Positions 1 through 40,209 of a stretch of DNA of 40,209 nucleotides are shown here, in pieces. Below the pieces are notes generated by a model. The model was given only the letters and a program-made list of their open reading frames with translations. It made no database searches and had not been told where the DNA came from. Made by a program: the position numbers and the translations under genes. Source of the DNA: Actinomycetota bacterium (GTDB lineage: Bacteria; Actinomycetota; Acidimicrobiia; Acidimicrobiales; Ilumatobacteraceae); NCBI GenBank assembly GCA_016870865.1, contig VGAC01000016.1, forward strand, positions 1-40,209. Direction: 5' to 3'. Every line of letters starts with the position of its first letter. Position 1 is the stretch's first letter.

Positions 1-326
1 GGCGGCACGCCTCCGATTGCAAAGCCGGTGGTCTGGCGAACGATGTCCGCGTCGACACGGGCACATTTCAAACCACCCGCCGAGAGGGCGAGTTTCTTTT
101 CGTCGAGTTGATTTGAGCCGCTGACGAGTGCAAGGACAACTTCACCGTCGACGGCGAAGACGAGGCTCTTCACGATTTGTCCGAGAGTGACGCCGATAGC
201 GTCGGCCGCGTCCTGTGCGGTCTTGGTACCTTCGGGAAAACGCCGCACCTTGATGGTGAGGCCGGCCGCCTCGGCGGCAGCACGAACCTTGGCAACGTTG
301 GGGTGGGTGCTTTCGGAGCCCGACAC
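1..326 (-). CDS. YbaK/EbsC-type aminoacyl-tRNA deacylase domain protein (partial, C-terminus off the left edge)
   Basis: About 108 residues are present and the reading frame runs off the window. The family (YbaK/ProX/EbsC) hydrolyses mischarged tRNAs such as Cys-tRNA(Pro) in the cytoplasm. The visible sequence fits: an N-terminal helix 'NVAKVRAAAEAAGL', a central 'IVKSLVFAVDGEVVLALVSG' strand pair containing the conserved K-S-L, then 'SAGGLKCARVD' and the late family motif 'TTGFAIGGVPP'. I place the start at GTG 326 because a -10-like TAGGCT (339-334 on the minus strand) lies 7 nt upstream, the spacing seen at many leaderless starts in this window. No Shine-Dalgarno is visible. The amino-acid specificity cannot be told from this fragment. 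Confidence 0.85.
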   Translation of the reverse strand, partial: MSGSESTHPNVAKVRAAAEAAGLTIKVRRFPEGTKTAQDAADAIGVTLGQIVKSLVFAVDGEVVLALVSGSNQLDEKKLALSAGGLKCARVDADIVRQTTGFAIGGVP

Positions 327-352
327 GGGGCTCAGCCTAGAGATGGCACAGA

Positions 353-375
353 GGCGGGACACCGCCCTATTTTTT
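353..375 (+). terminator. Candidate intrinsic terminator reading on the plus strand
   Basis: GGCGG, a GACA loop and CCGCC are followed by CTA and six T residues (370-375). Only the plus strand has the T-run on the correct side. No plus-strand gene precedes it in the window; both neighbouring genes are on the minus strand, so its client transcript is unknown. The stem is only 5 bp. The rest of the 327-558 gap shows no gene. Confidence 0.4.
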
Positions 376-558
376 CCACGAAGAGGCACGTTTCGTCGGG
401 CAATCAACAGGTTCGGTTTCGCCCGTACGGCAGAAATGCCCTGCGGTCGCCTGCGAAAGTGGGGAGACGTTACCGGTCACGTTGCGTTCGGTACCACGGA
501 GTCAACCAAAGCAACCCATCAATGCCCGTTCGAAGTCGACTGCTTCGTCGTTTTTCGA

Positions 559-1365
559 TCATGCTTTGGGGCGCAGCTTGCGCGCGAGGACCACGTCGAA
601 ATAGTCGGAGTCGAGCGTGAACTTGCCGTCGCGGACGTTGTGCAGTGTCCACCCGGGGAAAGAACCACCGGGAACGTTGCATGTCCACTGCGACCAGCCG
701 ACGGTTTCGTCACCGGCACAGTCAACGAGGTCGAAAGTGACGCCACCGTCGGGCATTTCCACGTCCATACGCTTCATGTAGTTGCGGATCGCTTCGATTC
801 CTTCGAAGCGGCCGTACACCTGGTCAGTGAAAACGCCGTCGTCGGTGAACAGTTCGGCAAGTTGTGTGTACTGGCGCGTGTCCTGCATCTTCCAGAACGT
901 GCGGATGAGACCGTGCCCCGTGCCCTGAACATCGGTTCCCTTGGGAAGCTTTGCGGGAGTGGTCATGTCGGGCACACGGTCGCGGGAAAGTTTGCCGTAG
1001 GCATACGAATCGACGTAGTCGGCGACGAAACACACCTTGAGGCCATCACCGTCGTCGCGCAGGCGATAGATGCTCTGACCGGGAACGCCGACTTCGCCGT
1101 TGGCACCACGCGCATACATCGTCCACTTTGCCCAGGCGACGGTGGTGCCTGCCGAGATGTCCCAGGCGTCGAAACGCGCACCTGCGGCCGGGACGAGTTC
1201 CTCCATGTGGCCCATGAAGGTGCGGATCTTTTCCTTGCCTCGCTGCGGGCCCATGAACGGGTCGTAATAGATGGCATCGTCGGTGAAAAGTTCCACGAGG
1301 CGCGTGTAACGCTGGTCGTCTTCGACCGCTCCGAATTTGGCGATGATGTCGGCTGCTGCGACCAT
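559..1365 (-). CDS. Tandem SnoaL-like (NTF2-fold) protein
   Basis: This 268-residue protein contains two SnoaL/NTF2-like cone-fold modules, roughly residues 1-125 and 145-265. Each opens with the same pattern: a helix, then 'RYTRLVELFTDDAIYYDP' in the first copy and 'QYTQLAELFTDDGVFTDQ' in the second, then a G-x-E-x-I-R helix and 'VAWAKWT' / 'VGWSQWT' strands. Such domains bind or isomerise small hydrophobic or polyketide/steroid-like molecules. The start ATG 1365 has an AAGGGGGAAAG ribosome site just upstream. It is divergent from the P450 gene (55 bp between starts), so a shared regulatory region and a common pathway are likely. The catalytic role is not determined; two fused copies could form an internal pseudo-dimer. 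Confidence 0.85.
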   Translation of the reverse strand: MVAAADIIAKFGAVEDDQRYTRLVELFTDDAIYYDPFMGPQRGKEKIRTFMGHMEELVPAAGARFDAWDISAGTTVAWAKWTMYARGANGEVGVPGQSIYRLRDDGDGLKVCFVADYVDSYAYGKLSRDRVPDMTTPAKLPKGTDVQGTGHGLIRTFWKMQDTRQYTQLAELFTDDGVFTDQVYGRFEGIEAIRNYMKRMDVEMPDGGVTFDLVDCAGDETVGWSQWTCNVPGGSFPGWTLHNVRDGKFTLDSDYFDVVLARKLRPKA

Positions 1366-1420
1366 TCTTTCCCCCTTGGTCTTTCACATAAAGTAGAGCA
1401 ATTACAAGGGGGACGTGAAC

Positions 1421-2683
1421 GTGAGCACAAGCAACGTCGAGGTCAATTTTTTCGATCCTGCAACAAATGACTGTCCGTACCACGCCTACAAGACATTGCG
1501 TGATGAGGCACCCGTGTGGCTCGACCCGCGGACGGGTATGTACGTGATCACCCGCTACGAGGACGTGCGTGCGGTGGTCATGGACACCACGAACTTCGTG
1601 AATCAGCGTCAAGCCTCCCGTGTCGCGACACCCGAGATGATCGAACGCCAAAAGAAGATCATCGACCTCTACAAAGAAAAGGGCTGGGTGCCCGCCCCCA
1701 CCCTCGCGGGCCGCGACGACCCGAACCACAAGGAGATGCGCGGACTCTTCGACCACGCGTTCCGGCCAAGCCGCATCAAGCAACTCGATCCCGTTGTCGA
1801 GGGTGTCGCACGGGAGTTGTTCGCAAAGTTCGTCGACGAAGGCCAGTGCGACTGGGTACGCGCTTTTGCCGTACCGCTGCCCTTGATCGTCATCGGTGTG
1901 CAGATGGGTGCGAACCAGGAGGACATCTGGCAGATCAAGGCGTGGACCGATGCATGGGTGCAGCGTCTCGGCATGATGCAGACAGAGGAAGAAGCGTTGT
2001 GGTCGACTGAGATGGAGATCGAGGCGCAGCACTACTTCCAACCGATCTTCGAGCGTCTGCGTGTCGAGCCCAACGACACCTTGTTGTCGGACCTGGTGAA
2101 CACCGTGATTCCCGAATGGGGTCGCACGTTGACCGACGAGGAACTGCACGCCGAGATGATGGCCGACACGTTCGTGGGAGGTTCGGAGACGAGCACCAAT
2201 GCACTGTCGGGCGGCATCATGCTCTTGACGCAACACCCCGACCAGTGGGCGAAGCTCAAGAGCAACCCCGACAAGTACGTGCCGCAACTGGTGGAGGAAG
2301 CCGTACGTCTCGAGGGGCCGGTGCAGGGTTTGTTCCGCACCGCTGCAGCCGACGTGGAAATGCACGGGGTGACGATTCCGAAAGGCGCCATCGTGAACAT
2401 CCGCTACGCAGCAGCAAACCGCGACGAGCGGCACTTCGAAAACCCTGATGCGCTCGACCTCGACCGCTCGAATTCGCGTTCCCAGATCGGTTTTGGTGCC
2501 GGTGTGCATTTCTGCCTCGGAGCACCATTGGCGCGCCGTGAGTTGGCGATCGGCTTCCGCGCTTTCGTCGACAACATCGATGACTTCGAACTGATCGACC
2601 CGAACATGTCGTTCGAATACCAGAAGAACTTTGCGCTGCGTGCGCTGACCTCGTTGCCTATCCGCTTCACAAAGGCGACGTAG
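1421..2683 (+). CDS. Cytochrome P450
   Basis: This 420-residue soluble bacterial P450 mono-oxygenase needs separate ferredoxin and reductase partners, which are absent nearby. The haem-ligand motif 'FGAGVHFCLGAPLARRE' places the thiolate ligand at about Cys365. The K-helix ExxR is Glu293-Arg296 and the I-helix oxygen-activation segment is 'GGSETST' (about 253-259), with Ser258 following Thr257. I chose GTG 1421 over GTG 1415 because AAGGGGG (1406-1412) is then 8 nt upstream rather than 2. It is followed 3 nt later by a TIM-barrel protein and is divergent from a tandem SnoaL protein, while an acyl-CoA synthetase and LLM oxidoreductase lie just beyond. That suggests oxidation of a lipid, terpenoid or steroid-like substrate (inference). 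The exact CYP family was not assigned. Confidence 0.97.
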   Translation: MSTSNVEVNFFDPATNDCPYHAYKTLRDEAPVWLDPRTGMYVITRYEDVRAVVMDTTNFVNQRQASRVATPEMIERQKKIIDLYKEKGWVPAPTLAGRDDPNHKEMRGLFDHAFRPSRIKQLDPVVEGVARELFAKFVDEGQCDWVRAFAVPLPLIVIGVQMGANQEDIWQIKAWTDAWVQRLGMMQTEEEALWSTEMEIEAQHYFQPIFERLRVEPNDTLLSDLVNTVIPEWGRTLTDEELHAEMMADTFVGGSETSTNALSGGIMLLTQHPDQWAKLKSNPDKYVPQLVEEAVRLEGPVQGLFRTAAADVEMHGVTIPKGAIVNIRYAAANRDERHFENPDALDLDRSNSRSQIGFGAGVHFCLGAPLARRELAIGFRAFVDNIDDFELIDPNMSFEYQKNFALRALTSLPIRFTKAT

Positions 2684-2686
2684 CCG

Positions 2687-3457
2687 GTGCCACGTCTGTT
2701 GTCGCTGGCCGCGGGGGTTCACCCCGCGTTGCCGCCGGGGCGAATGGTCGAGGTTGCAGCGGAGGCGGGTTGGCCCGCGTGCGGCGTCTGGTTCGACGCT
2801 GCGACGTGGACCGATGCAACGACGAGCGAGGTGCGCAAGCGTCTCGATGACACGGGCATCATCGCACTCGACCTCGAACCGATCATTCCCGCCGAAGGTG
2901 TCGATGATCACGCCGAACGTTTGGTGGCGGCGGCGGCGGGGATTGGTGCACGGAACGTCTTGTTCACCAGTCGTGTCCAAGACCAGGCCTTCAACACCGC
3001 GCGCTACGGCGAGTGCTGCGACATGGCGGCACCGCACGGTATTCGCGTGGTGTGTGAGTTCCTGCCGATCTTTCCCCTCAACACCTTGACGATGGCGGCG
3101 CAGGTCGTGGTGGATGCGGCGCGGCCCAATGGTGGGGTGTTGGTCGACAACCTGCACTTCTCACGTTCCGGTGCGACATTCGACCAGTTGTCCGGGTTCG
3201 ACCGTTCGTTGTTTCCGTACATCCAGATTGCAGATGCACCGGCGACCGTGCCAACGACGCTCGAGGCCCTGCTCGACGATGCGGTCAATGGTCGCATGTG
3301 CCCCGGTGAGGGTGGGTTGCCGATCACACAGATGTGCGCCGCGATCCCCGAGGTGCCGATTTCCTTCGAGGTGCGGTCGAGAGCATTGCGCGAGGGGTTC
3401 AACGACGACGTCGAACGCGCACGTCACTTGTTGAAGTTCTGCACTTCTCTTTCCTAG
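2687..3457 (+). CDS. Sugar-phosphate isomerase/epimerase-like TIM-barrel protein
   Basis: This 256-residue protein resembles the xylose-isomerase-like / AP-endonuclease-2 TIM-barrel superfamily, which uses a divalent metal to isomerise or epimerise sugars, keto acids or inositols. The barrel strand ends carry plausible metal ligands: Glu in 'VVCEFLP', Asp/His in 'LVDNLHF', Asp in 'IQIADA' and Glu in 'ISFEVRS'. The GTG start is 3 nt after the P450 stop, so the two are almost certainly co-transcribed. The protein is shorter than typical sugar isomerases and the substrate cannot be read from sequence. Association with a P450 and a SnoaL pair suggests a non-carbohydrate catabolic role (inference). 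Confidence 0.8.
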   Translation: MPRLLSLAAGVHPALPPGRMVEVAAEAGWPACGVWFDAATWTDATTSEVRKRLDDTGIIALDLEPIIPAEGVDDHAERLVAAAAGIGARNVLFTSRVQDQAFNTARYGECCDMAAPHGIRVVCEFLPIFPLNTLTMAAQVVVDAARPNGGVLVDNLHFSRSGATFDQLSGFDRSLFPYIQIADAPATVPTTLEALLDDAVNGRMCPGEGGLPITQMCAAIPEVPISFEVRSRALREGFNDDVERARHLLKFCTSLS

Positions 3458-3467
3458 CGCTACTCGC

Positions 3468-4340
3468 CTAGTTCATACGGGCATAGACGGCGTCTTTCAT
3501 CGCCGCCCATTCATCGAGCAGCGGCAAGATGACCTCGGATCCCTCGGGTGGCAGTGTGAGGATGGCGCGTGTGACGCCTTCTTCGAAGAGGTTGCAGAGT
3601 CCATCGACGGTGGTGTTCGCACCAAAGACACTGACGTCGAGCGTGCGCCAGTCACGGCCGACTCGGTCGCAGACTTCTTCGAGCATCTTCAAGCGGTTCG
3701 CCAGTGAAGGTCGCGCGGAGATGGGCATCCACCCGTCGGCCCACTTCGCCACTTCACCCAGGAGTCGCGGGCCGGTACCACCGCCGAGGTGAATCTTGGG
3801 GCCCCCGGGTTGCAGGGGTTTCGGCCACTGCCAAGTGGGCGGGACGCTGACGATGTTGCCGTTGTATTCGGCCACTTCGTTGCGCCACATCGCCCGCATC
3901 GCCTCGGCCACCTCGCGGGTCTTGTCCCAACGTTCGCGAAACACTGCACCGTGGCTCTCCATCTCGTCCTGGTTCCAGCCAACACCGACACCGATTTCGA
4001 CGCGACCGTTGCTCAGAAAGTCGAGCGACGAGATCTGCTTCGAGGTCCAGATGGCATCGCGCTGTGCGGCCAGCATCACGCCGGTCCCGAGGCGCAGGTC
4101 CTTGGTCACCGCGGCCGCCATCGACAGCGCGACGAAGGCATCGAGCATGTGCGAGTACTCCTTCGGAAGTGGTTCACCGCTGAGGCTCCCGGGCCATGGC
4201 GACTTTCTGCTGGTCGGGATGTTGCTGTGTTCGGGCACCCAGAAACTCTCGAACCCACGGGCTTCGATTTCGCGGGCGAGGTCGTCGGGGCGCATCGTGT
4301 AGTCGACCGAGTAGATAGTGACACCGATCCTCGCGCGCAT
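3468..4340 (-). CDS. LLM-class (probable F420-dependent) oxidoreductase
   Basis: This 290-residue luciferase-like TIM-barrel protein has a characteristic N-terminus 'RPDDLAREIEARGFESFWVPEH'. It continues with 'HMLDAFVALSMAAAVTKDLRLGTGV', 'ISSLDFLSNGRVEIGVGVGW' and 'IHLGGGTGPRLLGEVAKWAD', the pattern of the actinobacterial F420-dependent LLM subfamily, which uses F420 or FMN to reduce or oxidise organic substrates. It lies 7 bp downstream of the acyl-CoA synthetase on the same strand, so they form a two-gene operon convergent with the P450/isomerase pair. Cofactor choice (F420 versus FMN) is family inference; no F420 biosynthesis gene is in the window. Confidence 0.92.
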   Translation of the reverse strand: MRARIGVTIYSVDYTMRPDDLAREIEARGFESFWVPEHSNIPTSRKSPWPGSLSGEPLPKEYSHMLDAFVALSMAAAVTKDLRLGTGVMLAAQRDAIWTSKQISSLDFLSNGRVEIGVGVGWNQDEMESHGAVFRERWDKTREVAEAMRAMWRNEVAEYNGNIVSVPPTWQWPKPLQPGGPKIHLGGGTGPRLLGEVAKWADGWMPISARPSLANRLKMLEEVCDRVGRDWRTLDVSVFGANTTVDGLCNLFEEGVTRAILTLPPEGSEVILPLLDEWAAMKDAVYARMN

Positions 4341-4347
4341 CTTCGTC

Positions 4348-5844
4348 TCAGCGAATCGCTCGTGCGGTCTTTGGAAAGTCGGCGAACTGAATCTTCAGTT
4401 CACGTTTGAGGATCTTGCCCGACATGTTGCGTGGGAGCGGCGTTTGGGTGACGTGCAAGTAACGCGGCAACTTGAAATCGGCGAGATTGTCACGACACAC
4501 GTCCAGAATGTCGCTTGCTTCGATCTTTGCCCCGTTCGTGAACACGATGACGAGCGGGGTCTCTCCCCAGTGGTCGTCGGGAACGCCGACCACGGCTACT
4601 TCGACGACGCCGGGAACGTTTGCGATCAAACGCTCGAGTTCCGCCGGGTACACGTTGAGGCCGCCAGAGATGAGCATGTCCTTCTTGCGGTCGACGACGT
4701 AGAGATAGCCCTCGTCATCGACGTATCCGAGATCACCCGTGTGCAGCCAGCCGCCGCGCAACGCCGCAGCGGTTGCTTCGGGGTTGTTCCAATAGCCCTT
4801 CATCACCTGCGGGCCCCTCAAGAGAATCTCCCCCACTTCGCCGGTGGCGATTTCGTTGTCGTCGTCGTCGGCGATTTTCAGCGAGCCGTGGTTGATGGGG
4901 ATACCTGCCGAGCCCACCTTGCGGAACGCGTCGTGCGAGGGCAGCACGGTGCCCGCGGCCGACGACTCGGTGAGGCTGAACATCTGCAGCATCGGTATGT
5001 CGCGCGCCTGCACTGCTTTCAAGAGTGACGGCGGCACGACGGCACCACCCGAGCAGGCCTTCTTCCAAGCCGACAGGTCGGCCGTCTTCCAGCGCGGGTG
5101 ATCGACGATCATCTGGAAGATCGTCGGCACAGCCATGAAGCCCGTGGCGCGTTCCTTCTCGAAGTTGTCGTAGATACGGTCGATGTTCACCTCGTTGTCG
5201 AGAAGCAGGCTCGCCCCCGACCAGTAGGTGTAGAGCCACAGCGCGAGGCCGCCGGTGAAGGCCAACGGGAACGGCAACTGCAGTTTGTCGCCCGGCCACA
5301 GGTCGAGTGCCTGTGCCCATGACTGTGAACCGGCGTTGAACGAGCCGTGGGTCAGCACGGCGCCCTTCGGGTCGCCGGTCGTGCCGCTGGTGTAACAGAT
5401 GAATGCGGCGTCGTCGGGCACCGTGTCGGCGGTGAGGATCGTTGAGCCGTCGGCGTACAGCGGCGCGATGTGTTCGACGCGTATGACTTCGCAACCCTCG
5501 ACCGTTTTCGCCGAGTCTGCGAGGCCGTCGTTGGTGAAGAGAAGTTTTGCGCCGGCGTTGGCCGTGACGAACTTGACCTCGGCCGGGGTGAAGCGGGTGT
5601 TGATCGGCACGATGAGTGCGCCGAGTTTCCAGGCCGCAATCGTGAGTTCGATCCACTCCATGCAATTGGTCAACAAGAGACCGATCCGGTCCCCCTTGGC
5701 AATGCCCCTGCCGGCGAGACCGGCAGCGAGGTGGCTGGTGCGCACGTCCAGTTCGCGCCATGTAGTTTCGACACCCGCGTACTTGATGGACAGTTCCTCG
5801 GGCCGCCAGCGCGCCCAAAATTCGCCGATGCGTGCGAGATTCAT
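4348..5844 (-). CDS. Acyl-CoA synthetase (AMP-forming, FadD-like)
   Basis: This 498-residue ANL-superfamily enzyme activates a carboxylic acid to an acyl-adenylate and then to acyl-CoA. The P-loop-like A3 motif 'YTSGTTGDPKGAVLTHGS' is complete. The A7/A8 region 'GWLHTGDLGYVDDEGYLYVV' followed by 'DRKKDMLISGGLNVYPAELE' is intact, and the C-terminal catalytic lysine is in 'LPRNMSGKILKREL'. I place the start at ATG 5844 because GGGAGGGGG lies 6 nt upstream; the in-frame TTG at 5850 would be too close. It is the first gene of an operon with the LLM oxidoreductase. Acid substrate unknown; the neighbouring P450 and SnoaL genes suggest a hydrophobic or cyclic acid (inference). Confidence 0.96.
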   Translation of the reverse strand: MNLARIGEFWARWRPEELSIKYAGVETTWRELDVRTSHLAAGLAGRGIAKGDRIGLLLTNCMEWIELTIAAWKLGALIVPINTRFTPAEVKFVTANAGAKLLFTNDGLADSAKTVEGCEVIRVEHIAPLYADGSTILTADTVPDDAAFICYTSGTTGDPKGAVLTHGSFNAGSQSWAQALDLWPGDKLQLPFPLAFTGGLALWLYTYWSGASLLLDNEVNIDRIYDNFEKERATGFMAVPTIFQMIVDHPRWKTADLSAWKKACSGGAVVPPSLLKAVQARDIPMLQMFSLTESSAAGTVLPSHDAFRKVGSAGIPINHGSLKIADDDDNEIATGEVGEILLRGPQVMKGYWNNPEATAAALRGGWLHTGDLGYVDDEGYLYVVDRKKDMLISGGLNVYPAELERLIANVPGVVEVAVVGVPDDHWGETPLVIVFTNGAKIEASDILDVCRDNLADFKLPRYLHVTQTPLPRNMSGKILKRELKIQFADFPKTARAIR

Positions 5845-5902
5845 CGTCAACCCCCTCCCACGAAAATTTAGTCGGTCGGGTGCCGCGTTCTAACGTGGCG
5901 GA

Positions 5903-7582
5903 ATGTCGCAGCGCAACACGCCGATCTACTCGCTCTCAGACCGTTTCATCGACGAGATGGCGGCACTCGATCCGCTGGCGGCGACTTATCTGGGTGTCGC
6001 GGGTTACGACGACAAGATGACCGACTTTTCCCCCGCCGGCCACGACGCGCGCGCCACACATGCCGCGCAGACACTCACCGCCCTGGATGCGCTGTCACCC
6101 TCTGATGATGCGGATCGTCTTGCTGCGGGCGTGCTGCGCAACGACCTGGAACTCGCCGTCGCCGAGCACACAGCGGGTGAACACCTGCGCGGCATTCGCG
6201 TGATTGCAGGCGACCTCGACGGTGCACGCAGTGTCTTTGACCTCATGCCGACCGGCTCGGAGGGTGACTGGGAAAACATCGCCGCCCGCATGGAGGCGTT
6301 TCCGACCACGCTCGCCGGCATGCGCGCATCCTGGCAGGAGGGCCTGGCGCGGGGTGTTGCAGCACCGGTCCGGCAGGCGTTGGCCGTGGCCGGCCAGGCC
6401 GCCGCATGGGCTGGGTCATCCGATGACGGCTTCTTCGCAGGCTTCGCGGCAACAGCGCAGGTTTCCGAGGTGCTCTCGCGCCGCTTGCAATCGGCCGCCC
6501 GGGATTGCTCGGCGGCATTGTCCGAGACCGCGGCTTTTCTGCGTGGTGAATACGCGCGCCGTGCCGACCCGAACGACGGCGTCGGTGAGGAGCGCCATTC
6601 ATTCGCCCGTCGTCGCTATCTCGGCATGTCGGTCGATGCGAAGGATGCCTACGACTGGGGTTGGGACGAAGTCGCCCGTCTCGATGCAGAAATCCTTCGG
6701 GTGGGAGAAGAGATTCTTCCCGGGGCGTCGGCAGCCGAAGTCCGCCATCTCCTCGACACGGATCCACTTCGTGCGGTGCACGGAGAAACGAACCTGCGCA
6801 ATTGGTTGCAGGAACTCATGGATGAGGCGATGGTCTTCCTCATCGACAACCATCATTTCGACATTCCGCAGTCGATTCGTCGGTGCGAGGCAATGATCTC
6901 ACCCCCAGGTGGTGCCGCCGCGATGTACTACACGGGACCGAGCGAAGACCTGGCCCGTCCGGGTCGCACGTGGTATCCGCTGAACGGTCGCACGTCGGTT
7001 CCCCGATGGGGCGAACCAACGACCGCGTACCACGAGGGTGTCCCGGGCCATCACCTCCAGGTCGCGATGGCGACGGTGAACGCCGATCAACTCTCGCGCT
7101 ATCAGCGCAATACGTTCGTTTCGGGTCATGGCGAGGGCTGGGCGCTGTATGCCGAACGGCTGATGGATGAATTCGGGTTCTTCACGAACCCCGACTACCG
7201 CCTCGGCTATCTCTACGGCCAGGCGATGCGCGCAGCCCGTGTGGTCATCGACATCGGCCTGCACTGCGGGTTTGAAATTCCCTCGTCGTGGCCGTGGCAC
7301 CCAGGTGAGGCATGGACGCCTGGTCTCGCGCTCGAGTTCCTCACCGAGCGATCGTCGAGTGACGACGAGTTCAACCGTTCGGAAATCGACCGCTATCTGG
7401 GCTGGCCGGCGCAGGCCATTTCCTACAAGCTCGGCGAACGTGTCTGGCTCGACCTGCGCGATGATGCCAAGCGACGCCTCGGTGCGCAGTTCAACCTGCG
7501 TGATTGGCACGCCTACGCTCTCAATCTCGGAAACCTCGGTCTTGACCTTCTGAAGTCGGAGATGGCGCGCTACGCGGCGTGA
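5903..7582 (+). CDS. DUF885 family protein (putative zinc metallopeptidase)
   Basis: This 559-residue DUF885 protein has the signature 'TAYHEGVPGHHLQVAMA', containing a zincin-like H-E-x-x-x-H pair, followed by the family's 'GHGEGWALYAERLMDEFGFF' segment with a downstream Glu ligand. The C-terminal 'YLGWPAQAISYKLGERVWLD' is also typical. The family is thought to comprise cytoplasmic or secreted metallopeptidases, but most members are uncharacterised. No signal peptide is evident here. The start ATG 5903 lies 6 nt after a -10-like TAACGT (5891-5896) with no Shine-Dalgarno, suggesting a leaderless mRNA. It is divergent from the acyl-CoA synthetase and its stop abuts the stop of the L,D-transpeptidase gene on the other strand (0 bp gap). 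Confidence 0.93.
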   Translation: MSQRNTPIYSLSDRFIDEMAALDPLAATYLGVAGYDDKMTDFSPAGHDARATHAAQTLTALDALSPSDDADRLAAGVLRNDLELAVAEHTAGEHLRGIRVIAGDLDGARSVFDLMPTGSEGDWENIAARMEAFPTTLAGMRASWQEGLARGVAAPVRQALAVAGQAAAWAGSSDDGFFAGFAATAQVSEVLSRRLQSAARDCSAALSETAAFLRGEYARRADPNDGVGEERHSFARRRYLGMSVDAKDAYDWGWDEVARLDAEILRVGEEILPGASAAEVRHLLDTDPLRAVHGETNLRNWLQELMDEAMVFLIDNHHFDIPQSIRRCEAMISPPGGAAAMYYTGPSEDLARPGRTWYPLNGRTSVPRWGEPTTAYHEGVPGHHLQVAMATVNADQLSRYQRNTFVSGHGEGWALYAERLMDEFGFFTNPDYRLGYLYGQAMRAARVVIDIGLHCGFEIPSSWPWHPGEAWTPGLALEFLTERSSSDDEFNRSEIDRYLGWPAQAISYKLGERVWLDLRDDAKRRLGAQFNLRDWHAYALNLGNLGLDLLKSEMARYAA

Positions 7583-8278
7583 CTACTTGAGGACCAGCAC
7601 CCGCGTGCCGACCTCGACGAATTCGTAGAGGAACTCGGCGTCGGTGTCGAGCATACGAATGCAGCCTCCGCTCTGAAAAGTGCCCAACTGTTCGACGGTT
7701 TGCATCGGACCAACGGGACTGCAGTGTCCGCCCTCCCACGCACACGTGGGAATCGAGTGGAACGAGATGGTGTTCTTTCCGTTCGGGCTGACGGCAAAGC
7801 GGACCGACCACTTCATCTTGATTTCGGGGAAGAAGATGCTCTGCGAGGACTCGCTCTTCGACATCACGCGGTACTTGCCGGACTTGGGAACACCTTCACG
7901 GCCCGAGACGGGCACCGATCGGAGCACTTCATCGTTTTCGTTCACGATCCACACCCAGTTGAGGCTGTTGTGGAGTACGACGCGCCTGCCCTTGCCCGTC
8001 TTGTCCGGCAGAGGGCGTGGATTGGCATGATTCCAGACGACCGTCGTGGTCGTCTCGGGTGGCGGTGTCGTGGTCGTCTCGGGTGGCGGTGTCGTGGTTG
8101 TCTCGGGTGGCAGTGTCGTGGTCGTCTCGGGAACGGTCGAGGTCGACGTCTGCGGGGATGCCTCGGCGTCGCTACCCGATCGGCCGACGGCAAGAGCAAC
8201 ACCGGCAACCAGCATGACGCCAGCAGCAGCGGGTGCCAGCCACAACTTGGCGAGTCGGCGAACCTCGGGGGGGGTCAC
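7583..8278 (-). CDS. L,D-transpeptidase (YkuD domain) with Pro/Thr-rich stalk
   Basis: This 231-residue envelope protein has an N-terminal transmembrane anchor or signal (about 10-32), a Pro/Glu/Thr repeat stalk (about 45-80, four PPETTTT-like units) and a YkuD catalytic domain. That domain contains a histidine in 'ISFHSIP' and the active-site Cys206 in 'SGGCIRM'. These enzymes form 3-3 crosslinks in peptidoglycan or attach proteins to it. GTG 8278 is supported by TAAATT (8291-8286) 7 nt upstream, a leaderless arrangement. The usual SHGC is SGGC here, replacing the His two before Cys with Gly; the remaining family pattern is kept. A DUF885 gene converges on it with no gap. Confidence 0.93.
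   Translation of the reverse strand: MTPPEVRRLAKLWLAPAAAGVMLVAGVALAVGRSGSDAEASPQTSTSTVPETTTTLPPETTTTPPPETTTTPPPETTTTVVWNHANPRPLPDKTGKGRRVVLHNSLNWVWIVNENDEVLRSVPVSGREGVPKSGKYRVMSKSESSQSIFFPEIKMKWSVRFAVSPNGKNTISFHSIPTCAWEGGHCSPVGPMQTVEQLGTFQSGGCIRMLDTDAEFLYEFVEVGTRVLVLK
8043..8132. repeat. 24-bp tandem repeat coding the PPETTTT stalk
   Basis: Units start at 8043, 8067 and 8091, with a partial fourth at 8115. The first two are identical over 24 bp; the third differs at two positions. On the minus strand each unit encodes eight residues of the Pro/Glu/Thr stalk of the L,D-transpeptidase. The copy number could vary by slippage and thereby set the stalk length. Confidence 0.9.
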
Positions 8279-8331
8279 AGGGAGAAATTTACCTGGACCC
8301 CTTCCCGCGACCGAGGGATGCCCCCATATGC

Positions 8332-9300
8332 CTATCTGTCGACTACCGACCAGATACAGCGCATCGACGGCGGCGCATCGACGGCGGTCGTCACCACACC
8401 GTCGTCGTAGAGCTTGAGTAGATGCGACATCACGCTGCGTCTCGCGGGCTTGTGAAGTTCGCGGCGTACATCGGCATAAAGCACCTCGACCATGGCGCGG
8501 ATCGTCGACGGACCCCGCCGCAGCAACTCGATGATCTGGTTTTCGCGCTCGACCCGGTGTGCGAGATACGCCGCGAGGAACGGTGCAGGGTTCCGCACGG
8601 GGTTGCCATGCGTCGGATAGAGCACCGCATCACTGCGCGCGATCAACTTGCGAACCGAGGCCATGTAGTCGGCCATGTTGCCGTCGGGTGGCGAGACGAC
8701 GGTCGTACTCCACCCCATGATGTGGTCACCGGTGAACAGTGCGTTTTCGGCATCGAGATGCACGCAGAGATGGTTCGATGTGTGGCCCGGGGTGTGGACT
8801 GCTGCCAGGGACCAATCATCAACGGTGAGGAACGTCTGCCCATCCCCCACCGCAACGTCGGGAACGAAATCGAAGTCGGTGTGTTCACGCTCCTCGCCAT
8901 CGCCCGTGTTCTTCGATTCACCATCGTCGTCATCGTCGAGTGCATCGGTTCCGATGGGTCGCGGGTGCGGTCCGAAACCGTAGGTACGTGCTTGCGTAGA
9001 TTCGGCCAACCAGTACGACAACGGCACGTGATCGGAATGACAGTGTGTGACGACGATCCCCCGCACCCGCCGCCCGTCAAGCGCGCGTTCGAGAGCCGTG
9101 CGGTGTGAATCGAGGTTCGGTCCCGGGTCCACGACCACCACGTCATCGCGACCGATGATGTAGGTGCCGGTGCCCTTGTATGTGAACTTGGACGGGTTCT
9201 CGGCCACGACACGTGCGACGAGGGGCGACAATCGGTCGACCGCCCCATAGACGAGGCCCTCGAGCGGCTCGACGAAGGGAATTCCCGCCACGGCCGTCAA
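8332..9300 (-). CDS. MBL-fold metallo-hydrolase (LACTB2/glyoxalase-II-like)
   Basis: This 322-residue metallo-beta-lactamase-fold protein has the dinuclear zinc motif 'THCHSDH' (His86, His88, Asp90, His91). It also has later ligands in 'HTPGHTSNH', 'LFTGDHIMGW' and 'YPTHGNP'. The C-terminal about 80 residues ('ELLRRGPSTIRAMVEVLYAD' onward) form the winged-helix-like tail typical of LACTB2-type members. An acidic insertion (about 117-142, rich in D/E/G) is unusual. The start is a TTG at 9300 overlapping the upstream exporter's stop as TTGA; GTG 9291 is an alternative. Predicted role: hydrolysis of a thioester, phosphodiester or RNA; substrate unknown. Confidence 0.92.
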   Translation of the reverse strand: MTAVAGIPFVEPLEGLVYGAVDRLSPLVARVVAENPSKFTYKGTGTYIIGRDDVVVVDPGPNLDSHRTALERALDGRRVRGIVVTHCHSDHVPLSYWLAESTQARTYGFGPHPRPIGTDALDDDDDGESKNTGDGEEREHTDFDFVPDVAVGDGQTFLTVDDWSLAAVHTPGHTSNHLCVHLDAENALFTGDHIMGWSTTVVSPPDGNMADYMASVRKLIARSDAVLYPTHGNPVRNPAPFLAAYLAHRVERENQIIELLRRGPSTIRAMVEVLYADVRRELHKPARRSVMSHLLKLYDDGVVTTAVDAPPSMRCIWSVVDR

Positions 9301-10424
9301 CCGGCCGCCTGGCGGCGGCGTTTCCTCTTCCGGCGGGGCTGCTGCGACGTTGTCAGCGGGCTGTCGACCACATCATGTCGCGAGCCGCGCTGGCTGGCGA
9401 TCGCCTGGACCATCGCCGCGCCGGGCAGGGCCAAAAGCGCGCCCAGTGCCCCGAGCAGCGCGGCCCCCGCAATCGCCGAACCAAAGGCGAGAGCAGGGTG
9501 CAGGTCCATCGTGCGCGCAGTGATCCGCGGCGAAACGAAATAGTTCTCGATCTGTTGGTAGACGATGATGAATACAACGACGAAGATCGCCGACGAGGGC
9601 TCCTCGATGAAGCTCAGGACGAGGGGCAAAACACCCGCAACATAGGTACCGACGACGGGCATGAACTGCGACACCAAACCAACCCAGATCGCCATCGCGA
9701 TGGGTGCCGGCGTGCCGATCGCTTGAAATGCGATCCAATGGAAGAAGCTCGATGCGAGTGCCAGCAATGCACGCGAGTAGAGGTAGCCGCCCGTCTTGGT
9801 GACGGCGATCTCCCAGACCTCCAGTACCCGGACCTGTCGTTCAGCCGGCAAACGCGAGCAGATCGCCCGCCTCCACCTCGGCCCGTCGGCAACGAAATAA
9901 AAGGTGAACAACAACACCGAGAAGATCTGCAGAAGGACACCCAGCGCCTGCACCGAAACACTCACCACCTTGTCCTGCTGCGAATTGATGAACCGCTGCA
10001 CGGGACCGTTCGGGTCGGTGATGCTGTTGTTCACCTCTTGCGGGTTGATGTTGGCGTTGAAGTTGCGGTTGATGAAGTCGACGGTTTCGTTGACGTACTC
10101 CTCGCTGTTGCGCAGCAGGTCGACGATCTGAGTCGCCACGAGTGTCACGAAGAGTGAAACGAGCGCGATCGCACCGACGATGACCGACAGCAGAATCGTG
10201 ATCGTGGCCCGACCACGCCGCCAGCCACGTGCCTGGAGTTTGTTCACACCCGGTTCGATCGCAAGTGAGAGAAAGATGGAGATGAGCAGAAGAACGAGAA
10301 GGTTCGCGAGACGGTGAAACGAGTGTCGTGTGGCAACCATCACGAGGAAGCCACCCCAGAAAATGACGGCCACCTTCAACAACCAGCGGGTCGAGAGCAA
10401 CTTTTCCTCGGCAGGAGACGGCAT
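9297..10424 (-). CDS. AI-2E family transporter
   Basis: This 375-residue polytopic membrane protein belongs to the AI-2 exporter superfamily (PF01594). Hydrophobic segments pair near the N-terminus ('WLLKVAVIFWGGFLVMVATR', 'LVLLLISIFLSLAIEPGVN'). A large extracytoplasmic loop spans about 100-165, followed by a C-terminal helical bundle with 'MAIWVGLVSQFMPVVGTYVA' and 'QQIENYFVSPRI', the latter characteristic of the family. The tail is strongly basic (RRKRKRRR). I chose ATG 10424 over GTG 10445 because a TACGCT -10 box (10436-10431) lies exactly 6 nt upstream. It overlaps the downstream MBL gene. Transport of autoinducer-2 itself is not implied; many members export other molecules or act as antiporters. 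Confidence 0.93.
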   Translation of the reverse strand: MPSPAEEKLLSTRWLLKVAVIFWGGFLVMVATRHSFHRLANLLVLLLISIFLSLAIEPGVNKLQARGWRRGRATITILLSVIVGAIALVSLFVTLVATQIVDLLRNSEEYVNETVDFINRNFNANINPQEVNNSITDPNGPVQRFINSQQDKVVSVSVQALGVLLQIFSVLLFTFYFVADGPRWRRAICSRLPAERQVRVLEVWEIAVTKTGGYLYSRALLALASSFFHWIAFQAIGTPAPIAMAIWVGLVSQFMPVVGTYVAGVLPLVLSFIEEPSSAIFVVVFIIVYQQIENYFVSPRITARTMDLHPALAFGSAIAGAALLGALGALLALPGAAMVQAIASQRGSRHDVVDSPLTTSQQPRRKRKRRRQAAG

Positions 10425-10430
10425 GAACGA

Positions 10431-10440
10431 AGCGTACGCT
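10431..10440. promoter_or_regulatory. Palindromic bidirectional -10 element
   Basis: The perfect palindrome AGCGTACGCT presents TACGCT on both strands. On the minus strand (10436-10431) it is 6 nt before the exporter ATG 10424. On the plus strand (10435-10440) it is 6 nt before ATG 10447. The two -10 boxes share two base pairs, so polymerase could open only one at a time. The -10 assignment is inferred from the spacing repeated elsewhere in this window. Confidence 0.5.
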
Positions 10441-10446
10441 GGCACG

Positions 10447-10461
10447 ATGGGTTCGTGGTGA
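10447..10461 (+). other. Putative leaderless mini-ORF (MGSW) preceding the DUF2236 gene
   Basis: ATG 10447 sits at the leaderless distance from TACGCT and opens a four-codon ORF (Met-Gly-Ser-Trp). Its TGA (10459-10461) overlaps the likely GTG start (10458) of the DUF2236 gene as GTGA. It could couple translation into the downstream gene, or it could reflect a one-base sequence error that hides a longer N-terminus. No direct evidence of translation. Confidence 0.3.
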
Positions 10462-11369
10462 AGTTGGAGATCCCCCCGGTGCTCGACGCTCAGTTGGCGG
10501 GTTTGCGCACGACGATCGGCGATGCCGTTCGTTCACGCATCGCCGGCCCCGATGGCAACACCCGCATGCTCGGCCTCATCAACGAAGAGGGCCCGCGCTG
10601 GTTCGCCCCCGACAGCCCGATCATCCGTGTCCACGGTGATGCGTCGATGTTCATCGGTGGCCTGCGTGCCCTGCTCTTGCAGTCGATGCACCCCCTCGCC
10701 ATGGCAGGAGTCGCCACCCACTCCGACTACCGAAACGATCCATGGGGTCGCCTGCAGCGCACCGCGGACTTCCTCGCCGCAACCACTTTCGGCTCTGCAC
10801 GCGCCGCCGAGGAGGCGGTTGCCCGCGTGCGGGCCGTGCACAACCGCGTCAAGGGCACTGCCTCGGACGGTCGAGCGTATTCGGCCAACGATCCGCACCT
10901 GTTGCGCTGGGTGCACGTCGCCGAAGTCGACAGTTTTCTCTTCGCCCACCAACGATTTGGTGAGCGCCCCCTCGACCGGGGCGAGCGTGATGCCTACGTG
11001 GCCGACACCGCGCGTGTCGCGCGCGCGCTCGGCGTACCGGCACCACCCACCAGCGAACGCGCACTGCGCGACCAGCTGCGCATGTTCCGACCCGAACTGT
11101 CCGCGTCGAAAGAGGCAAAAGAAGCCGCCCGCTACCTCGTGCTCACCCCACCGTTGCCGATACCTGCGCGCATCGGCTACTCGGCAATAGCAGCGGCCGC
11201 CATCTCGACCCTGCCGCGGTGGGTACGCGTCCCTTTGCGTCTTCCCTACGTACCGGTGGCCGACGCACTCGTGAGTCGCCCCCTCGGTGAGGCGGTGACA
11301 CGCTTGTTCCGTTGGGTTCTCCTCAATCCCGAGTCGGAAACCTTCAGGCCCGACGCGACATCTGATTGA
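10458..11369 (+). CDS. DUF2236 / MpaB-like oxygenase-domain protein
   Basis: This protein of about 303 residues belongs to the DUF2236 family (mpaB, latex-clearing-protein-like), helical proteins that bind a b-type haem and in some members cleave polyisoprene or oxidise lipids. Diagnostic segments are 'SMHPLAMAGVATHSDYRNDP', 'WGRLQRTADFLAATTFGSAR' and 'HLLRWVHVAEVDSFLFAHQR', carrying the conserved His and Arg residues. The C-terminal 'ATRLFRW'-like segment and a hydrophobic stretch 'IAAAAISTLPRWVRVPLRLP' are also usual. The start is uncertain: GTG 10455 or GTG 10458, neither with a Shine-Dalgarno; I favour 10458 for the GTGA overlap with the mini-ORF. The 3' end overlaps the convergent amidotransferase gene by 26 bp. 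Confidence 0.88.
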   Translation: MKLEIPPVLDAQLAGLRTTIGDAVRSRIAGPDGNTRMLGLINEEGPRWFAPDSPIIRVHGDASMFIGGLRALLLQSMHPLAMAGVATHSDYRNDPWGRLQRTADFLAATTFGSARAAEEAVARVRAVHNRVKGTASDGRAYSANDPHLLRWVHVAEVDSFLFAHQRFGERPLDRGERDAYVADTARVARALGVPAPPTSERALRDQLRMFRPELSASKEAKEAARYLVLTPPLPIPARIGYSAIAAAAISTLPRWVRVPLRLPYVPVADALVSRPLGEAVTRLFRWVLLNPESETFRPDATSD

Positions 11370-12090
11370 ACAAACTCGCGGCACGCACGAAGGCGTTGTA
11401 CAGCGACTGATGCGGTGGGTCTTCGTGTGCGGTGTCCTCGGGGTGCCACTGCACACCGAGTAGCCAGCGATCGAGATGCTCGACCGCTTCCACCAAACCA
11501 TCCGAGGACCAGCCGACGGCAACCAGACCGTCACCGAGTGTGTCCAGGCCTTGGTGATGGAACGAAGCACCCGTGATCGTTGTCGTGCCGAGTGCCTTGT
11601 GCATTTTCGAGCCTTCGCGAACGTTCACGTCGTGCATGGCGAACTCGGCACCCGCAGGAAAGGCAGATGGACGGTGCTGTGGACCACCCGACTCGTCGAT
11701 GTGCTGGATGAGGGTTCCACCCATCGCGACGTTGACGAGTTGAATGCCACGGCACACCGCGAGCACCGGCATGCCGACCTCGAGCACGGCGCGCAGGAGT
11801 CCGATCTCGAAATCATCCTGGAAACGATCGACTCCGTACGTGGTGGGATGCGGTTCCTGGCCGTACAACTCGGGGTCGACGTCGGGTCCACCCATCAACA
11901 AGAGGCCGTCGAAGCGAGAGGCGAGATCGAGTGCGACATCGTGCGTGATGTGCTGCGGTGTCACCACCACGGGTTCACCGCCACCGCGCAAGACCGACTC
12001 CATGTAGCGACGGCCGGCAAAGGCGACTGCGTCGCGCGACACTCGACCCGCCACGGCGGTGCGCCCGGCGACTGCGATCAGCGGCGACAT
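11344..12090 (-). CDS. Class I glutamine amidotransferase / gamma-glutamyl-GABA hydrolase-like (peptidase C26)
   Basis: This 248-residue stand-alone GATase1-fold hydrolase resembles PuuD, which removes gamma-linked glutamate from gamma-glutamyl-GABA or similar amides. The nucleophile elbow 'VLAVCRGIQLVNV' gives Cys113. The 'DGLLLMGGPDVDPELYG' oxyanion region is present, and the catalytic His-Glu is in 'GVQWHPED'. I chose ATG 12090 rather than 12096 because TAGCGT (12103-12098) lies 7 nt upstream of it. Its 3' end overlaps DUF2236 on the other strand. No putrescine-pathway genes are nearby, so the precise substrate is open. Confidence 0.9.
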   Translation of the reverse strand: MSPLIAVAGRTAVAGRVSRDAVAFAGRRYMESVLRGGGEPVVVTPQHITHDVALDLASRFDGLLLMGGPDVDPELYGQEPHPTTYGVDRFQDDFEIGLLRAVLEVGMPVLAVCRGIQLVNVAMGGTLIQHIDESGGPQHRPSAFPAGAEFAMHDVNVREGSKMHKALGTTTITGASFHHQGLDTLGDGLVAVGWSSDGLVEAVEHLDRWLLGVQWHPEDTAHEDPPHQSLYNAFVRAASLFNQMSRRA

Positions 12091-12166
12091 GGACATCACG
12101 CTACCGACCGTCGAAGTTCCCGTGCGAGCGAAACCCGCTGCCCGACCGGGACCACACCATCCTTCG

Positions 12167-12724
12167 TCAGTCGGCGACGGTGATGGTGACCGAGTTGATG
12201 ACGACGTCGGTCTTCGGGCGGTCACCAGCGGCGGTCGGCACGCTTTGCATCGCCTCGACGACTTCGAGGCCTTTCACAACCTGGCCGAACAGCGCATAGG
12301 CGGGGGGAAGGCGGCAGCCGTCGGGCCCGGAGATGATGAAGAACTGCGAACCATTCGTGTTCGGGCCGGCGTTGGCCATGGCGAACGAACCAACCTTGTA
12401 TTCGCCGGCCTTCGGTAACTCATCATCGAAGCGGTAGCCCGGCCCACCGCGGCCGGTGCCGGTGGGATCCCCACCCTGGCACACGAAGCCGTTGATGATG
12501 CGGTGGAAGATGATGCCGTCGAAGTAGTGGTTCAATGCGAGGAACACGAAACTGTTGACGGTCTTTGGTGCCCGAATCGCGTCGAGGGCGATGACCATCG
12601 ATCCCATCGAGGTGTCCATCGTCGCGGTGTAGCGCTTGGCCGGGTCGATGCCCATTTCGGGGTACTCGGAGAACTGCTGTTGCTTGGGTGCGGATCCATC
12701 GAAGGGCGGGAAGGGTATGGGCAT
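12167..12724 (-). CDS. Peptidyl-prolyl cis-trans isomerase, cyclophilin type
   Basis: This 185-residue cyclophilin accelerates proline isomerisation during protein folding. Active-site segments are intact: 'FHRIINGFVCQGGDPTGTG' with the catalytic Arg, 'GSFAMANAGPNTNGSQFFI' and 'YALFGQVVKGLEVVEAM'. There is no signal peptide or membrane anchor, so it is probably cytoplasmic. The N-terminal about 30 residues ('PIPFPPFDGSAPKQQQFSEY' etc.) are a short extension. ATG 12724 is 7 nt after TAGCGT (12737-12732 on the minus strand), a leaderless start. It is divergent from the small DksA-like gene with only 31 bp between start codons. Confidence 0.96.
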   Translation of the reverse strand: MPIPFPPFDGSAPKQQQFSEYPEMGIDPAKRYTATMDTSMGSMVIALDAIRAPKTVNSFVFLALNHYFDGIIFHRIINGFVCQGGDPTGTGRGGPGYRFDDELPKAGEYKVGSFAMANAGPNTNGSQFFIISGPDGCRLPPAYALFGQVVKGLEVVEAMQSVPTAAGDRPKTDVVINSVTITVAD

Positions 12725-12731
12725 GCGCGAG

Positions 12732-12749
12732 ACGCTATCTGCCTATGCT
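12732..12749. promoter_or_regulatory. Back-to-back leaderless promoters for the cyclophilin and DksA-like genes
   Basis: TAGCGT on the minus strand (12737-12732) precedes ATG 12724 by 7 nt. TATGCT on the plus strand (12744-12749) precedes GTG 12756 by 6 nt. The boxes are separated by 6 bp, so each promoter's upstream contacts would fall over the other gene's start. Simultaneous initiation on both sides is unlikely (inference). Confidence 0.55.
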
Positions 12750-12755
12750 GTCGAC

Positions 12756-12932
12756 GTGACCAATCCCGAGTCAGCGGTACCGAACCTCGACCAGGTCGAA
12801 CAAGATCTCGCCGACGTGGAAACCGCGCTCGCACGCTTGGAGGCGGGGACTTATTGGACGGACGAAGTGTCCGGCCAGCCGATTCCCGACCAAGTTCTCA
12901 CACAACGCCCGACGGCGCGTCGCGCCAACTAG
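12756..12932 (+). CDS. Small DksA/TraR-like protein lacking the zinc cysteines
   Basis: This 58-residue protein has an acidic N-terminal helix (about 11-30, 'LDQVEQDLADVETALARLEA') followed by 'GTYWTDEVSGQPIPDQ' and 'RPTARR'. This aligns by eye with the C-terminal module of DksA/TraR proteins, whose pattern is G-x-Y-G-x-C-x-x-C-G-x-x-I-P. Here the two first zinc cysteines are Asp36 and Ser39, and the second pair is missing because the protein ends R-R-A-N. DksA proteins bind the RNA polymerase secondary channel; this version would be zinc-free. GTG 12756 lies at leaderless distance from TATGCT; ATG 12723 is an alternative that would place the promoter inside the gene. It ends 7 bp before the stop of the convergent Bax-inhibitor gene. 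Confidence 0.75.
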   Translation: MTNPESAVPNLDQVEQDLADVETALARLEAGTYWTDEVSGQPIPDQVLTQRPTARRAN

Positions 12933-12939
12933 TTGCGAT

Positions 12940-13788
12940 TCAGTTCCGTTCGCGAAGGTTGCCCAAGAGGCGCAACAGTTCGAGGTAGAGCCACACGAGG
13001 GTGACGAGAATGCCGAGCCCGGCGTACCACTCCATGTGCTTGGGAAGACCGTTGCGTTCACCCTGTTCGATGAAATCGAAGTCGAGAGCAAGGTTCATCG
13101 CCGCGAGTCCGGCCGCAAACAGGCTGATGCCGATGCCGAGCAGGCTGCCATTCGAGAGGAACGACACCTCGGCGCCGAAGAGGCGGAACAGCAGTGCGAT
13201 GCCGTAGAAAACCATCAGACCGAGCGTTGCCCCAATGACCGTGCGGCGGAACTTGTCGTTGACTCGGATGATGCCGCTGCGGTAGAGCACCAGCATCATG
13301 ACGAAAACACCCGCAGTCGCACCAACAGCCTGCAGAACGATGCCGTCGTATTCGATGTTGTAGGCGTGCGAGATCGCACCGATGGCTGCACCTTCGACAA
13401 GTGCGTAAACGGGTGCGAGGAACCGTGCGAGGTTCGGTTTGAACATCGAGACGATCGCACAGACGACTGCGACGAGCACCGCGGCAATGACCCATCCTGG
13501 GAACACGACTTGGCCGGGTGCGGGTTCACTGACCGTCGACCAGCCAAAAACCGCTGCTCCGAGGAGCAGCACCATCAGCACGAGAGTTGCGCTGACCGCA
13601 CCACTTGCCGTCATCCGGGCGGCGCCCACCCAGGGGCTGACCGGGCCGTCGGTGGCAGGCGGCGCCCATGTCCCCGTGTTTCCAACGGAGTGTCCCGGCT
13701 TGCCGGCGTCGGCTTCGGCGGCGGCCCAACCCGGGCCTTGCGGGGCGTTTTTTTCGAGCACCTTGTTGTTCAACAGGGGGTTTGACAT
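12940..13788 (-). CDS. Bax inhibitor-1 / YccA-YetJ family membrane protein
   Basis: This 282-residue membrane protein has about seven transmembrane segments beginning near residue 60 ('MTASGAVSATLVLMVLLLGA') and ending with 'LGILVTLVWLYLELLRLLGN'. The family's 'AFLAPVYALVEG'-like segment appears as 'FLAPVYALVEGAAIGAISHA'. Bacterial homologues (YetJ) are pH-gated calcium-leak channels; others interact with membrane proteases. The N-terminal 55 residues are hydrophilic and Pro/Gly-rich. ATG 13788 lies 6 nt after TAGATT (13800-13795), a leaderless start. The promoter region is shared with the divergent sigma-factor gene (85 bp between starts). Confidence 0.93.
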   Translation of the reverse strand: MSNPLLNNKVLEKNAPQGPGWAAAEADAGKPGHSVGNTGTWAPPATDGPVSPWVGAARMTASGAVSATLVLMVLLLGAAVFGWSTVSEPAPGQVVFPGWVIAAVLVAVVCAIVSMFKPNLARFLAPVYALVEGAAIGAISHAYNIEYDGIVLQAVGATAGVFVMMLVLYRSGIIRVNDKFRRTVIGATLGLMVFYGIALLFRLFGAEVSFLSNGSLLGIGISLFAAGLAAMNLALDFDFIEQGERNGLPKHMEWYAGLGILVTLVWLYLELLRLLGNLRERN

Positions 13789-13873
13789 AGCCCCAATCTA
13801 GCGAATCTGTGGGCAAAATAAATGCCCCGGCGTCGGTTGTGGCGGTGGGGTGCGTCGGTATCGTAACCCGCGT

Positions 13874-14812
13874 ATGGCGAAGGACCGGGTCGATCGTGAC
13901 GAGGAAGACCTCGTCAGGCTCTATCTCACCGACATCGGCCAATACGCACTGCTCACCAAAGACGACGAGGTTCGTCTGGCCAAGGCGATCGAAGCCGGCA
14001 AGGAAGCTCAGCTTGAACTGGGCACCAACGACAAGTCGTTGACGCCGACCAGGAAGCGTGAACTTCGCCGCACCGCCAAGGAGGGCGAAACTGCCGAGCG
14101 CGCATTCGTGCAGTCGAACCTGCGTCTCGTCGTGTCGATCGCCAAGAAGTACCAGGCATCGGGTCTGCCGCTCCTCGACCTGATCCAAGAGGGCAACCTC
14201 GGCCTGATGCACGCCGTCGAGAAGTTCGACTGGCGCAAGGGCTTCAAGTTCTCGACCTATGCAACGTGGTGGATCCGCCAGGCGATCACCCGCGGCATCG
14301 CCAACACGGGTCGCACGATTCGCCTGCCGGTTCACGCCGGCGACACGCTCGCCCGTTTGCAAAAGGCCCGCTCGCGTCTCGAACTGAAGTACGGCCGTCC
14401 GGCCACACTGGCCGAACTGGCCAAGGAAGTCGAGATGCCCGAAGACAAGGTCACCGAGGCGTTGCGCTTTGCTGCCGAGCCACTGTCGTTGTCGGAACCG
14501 CTGCGCGAGGACGGCGATGCCGAACTCGGCGACGTCGTCGAGGACCGCTCGGCCGAGTCACCTTTCGAGGTGGCGGCCACCGCGTTGCTACCCGAGGAAA
14601 TCCAGCGTCTGTTGGCACCGCTCGACGAACGCGAGCGCGAAATTCTCAAACTGCGCTTCGGCCTCGACCGCGGCGAACCCCGCACGCTCGAGGAAGTCGG
14701 CGAGCATTTCAACCTCACGCGTGAGCGCATCCGTCAAATCGAAGCGCGCGCGATGAGCAAGTTGCGTCACCCCTCCAGCGACACCGGCGCGCGAGACCTC
14801 CTCGCCGTCTGA
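13874..14812 (+). CDS. RNA polymerase sigma-70 family factor (principal-like or group 2)
   Basis: This 312-residue sigma factor directs RNA polymerase to promoters. Region 1.2 is '[16 protein letters not shown]'. Region 2 contains '[14 protein letters not shown]', '[20 protein letters not shown]' and '[20 protein letters not shown]'. Region 3 starts at '[17 protein letters not shown]' and region 4 ends with the helix-turn-helix '[20 protein letters not shown]'. There is no long region 1.1, and with about 312 residues it is nearer to group 2 (SigB/HrdA-type) factors than to full-length RpoD. Only a census of the genome's sigma factors would settle this. ATG 13874 follows TATCGT (13859-13864) by 9 nt; TTGTGG (13837-13842) is a plausible -35. 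It converges on the membrane-protein gene downstream of selC. Confidence 0.95.
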
Positions 14813-14822
14813 TTCGACCGCG

Positions 14823-15797
14823 TCACACCGACGCGATCGACACCGGCTTTGCAAACAGTCTCCTGAGTGCGCGGGCGCCCGTGCCGAGCGCCAAGCCCGC
14901 GACGATCGGCACTACGAGTCGCACAACGACGCAATCGCCGAGTCCCGGAACGAACCTGTTCGTCACGGTTCCTCGGTCGATGACAACGGCCACCAAGAGT
15001 GCAACGGCCGCAGACGTCACGAGCGCGTCGACGATCTCGCGGTGTTGCCGCAGAATGACCGCTACCACCGAGACGATCACGACGAGCAGACCGAGGGCAA
15101 GCATTCCCGGTGCAGTGCGCGCCTCGGACGGCAGCCCCCAATACATGAAGGCGCCGTTGACTGCGAAAAGCGCGCCTGCACCGGCGAATGTGCCCGGCGC
15201 AGCACGACGTGACAACACGAAGCCCACCGTGACCGCCGGAACGGCAAGCAGCCACCACCATGAACCAGGTGCATCGCGTTGATAGAGACTCCCCGAGACG
15301 AGCGTTGCCCGACCGTCGATCGTCATCGGAATCGTCCACCGCTGCACGAGGCCGCGGTCGTCGATCGGCTGCGGTGCGGCGGGACTCATCCAATGCACGC
15401 GGTGGTCGTGCCACAAGTACGTGCCGTTCCTCGCCGCGACGACCCATGACTCGTCGTTGGTTTTCGAGGCGCTGCCTTCCGGTTTCGTACCAGATCCGTA
15501 GCGCGACTTGCTGGTACGAAAGGTATCGGATGATTCGTTGACCACGACCGTTCCGTCATCGGCAATCCGAACGAACGGCTCGTCGTAGTAGCCGGACATT
15601 TCCAAGGTGTGACCGCGCCCCACGCGCACGCGCACGAACGCATCGCCACCGACGATGTCGACACGAACCACATCACTCGACGGCTCGACCGACTCGACGA
15701 CGCTTTCGGTGTTTCCCGGCCTGGCAGCGTCGGCGAAGACCCCGGCGGGCGGCGCCAGGATGAGAAACCCGAGCGTGCAGGCGACGAGCGCCTGCAC
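14823..15797 (-). CDS. Exported membrane protein with WHDHR motif
   Basis: This 324-residue protein has an N-terminal signal peptide ('ALVACTLGFLILAPPAGVFA'), an extracytoplasmic beta-rich domain of about 150 residues and four to five C-terminal transmembrane helices starting at 'WWWLLAVPAVTVGFVLSRRA'. The domain includes 'GYYDEPFVRI' and 'YLWHDHRVHWM'. The WHDHR-x-HWM histidine cluster recurs in uncharacterised actinobacterial membrane proteins and suggests metal binding (inference). The start GTG 15797 is chosen because the frame upstream runs through the tRNA-Sec gene; that leaves only 16 nt between tRNA 3' CCA and start codon, so co-transcription is possible. Specific function unknown. 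Confidence 0.8.
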   Translation of the reverse strand: MQALVACTLGFLILAPPAGVFADAARPGNTESVVESVEPSSDVVRVDIVGGDAFVRVRVGRGHTLEMSGYYDEPFVRIADDGTVVVNESSDTFRTSKSRYGSGTKPEGSASKTNDESWVVAARNGTYLWHDHRVHWMSPAAPQPIDDRGLVQRWTIPMTIDGRATLVSGSLYQRDAPGSWWWLLAVPAVTVGFVLSRRAAPGTFAGAGALFAVNGAFMYWGLPSEARTAPGMLALGLLVVIVSVVAVILRQHREIVDALVTSAAVALLVAVVIDRGTVTNRFVPGLGDCVVVRLVVPIVAGLALGTGARALRRLFAKPVSIASV

Positions 15798-15813
15798 GCG
15801 GCGCGATACGAAT

Positions 15814-15909
15814 TGGCGGAGGTGGACGGGAATCGAACCCGCCGGACGAGGTTCGCTCGTCCCAACCGCTTTGAAGGCGGCGGAGCCCACCAGGCGCACG
15901 GACACCTCC
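15814..15909 (-). tRNA. selC: tRNA-Sec (anticodon TCA)
   Basis: This 96-nt gene including an encoded 3' CCA inserts selenocysteine at UGA codons. The anticodon loop CTTCAAA (anticodon TCA at 15874-15872) is closed by a 5-bp stem GCCGC/GCGGT. The 5' acceptor strand GGAGGTG pairs with CACCTCC. The T arm has loop TTCGATT on a GGCGGG/CCCGTC stem, so acceptor plus T stem total 13 bp, the hallmark of tRNA-Sec. The long variable arm GGACGAG/CTCGTCC has a 5-nt loop. Discriminator G, then CCA. Ordinary tRNA-Ser(TGA) is excluded by the anticodon. No selA, selB, selD or selenoprotein gene is seen in the window. Confidence 0.95.
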
Positions 15910-15967
15910 ATGACGCCGAAACCGTAGCCCAAGAACTTCGCAATCAACCCGTCGTGAATGACCCCTC

Positions 15968-15977
15968 GTGTGCACAC
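15968..15977. promoter_or_regulatory. Palindrome upstream of the Tad operon
   Basis: GTGTGCACAC is a perfect 10-bp palindrome 39 bp upstream of the first Tad-locus start codon and 58 bp from the 5' end of the divergent tRNA-Sec gene. It could be an operator for either side. Ten-bp palindromes occur by chance in a window this size, so only its position makes it notable. Confidence 0.25.
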
Positions 15978-16016
15978 ATGACGACAACAGAACACGACCC
16001 AGCGAAAGGGCGCGAA

Positions 16017-16634
16017 ATGATCATTCTTTGCCGGTCGGCGAAAGGCGGAAGCGGGACCACCGTGACGGCTGGTGCTCTGGGGTTGTTGCTCGCCGCGCGC
16101 CACCGTGGGGGCGGATACGTGGTGGATCTCCTGGGAGACCTTCCCGCTGCCCTGGGTATCGCCGAGCCCGATGGCGCCGCGGTTGCCGAGGTCAACTCGG
16201 CACTGCGTCTGCTTCCCCGATGCATGACACCTGATGCAACACAAACGCAGTGGCTGTCGCTTGCCACCGAACTGCAGTCACTCCGCGGACCGGTTGTCGT
16301 CGACGTCGGCACGCTCATACCGGGCAAGGCACTCCTCGACGCAGCTTCGGCGTCGTACCTCGTCACACGGCCGTGTTATCTCGCCCTGCGACGTGCAACA
16401 CACAGGATCCATCAGGGTGAGGTGGGCGTGGACGGCTGCATTCTCGTGAACGAACCGGGCCGCGCACTCACCCGAAGCGACGTCGCTTCGGTATTGCAAA
16501 CCCCGGTGTGTGCCGACGTGCCCTTCGAGACCACGATCAGCAGGGCGGTTGATGCGGGCCTTCTTTCGCACCGCGTTCCCCGCGCACTCGATGAGGCCCT
16601 GGCCGGTCTCATTGCCGAACACACCGCGAAGTGA
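16017..16634 (+). CDS. ParA/MinD-like ATPase of the Tad locus (TadZ/Ssd-like, reduced)
   Basis: This 205-residue deviant-Walker ATPase has the P-loop 'KGGSGTTVTAGALG' (Lys9 to about Thr15), a later 'VVDVGTLIP' strand in the Walker-B position, and 'CILVNEPGRALTRSDVASVL' near the C-terminus. In actinobacteria the gene immediately before tadA encodes such a protein (M. tuberculosis Rv3660c, Ssd), which positions the pilus machinery or affects septum formation. TadZ/CpaE proteins normally carry an N-terminal receiver-like domain of over 100 residues; it is absent here. I chose ATG 16017 for the GAAAGGG site 6 nt upstream over ATG 15978, which lacks one. It is the first gene of the Tad operon. Confidence 0.85.
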   Translation: MIILCRSAKGGSGTTVTAGALGLLLAARHRGGGYVVDLLGDLPAALGIAEPDGAAVAEVNSALRLLPRCMTPDATQTQWLSLATELQSLRGPVVVDVGTLIPGKALLDAASASYLVTRPCYLALRRATHRIHQGEVGVDGCILVNEPGRALTRSDVASVLQTPVCADVPFETTISRAVDAGLLSHRVPRALDEALAGLIAEHTAK

Positions 16635-16655
16635 CCAGAAAGGTGTGACGACGTC

Positions 16656-17570
16656 ATGGCAACGGAACTCATCGCACTGCTCCACGATCCCGACATCCGG
16701 GAAATCGTGGTCAATAACGACACCGAGGTGTGGGTCGAACGCACCGCGGGTCTCTCCCGACTCGACGACATCGGTGCGGGCGAAGCAGCCGCGCTCATCG
16801 AACGTCTCTTGGCACCACTCGGACGCCGTGTCGATTTATCCTCACCGGTTGTCGACGCACGTCTGGGCGACGGATCGCGGTTGTGCGCGGCAATTCCCCC
16901 GGTCAGCCCGCACGGCCTGAACCTCGCAATTCGCCGCTTTGCCCGTGGGGCTCACACGCTTGCATCGTTCACCGACGCGCGTACCGCCGACCTCGTCGAG
17001 TCCGCGCTGCATCGTCGACTCAACATCGTCGTCGCCGGCGGCACGTCGACGGGCAAGACCACGCTCCTCGGCGCAATGGCCGAACTTCTGCCGTCATCCG
17101 AGCGGATCATCGTGCTGGAGGACACCAACGAGTTGCGCATACGACATCCCCACACCGTGTATCTGGAAACACGTCCGGCATCCACCGAGGGCGTGGCTGC
17201 AATAGAGCTCTGTGACCTGGTGCGCCACGCACTGCGTCTGCGCCCCGATCGACTCATTGTCGGCGAAGTGCGTGGCGGTGAGGCCTTCGACATGTTGCAG
17301 GCCATGAACACCGGACATTCGGGCTCACTGGCCACGTGTCACGCCAACTCCGCCGTCGACACCCTGCACCGCATCGAGTCGATGGTGTTGCGGGCGATCG
17401 CCAACTGGCCGCTTTCTGCCGTTCGGTCGTACCTCGCATCGGCCATCGACATCGTCGTGTACGTCGAACGCACGCCCGACGGCGCGCGACGCATCGCCGA
17501 CATCGTGCGGGTCGACGAGACACTCGGATCCGACGGTGGCTTCATCACCTCCCCACTGCTCGACGACTAA
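16656..17570 (+). CDS. tadA: TadA/CpaF-family secretion ATPase
   Basis: This 304-residue type II/IV secretion ATPase powers Flp pilus assembly at the inner membrane. Its Walker A is 'GGTSTGKTT' (Lys134). The Asp box is 'ERIIVLEDTNELRI', Walker B is 'RPDRLIVGEVRGGEAFDMLQ' and the His box is 'NTGHSGSLATCHANS'. The N-terminal domain is short compared with CpaF proteins (usually over 400 residues), as is usual for actinobacterial versions. AGAAAGGTG lies 11-12 nt before ATG. It begins 21 bp after the ParA-like gene and ends 5 bp before tadB. Confidence 0.96.
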   Translation: MATELIALLHDPDIREIVVNNDTEVWVERTAGLSRLDDIGAGEAAALIERLLAPLGRRVDLSSPVVDARLGDGSRLCAAIPPVSPHGLNLAIRRFARGAHTLASFTDARTADLVESALHRRLNIVVAGGTSTGKTTLLGAMAELLPSSERIIVLEDTNELRIRHPHTVYLETRPASTEGVAAIELCDLVRHALRLRPDRLIVGEVRGGEAFDMLQAMNTGHSGSLATCHANSAVDTLHRIESMVLRAIANWPLSAVRSYLASAIDIVVYVERTPDGARRIADIVRVDETLGSDGGFITSPLLDD

Positions 17571-17575
17571 CGACC

Positions 17576-18232
17576 ATGGAAATTGTCCGGATTCCAGTCC
17601 CCCTTTTCATCGTCCGTATCGTCGCACTGAGACGCCTCACAACGGCCGGGACGCCCAGGCCCACGCTCACCGCTCGCCTCCGCCGCAAGGACTCCGTCGA
17701 GCCCGCCCTGGTCGCGGCGGGTTTTCTCGACGTCGTCGATCGACACGTGCAACTCGGGTCCTCGCTGCGTGGTGCCATCGTGTCGGCATCCACTCAATGC
17801 GATCCTTCGTTGTCGGAGACCTTGCGCGTGATTCTGCTTTACTGCCGCACCGGTGCCTCCCTCGACGACGAAGAGGTTCTCGCCGACGCAGCGCGTCGTC
17901 GGGCCGATGACGCATTCCTCGTGCGTTCACTCGTTGCGGCCGGTGCGGGTGGTCCCGGCACGTCGTTCGCCCTGCAACGAGCCGCGTGGGTGTTGCGCGA
18001 GCGCCACGCCGTTGCCTCGGAACGACGGATGTTTGCGGCACAAGCCGTGTTCGCCGCCCGGATCCTGTCGTGGATGCCCGTCGTTTTCGGCATCTTGATG
18101 GTCGCCACCAACGGCTCGATTCGCTCGGCGTATTTCGGCGGTACCGCCGGTTTCGTCTGCGTGGTCGTGGGCGTCGTACTCAACATCGTCGGGCGCAGAT
18201 GGATGAGGAGGATCGCATGCTCGTTCAGCTGA
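17576..18232 (+). CDS. tadB: TadB-like pilus assembly membrane protein (type II secretion F domain)
   Basis: This 218-residue inner-membrane platform protein has a cytoplasmic F-domain, about residues 35-150, with the characteristic 'LGSSLRGAIVSA' and 'LRVILLYCRTGASLDDEEVL' helices. Two C-terminal transmembrane helices follow ('ILSWMPVVFGILMVATNG' and 'GFVCVVVGVVLNIVGR'). TadB and TadC usually run near 300 residues; both are shortened here. ATG 17576 follows the tadA stop by 5 bp. The 3' end overlaps tadC by 16 bp. Identification rests on locus order plus the F-domain pattern. Confidence 0.85.
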   Translation: MEIVRIPVPLFIVRIVALRRLTTAGTPRPTLTARLRRKDSVEPALVAAGFLDVVDRHVQLGSSLRGAIVSASTQCDPSLSETLRVILLYCRTGASLDDEEVLADAARRRADDAFLVRSLVAAGAGGPGTSFALQRAAWVLRERHAVASERRMFAAQAVFAARILSWMPVVFGILMVATNGSIRSAYFGGTAGFVCVVVGVVLNIVGRRWMRRIACSFS

Positions 18233-18729
18233 TCCGAAACCTGTCGCCAACACCCCTGCGACAACGCAACCACGCGTCGGCGTCCCTCGTCGAGTTCGTC
18301 GACTTGTTGGTGGTCTTGCTGAGGAGCGGCCGCACGGCACACCAGGCGTTCGAGTGCATAGCGCGGTGGGGCGACGGAGACGTCGGGCGGGTTGCCGGGC
18401 GAGTGGTGCAGCGGTGTGAACGCGGCGAGCGTCTCGCCGATGCCACCGGGGAACTCATCACCACCTTTGGTTCGGCGGCCGTCGGAATTGCAAGCACCCT
18501 CGCCGCTGCCGAACGTGACGGCCTGCCGATCGCCCCGGTTCTCGACAGGCTCGCCGGAGAAGCGCACGCCGAACGTCGGCGTCAGGCCCAGATCGACGCG
18601 GCCAAGTTGCCGATCAAGCTCGCCTTTCCACTCGTCGCATGCGTCCTTCCCTCCTTCGTCGCCCTCACCGTCGTGCCCATCCTCATCGGGGCGCTTTCAT
18701 CGCTGACCCTCGGCCCGCCAACCCGATGA
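18217..18729 (+). CDS. tadC: TadC-like pilus assembly membrane protein
   Basis: This 170-residue protein has a type II secretion F-like helical domain ('LVEFVDLLVVLLRSGRTAHQ' through 'LAAAERDGLPIAPVLDRLAG') and 'RRQAQIDAAKLPIKLAFPLV' leading into a C-terminal transmembrane segment. It is about half the length of a classical TadC. GAGGAGG at 18205-18211 gives a well-placed ribosome site for ATG 18217, inside the tadB 3' end. TadB and TadC form the inner-membrane platform contacted by TadA. Confidence 0.85.
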   Translation: MLVQLIRNLSPTPLRQRNHASASLVEFVDLLVVLLRSGRTAHQAFECIARWGDGDVGRVAGRVVQRCERGERLADATGELITTFGSAAVGIASTLAAAERDGLPIAPVLDRLAGEAHAERRRQAQIDAAKLPIKLAFPLVACVLPSFVALTVVPILIGALSSLTLGPPTR

Positions 18730-18748
18730 CGACGAAAGGCCTCCACAC

Positions 18749-18994
18749 ATGAAGAAAAGAACGATCGGTTTTCGCTCCCGCATCCGACAATCCATCCATC
18801 ACCTCACCACCTGCGACGACGACGGCCAGGCAACGACGGAGTACGCCCTCATTCTCCTTGCGGCAGCGGTCATCGCGGTGCTCGTCATCACGTGGGCGAC
18901 CGCAGGCGGCGGTGCGGGTCGCATCGGTGATCTGTTCGACTCGGTCTTCGACGGTGTTCTCAACAAGACCACGCAAACCTCGGTCGCGCCGTAG
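18749..18994 (+). CDS. Flp-pilin-like protein (DUF4244 type)
   Basis: This 81-residue protein has a 26-residue hydrophilic leader ending in Gly, then 'QATTEYALILLAAAVIAVLV', a class III signal with Glu at +5 after the predicted G/Q cleavage. The family is the actinobacterial DUF4244 pilin candidate found between TadC and TadE. After processing by a prepilin peptidase (not in this window) it would be a 55-residue fibre subunit. GAAAGG lies upstream of ATG 18749. The C-terminus is coded over the likely start of the TadE gene. Confidence 0.87.
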   Translation: MKKRTIGFRSRIRQSIHHLTTCDDDGQATTEYALILLAAAVIAVLVITWATAGGGAGRIGDLFDSVFDGVLNKTTQTSVAP

Positions 18995-19385
18995 CGGTAG
19001 GGATGCGACCGGTCAGGCGGCGGTCGAACTCGCACTGGTACTGCCGCTACTCACCATCTTTGCGGTCGTCGTCGTTCAGTTCAGCGTGGTTGCGCGTGAC
19101 CAACTGGCCCTGTGGCAATTGGCGCGTGAGACCACACGTGACGTTGCGCTTGCAACCGACCCCTTCGCCGAGGCCGAACGACGCCGATCCGGTGACACCA
19201 CCATCAGCCTCGCCGACGGTGCCGTCACCGTCGTGGTCAAGCGTCGCACACGGCTCACACTCGCCGGCTTCGACTTCCTGGGACGCACGGTCACCTTGAG
19301 CGCACGGGTGAGCATGGCTCTCGAGCCGCCAGTAGCGTTCCCAGCGAATGTTGTCGGTGAACAGTTCCCTGCACGAGAGCCGTGA
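18954..19385 (+). CDS. TadE-like minor pseudopilin
   Basis: The segment 'TGQAAVELALVLPLLTIF' is the TadE signature: a Gly before cleavage and Glu at +5, followed by a transmembrane helix. It continues with 'VVARDQLALWQLARETTRDV', typical of TadE/TadG proteins. The C-terminal 90 residues are extracytoplasmic. The only in-frame standard start near the signature is GTG 18954, which lies inside the pilin gene and has no clear ribosome site; the resulting protein is 143 residues. An ATG at 19003 has a GGTAGGG site but is in another frame and gives no TadE sequence. The 3' end overlaps the STAS gene by 38 bp. Confidence 0.8.
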   Translation: MFSTRPRKPRSRRSGRDATGQAAVELALVLPLLTIFAVVVVQFSVVARDQLALWQLARETTRDVALATDPFAEAERRRSGDTTISLADGAVTVVVKRRTRLTLAGFDFLGRTVTLSARVSMALEPPVAFPANVVGEQFPAREP

Positions 19386-19704
19386 CGGCAAGCAAGTTCT
19401 CGTCCTGCGTATCGAAGGCGAAATCACCCTTTCTTCACTGCCGCGACTCACCGATTCACTGAACCGCGAATCCAGCAGAACGGAGGCGAAGTTCGTGCTG
19501 CTCGACTTAGATGCCATCGACGTCATCGACGATGCGGGGCTGGGCACCCTGATGGGCTTCGCTGCGCGCACGCGCGCCGCTCGGCGTGGCGTTGCGGTCG
19601 TCGCATCCATGCCGCGGGTGCGTGACCGTCTCGTCGACACGCGATTCGACAAGGCGGTCGACATCGTCTCGTCGCTGGTTGATGCCGAACGGCTCGTCCG
19701 ATGA
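19348..19704 (+). CDS. STAS-domain protein (anti-sigma-factor antagonist-like) lacking the phospho-serine
   Basis: This 118-residue single STAS domain has 'VLVLRIEGEITLSSLPRL' at the N-terminus and the diagnostic loop 'LDAIDVIDDAGLGTLMGF'. In SpoIIAA/BldG-type antagonists that loop reads D-S-S/T-G-L-G and its serine is phosphorylated by an anti-sigma kinase. Here it is Asp61-Asp62-Ala63-Gly64, so no serine or threonine is available at the site. It may act as a permanently unphosphorylated form or bind a different partner. A BldG-like STAS gene near the Tad cluster and topA is known in streptomycetes. It overlaps TadE by 38 bp and the photolyase by 4 bp (ATGA), so it is translated as part of this operon. 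Confidence 0.9.
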   Translation: MLSVNSSLHESRDGKQVLVLRIEGEITLSSLPRLTDSLNRESSRTEAKFVLLDLDAIDVIDDAGLGTLMGFAARTRAARRGVAVVASMPRVRDRLVDTRFDKAVDIVSSLVDAERLVR

Positions 19705-21215
19705 CGTCATCCCGCGCGATTCTCGTGTTCGGAGATCAGCTCAACCGTGCCATCGGTGCGCTGTCTTCGGCACGAAGCGGTATCGACCGTGTTCTTTTCA
19801 TCGAATCCACGGAGAAGCTCGCTGCCCGGGAGTGGCATCCGCAGCGACTGCACTTCTACGTCTCGTCGATGCGACACTTTGCCGAGGAACTGCGGCATGA
19901 GGGCTTCACCGTCGACTACGAGAGGTCGTCCTCCTTTCGTACCGCGATCACCGAATACCGCAGGGCCCACCCGGGGACGGAAATCATTGCAACCGAACCC
20001 AACAGCTTCGGTGCACGCGAGCTTCTCGCCGATCTCGGGGTCGCAACAGTTGCCTCCAATCAGTTCCTCCTTCATCACGTCGGGTTTGCCGACTGGGTCG
20101 ATGCCCGTCGCGCGAAGGGCTACAAGACGTTCAAGCTCGAGGACTTCTACCGGCACCAACGCACGATGCTCGGTGTGTTGATGGATGGCGACGAACCCGC
20201 GGGTGGACGATGGAACTTCGACGATGAGAACCGCGAACCGCCGCCCCGCGACGGCCACGACCGCTGGTCATCACCGCTCATCGACGACCTCGACGACCTC
20301 GACCGACAGGTCATCGACGACACCGCGGTCCACGCAGGTCGGGGCTCGTTGCCGGTGGGTTGGTGGGCAACCTCTCGCGAAGGTGCGTTGAAGCGTCTCG
20401 CCCACTTCATCGACAGCCTTCTGCCGCAATTCGGCCCGCACGAAGATGCGATGCTTGCCGACAACTGGCACCTTGCCCATTCGTTGCTGTCGCCGTATCT
20501 GAACAACGGTTTGTTGATGGCTGACGAAGTGGTTCGTGCCGCTGAACGCGCCTACCGAGAGGGTCGGGCCGACATCGCCTCGGTCGAGGGGTTCATACGC
20601 CAGATCATCGGATGGCGTGAATACGTGTGGGGTCTCTACTGGATGTGGATGCCCGCGTATCGCGACGAAAACGCCCTCGGGGCCGACCTCGACCTGCCTC
20701 CCGCATTCGCAACGGGGGAAACATCGATGAATTGCGTGGGCAAGGTCGTCGAGGGGATCAACGAGCGTTCGTGGGCACACCACATTCAGCGACTCATGAT
20801 TCTCGGCAACCTTGCACTCACCGCAGGTGTCGAACCGCGACAGTTCACCGACTGGATGTCGCGGGTCTTCATAGACGCCGCCGAATGGGTGATGGTTCCC
20901 AACGTCGTCGGGATGGCCCTCTTTGCCGATGGTGGACGGATGGCAACCAAGCCCTATGCGTCGGGCGGCGCCTACATCGACAAGATGAGCGACTACTGCA
21001 AGGGCTGCCGCTACGACCGCAAGAAGCGCACCGGTGACGATGCATGTCCTTTCACCACTCTCTATTGGGACTTCCTCGACAGGCATGCGGCCACGTTCGG
21101 CCGCAACCCACGCATCGCCACACAGGTGCGTTCCGCGCAGAAACTCGCCGACATCGCAGAAGTTCGCGTCCGGGCGCGCGAGGTGAAGGGATTGTTGCGC
21201 GAGGGTCGCCTCTGA
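19701..21215 (+). CDS. Cryptochrome/photolyase family protein, FeS bacterial (6-4) type
   Basis: This 504-residue flavoprotein matches the PhrB/FeS-BCP group, which repairs (6-4) photoproducts using light, FAD, a ribolumazine antenna and a [4Fe-4S] cluster. The N-terminal DUF523-like Rossmann part opens 'ILVFGDQLNRAIGAL'. The FAD-binding region includes 'GFIRQIIGWREYVWGLYW' and 'LTAGVEPRQFTDWMSRVF'. Four cluster cysteines are visible: Cys345 ('MNCVGK'), Cys433 and Cys436 ('YCKGCRYD') and Cys449 ('DACPFTTLYWDFL'). The start ATG overlaps the STAS stop as ATGA. Placement at the end of a Tad/STAS transcript is unusual for a DNA-repair gene. Confidence 0.95.
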   Translation: MTSSRAILVFGDQLNRAIGALSSARSGIDRVLFIESTEKLAAREWHPQRLHFYVSSMRHFAEELRHEGFTVDYERSSSFRTAITEYRRAHPGTEIIATEPNSFGARELLADLGVATVASNQFLLHHVGFADWVDARRAKGYKTFKLEDFYRHQRTMLGVLMDGDEPAGGRWNFDDENREPPPRDGHDRWSSPLIDDLDDLDRQVIDDTAVHAGRGSLPVGWWATSREGALKRLAHFIDSLLPQFGPHEDAMLADNWHLAHSLLSPYLNNGLLMADEVVRAAERAYREGRADIASVEGFIRQIIGWREYVWGLYWMWMPAYRDENALGADLDLPPAFATGETSMNCVGKVVEGINERSWAHHIQRLMILGNLALTAGVEPRQFTDWMSRVFIDAAEWVMVPNVVGMALFADGGRMATKPYASGGAYIDKMSDYCKGCRYDRKKRTGDDACPFTTLYWDFLDRHAATFGRNPRIATQVRSAQKLADIAEVRVRAREVKGLLREGRL

Positions 21216-21413
21216 TCCTGTTGCAGGTCGGTTGGCGAGGATCGGGGGAGAGTCCCGGGCACGCGCTCCGCTGGCACACGTCGTCGAACAGCCACAGATC
21301 GGGCTCGATCGTGACAACGCGTGGGTCGATCGGGACGAGTTTCTGACCAGGCCGCCGGTGTGGTGCGCCCCTCGGGTCGGTGAACGATGCACCCGTCAGG
21401 TCAACGGCGCGGC

Positions 21414-22322
21414 CTATTTTGCCCAGAGGTTTGCCGGATAGTCACCACGGGTGATGAGGCTGGCGATCGATGCCTGTACGAGTTCCTTGTCCTCGCGGTA
21501 CGTCACGCCGAACCACGAGGAATCGGTGCGCAACACACGGCAAGTCGCTCGTCGTTCGTCGACTAGTTGGCCGATCGTCAATGGGATGAAGCACTCGCTC
21601 GCCAGTTCGTTCCCCGACACTGCAAGAAAGTCACCGAAGACCCGGTCGAGATGGTCGAAGAGACGCGGGGTGAAGCCCCAGGTGTTCATCGACACGGGCT
21701 CGTCCCCCGTCAATCGAACGACCGTTCCGTCCTCGCGGGTGTTGCGGGCGCCAACGCCGTCACGGTGGATCCCCGTCATCTCGTCGATGGACGTGAGAAA
21801 CCCCTCTGCATCTGCGACACAAACGCCGCGTGCCACGCTGCCGTGGTCGGACAACGTGTTGCGCAGGGTGAAACCAACCATGGCGAAGTCGGTCGAAAGT
21901 GGATCGGCCTCCCGCAGATACTTCGACAGAACCGAATACGAATCGCGACCGTAAAAGTCGTCGGCATTGATGACGGCAAAGTTGCCCTGAATCTGTTCGC
22001 GGGCACAAAGAATTGCGTGTGTCGTACCCCACGGCTTCTCGCGGCCGGCGGGCACCGAAAAGCCCCTTGGTAGACGATCGAGCGTCTGGAAGGAAAAGTC
22101 GACTTCGACACGATCGCTGAATCGCGCAGCGACCCCCGAACGGAAGGCGTCTTCGAAGTCGGGGCGGATGATGAACACGACACGGCCGAAGCCGGCACGC
22201 ACCGCGTCGTAGACCGAGTAGTCGAGAATCGTCTCACCGGCCGGGCCCATCGGATCGATCTGCTTGAGTCCGCCGTACCGCGAACCCAGCCCTGCGGCAA
22301 GAACGACGAGCGTTGGCGACAT
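21414..22322 (-). CDS. Sugar nucleotidyltransferase-like protein (UTP-glucose-1-phosphate uridylyltransferase type)
   Basis: This protein of about 302 residues has the nucleotidyltransferase signature 'LVVLAAGLGSRYGGLKQIDP', with the G-x-G-x-R loop and the Lys of the activated site, then 'YSVYDAVRAGFGRVVFIIRP' and 'FAVINADDFYGRDSYSVLSK' (metal Asp). These are characters of NTP-transferase enzymes joining a sugar phosphate to a nucleotide. It lacks left-handed helix or acyltransferase extensions. ATG 22322 fits the usual start; GTG 22331 lies just after the rsgA stop. It is downstream of rsgA on the same strand, so they probably share a transcript. The sugar cannot be assigned. The 198 bp to the photolyase stop contain no confident gene. 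Confidence 0.87.
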   Translation of the reverse strand: MSPTLVVLAAGLGSRYGGLKQIDPMGPAGETILDYSVYDAVRAGFGRVVFIIRPDFEDAFRSGVAARFSDRVEVDFSFQTLDRLPRGFSVPAGREKPWGTTHAILCAREQIQGNFAVINADDFYGRDSYSVLSKYLREADPLSTDFAMVGFTLRNTLSDHGSVARGVCVADAEGFLTSIDEMTGIHRDGVGARNTREDGTVVRLTGDEPVSMNTWGFTPRLFDHLDRVFGDFLAVSGNELASECFIPLTIGQLVDERRATCRVLRTDSSWFGVTYREDKELVQASIASLITRGDYPANLWAK

Positions 22323-22332
22323 CGCCGACACG

Positions 22333-23298
22333 CTAGTTCCGGTCGGTCTCGGGACGCCGCCTGCGGAAACCGCGCCGGTCCTCGGTGCGCTCGCGCTCGC
22401 GTTGTTCGTCTTCGACCGCGGCCTCCTCTGCGACGAGGCGTTCCATGGCACGCAGTCGAACCGGCGACAAACCGCCACTCTCGATCGCGGCCCGCACCGC
22501 ACAGTCGGGCTCTTCCTCGTGTTTGCAGTCACGGAAACGACAGTTCTCCGACAACGCAAAAATGTCGGAGAATGCGCGCTCGATGCCGTGGCCGCTCGTC
22601 CACAGAGTGACCGCACGCAGACCCGGTGTATCGATCAACCAGCCTCCGCTCGGCAACGCAACGAGTTCCGCGGCGACCGTGGTGTGCCGACCACGCTGGT
22701 CACCCTCACGCACTTCCCCCGTGCGTTGCACGTCGCTGCCGACAAGGGCGTTCACCAACGTTGACTTGCCGACACCGCTCGCACCGAGCAAGGCGATCGT
22801 TCCGGTGAGATACTGCGACAGCACTCCGAGACTCGCCCTGTTCCTTGCACTGACGGCGTGCACCGCGACGTCAGGGGCGACCGATGTGACAACCGAGATC
22901 GCCCGGTCGATCTGCGTGTCATCGACCGCATCGGACTTCGTCAACAACACCACGGGTTGAGCACCACTGTCGAAGGCAAGAACAAGTTCGCGCTCGAGTC
23001 GGCGCGGATTGACTCCCGATGGCGCAGCGTGAAGAAGAAAGACGACGTCGAGGTTCGCGGCAACGACGTGGGGAACCGCTCGTGCGCCCTCGAAGGACGC
23101 GCGGCGCACGAGTGCAGACGTGCGTGGCCCCACCTGCTCGACCCTTGCAATCTCTGTGTCGACAGTCACGTAGTCGCCCACCGCCACTTCTGCGCCGATG
23201 TTGCGGACCCGTGTTTCGTTGCCCGTCGAGTCAATGAGCGCGCTCCAGCCCCGGTCGAGGCGACGAACCCGCCATGGATAGGAAATTTCTGCGCTCAC
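22333..23298 (-). CDS. rsgA: Ribosome biogenesis GTPase RsgA
   Basis: This 321-residue circularly permuted GTPase acts in late maturation of the 30S subunit. An N-terminal OB fold precedes the G domain, whose motifs appear in permuted order: G4 'VLLTKSDAV', then G1 'LLGASGVGKSTLVNALVG', the T-rich G2 region 'GRHTTVAAEL' and G3 'LIDTPGLR'. The C-terminal zinc site is 'CRFRDCKHEEEPDC'. I prefer GTG 23298 over GTG 23304 since a -10-like TAGCGT (23312-23307) leaves only 2 nt before the latter. The tail is Arg/Glu-rich. It is divergent from the MMPL gene. Confidence 0.96.
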   Translation of the reverse strand: MSAEISYPWRVRRLDRGWSALIDSTGNETRVRNIGAEVAVGDYVTVDTEIARVEQVGPRTSALVRRASFEGARAVPHVVAANLDVVFLLHAAPSGVNPRRLERELVLAFDSGAQPVVLLTKSDAVDDTQIDRAISVVTSVAPDVAVHAVSARNRASLGVLSQYLTGTIALLGASGVGKSTLVNALVGSDVQRTGEVREGDQRGRHTTVAAELVALPSGGWLIDTPGLRAVTLWTSGHGIERAFSDIFALSENCRFRDCKHEEEPDCAVRAAIESGGLSPVRLRAMERLVAEEAAVEDEQRERERTEDRRGFRRRRPETDRN

Positions 23299-23361
23299 CC
23301 TCACGAACGCTAACGCCGACTGCCCTAGCCTGTCGGCTGGCCAAACCCCCGAAAGGTCGTC

Positions 23362-25677
23362 ATGCTCTCCACCCTTGCCCGATTCTGCGTTCGCCGTCGC
23401 AGGTTCGTCGTCTTTGGTCTTTGGATTCCTCTTTTCCTCGTCGTGGGTGCACTCACCGGGGCCGCAGGCGGCAATTTCCGCACCGACTTCGTTCTCCCCG
23501 AATCAGAATCACGTGAAGTTCAGGAACTTCTCGAGGCTGTGAACCCCACGGCCGCGGGTTTCTCGGCTCAGATCGTGCTCAAGAGCGAACGTGCCCTCAC
23601 CGACACCGACTACCGCACGTCAATCGAGGACCTCATCGCCGAAGTCGACACGGTCGAGGGTGTCAATGTCGTCAGCCCGTACGCCAACCCGCAACAGATC
23701 GCGCAGTCGGGCTTCATCGGATTCGCGCGCCTCGAAATCACCAACCGTAGCCAGACCGACATGATGAAGGTCGCCGATGTCATCAAAGGTATCGGCGACA
23801 AGTACCGGGTTCCGGGTTTGCAGATCGAATACGGCGGTGAGGCATTCGCCAAGTTCGAGATGCCCGAGAGCGAGGCACTCGGTCTTCTCGCAGCGATGGT
23901 GATCCTCGTGCTTGCTTTCGGCTCGATCCTCGCCATGGGCCTGCCGATCGGGACTGCGCTTCTCGGTCTCGGCCTCGCCTCGGGAGTCGTCACGCTGCTC
24001 AGCCACGTGGTCTCGATGCCCGACTTCACCACGTCGATGGTTGCCATGGTCGGCCTCGGTGTCGGCATCGACTACGCGCTGTTCATCGTCACCCGCTACC
24101 GCGAAGGACTCCACGAGGGCCTCGAGGTGGAGGATGCCATCGTCGACGCCATCGACACCAGTGGTCGCGCGGTGATTTTCGCCGGCATCACCGTCATCAT
24201 CTCGCTGCTCGGCCTCTACTTGATGGGTCTTTCCTTCGTCCGTGGCCTCGCCACTGGCGCCGCGATCGGCGTCCTCGTGATGATGATCGCGTCGATCACG
24301 CTGCTTCCCGCCCTCCTCGGCATGGTGAAACACCGCATCGATACCACCTCGCGCGCGGCTGTCGTGTCGCTTGCACTCTTCATCGTGATGTCCCTTGCGG
24401 CGATTTTCACGCACTCACTGGGTGTGTTCTTCGCGGGTGTGCTCGCCTCGGGTGCGGTCGTTGCCGTGAGTTTCTTGGTCAAGCCTCTGCGCCGGCCACT
24501 CGCCGTGCGCACGCCGAAGGCCCGTGAGCTCACCTTCTGGTACCGCTGGAGTCGCGTGGTACAACGCCGGCCGTGGTTCTCGCTCGTCGCGTCCTCGGCC
24601 GTGCTCGTTCTCCTGGCGGTTCCGCTCTTCGACATCCGTCTGGGCTTCGGCGACACCGGCAACCAGCCCGAGCGCACGACGGTGCGCAAGGCCTACGACC
24701 TGCTCGCCGAGGGCTTCGGTCCCGGCGTCAATGGCCCGCTGTTCGTCACCGTCCAGGGTGACATCGCCGCATCGCCCGATCAGTTCAACGCATTCCTCGG
24801 AACGCTGTCGAAGGCGGAGAACGTGGCCTTTGCAGTGCCGAGTCCGCTCGGTCGGGACGCCCGGGTGAACGGTGAACCGGTTGCCCTTGGGATCGTGTAC
24901 CCCAAGAGCGCTCCCCAGGAGGAAGCCACCACCGAACTTGTTCACACCCTGCGCGAGAGCGTCATTCCCGCAACGGGCGTCGTCGCAAAGGTGGGTGGCT
25001 TCACCGCCGCAAGCGTCGACTTTGCCGACTACCTCGGCGGTCGCCTGCCGTGGTTGATCGCTGCGGTCCTCATTCTCTCTTTCATCCTCTTGATGGCCGT
25101 CTTCCGCAGCCTGCTCGTGCCTCTCAAGGCAGTGATCATGAACCTGCTGTCGATCGGCGCCGCCTACGGCCTCATCGTGGCCATCTTCCAGTGGGGATGG
25201 GGCAAGGATTTGATCGGGGTGGGCAAGGCGGGCCCCATCGAATCGTGGGCGCCGATGATGCTCTTCGCCATCGTTTTCGGACTCTCGATGGACTACGAGG
25301 TATTTCTTCTCTCGCGCATCAAAGAGGAGTACGACCGCACGAAAGACAATGCCCGCGCCGTCGCCGACGGCCTTGCGGCCACCGCACGCGTCATCACCGC
25401 CGCCGCCCTCATCATGGTCTGTGTTTTTGCGGCATTCGTTCTCGGTGACGACCGCCAACTGAAGCTGTTCGGCCTCGGCATGGCATTCGCGGTGTTCATC
25501 GACGCGACGATCGTGCGCATGGTTCTCGTCCCGGCAACGATGGAACTCCTCGGCGATCGCAACTGGTGGATCCCGAAGTGGCTCGACCGCGCGCTACCCA
25601 AGATCGACGTCGAGGGACACCACCTCACCGTCGCCGAAATCACCGACTCCGAAGCCGTCTCGGCCCGGTCGAACTAA
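23362..25677 (+). CDS. MMPL-family transporter (RND superfamily)
   Basis: This 771-residue exporter is related to mycobacterial MmpL proteins, which move lipids or small hydrophobic molecules using the proton gradient. There are two homologous halves, each with a transmembrane helix, a periplasmic loop and a five-helix bundle. The paired proton-relay Asp-Tyr motifs are visible in 'VGLGVGIDYALFIV' and 'FGLSMDYEVFLLSRI', and the first half opens 'RRRFVVFGLWIPLFLVVGAL'. GAAAGG lies 6-7 nt before ATG 23362. It is a stand-alone gene between rsgA and topA. No substrate or regulator was identified. Confidence 0.95.
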   Translation: MLSTLARFCVRRRRFVVFGLWIPLFLVVGALTGAAGGNFRTDFVLPESESREVQELLEAVNPTAAGFSAQIVLKSERALTDTDYRTSIEDLIAEVDTVEGVNVVSPYANPQQIAQSGFIGFARLEITNRSQTDMMKVADVIKGIGDKYRVPGLQIEYGGEAFAKFEMPESEALGLLAAMVILVLAFGSILAMGLPIGTALLGLGLASGVVTLLSHVVSMPDFTTSMVAMVGLGVGIDYALFIVTRYREGLHEGLEVEDAIVDAIDTSGRAVIFAGITVIISLLGLYLMGLSFVRGLATGAAIGVLVMMIASITLLPALLGMVKHRIDTTSRAAVVSLALFIVMSLAAIFTHSLGVFFAGVLASGAVVAVSFLVKPLRRPLAVRTPKARELTFWYRWSRVVQRRPWFSLVASSAVLVLLAVPLFDIRLGFGDTGNQPERTTVRKAYDLLAEGFGPGVNGPLFVTVQGDIAASPDQFNAFLGTLSKAENVAFAVPSPLGRDARVNGEPVALGIVYPKSAPQEEATTELVHTLRESVIPATGVVAKVGGFTAASVDFADYLGGRLPWLIAAVLILSFILLMAVFRSLLVPLKAVIMNLLSIGAAYGLIVAIFQWGWGKDLIGVGKAGPIESWAPMMLFAIVFGLSMDYEVFLLSRIKEEYDRTKDNARAVADGLAATARVITAAALIMVCVFAAFVLGDDRQLKLFGLGMAFAVFIDATIVRMVLVPATMELLGDRNWWIPKWLDRALPKIDVEGHHLTVAEITDSEAVSARSN

Positions 25678-25715
25678 ACCAAAGCCAAATGCGGCAAGTG
25701 TTCGAGCCTCATTGC

Positions 25716-25745
25716 TTGACAATTGCGATTCGTTTCGCCTAGCCC
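25716..25745 (+). promoter_or_regulatory. Candidate topA promoter
   Basis: A perfect TTGACA (25716-25721) is followed after 18 bp by TAGCCC (25740-25745), a poor -10, and ATG 25755 after another 9 nt. The perfect -35 is the best in the window, but the -10 lacks the final T, so the assignment is tentative. Initiation near 25752 would give an almost leaderless message. Confidence 0.4.
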
Positions 25746-25754
25746 ATAAAGCGC

Positions 25755-28445
25755 ATGAGCAAGCCCCTCGTCATCGTCGAATCCCCCGCCAAGGCGAAAA
25801 CCATCTCGCAGTTTCTCGGCAGTGAGTTCATCGTGCGTGCCTCAGTGGGCCACATCGCCGACCTTCCCAGCAAGGGTCTTGCAGTCGATGTCGACAACGA
25901 TTTCAAGGCCGCCTACGAGCTGACCGAACGCGGTCGCCAGATCATCAGGGACCTGCGTGCCGACCTGAAGAACGCCAGCGTCGTCTACCTGGCAACCGAC
26001 GAAGACCGCGAGGGCGAGGCTATTTCAGCCCACCTGTTCGAGTACCTCAATCCCAAGGTCGATGTGCACCGCATGGTGTTCCACGAGATCACAAAGTCGG
26101 CGATTGCCGAAGCCGTCGCCAATCCACGCACCATCGACAACAAGTTGGTCGACGCCGCCGAAGCACGTCGCGTACTCGACCGCCTCTACGGCTACGAGGT
26201 CTCGCCCGTCCTGTGGCGCCGTGTCAACCGGGGCCTCTCGGCGGGTCGCGTGCAGAGCCCCGCATTGCGCCTCATCGTCGAACGCGAGCGCGAGCGAATC
26301 GCCTTTCGTTCGGCCGCATACTTCGACATCGATGCGAAGACCGCCTCGACACCATCGTTCTCGGCGCGCCTCACCGCACTCGACGGGACGCGGGTCGCCA
26401 CCGGCAAGGATTTCGACCAGCAGGGCAACCCGGCTGCAAACGTCGTCGTGGTCACCGAAGCCCGTGCCAACGAACTCGTCATTGCACTCACGGGCCGGTC
26501 ACTGACGGTTGTCAGCGTCGAGGACAAGCCCTATCGCTCTTCGCCAAAGGCACCGTTCATGACGAGCACCCTGCAGCAGGAAGCCGGAAGGAAACTGCGA
26601 TTGTCGGGTCGCCAAGTGATGAGCCTCGCCCAAAGTCTCTACGAGAACGGCTTCATCACATACATGCGGACCGATTCCGTCGTCCTCGCTGCCGAAGCCA
26701 TGGGTGCAGTGCGCGACACGATCCGCAGGATCTACGGCGATGACATGCTCTCGCCACAACCGCGCATGTTTTCCTCCAAGGTGAAGAATGCCCAGGAAGC
26801 ACACGAAGCCATCCGGCCGACGTTGCCGCTGCGCGCACCCGAACAGGTCGAAGGCCAACTGAAATCCAAACAGGAAGTCGCCCTCTATCGCCTCATCTGG
26901 CAGCGCACCCTCGCGTCGCAGATGGCCGACGCCACGGGCATCACGGTCAGCGTGAAGTTGGAGGCACCCGCGGGACCAACCGCCTGTGAGTTCTCGGCGA
27001 GTGGTACCACGATCACCAAGAAGGGTCACCGCCAGGCCTACGAAGACCTGCCCGACGAGGACACCGATGATGCAGAGGAATCCGGTGATTCGGTCCTGCT
27101 CCCGCCGCTCACCAAGGGCGACACCGTTCCCGTTGGCGAATGGGTGAACAACCCGCACGCCACGACTCCGCCTGCGCGCTACACGGAGGCGAGCCTCGTC
27201 AAACGACTGGAGGAAGAGGGCATCGGCCGGCCCTCGACCTGGGCGTCGATCATCTCCACGATGGTCGACCGTGGCGATTACGTGCACAAGAAAGGCACCG
27301 CCCTCGTGCCAACGTGGACGGCGTTCTCGGTCATTCGTCTGCTCGAGAACCATTTCACGAAACTCATCGACTACAAGTTCACCGCATCGGTCGAGGAGGA
27401 CCTCGACGCGATCGCCCGGGGCGAACGCGAGAAGAACGACTGGCTGCACCACTTCTATTTCGGCGACCCCGCCAACCTCGACGGTGACCCGGGCCTGAAG
27501 AAAATCGTCGCCGACAACCTCGACGAAATCGACGCGGCTGAAATCAACACCTTCCCCCTCGGGAAGCACCCCGACTCGGGTCACGATGTCGTCGTGAAGC
27601 CCGGCAAATACGGTCCCTACGTGCGCTGTGGTGAGAACACCGTGGGCGTTCCCGAAACCCTCACACCCGAAGACCTCAGCCTCGACGTCGCGGTGCGGTT
27701 GCTTGCCGCGCCGAAGGGCGACGAGCCGATCGGCCAGAAAGATGGCCTGGACGTGTTCGTCAAGTCGGGCCGCTACGGCGCATACGTGCAGTGGGGCACA
27801 CCCGAGAACCCACCACCCGGCATGGACAAGCCGAAGATGGTCTCACTCTTTGCCACCATGAACATCGACCGCTTCTCGATGAAGGATGCAGAAGACCTCC
27901 TGTCGCTGCCCCGCACGCTCGGCAACGACCCCGCCGATGGTGAACCGATCACCGCACAGAACGGCCGTTTCGGCCCCTACATCTCCAAGGGCAAGGACAG
28001 CCGCACGATTTCGAGTGAAGAACAGTTGCTCACCATCTCTCTCGACGAGGCGCTTGCGCTTCTCGCCCAGCCCCGCACCTTCGGCCGGGGTCGCGCCGCA
28101 GCCAAGCCACCGCTCAAGGAATTCGGCAACGACCCCGTCAGTGGCAAGCCCGTCGTGGCCAAGGAGGGACGCTTCGGTGATTACGTCACCGACGGCGAAA
28201 CCAATGCCGGTCTCAAACGCGGCGACATCCTCGCCGACATGACCCCCGAACGCGCCTACGAACTGCTGCAACTGCGCCGCGAGTACATCGCCGAGAACGG
28301 CGGTGCCCCCAAGAAGCGGGGGGCCCGCGCCGCGACACCGAAAAAGACGACGACGAGCAAGGGTGCTGTGAGGAAGGCCCCGGCAAAGAAGGTCGCACCG
28401 AAAAAGACGACGGCAAAGAAGAAAGCCGACAAGACTGACAGCTGA
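25755..28445 (+). CDS. topA: DNA topoisomerase I (type IA)
   Basis: This 896-residue enzyme relaxes negatively supercoiled DNA by cutting one strand. The Toprim domain starts 'LVIVESPAKAKTI' with catalytic Glu9 and includes 'ATDEDREGE'. The nucleophilic Tyr303 is in 'GFITYMRTDS'. C-terminal repeats follow, each with a basic-aromatic core ('GKYGPYVRCG', 'GRYGAYVQWG', 'GRFGPYISKG', 'GRFGDYVTDG'), and these lack zinc cysteines as in other actinobacterial TopA proteins. The tail from about residue 855 is Lys/Ala/Thr-rich, a DNA-contacting extension used in actinobacteria for processivity and chromosome segregation. The stop overlaps the tmk start by 1 bp (TGATG). Confidence 0.98.
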   Translation: MSKPLVIVESPAKAKTISQFLGSEFIVRASVGHIADLPSKGLAVDVDNDFKAAYELTERGRQIIRDLRADLKNASVVYLATDEDREGEAISAHLFEYLNPKVDVHRMVFHEITKSAIAEAVANPRTIDNKLVDAAEARRVLDRLYGYEVSPVLWRRVNRGLSAGRVQSPALRLIVERERERIAFRSAAYFDIDAKTASTPSFSARLTALDGTRVATGKDFDQQGNPAANVVVVTEARANELVIALTGRSLTVVSVEDKPYRSSPKAPFMTSTLQQEAGRKLRLSGRQVMSLAQSLYENGFITYMRTDSVVLAAEAMGAVRDTIRRIYGDDMLSPQPRMFSSKVKNAQEAHEAIRPTLPLRAPEQVEGQLKSKQEVALYRLIWQRTLASQMADATGITVSVKLEAPAGPTACEFSASGTTITKKGHRQAYEDLPDEDTDDAEESGDSVLLPPLTKGDTVPVGEWVNNPHATTPPARYTEASLVKRLEEEGIGRPSTWASIISTMVDRGDYVHKKGTALVPTWTAFSVIRLLENHFTKLIDYKFTASVEEDLDAIARGEREKNDWLHHFYFGDPANLDGDPGLKKIVADNLDEIDAAEINTFPLGKHPDSGHDVVVKPGKYGPYVRCGENTVGVPETLTPEDLSLDVAVRLLAAPKGDEPIGQKDGLDVFVKSGRYGAYVQWGTPENPPPGMDKPKMVSLFATMNIDRFSMKDAEDLLSLPRTLGNDPADGEPITAQNGRFGPYISKGKDSRTISSEEQLLTISLDEALALLAQPRTFGRGRAAAKPPLKEFGNDPVSGKPVVAKEGRFGDYVTDGETNAGLKRGDILADMTPERAYELLQLRREYIAENGGAPKKRGARAATPKKTTTSKGAVRKAPAKKVAPKKTTAKKKADKTDS

Positions 28446-29050
28446 TGGCCCGCGGCAGATACATCGCGTTCGAAGGACTCGAGGGGTGTGGAAAGAGCAC
28501 GCACGCCAAGCGCCTCGCCGAAACCCTCGGCGCAGTTGCGACACGTGAACCGGGCGGCACGCGTATCGGAGCAATGTTGCGCGCAATCCTCACCGACCCT
28601 GACAACACGGACATCGACCCTCGCACCGAGTTCTTCCTCATGACGGCCGACCGCGCACAGCACATGAGCGAGGTCATCGAACCCGCGCTCAGCAGCGGAC
28701 GACACGTCGTGAGTGACCGCAGTGTCTATTCGACACTCGCCTACCAGGGATACGGACGTGGTCTTGGTGTCGACACCATCCGGGGCATCAGCGAGTGGGC
28801 CCTCAAGCAAACGCTCCCCGACATCGTCGTGTGGATACAGATTCCCCACGACAATGCCGAACGGCGACTCGCCAAACGCAACCTCGACCGGTTCGAGCGC
28901 GAGGAGAGCGACTTCTTCGCCCGAATCGCCGGTGGCTTCGCCGAAATGGCCGCCGCTGACCCACAACGCTGGATCACCATCGACGGCACTCTTGCGAAAG
29001 ACGACGTGCAAGCCGCCATCCACGCAGCCGTCAGGCCGCGCCTCCCCTGA
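28445..29050 (+). CDS. tmk: Thymidylate kinase
   Basis: This 201-residue P-loop kinase phosphorylates dTMP to dTDP. The P-loop is 'GLEGCGKST' (residues 11-19), followed by the 'REPGGTRIG' TMP-binding motif, 'DRSVYSTLAYQGYGRGL' and 'RFEREESDFFARI' (lid). The order topA-tmk-holB is conserved in other actinobacteria; here holB is displaced by about 10 kb. The start overlaps the topA stop, so the two are translationally coupled. Confidence 0.97.
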   Translation: MARGRYIAFEGLEGCGKSTHAKRLAETLGAVATREPGGTRIGAMLRAILTDPDNTDIDPRTEFFLMTADRAQHMSEVIEPALSSGRHVVSDRSVYSTLAYQGYGRGLGVDTIRGISEWALKQTLPDIVVWIQIPHDNAERRLAKRNLDRFEREESDFFARIAGGFAEMAAADPQRWITIDGTLAKDDVQAAIHAAVRPRLP

Positions 29051-29099
29051 CCTTCGCTGCCACACCCCTTGGGTACATTTGCATCGAAAGGAGGCGGCG

Positions 29100-29552
29100 A
29101 TAGAAAACCGCAGCGATGATCTCCACAAGGAGATGGCCATCGCAGTCCTCGACTGGTTCCTCCTCGAGGGCGGCGAACCCCTGTACGAAGACAACCCCGA
29201 CAACGAGGTGAACCTCGACCCCGACCTCTACGAGGTGCGGATGCCGGAGTTCGACATTTTCATCGGGCCGCCGACGGAATGTGGTGAGTGGGTGATCGAA
29301 GTTGCGGTCCACGTTCGCCGCGCCATCGCCCTCGAGGTCGACACGGTCCTCGAACTTCTCAAGGCCCCCGGTGCACAACTCGGCGAACGGTTGCAGATCG
29401 ACGTCTATGCCACCGAGGATTTCGGCTCGGTATCCACCGTCTGGCTGGCCACTCGCCTCACCCGCGAGGAGGTCGAGTCGACCGAAATCGACAACCTGCT
29501 CGGTGGTCTCCTCGCCGAGGCCCGGTCACTCCAGAATCACCTCACATCCTGA
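29100..29552 (+). CDS. Conserved acidic protein of unknown function
   Basis: The open frame encodes about 150 residues with a strongly acidic composition and the alternating strands and helices of a small alpha/beta protein ('FDIFIGPPTECGEWVIEVAV', 'RLTREEVESTEIDNLLGGLL'). It faintly resembles YbjN-type chaperone-fold proteins, but I do not assign a family. The start is unusual: AAGGAGG (29088-29094) has no ATG, GTG or TTG at normal distance, only ATA at 29100. ATG 29133 directly abuts an AAGGAG and gives 139 residues. A TACATT -10 (29073-29078) suggests transcription starting near 29085. It is 49 bp downstream of tmk. Confidence 0.75.
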   Translation: MENRSDDLHKEMAIAVLDWFLLEGGEPLYEDNPDNEVNLDPDLYEVRMPEFDIFIGPPTECGEWVIEVAVHVRRAIALEVDTVLELLKAPGAQLGERLQIDVYATEDFGSVSTVWLATRLTREEVESTEIDNLLGGLLAEARSLQNHLTS

Positions 29553-29884
29553 TCGGGCTGGGGGCGGTCGTGTCCATCGCTTCGTCGGCCTGCGGCGGTG
29601 ACTCGGGGAAGGGTGAAGGCACAGACGGACCCAAGGACGCCGTCGCACAGGCACTCATTGGCAGCCCCGATTTGGATGATCCTTCCGTCGCGGCCGAAGT
29701 GGAAAACCAGAGCACGGTGACCGACGAGAAGAAGGAATGCCTCGTCGATGAATTCGATGCCATCGGTCAGGGCACGGTCCTCGAGGGCTTCATCGCATTC
29801 AAATCCGGTGACAACTCCAACGAAGGTGCGGCGAAGATCACTGCGGCGATGATCTCCTGCTCCGGTCTCGAAGGATTCGGCTGA
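29549..29884 (+). CDS. Small putative lipoprotein with non-standard start
   Basis: This frame encodes 'AVVSIASSACGGDSGKGEG', a lipobox-like S-S-A-C followed by a Gly/Ser-rich linker, and a 90-residue domain with two further cysteines ('KKECLVDEF' and 'AAMISCSGL') that could form a disulphide. No ATG, GTG or TTG precedes the hydrophobic run. CTG 29549 overlaps the upstream stop as CTGA, analogous to ATGA or GTGA coupling elsewhere in the window; GTG 29570 would leave only seven residues before the Cys. The frame is probably translated, given its coherent sequence, but the start is uncertain. Its 3' end overlaps the next, minus-strand gene by 47 bp. Confidence 0.6.
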   Translation: MIGLGAVVSIASSACGGDSGKGEGTDGPKDAVAQALIGSPDLDDPSVAAEVENQSTVTDEKKECLVDEFDAIGQGTVLEGFIAFKSGDNSNEGAAKITAAMISCSGLEGFG

Positions 29885-30632
29885 TCCGCCACACGCCGAA
29901 TGACAGGGCGACAAGAACCACGACAACGACGATTTGTCGGCCGGATTTCGCAGGTTCGTCGGTTGTCGTCTGTTGCGAGGTGACGGCATAGTCCTGGTCC
30001 GGACCGACTGATCCTTGACTCTCCCCCGTGGTCGAAGAGGGTTCCGAAGTGTCGACGACTTCGGCCAAATTGTCCCCCTCGTACCACTCCATGACGCCGT
30101 TGATGCCCGCGGCTCGATCCGTCACTCCCTCCACCGGGGTCCCGAATGTTTCCGTGTCACCCACCGACACGGTGAACCGTGCTGCTTCGCCACCAATGAC
30201 GGTGATCGAGTAGATGCCTTCGCTCGCCGTACCGACGAGGTCGATCAGTTCGATGTAGTTCGTTCCGGTGAAGGGCTCGGCGAACTTCCGGCGCAGGTCC
30301 GGGACGAGAGTCGTCGCCTCACCGCTGGGTTCTAGGATCTCGAGCCGCGGGAGTTCGCTGTCCGACAGCGCATTCTCGGGGGCAAGATCAGGAATCAGCA
30401 AGGACACATGGAGCCTGTCCCCCTCGACGAATCGTGCGCGCAGGCCGCGCGTCTCGCCCGCTCCACCAAACGAGCCGTAGAGCGCGAACGAAATGGTGCC
30501 GTCGGGAAGAAAGGGTCCCGCCTCGGGCACTGTTTGATCATCGGTCAGGATGATCGGGTCGTGTGCTTTGGCAACTGATCCCATGCACAAAGTGACCAGC
30601 ATGCCGATCAGAAGGGATCCGATTCGTCTCAC
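29838..30632 (-). CDS. Secreted, C-terminally membrane-anchored protein of unknown function
   Basis: This 264-residue protein has an N-terminal signal peptide ('IGSLLIGMLVTLCMGSVAKA', probable cleavage before HDPI), an extracytoplasmic beta-rich domain to about residue 190, a Ser/Thr/Glu-rich linker (about 195-225) and a C-terminal transmembrane helix ('IVVVVVLVALSFGVW') with a basic cytoplasmic tail. It is reminiscent of copper-resistance or YcnI-like secreted domains in layout only; no motif supports that. I chose GTG 30632 because it directly precedes a good signal peptide. It converges on the small lipoprotein gene. The 30633-30808 gap holds no gene I can support. Confidence 0.8.
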   Translation of the reverse strand: MRRIGSLLIGMLVTLCMGSVAKAHDPIILTDDQTVPEAGPFLPDGTISFALYGSFGGAGETRGLRARFVEGDRLHVSLLIPDLAPENALSDSELPRLEILEPSGEATTLVPDLRRKFAEPFTGTNYIELIDLVGTASEGIYSITVIGGEAARFTVSVGDTETFGTPVEGVTDRAAGINGVMEWYEGDNLAEVVDTSEPSSTTGESQGSVGPDQDYAVTSQQTTTDEPAKSGRQIVVVVVLVALSFGVWRISRILRDRSRRSSPQ

Positions 30633-30808
30633 GTTGCAGTTGTGATCCGGGCGGGTAGCAAACACGGCCGGGTACCGCAACGACCGCCGTCTTGTCCCAA
30701 ACGGTTCTGGCTTCACCTCTCACCCGCCCGTCAGTATCACTCCTTCGCGCCCACAACACGCAAAGCGACTCTCATCGTAGTTCTCACCGGCAGCGCTGGT
30801 ACCCCCGG

Positions 30809-32017
30809 TCAGGAACCGCGAGCACCCAGGTCCGTTCCACCTCCAGTGGAACCAGAGCCGGTGCCGGATGTCGCGGCACCGACACGAGAGTGCTGAAGGG
30901 CAGTACCCCGGCTCGCGCCACGCAGACGTCTGGTGAACGCGCTCCTCAAGAGAGGCTCCTCAAAATACCGCCACGTCAACGCTGACAGGCCAATGACAAC
31001 GGTCGGGACGAGAAGCAGTCTCAGCCTCCAATCCAGCGACAGACCGTGCCGCTTGAACATCCAAATGACGGGCAGTTGCCACAAGTACAAGCCGTACGAA
31101 ATCTTTCCCAACCATCTCACTGGTCTTGTTTCGAGCAGACGCACCAACGGGCAAGATGCGTAGGCAAGCGCGAGAACGAGCACGAGCGATGCGAGGTCGA
31201 AGAGCGCCATGCCTCCCTTCCAGATGAACAACCCGTCTGCACCGGCACGAGCCACTATCACGCTTTGAACCATGACCGCGGCAACGGATGCGGTCGCCAA
31301 CAACCGTGGGAATCGATTACTGCAACCCAACCAGACAAAGGCGCCTGCCACGCCGAACAAAAGACTGATGATTCGTGTGTCGGTCCGCAGGTAAACCTCG
31401 AACCATCCCTTTGACTCGTACACACGCGCGGCACGCAGGACCAAGAACACAAAGAGCGGTATGAGGAGGCCCGTGAGCCAGCGCCGGGATCGCGTCACGA
31501 CCGCCAACGGAATGACGAGCAGTGGGGCACAGGCGTAGAACTGGCCCTCGATGGACAGTGACCAGATTGCGACGTTGTCTATCAAGACACTCGGGTTCTG
31601 GAGAACCGCGAAATTCGAATACTGAAGGATCGTCGACAGGATTCCTGTGATCTCCTCACTCCGTCCAAATTCCGCCGGAAAGCCCCATGTCGCCACGTAG
31701 AAGAGATGGAGCCCCAGGAAAAGCAGGGCCAAAGGCATGATTCGCATGACACGACTCGCGTAGTACCCACGCAAACCAGCTCGAAGTCTGCCGGTGTCGA
31801 TGAGGGAGAGACGGAAAGCGATGAGAAAGCCACTCAGCACGAAAAAGACGTTCACCCCGAGAAATCCGCCACGGGTGAACACCTTGTACCAGCCGTACCT
31901 GATCAATTCAGGTACGCCAAGCCAGATGTGCGAGACAAAAACAAGCAGGACCGCAAACGCACGCAGGCCATCGAAGCCCGCGATGCGCTCACTCGCAGCG
32001 CCATACCGTTGGGACAT
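30809..32017 (-). CDS. Acyltransferase-3 family membrane protein (OafA/YrhL type)
   Basis: This 402-residue polytopic membrane enzyme transfers acyl groups to extracellular polysaccharide or lipid. The N-terminus 'RIAGFDGLRAFAVLLVFVSH' carries the conserved Arg and His. 'GGFLGVNVFFVLSGFLIAFR', 'RVMRIMPL' and 'NVAIWSLSIEGQFYACAPLL' are family marks, and the C-terminal 'GKISYGLYLWQLPVIW' and 'ALTWRYFEEPLLR' finish the domain. No SGNH esterase domain is fused; the tail is Gly/Ser/Thr-rich. ATG 32017 lies 6 nt after TAACAT (32029-32024), a leaderless start. No other polysaccharide genes are adjacent. Confidence 0.96.
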   Translation of the reverse strand: MSQRYGAASERIAGFDGLRAFAVLLVFVSHIWLGVPELIRYGWYKVFTRGGFLGVNVFFVLSGFLIAFRLSLIDTGRLRAGLRGYYASRVMRIMPLALLFLGLHLFYVATWGFPAEFGRSEEITGILSTILQYSNFAVLQNPSVLIDNVAIWSLSIEGQFYACAPLLVIPLAVVTRSRRWLTGLLIPLFVFLVLRAARVYESKGWFEVYLRTDTRIISLLFGVAGAFVWLGCSNRFPRLLATASVAAVMVQSVIVARAGADGLFIWKGGMALFDLASLVLVLALAYASCPLVRLLETRPVRWLGKISYGLYLWQLPVIWMFKRHGLSLDWRLRLLLVPTVVIGLSALTWRYFEEPLLRSAFTRRLRGASRGTALQHSRVGAATSGTGSGSTGGGTDLGARGS

Positions 32018-32252
32018 TCCGCGATGTTAGGCGAACGAACACGTGCCCCTACAGAGCGGACAAACCAACACTTCACTGTCAGGGACAGACATTCGAGGTG
32101 AGGGTGTTCGGGGTTTTGAATTCAAATCTGCTGATGATGGTGGCTGTGACCCGACGAGCAATTTTCCACCGGGAACTTGAGGCGGGTGTTTGCATCCGTC
32201 GATGCCACCGGCCATTGCGAGCCGTACACCAGTGTTCATTGGCCCACTCAAC

Positions 32253-32328
32253 TGGCGCGCTCGAAGGGACTCGAACCCCTAACCTTTTGATCCGTAGTCA
32301 AATGCTCTATCCATTGAGCTACGAGCGC
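32253..32328 (-). tRNA. tRNA-Arg (anticodon ACG)
   Basis: The 76-nt gene includes an encoded CCA. The acceptor stem GCGCTCG pairs with CGAGCGC. The anticodon loop CTACGGA on TTTGA/TCAAA gives anticodon ACG, which reads CGU/CGC/CGA after A34 deamination. The T loop TTCGAGT sits on an AGGGG/CCCCT-type stem. No integrase or repeated attachment copy was seen beside it. Confidence 0.97.
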
Positions 32329-32392
32329 ATGCACCCTATGTATTGGTATGCGTTGGTGCCGGGCGAATTGTATGCGCAAAAGCCGCGAGTGC

Positions 32393-32998
32393 CTACTGCG
32401 GCAGATCCCACGGAGCCCAGCCGGAGCGGCGATACATGGCGTAAGCAGCAGTGGCGTTCGTTCGGGCGTCCAACAACTGCGAGGCATTCGTGATGCCAAG
32501 CGTGCCGAGGAATGCCTTGTTGGCCTCGAAATAGATCTGGAAAAGGCCAAGGCAACACCAGCTGTTCGCGACATGGTTCAGGCGACTTTCGCGGCGGGCG
32601 ATTTTGAGTGCTCTGCGTTGGAGTTTGTCGGGGAAAATTTCACGAATGATGGCTTCCGATGCGGCAGCGGACAGCCTTTTTTTCGGTATCACCAGCGTCT
32701 GGGGTTTCGCCTCTTTGGCCGCACCCAACCCCGGGCGGTTGAACGACGCTCCCTTGGGAACGCACAACTTCTGGCCGGGCAGGATGATCGTCCCGGCGGT
32801 GGCGTTGTTGGCCCTCAACAGGGCGGACAGACCAACGCCGGCGTAATCGGCGAGAAGGCTCCACGAGTCGCCGCGTGCGACAACAAAAGAGGTGCAGGCC
32901 GCAGAGGCCGACGACACCCCGACGCCGGGACCGACGGCGATGCCGAGGGCCAGGCCGATCGAGGCGATGAACCGAAACACGGGGGGTTGTTTGGTCAT
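32393..32998 (-). CDS. Secreted LysM protein with lytic-transglycosylase-like domain
   Basis: This 201-residue secreted protein has a signal peptide (residues 1-36, 'FIASIGLALGIAVGPGVGVS' then cleavage near ASA/AC), a LysM peptidoglycan-binding module ('FVVARGDSWSLLADYAGVGL' to 'PGQKLCVPKG', about 40-85) and a lysozyme-like/SLT domain (about 120-201). That domain contains a likely catalytic Glu in 'KIARRESRLN', then 'CCLGLFQIYF' and the C-terminal 'YAMYRRSGWAPWDL', as in many actinobacterial secreted SLT proteins. Start ATG 32998 has AAGGAG 7-8 nt upstream. It lies between tRNA-Arg and tRNA-Ser, all on the minus strand. Confidence 0.9.
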   Translation of the reverse strand: MTKQPPVFRFIASIGLALGIAVGPGVGVSSASAACTSFVVARGDSWSLLADYAGVGLSALLRANNATAGTIILPGQKLCVPKGASFNRPGLGAAKEAKPQTLVIPKKRLSAAASEAIIREIFPDKLQRRALKIARRESRLNHVANSWCCLGLFQIYFEANKAFLGTLGITNASQLLDARTNATAAYAMYRRSGWAPWDLPQ

Positions 32999-33103
32999 GA
33001 CCAGCTCCTTGCAGATTCCGCCCGCAAGACCCCAAAGGTCTACCCGTCGGTCGGGAGAAATGCAATGGGACAAGGAAAACCCAGTGTTTTCCGTGTGGAA
33101 AAG

Positions 33104-33195
33104 TGGCGGAGAGGGTGGGATTTGAACCCACGGTCCGCTTTAACACGGACAACGCCTTAGCAGGGCGCCCCATTCGGCCACTCTGGCACCTCTCC
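33104..33195 (-). tRNA. tRNA-Ser (anticodon GCT)
   Basis: The 92-nt gene includes encoded CCA and a long variable arm. The acceptor GGAGAGG pairs with CCTCTCC. The anticodon loop CTGCTAA gives anticodon GCT, decoding AGC/AGU. The T arm GTGGG/CCCAC carries loop TTCAAAT. The long variable arm and discriminator G agree with serine identity. Confidence 0.97.
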
Positions 33196-33304
33196 CGGGA
33201 CAGGCCGAGTCTACGTCGCGCCGACGGGTTCCGAACCAGGCCATCGCCGCGCAAGCCGGTGTCGCTGCCGGGTGCGGGCTAAAAACCCGAGTCCGCGATA
33301 CGCC

Positions 33305-33310
33305 TACTAT
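33305..33310 (+). promoter_or_regulatory. Candidate -10 box of the BMP transporter operon
   Basis: TACTAT at 33305-33310 would place the transcription start near 33317 and a roughly 30-nt leader with GGGGAGG before TTG 33348. A small CGGG-CCCG hairpin lies just upstream (about 33275-33290). No convincing -35 hexamer is visible at 17 bp. Confidence 0.35.
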
Positions 33311-33347
33311 CTGTATCGACGCATCCGCTACTTCCGGGGAGGAAAAA

Positions 33348-34625
33348 TTGAGCAAGCGTTTGAGCAAGAAGTGGCTGCCCTTGGCAGTCACGGTCGCTCT
33401 CGGTGTCGGTCTCGTTGCCTGTGGTGACGACGACAGTTCGAGCAGTGACGACACCACCGCAACCGCGGACACCACTGCCACGGCAGACACGACCGCGACC
33501 GCGGACACAACTGCGGCGCCCGTCGACTCGGCGGCTCCCGCCCCGAGCGCCGACTGGGCTGCAAACTTCACTCCGTGGGAGGGCTCGAAGCCCGTCGCCT
33601 GCGGACCCGAGGAAGGCCAGCCTCTCAAGGCTGCATGGGTGTACGTCGGTCCGATCAACGACGGTGGCTGGACACAGACACACGACGAAGGTCGCCAAGC
33701 GGTGCAAACACACTTCGGTGACAAAGTTGAAACCACATACAAGGAAAACGTGCCCGAGGGTGAGCAGGTTGGCCAGGTCATCGAAGACTTGATCGCCGAC
33801 GGCAACACCGTGATCTTCGGTACTTCGTTCGGATTCCAGGATGCGTTCGTCGCAGCGGCGGAAAAGCACCCCGACGTTTGCTTCGAATTCGCAACCGGCT
33901 TCAAGAGCGCACCGAACTTGTCGCAGTACTACGGCGCAGCCGAAGACACCGACTATCTCGCTGGCATGGCAGCAGGTGCTGCGACGAAGGTGGGCAAGAT
34001 CGGCTATCTCGCTTCGTTCGGGATTCCCGAAGTTGTTCGTGGTATCAACGCATTCACCTTGGGTGCGCGCGCTGTGAATCCTGATGCAACCGTGAAGATC
34101 GCGTGGGTCAACAGCTGGTTTGATCCGCCGGTCGAGCGCAAGCAGGCCGAAGCTCTCGTCACTGCCGGTGTCGATGTGCTGGGCATGAAGGGCGTCGACT
34201 CGCCGGCCACCGGGGATGCAGCCAAGGCTGCGGGCATTCCATGGGCCGGATACAACCGCGACAACAGCGCCAACTACGGCGACGTGTGGCTGACGGGCAC
34301 CCAGTACCACTGGGATGTCTACGAGATCCCGCGTCTGCAGCAGGTGCTCGATGGCACGTGGACTGCCGGCAACTACCACGGGACCATCGCCGATGGCTTC
34401 GTTGATATGTCAACCTACGGTGATCTCGTCTCGGAAGAGACGCGAACCAAGATCGAAGCAAAGAAGGCCGAACTGGCGGCAAACACCGGCGGTCAGTTCA
34501 CCGGTCCGATCATCGACAACTCGGGCAAGGAGCAGCTCGCTGCGGGCAAGCAACACACCTACGGAGAGTTGATGGCCATGCAGTACCTCGTCGAGGGAGT
34601 CGACGGAGAAATTCCGGCCGGCTGA
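33348..34625 (+). CDS. BMP/PnrA-family lipoprotein, ABC-importer substrate-binding protein
   Basis: This 425-residue lipoprotein has a type II signal with lipobox 'GVGLVACG', then an 18-bp-repeat-coded Asp/Thr/Ala linker (about residues 27-60). A basic-membrane-protein domain follows from 'LKAAWVYVGPINDGGWTQTH', with 'NTVIFGTSFGFQDAFVAAAE', 'KIGYLASFGIPEVVRGINAF' and 'SPATGDAAKAAGIPWAGYNR' as typical segments. PnrA/BmpA-like proteins usually bind purine nucleosides or related compounds. The start is TTG with GGGGAGGAAAAA directly upstream. A strong hairpin separates it from the ATPase gene. The ligand is inferred from family, not from pocket residues. Confidence 0.95.
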   Translation: MSKRLSKKWLPLAVTVALGVGLVACGDDDSSSSDDTTATADTTATADTTATADTTAAPVDSAAPAPSADWAANFTPWEGSKPVACGPEEGQPLKAAWVYVGPINDGGWTQTHDEGRQAVQTHFGDKVETTYKENVPEGEQVGQVIEDLIADGNTVIFGTSFGFQDAFVAAAEKHPDVCFEFATGFKSAPNLSQYYGAAEDTDYLAGMAAGAATKVGKIGYLASFGIPEVVRGINAFTLGARAVNPDATVKIAWVNSWFDPPVERKQAEALVTAGVDVLGMKGVDSPATGDAAKAAGIPWAGYNRDNSANYGDVWLTGTQYHWDVYEIPRLQQVLDGTWTAGNYHGTIADGFVDMSTYGDLVSEETRTKIEAKKAELAANTGGQFTGPIIDNSGKEQLAAGKQHTYGELMAMQYLVEGVDGEIPAG

Positions 34626-34655
34626 TTCTCAGCACAACACACCACATTTTGGTGG

Positions 34656-34683
34656 GAGGGGCGGGCCTTTGGGCCCGCCCCTC
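34656..34683 (+). terminator. Strong intercistronic hairpin after the binding-protein gene
   Basis: A 12-bp perfect GC-rich stem GAGGGGCGGGCC/GGCCCGCCCCTC with TTTG loop starts 31 bp after the binding-protein stop and ends 56 bp before the ATPase start. No immediate T-run follows; a TTTTT occurs about 15 nt later. It probably attenuates transcription or protects the 3' end so that binding protein exceeds the other components, a common arrangement in ABC-importer operons. Confidence 0.7.
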
Positions 34684-34739
34684 GGTGTTTCAACTAGTTT
34701 TTGCGTCGGATTCGAATTCGTCTGTGAGGGGCAAGAGAG

Positions 34740-36266
34740 ATGACGAACAGCGCGGTGCGCATGACGGGAGTCGTGAAACGATTTCCCGGGGTCATCGCCA
34801 ATGATGGTGTCAACTTCGAGGTGTTGAAGGGCGAGGTTCACGCCCTCTTGGGCGAGAACGGCGCGGGAAAGTCGACTCTGTCGAACATTCTCACGGGGCT
34901 GTACCGACCGGACGAAGGTTCGATCGACCTTGACGGTACGCCCGTGTCGTTCAGTTCACCGAAAGCGGCACTCGATGCGGGTATCGGCATGGTGCACCAA
35001 CACTTCCGACTGGTCGAACCTTTCACCGTCGCCGAAAACGTGATCCTCGGCAACCCCCAGACTGCCTTCGTGATCGACACCGATTCCACCGTCGAACGTG
35101 TCGCTGACTTGGCGAGGCGCTACGACATGGCGGTCGACCCGAACGCCAAGATCTGGCAGCTCAGCGTCGGCGAACAGCAGCGCGTCGAGATTCTCAAGGT
35201 GTTGTACCGCGGCGCCGGCGTGTTGATCCTCGACGAACCAACCGCGGTCCTCACACCCATCGAGGCCGAGGCTCTCTTCAAGACGTTGCGGGCAATGACG
35301 GCCGAAGGTCGCACCGTGATCTTCATTTCGCACAAACTCGACGAAGTGATGAGCGTCTCCGATCGCATCACGGTTCTTCGCGGCGGTCGCACGGTGGGAA
35401 CGGTCGCAACCAGGGATACCTCGACGCGCGAACTGGCCGGCATGATGGTGGGACGCAGTGTCGAGTTCTCGCGCGCCACACGACGCAACCCGGGTGATCC
35501 GGGCGACGTGGTGTTGTCACTCACCGACGTCAGCTGCGAGGACGACCGTGGGCGTGAGGCGCTGCACGGGATCGACGTCACCATTGGTCGGGGTGAAATC
35601 GTCGGGGTTGCCGGGGTCGCGGGCAATGGTCAGCGTGAACTGGCGGAGGTAATCGCCGGAATGCGCACTTTTACCTCCGGTCGCATCCTCGTTGGTGACA
35701 AACCCCTGGCGAACGGCCGCGCGCGGTCGGCGATCGCCGATGGTGTCGCACACGTACCCGAGGACCGCCTACACACCGGCCTTGCCGCAGGTCACTCGGT
35801 CGAAGACAACATCGCGCTGAAGAACTACCGCACGCCCCTGCTCTCACGGTTCGGAATGTTGAAGCGCAACGTCATCACGTCACAGGCCTGTGATCTGGTG
35901 ACGAGATACGACGTGAAGACCCCCGACACCGCGACACCGGTCCGACTGCTCTCGGGCGGCAACGTACAGAAGGTGTTGCTCGCCCGGGAGTTTTCGACGA
36001 AGCCGAAGGTTCTCATTGCAGCATCACCGACACGCGGTCTCGATGTCGGTGCCATCGAAACGGTTCGTCAGCGTCTCGTCGAGGCCGCCGACGATGGCGT
36101 GGGGATCCTGCTGATCTGTGAGGACCTGGAAGAAATCATGTCGCTCGCCGACCGCATAGTCGTCATGTACGAGGGACGCCTCGTCGCCGACATGCCCGCC
36201 GTCGGCGCGACACGCGAACAACTGGGCCTCCTCATGGGTGGTGCGACTCCGGAGACCTCACAATGA
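34740..36266 (+). CDS. ABC transporter ATP-binding protein, two-domain (nucleoside/simple-sugar type)
   Basis: This 508-residue protein has two ATPase domains. The first is complete: Walker A 'LLGENGAGKSTLSN', signature 'LSVGEQQRVEI' and Walker B 'VLILDEPTAVLTP'. In the second the Walker A is degenerate ('GVAGVAGNGQREL'), with 'LSGGNVQKVLLAREF' and 'IAASPTRGLDVGA', the usual condition in the BMP-linked NupA/RnsB class. It powers uptake with the two permeases downstream. The 3' end overlaps permease 1 by 4 bp (ATGA). ATG 34740 follows GAGGGGCAAGAGAG. Confidence 0.96.
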   Translation: MTNSAVRMTGVVKRFPGVIANDGVNFEVLKGEVHALLGENGAGKSTLSNILTGLYRPDEGSIDLDGTPVSFSSPKAALDAGIGMVHQHFRLVEPFTVAENVILGNPQTAFVIDTDSTVERVADLARRYDMAVDPNAKIWQLSVGEQQRVEILKVLYRGAGVLILDEPTAVLTPIEAEALFKTLRAMTAEGRTVIFISHKLDEVMSVSDRITVLRGGRTVGTVATRDTSTRELAGMMVGRSVEFSRATRRNPGDPGDVVLSLTDVSCEDDRGREALHGIDVTIGRGEIVGVAGVAGNGQRELAEVIAGMRTFTSGRILVGDKPLANGRARSAIADGVAHVPEDRLHTGLAAGHSVEDNIALKNYRTPLLSRFGMLKRNVITSQACDLVTRYDVKTPDTATPVRLLSGGNVQKVLLAREFSTKPKVLIAASPTRGLDVGAIETVRQRLVEAADDGVGILLICEDLEEIMSLADRIVVMYEGRLVADMPAVGATREQLGLLMGGATPETSQ

Positions 36267-37369
36267 GGTCACCTGTCCGGCTCGAGAGGCGGCTCACACA
36301 ACCGCGATGGCTCAACTCGGCGATCCCCGTTTTCTCGCTCATGGGCGCACTCGTCGTTGGCGCCGTCGTGCTGTTGGCGACGGGCAAGAACCCCCTGGAT
36401 GTGTACTGGCGCATCCTGGATCGCGGGTTCCTCTCCCAGAGGGCCGTCACCGGAACCCTGCGCACTGCCACTCCGCTCGCCTTCACCGGCATGTGCGCCG
36501 CGGCGGCTTTCCGGTTGGGCGTCATCAACATCGGTGGCGAGGGCCAGCTCTACATCGGTGCCGTTGGCGCCGCGCTCGTTGGTTTGTGGATCGGCGGTTC
36601 GGCCCCGGTTGGGATCACCATCATCGTCATGGTGCTCGCCGGCATGTTGTTCGGTGCCATGTACGCGTCGATCGTCGGCGTCCTGCGGTCGCAGTTCAAC
36701 ACGAACGAGATCATCACGTCTTTGATGATGAACTACGTCGCCGGAATCGTTCTCAATTATCTGATCTTCAATTCCCGCTCGTACTGGCGTGACCCGCGCT
36801 CGGTGGGCTTTCCGTCGGGCAAGCCTCTGGAGAAACGGACCTTCTGGCCCACTTACGAGGTCTTCAGCACGTCGGTGTCGTTCGGTTTTCTCCTCGCCAT
36901 CGCGGCGGCGATCGTGCTGTGGGTGGTCTACAAGCGCAGCCGCCTCGGTTTCGAGATCGGGATCATTGCCGACTCGCCTCGTGCTGCGCGCTACGTGGGG
37001 ATCCGTACCAAGTGGACGATCGTCGCCGTCACCGCCATGTCGGGTGCGCTCGCAGGACTCGGCGGCACGAGTCAGGTCGGCGACTTCGCGCACTACCTCG
37101 ACGCCAAAGGTCTGCAGTTGAACAATTTCGGCTACACCGGCATCGTCGTTGCCGCTCTGGCGCGGCTGAACCCGCTCGGTGCGATTCTCGTGGCCGTGTT
37201 GATGGGCGGACTCACGAACGCGGGTTACTCGCTGCAGGGACCCGACTTCCCCAGCGGTCTCGTCGGCACGCTCCAGGGTCTCATCCTCTTCACCGCAGTT
37301 GCCGGTGAGATCCTCACCAAATACCGGCTGCGATCGAACCGAAACGCGGTGAAGGCGGTGGCGGTGTGA
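36263..37369 (+). CDS. ABC transporter permease, BMP-type system, subunit 1
   Basis: This 368-residue inner-membrane permease has about nine to ten hydrophobic segments. Family segments include 'GVINIGGEGQLYIGAVGAAL', 'NEIITSLMMNYVAGIVLNYL' and 'ALAGLGGTSQVGDFAHYLD' with the adjoining 'LNNFGYTGIVVAALARLNPL'. This pattern matches YufP/NupB/RnsC-like nucleoside permeases. It overlaps the ATPase stop (ATGA) and the next permease (GTGA) by 4 bp each, so translation is coupled and a 1:1 permease ratio is expected. Confidence 0.95.
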   Translation: MRSPVRLERRLTQPRWLNSAIPVFSLMGALVVGAVVLLATGKNPLDVYWRILDRGFLSQRAVTGTLRTATPLAFTGMCAAAAFRLGVINIGGEGQLYIGAVGAALVGLWIGGSAPVGITIIVMVLAGMLFGAMYASIVGVLRSQFNTNEIITSLMMNYVAGIVLNYLIFNSRSYWRDPRSVGFPSGKPLEKRTFWPTYEVFSTSVSFGFLLAIAAAIVLWVVYKRSRLGFEIGIIADSPRAARYVGIRTKWTIVAVTAMSGALAGLGGTSQVGDFAHYLDAKGLQLNNFGYTGIVVAALARLNPLGAILVAVLMGGLTNAGYSLQGPDFPSGLVGTLQGLILFTAVAGEILTKYRLRSNRNAVKAVAV

Positions 37370-38325
37370 ACAGCAACCTCCTCGTCGTCATCGCGGCTTC
37401 GGCGATCTTCTATGGGACACCACTCTTCTTTGCCGCGCTGGGCGGCGTTTTCACCGAGCGAAGTGGCGTGTTGAACCTCGGCGTCGAAGGAATGATGTTG
37501 ATTGGTGGCGTCACCGCCGCGTGGTCGTCACTGCATGTGGGCGGCTCTGCATGGTTCACCGTCCTGGTTGCTCTTTGTATTGCCATGCTGGCCGGTTCGA
37601 TCCTTGCGTCACTCCACGCATTTCTTTGTGTCACCCTGAGGGCGAACCAGACGGTGGCGGGACTGTCGATCACGATCTTCGCCGGCGCGGTCGGTCTGTC
37701 GAGTTACTTCGCCAACATCTGGAAGGCCGCCCAAGATCCGGTTACGCGCCAGGTTCGCAAACTCGACGTCCTCGGCTTGGCTGATGCGCCAATCCTCGGA
37801 CCGCTGCTCTTCAACCACACGATTCTCACCTATCTCTCGTGGGTGATGTGTGCGGTTGCCTCGTGGTATCTCTTTCGCACGAAGATCGGTCTGCAAGTGC
37901 GCGCAGTCGGCGAATCACCCCAGACCGCCGATGCCATGGGCATCAGTGTCGTGAAGTACCGCTACATCCACACGATGCTCGGTGGCGCCCTCGCAGGACT
38001 CGGCGGCGCTTTCTACAGCCTCGCGATTGTGCCGACGTGGGTCGATGGCATGACAAAAGGTGCGGGCTGGATCGCCATCGCACTCGTCATTTTCGGCTTC
38101 TGGCGGCCGGGACTGACGCTCCTCGGTGCCTACCTGTTCGGTGCGTTGCAGTCGCTCGGCACCGTGCTCAAGGCACGCAGCTTCGACATTCCGGGCGATG
38201 TGCTCGACGCACTTCCGTTCGTGATGACGATCGTGGTACTCGTCCTCGTCTCCACTCGGTTCGCGCACAAGCGCATCGGAGCACCTGCCGCTCTCGGAGT
38301 GCCCTACGAGCGTGAAGAACGGTGA
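37366..38325 (+). CDS. ABC transporter permease, BMP-type system, subunit 2
   Basis: This 319-residue second permease of the importer matches the YufQ/NupC/RnsD class, with 'AALGGVFTERSGVLNLGVEG' at the N-terminus, 'LRANQTVAGLSITIFAGAVG' and 'GISVVKYRYIHTMLGGALAG' in the centre. It has eight to nine transmembrane segments. The GTG start overlaps the permease 1 stop (GTGA) and its own TGA overlaps the GTG of the Rieske gene, the last of three such 4-bp couplings in a row. Confidence 0.95.
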   Translation: MNSNLLVVIAASAIFYGTPLFFAALGGVFTERSGVLNLGVEGMMLIGGVTAAWSSLHVGGSAWFTVLVALCIAMLAGSILASLHAFLCVTLRANQTVAGLSITIFAGAVGLSSYFANIWKAAQDPVTRQVRKLDVLGLADAPILGPLLFNHTILTYLSWVMCAVASWYLFRTKIGLQVRAVGESPQTADAMGISVVKYRYIHTMLGGALAGLGGAFYSLAIVPTWVDGMTKGAGWIAIALVIFGFWRPGLTLLGAYLFGALQSLGTVLKARSFDIPGDVLDALPFVMTIVVLVLVSTRFAHKRIGAPAALGVPYEREER

Positions 38326-38333
38326 CGTCACCG
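38320..38333. promoter_or_regulatory. 14-bp perfect palindrome over the permease stop and Rieske start
   Basis: CGGTGACGTCACCG is a perfect 14-bp palindrome that contains both the GTG start (38322) of the oxygenase and the TGA stop (38323-38325) of the permease. A core TGACGTCA is present. It might be an operator or, less likely without a loop, a structured translation site. A few 14-bp palindromes are expected by chance per 40 kb, so its exact position is the only reason for notice. Confidence 0.3.
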
Positions 38334-39332
38334 AACTCGCTCACAAACACGTCGCCCGGTCTTCGGCGCGGTTGGTTGCCCATCGGCGGCCCCGACGAGT
38401 TCCCGCTCGACACTCCGATACGAGTCGAACTCCTGGGCGAGGGAGTGGTCGTGGTGCGCACCGGCGGCGGCGTCGTCGCATTTGCCGATCGTTGTTCGCA
38501 TCGCAATGCCCGGTTGAGTGACGGCCGCATCGTCGACGGGTGTCTCGAGTGCCCCTATCACGGGTGGCGGTTTGATACCAACGGCCGCTGTGCACACGTC
38601 CCGGCCCTGGGAGCCGGAGCAGCCGTTCCGCCGTCGGCCCACCTTGCGGGCTACCGCCTGCAGGAACGCTACGGACTCGTGTGGGTGGCCATCGAGGATC
38701 CAGTTGCCGATCTGCCCGAGGTTGCCGAATGGGACGACCCGACACTGCGCAGGATCTGGTTGCCCCCCGTGGTCATCAACGCCGCAGCGGGCCAGTTCGT
38801 CGACAACTTCCTCGACTTCGGCCACTTCCCGTTCGTTCATGCGGGCACCTTTGGTGCGGGTGAGGACGAGCACATCGGCGACTATGAGGTGAAACGTCGT
38901 GACGACGGTTGGGGTTTCGTCGTCGAGTATCCGCACATGATCCACAACAACGAAGACCCGCTCGTCAAGACGGGTGAACATCCGCTGGTTCAACCACGGA
39001 ACATGACGTACACATATGGTGCGCCGTTCACGATCGTTCTGCGACTCGAACTGCCGATCACCGGCATGGTGAACGTCCTCTTCACCGCACTGCAACCAAT
39101 GACAGAGTCAACCACGCGCGTCTACACGACGATGCTGCGCAACGACTGCGACACCGAGGAAGACACACGGCGTGCGATCGAGTACGAGTTCGACATCATG
39201 GCCGAGGACCTGGCGGTCATCGAGAAACTCTGGGACAAGGCGATTCCGTTCGACGTCGGCCAGGCCCACACGCGGGCCGATCGCAATACGGTGGAGTTCC
39301 GCCGCATCATGGCACGCCTCCTGTCGGCGTGA
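38322..39332 (+). CDS. Rieske non-haem iron oxygenase (VanA/pheophorbide-oxygenase-like)
   Basis: This 336-residue oxygenase alpha-subunit-like protein has a Rieske [2Fe-2S] centre from Cys58-x-His60 ('CSHRNARLSDG') and Cys77-x-x-His80 ('CPYHGWRF'). The mononuclear iron site is in 'VDNFLDFGHFPFVHAG' with His168 and His173. The size and motif spacing fit O- or N-demethylase/hydroxylase types rather than a classical ring dioxygenase. No reductase or ferredoxin partner is in the window. Its GTG start overlaps the permease stop, so it is translated with a BMP-type importer, which suggests that the imported compound or a derivative is its substrate (inference). Confidence 0.93.
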   Translation: MTSPNSLTNTSPGLRRGWLPIGGPDEFPLDTPIRVELLGEGVVVVRTGGGVVAFADRCSHRNARLSDGRIVDGCLECPYHGWRFDTNGRCAHVPALGAGAAVPPSAHLAGYRLQERYGLVWVAIEDPVADLPEVAEWDDPTLRRIWLPPVVINAAAGQFVDNFLDFGHFPFVHAGTFGAGEDEHIGDYEVKRRDDGWGFVVEYPHMIHNNEDPLVKTGEHPLVQPRNMTYTYGAPFTIVLRLELPITGMVNVLFTALQPMTESTTRVYTTMLRNDCDTEEDTRRAIEYEFDIMAEDLAVIEKLWDKAIPFDVGQAHTRADRNTVEFRRIMARLLSA

Positions 39333-39355
39333 CCCCCATCGCCTAAATTCAGACC

Positions 39356-40209
39356 ATGGCATCGGTGTGGGACTCGGTCATCGGGCAGGGCCATGCCGTT
39401 GATCTGCTGCTGCGCCTTGTCGAGAGCCCTGTACACGGCTATCTGTTGATCGGTCCCGAGGGCTGCGGCAAGGAGGAGGCAGCACGTGCGCTTGCCACGC
39501 ACCTGATCACGGGAGCCGACGATGCCGCGAATCCCACCGCGCAGGCAATCATGCGCGGCGGATTCATCGACGTCCACGAAATACGACGCGAGGGGGCCTC
39601 GATCAGCGCCGAACAGGCCGAGGACATCATTGCGCTTGCCTCACGGTCGCCCGTCGAGGCGAACAGGGTCGTGATCATCATGCACGACGTCCATTTCATG
39701 GCCGACACGGCCGTCGTACGGTTGTTGAAGACCTTCGAAGAGCCGTCGGCCCAGGTCACATTCGTACTGCTCACCGACTCAATCGTCCCCGCACTCGTGA
39801 CGGTCGCCTCGCGTTGCGTGAACGTGAACTTCGGCGAATTGGCCCCCGAACACATCGCGGCCGCACTTGTCACCGAGGGCATCAGCACCACAACCGCCCG
39901 GGAAATTGCCGCCGGGTCACGCGGCAGTCTGCATCTGGCGCGACTCCTCGCGCGCGACCCCGACTATGCAACCCGACGCGAGGCTTTTGCCCGTGTACCC
40001 CATGAACTTGACGGCAGCGGCCATCGCGTTGCCGTACTCGTCACCGATCTCCTTGAGCGCATCGAGGCTGCAGCCGTACCACTGGAAGAGATTTTTGAAC
40101 AGGAGAAGGAGGCGTTACAAGCGCGCATCAAGGTCTCTGGGGACAGAGGATCAGGAAAGAAGGACCTCGAAGATTCTCAACGACGCCGGCTGCGCAAGCA
40201 CAAGACCGA
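39356..40209 (+). CDS. holB: DNA polymerase III subunit delta' (partial, C-terminus off the right edge)
   Basis: About 284 residues of this clamp-loader AAA+ subunit are present. It begins 'VWDSVIGQGHAVDLLLRLVE', with the P-loop-like 'LLIGPEGCGKEEAARALA' (Lys39; not a canonical GK-T/S, as usual for delta'). Further features are 'RVVIIMHDVHFMADTAVVRL', 'LLKTFEEPSAQVTFVLLTDS' and the sensor 'SRC' motif in 'VASRCVNVNF'. Zinc cysteines seen in some clamp-loader subunits are missing. ATG 39356 is 6 nt after TAAATT (39344-39349), a leaderless start. It is separated from tmk by about 10 kb. The frame is open to the window edge. Confidence 0.93.
   Translation, partial: MASVWDSVIGQGHAVDLLLRLVESPVHGYLLIGPEGCGKEEAARALATHLITGADDAANPTAQAIMRGGFIDVHEIRREGASISAEQAEDIIALASRSPVEANRVVIIMHDVHFMADTAVVRLLKTFEEPSAQVTFVLLTDSIVPALVTVASRCVNVNFGELAPEHIAAALVTEGISTTTAREIAAGSRGSLHLARLLARDPDYATRREAFARVPHELDGSGHRVAVLVTDLLERIEAAAVPLEEIFEQEKEALQARIKVSGDRGSGKKDLEDSQRRRLRKHKT

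Follow-up and report, generated by a model that had tools for sequence, protein, structure and literature searches.

A Predicted Purine-Base Importer and a Rieske Oxygenase Encoded in One Operon of an Ilumatobacteraceae Bacterium

The Locus and Its Question

What compound is taken up by an ABC importer whose last permease gene overlaps the gene of an oxygenase, and what does the oxygenase do to it? The question is raised by positions 33348-39332 of the window (the whole analysed stretch of 40,209 nucleotides, contig VGAC01000016.1), where five ORFs, all called on the + strand, encode a BMP lipoprotein, a two-domain ATPase, two permeases and a Rieske oxygenase (RO):

33348..34625, + strand: BMP-family lipoprotein, AtzT-type solute-binding protein (TTG start; Pfam Bmp, 6.3e-43)
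34656..34683, + strand: 12-bp GC-rich hairpin without a typical U tract, between the binding-protein and ATPase genes
34740..36266, + strand: two-domain sugar/nucleoside-type ABC ATPase (ATG start; Pfam ABC_tran in two stretches)
36263..37369, + strand: permease 1 (ATG start; BPD_transp_2; ATGA overlap with the ATPase gene)
37366..38325, + strand: permease 2 (GTG start; BPD_transp_2; GTGA overlap with permease 1)
38322..39332, + strand: Rieske non-haem iron oxygenase, VanA_C type (GTG start; GTGA overlap with permease 2)

The ORF coordinates, Pfam matches and the sequence itself agree with the five-gene unit and three 4-bp overlaps described in an earlier sequence-only reading (ATPase/permease 1, permease/permease and permease 2/RO), although the importer is not "translationally fused" to the oxygenase as was stated there: the unit is an operon of separate overlapping genes. 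The overlapping part comprises the ATPase, permeases and RO and leaves out the binding protein, which is set off by a spacer of 114 nt containing the hairpin (fold z -4.13, 0 of 200 shuffles equally stable). The hairpin is absent from the output of a terminator scan, a promoter scan found no promoter, and a role of the hairpin in mRNA processing or attenuation is a candidate. By eye, GGGGAGG lies immediately 5' of the TTG start and the binding protein carries a lipoprotein-like signal (LVAC). The top NCBIfam match of the ATPase is NF047930 with 490.9 bits, under its cut-off of 670.

Predicted Ligand of the Importer

Of the solved BMP proteins, AtzT and 3s99 come closest to the binding protein both by sequence (1.3e-76 and 4.8e-72, the next best being 1.1e-16) and by fold, since these two are also the best matches of its structural model. 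It is 41% identical to AtzT over 334 alignment columns (TMt 0.91). PnrA and BmpD belong to the same Pfam family but are much farther away (PnrA chain 2.6e-09; TMt 0.75-0.79 compared to 0.91 for AtzT), and the ranking by sequence and fold thus contradicts the PnrA/BmpA (nucleoside) type proposed at first, placing the protein with the free-base binders. Nucleoside uptake was dropped on this ranking and because the same genome harbors a second, divergent BMP importer at C20.

AtzT binds guanine with an affinity of 110 nM and adenine with 2.5 uM according to PMC6834077, and of nine AtzT pocket residues named, four are identical in the window, Y45 is replaced by W108, N220 by D284, and three are changed; T139, N169 and N218 of AtzT correspond to D, G and G. 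The aromatic sandwich, the Ser/Phe pair and the Glu of the AtzT guanine site are retained, and D284 is the same residue as in adenine-bound 3s99. All ten aligned rows (window included) share W108, S160, F161, E228, W257 and D284. The window's system differs from that of AtzT in that its binding protein is a lipoprotein and its operon includes an RO. By this homology, the importer probably takes up purine bases.

The Rieske Oxygenase

The RO comprises a Pfam Rieske domain (2.4e-23) and a VanA_C catalytic domain (1.6e-22), both with their ligand residues: C58/H60/C77/H80, D165 and H168/H173/D296, which correspond to ligand residues of the family, are invariant in 15 aligned rows. HpxD-type Rieske purine oxidation and methylxanthine N-demethylation by NdmA/B are already known. 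The best solved relatives in a sequence search are NdmA (4.9e-42), then SxtDIOX, SxtT and NdmB, and the best folds for the model are SxtT/GxtA and NdmA/B. In two trees the RO lies outside the NdmA/NdmB clade (about 30% identity) as well as outside the clade of HpxD, the Rieske xanthine hydroxylase of purine catabolism (about 31%), whose branch switched side between the trees. At the position of NdmA N282 the window RO has E290; N282 and F286, substrate-selecting residues of NdmA, were placed from aligned wild-type and mutant chains.

Unlike HpxD in Pantoea, which has a PDR/VanB reductase behind the RO, the gene directly downstream of the window RO is not a reductase (ORF list and Pfam), and here it is the importer that is co-translated with the RO. 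The vanillate O-demethylase VanA shares the VanA_C domain, but the unit contains no VanB-type gene, no aromatic-catabolism genes were found among the neighbour proteins tested with Pfam, and nothing observed points to methoxy-aromatics, which the sequence-only reading had entertained as substrates. A Fer2 search of the own genome, which is not fully sensitive and can overlook some domains (it missed the Fe-S domain implied for L217:1169-3784), found no VanB/NdmD-type reductase; its four matches comprise one in an apparent succinate dehydrogenase locus (by eye) and three near Mo-hydroxylase matches. The separate grouping from NdmA/NdmB, the Glu at the N282 position and the lack of an NdmD-type match in that search are observations that speak against demethylation.

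Purine-Gene Context and the Reaction

The pairing of probable purine import with a Rieske enzyme in this freshwater actinobacterium recurs among its relatives, and it is reminiscent of the gene sets with which other bacteria degrade purines and caffeine. Adenine deaminase adjoins the RO in 9 of the 31 loci L102-L132 (the one copy tested is over the TIGR01178 cut-off), and guanine deaminase adjoins a second BMP paralogue in sister species. At L151, an NdmA-like RO, adenosine deaminase, a window-group RO and an adenine deaminase relative are consecutive, and NdmA-like ROs also lie near window-group ROs at L068, L076, L152 and L138. Genes of relatives were called by length, with some wrong frames, so that statements about genes are based on tblastn or HMM matches. 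This deaminase context fits hydroxylation and demethylation equally. The own genome shows no adenine deaminase match and no guanine deaminase over the cut-off, which is an observation against the explanation given below. In genus g1, a Mo hydroxylase lies 8-10 kb from adenine deaminase and scores best as glyceraldehyde dehydrogenase; the adenine deaminase was not used as a member of an XDH cluster, the neighbours at L229/L230 resembling phosphate-transport genes by eye.

From gene order, conservation, homology, pocket conservation and the purine genes of relatives, from which ligand, reaction and electron partner are predicted, we put the probability that the operon serves purine-base import followed by oxygenation at about 0.8; the RO probably modifies the imported bases. 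In the lipoprotein, W108 and W257 would enclose the free purine base, with E228, S160 and F161 also holding it; the two permeases and their ATPase would bring it into the cell, and the co-translated RO would attack it with O2, with electrons from an unlinked partner. The attack may oxidatively N-demethylate a purine base that carries an N-methyl group and so yield formaldehyde and the canonical base, which would then be salvaged, deaminated or handed to the molybdenum xanthine dehydrogenase-type enzymes of the genome. Taken as a whole, with demethylation as the reaction, this statement is tentative and falls slightly short of an even chance. A comparable pairing is found on a caffeine plasmid, where a BMP protein 36% identical to that of the window lies 6.5 kb from NdmA. 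Unlike on that plasmid, no formaldehyde enzyme occurs among the neighbour proteins tested with Pfam, a further observation against demethylation.

It is also possible, if rather doubtful, that the RO performs a molybdenum-independent ring hydroxylation in the role of HpxD, turning the imported base (deaminated first in some relatives) into xanthine or urate. An Acinetobacter plasmid joins an AtzT-type BMP importer to two adjoining HpxD-type ROs (53% and 56% identical to annotated HpxD), as the window RO adjoins its importer; the cluster is annotated as one of purine catabolism and also has HpxO, allantoicase and uraH. Importers annotated as AtzT-type adjoin xdhABC in three other cases, and therefore the RO may occupy the place that XDH has there. 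At L108, two ROs and an adenine deaminase would match the three steps from adenine to urate, and the bit scores of the window RO are no lower for HpxD (155 and 144) than for NdmA- and NdmB-like proteins (151 and 140). A role of hpxDE in hypoxanthine and xanthine oxidation is described in PMC7373994. On the other hand, the RO is outside the HpxD clade with no reductase behind it, and two Mo hydroxylases on C7 of the own genome pass TIGR03311 and TIGR03196 (two others, at C13 and C12, are under XDH cut-offs). Xanthine dehydrogenase-type proteins are thus present, and the RO as a mere substitute for a missing one was rejected. The urate-allantoin route was likewise rejected, since no uricase (0 of 61 genomes) and no OHCU decarboxylase (0 of 41) was over the cut-off, HpxO-type urate oxidation lying outside these searches. 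N-demethylation is favoured over hydroxylation because of these XDH-type genes and the absence of uricase and OHCU decarboxylase over the cut-off.

Another purine-shaped N-heterocycle (s-triazine, alkylated pyrimidine or cytokinin-like), dealkylated or hydroxylated by the RO, is an improbable ligand. AtzT also binds 2-hydroxyatrazine (2.2 uM; PMC6834077), two more BMP loci include urea/allophanate genes, and of the 24 loci of a sister RO clade 21 have L087-like amidohydrolases and 4 have HyuA; the one amidohydrolase copy tested matched best 5'-deoxyadenosine deaminase and TRZ/ATZ hydrolase, neither of them over the cut-off. The importer-linked clade itself, however, shows adenine or guanine deaminase context, and the six purine-pocket positions are invariant.

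Among the titles listed in a literature search, none concerned an importer-Rieske-purine system. The claim of the earlier reading that the pathway is not described is only partly true, given HpxD oxidation, NdmA/B demethylation and the Acinetobacter cluster; its proposal that a purine-like compound is taken up and then acted on by the Rieske enzyme gains support, with ligand and reaction as predictions.

Conservation of the Importer-RO Linkage

Among RO rows of at least 51% identity (n=31, window included), the importer, whole or in part, lies upstream in 28, and the other three are cut by contig ends. In 24 of 33 RO rows (the window plus loci L102-L132, L108 counted twice) the RO directly follows the second permease, and 20 of these 24 show the 4-bp overlap seen in the window. 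What lies downstream of the RO varies between relatives, which argues that the linkage is more than chance. The adjacency on which the sequence-only reading had staked the pairing thus largely stands, G021 being a possible exception: its close importer (BMP 60%) extends to the edge of its contig, and the best RO of the genome is only 37% identical, so that this genome may have a close importer without a close RO, an observation against the explanation preferred here. At lower identity the importer was not matched, either at L130 and L131 (RO 47-48%; 4.0 and 1.9 kb upstream) or in 25 of 25 loci at 37-46% (14 with at least 6 kb upstream), and the genes that neighbour BMP importers of more distant kinship are different ones. 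It is very improbable that the RO is a tail gene kept only for its expression and without relation to the transported compound, as these unlinked relatives, G021 and the distant importers might suggest, considering the 28 of 31 linked rows, the changing downstream genes and the coupling of further RO lineages to BMP importers (L213/L214 and Acinetobacter).

Implications

A conserved operon of freshwater actinobacteria, most of them uncultured, thereby acquires a function that can be tested, purine-base import followed by oxygenation. BMP importers of the AtzT type or related to it are coupled to three separate Rieske lineages (that of the window, the HpxD-type in Acinetobacter and L213/L214), which points to Rieske enzymes handling purines beyond HpxD and the caffeine demethylases. 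In its most specific form, which is unlikely as it stands, a Rieske lineage bound by operon to a purine-base importer would let small-genome freshwater actinobacteria (acIV/Ilumatobacteraceae-like) scavenge modified purine bases, for example N-methylated ones derived from RNA, and convert them directly to canonical bases, a salvage route with its own transporter. Should the substrate prove to be a methylated base, the operon would amount to a route devoted to the uptake and conversion of modified nucleobases in lake water.

Operon structure and conservation

The sequence-only reading had described a BMP-type importer translationally fused to a VanA-type Rieske oxygenase (RO), and all five genes are present as stated in open reading frame (ORF) calls, Pfam matches and the sequence:

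33348-34625, + strand, binding protein (BMP) gene (ORF call, Pfam)
34740-36266, + strand, ATPase gene (ORF call, Pfam)
36263-37369, + strand, permease 1 gene (ORF call, Pfam)
37366-38325, + strand, permease 2 gene (ORF call, Pfam)
38322-39332, + strand, RO gene (ORF call, Pfam)

The three 4-bp overlaps (ATPase/permease 1, permease 1/permease 2 and permease 2/RO) were confirmed in the sequence; "fused" is nevertheless too strong, because a 114-nt spacer containing a 12-bp hairpin separates the binding protein gene from the ATPase gene. On the upstream side, the opposite strand carries tRNA-Ser and LysM protein genes; downstream of the RO lies a DNA polymerase III delta-type gene. Elsewhere in the window of this 1.95-Mb genome, a selenocysteine tRNA was found at 15814-15909 on the minus strand (ARAGORN; Rfam RF01852, 64.7 bits); a search of ten ORFs from 11-26 kb of the window against NCBIfam at 1e-10 brought up no selenocysteine machinery.

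The expected adjacency in relatives was largely borne out in a search of 100 genomes (the window's own and relatives): in the fetched stretches, ROs of at least about 51% identity sit behind the importer wherever the contig is long enough, separated from it by nothing, a deaminase gene or a first RO. No close RO was found in G006 and G009, genomes of the window's genus that are 76% and 80% complete, and G007 of the same genus holds an RO fragment only. Genome contigs were also searched with a profile of a 15-row RO alignment, the best 80 loci of 111 relatives being kept; some titles among the closest of these name Ilumatobacteraceae, Acidimicrobiaceae or acIV. In a set of 33 RO rows (the window and loci L102-L132, L108 twice) the RO directly follows permease 2 in 24, with the 4-bp overlap in 20 of them (absent in L108, L122, L124 and L129). 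A reversed adenine deaminase gene precedes the RO in six rows, four with importer genes farther upstream and two (L109, L112) where the contig ends upstream; the L125 contig ends at the RO, and L130 and L131 (RO 47-48%) showed no importer match within 4.0 and 1.9 kb upstream. The pairs L109/L122 and L112/L124 each come from the same isolates, so some rows depend on one another; many row contigs also belong to the genomes searched. What follows the RO varies: the window and its three nearest relatives have the DNA polymerase gene there, other loci a prephenate dehydratase gene in reverse orientation. Outside the clade, importer parts were found in none of 25 loci (L133-L157; 14 with at least 6 kb upstream) by tblastn with the window proteins, a search that a diverged importer could escape. 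Among the MAG records, L107, L118, L120, L125 and L132 are titled Bifidobacterium breve and L103 Acidobacteria; these titles look wrong, because the loci carry the window's actinobacterial operon type (RO 55-82%).

From the importer side, 44 of the 100 genomes have BMP matches at E 1e-20. The RO is out of view behind the close importers L188, L189 and L190, whose contigs end at or before permease 2. In L191 (genome G021, BMP 60%) permease 2 lies at the contig edge; with G021 99% complete and no RO in it above 37%, the gene may truly be missing there. No RO was found in the fetched stretches near more distant BMP importers (38-51%: L193, L194, L197-L201, L203, L205). The proposed survey of BMP neighbourhoods thus upheld the coupling for one importer clade and not for distant importers, apart from separate cases: in L213/L214 an RO distant from that of the window, together with an amidohydrolase, comes after genes for BMP, ATPase and permease, and in L083 a 37% RO and a 40% BMP gene are 3.4 kb apart. 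At L193 (5326-6838) the 51% BMP importer is followed directly by an inositol-monophosphatase-like gene, with an OGG-like (8-oxoguanine DNA glycosylase-like) gene and no RO.

The Rieske oxygenase

C58, H60, C77, H80, D165, H168, H173 and D296, whose ligand roles follow family precedent, are kept in all 15 RO rows. The RO model has a mean pLDDT of 83, with residues 166-183 (including H168 and H173) below 50, and its closest folds are SxtT/GxtA and the methylxanthine N-demethylases NdmA/NdmB. The window RO falls in a 15-row clade (support 100/99), importer-linked where the contig allows, and in a second tree in the same clade with 17 rows, including L128 and L130 (99/97). Both trees set this clade apart from NdmA and the xanthine hydroxylase HpxD; the relation to HpxD is unsettled, since HpxD groups with NdmA in one tree (99/95) and on the window's side in the other (84/73). 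The position of NdmA N282 is E290 in the window RO; 13 of 15 clade rows have Glu here and the L054/L056 paralogues Gln, and HpxD has Asn. The RO probably receives its electrons from a partner encoded elsewhere, as no VanB/NdmD-type reductase was seen among four Fer2 matches in the window's genome, in a search that is not fully sensitive. Genome G019 has, on the strand opposite its RO gene and with its end about 0.6 kb away, an ORF that matches Rieske, Fer2 and NAD-binding domains (L065:5131-7863); it may encode an oxygenase-reductase, unless the frame call has joined two genes.

No published account of such an operon was found in the open-licence literature (subscription journals lay outside the search). 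The sequence-only reading had not recognised the pathway as described; its parts and general logic are known already. Judged by that literature, neither the RO lineage nor its operon link with an importer of purine bases seems to have been described.

Ligand and genomic context

The nearest solved relatives of the binding protein are the purine-base-binding AtzT and 3s99, the next E-value being worse by some 55 orders of magnitude, and its model (mean pLDDT 77) ranks relatives identically. The AtzT pocket residues named in its report (PMC6834077) are Y45, S97, F98, T139, E165, N169, W194, N218 and N220; they align, in order, with W108, S160, F161, D202, E228, G232, W257, G282 and D284, four positions being identical and one conservative. 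The same paper has 3s99 deposited with adenine, and 3s99 aligns an Asp at the N220 position, as with D284. W108, S160, F161, E228, W257 and D284 are invariant in all 10 rows (window included). A second BMP importer of this genome (contig C20) is about 30% identical; judged by eye, thymidine phosphorylase- and adenosine deaminase-like ORFs adjoin it, a context that would suit a nucleoside system.

Nine of the 31 loci L102-L132 have adenine deaminase next to the RO; that of L054 (the contig of L108) exceeds the TIGR01178 cut-off (505 vs 472.5), and that of L130 is a truncated fragment matching Pfam amidohydrolase only. At L151 two ROs, one NdmA-like and one of the window group, occur together with an adenosine deaminase (over the TIGR01430 cut-off) and a relative of adenine deaminase that stays below cut-off. 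Genus g1 has a second BMP paralogue next to guanine deaminase; this enzyme exceeds the TIGR02967 cut-off in 6 of 41 genomes, all g1, and five of the six carry the paralogue on that contig as well. In G004 and G008 the pair shares the contig of the window-type operon, with about 4.6 and 2.6 kb between the end of the guanine deaminase gene and the operon BMP gene that follows. Sister species also have an orphan second BMP binding protein, adjacent to guanine deaminase and to an oxygenase alpha subunit of the ring-hydroxylating type (PF00848) (L058:90-2636, L062:3-3167, L183, L184, L187). The window's own genome has neither adenine nor guanine deaminase at the cut-offs used. Its contig C7 (L217:203-9473) carries a cluster in which two Mo hydroxylases exceed the cut-offs of TIGR03311 (selenium-dependent xanthine dehydrogenase) and TIGR03196 (pucD), and an FAD subunit and a carbamoylputrescine-amidase/nitrilase-like gene stay below cut-offs; by sequence this looks like the genome's own cluster for oxidizing purines or related compounds. 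Of the 24 loci of a sister RO clade (L158-L181), 21 have one or two L087-like amidohydrolases, 13 have importer parts and four have hydantoinase A; this is probably another N-heterocycle catabolic island of Acidimicrobiia.

The binding protein also matches 559 plasmid records (60 among the matches listed). Seven of those listed were opened by choice (H41, H42, H43, H54, H61, H68, H73), plus one caffeine plasmid found via the window RO; L261 is unannotated, and the other seven form a small, non-random sample. Among these seven, xdhABC stands beside the importer in three (L258-L260), one also with guanine deaminase, 8-oxoguanine deaminase and PuuD; two have urea/allophanate genes. An RO is annotated in two of the seven regions. 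The Acinetobacter region L257 holds two HpxD-type ROs, HpxO, allantoicase, uraH and a full importer, and in Paraburkholderia caffeinilytica (L253) some 6.5 kb separate a BMP protein from NdmA, formaldehyde genes lying farther along.

Candidate reactions: demethylation or hydroxylation

HpxD-like hydroxylation of the purine base by the RO fits these contexts: HpxD-type ROs accompany the same importer type, the RO occupies the place held elsewhere by xdhABC, and two ROs with adenine deaminase would match a route from adenine to urate. Against it, the window's genome has XDH-type proteins over cut-off (TIGR03311, 843.3 vs 830.45; TIGR03196, 816.5 vs 783.65), so oxopurine hydroxylation need not fall to the RO; and as uricase exceeded its cut-off in none of 61 genomes (one sub-threshold match, G012) and OHCU decarboxylase was found in none of 41, no urate outlet was found. 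We therefore lean, without firm ground, towards N-demethylation in the window's genome, where the RO would N-demethylate the imported purine base; that the substrate is a purine base is better supported than either reaction.
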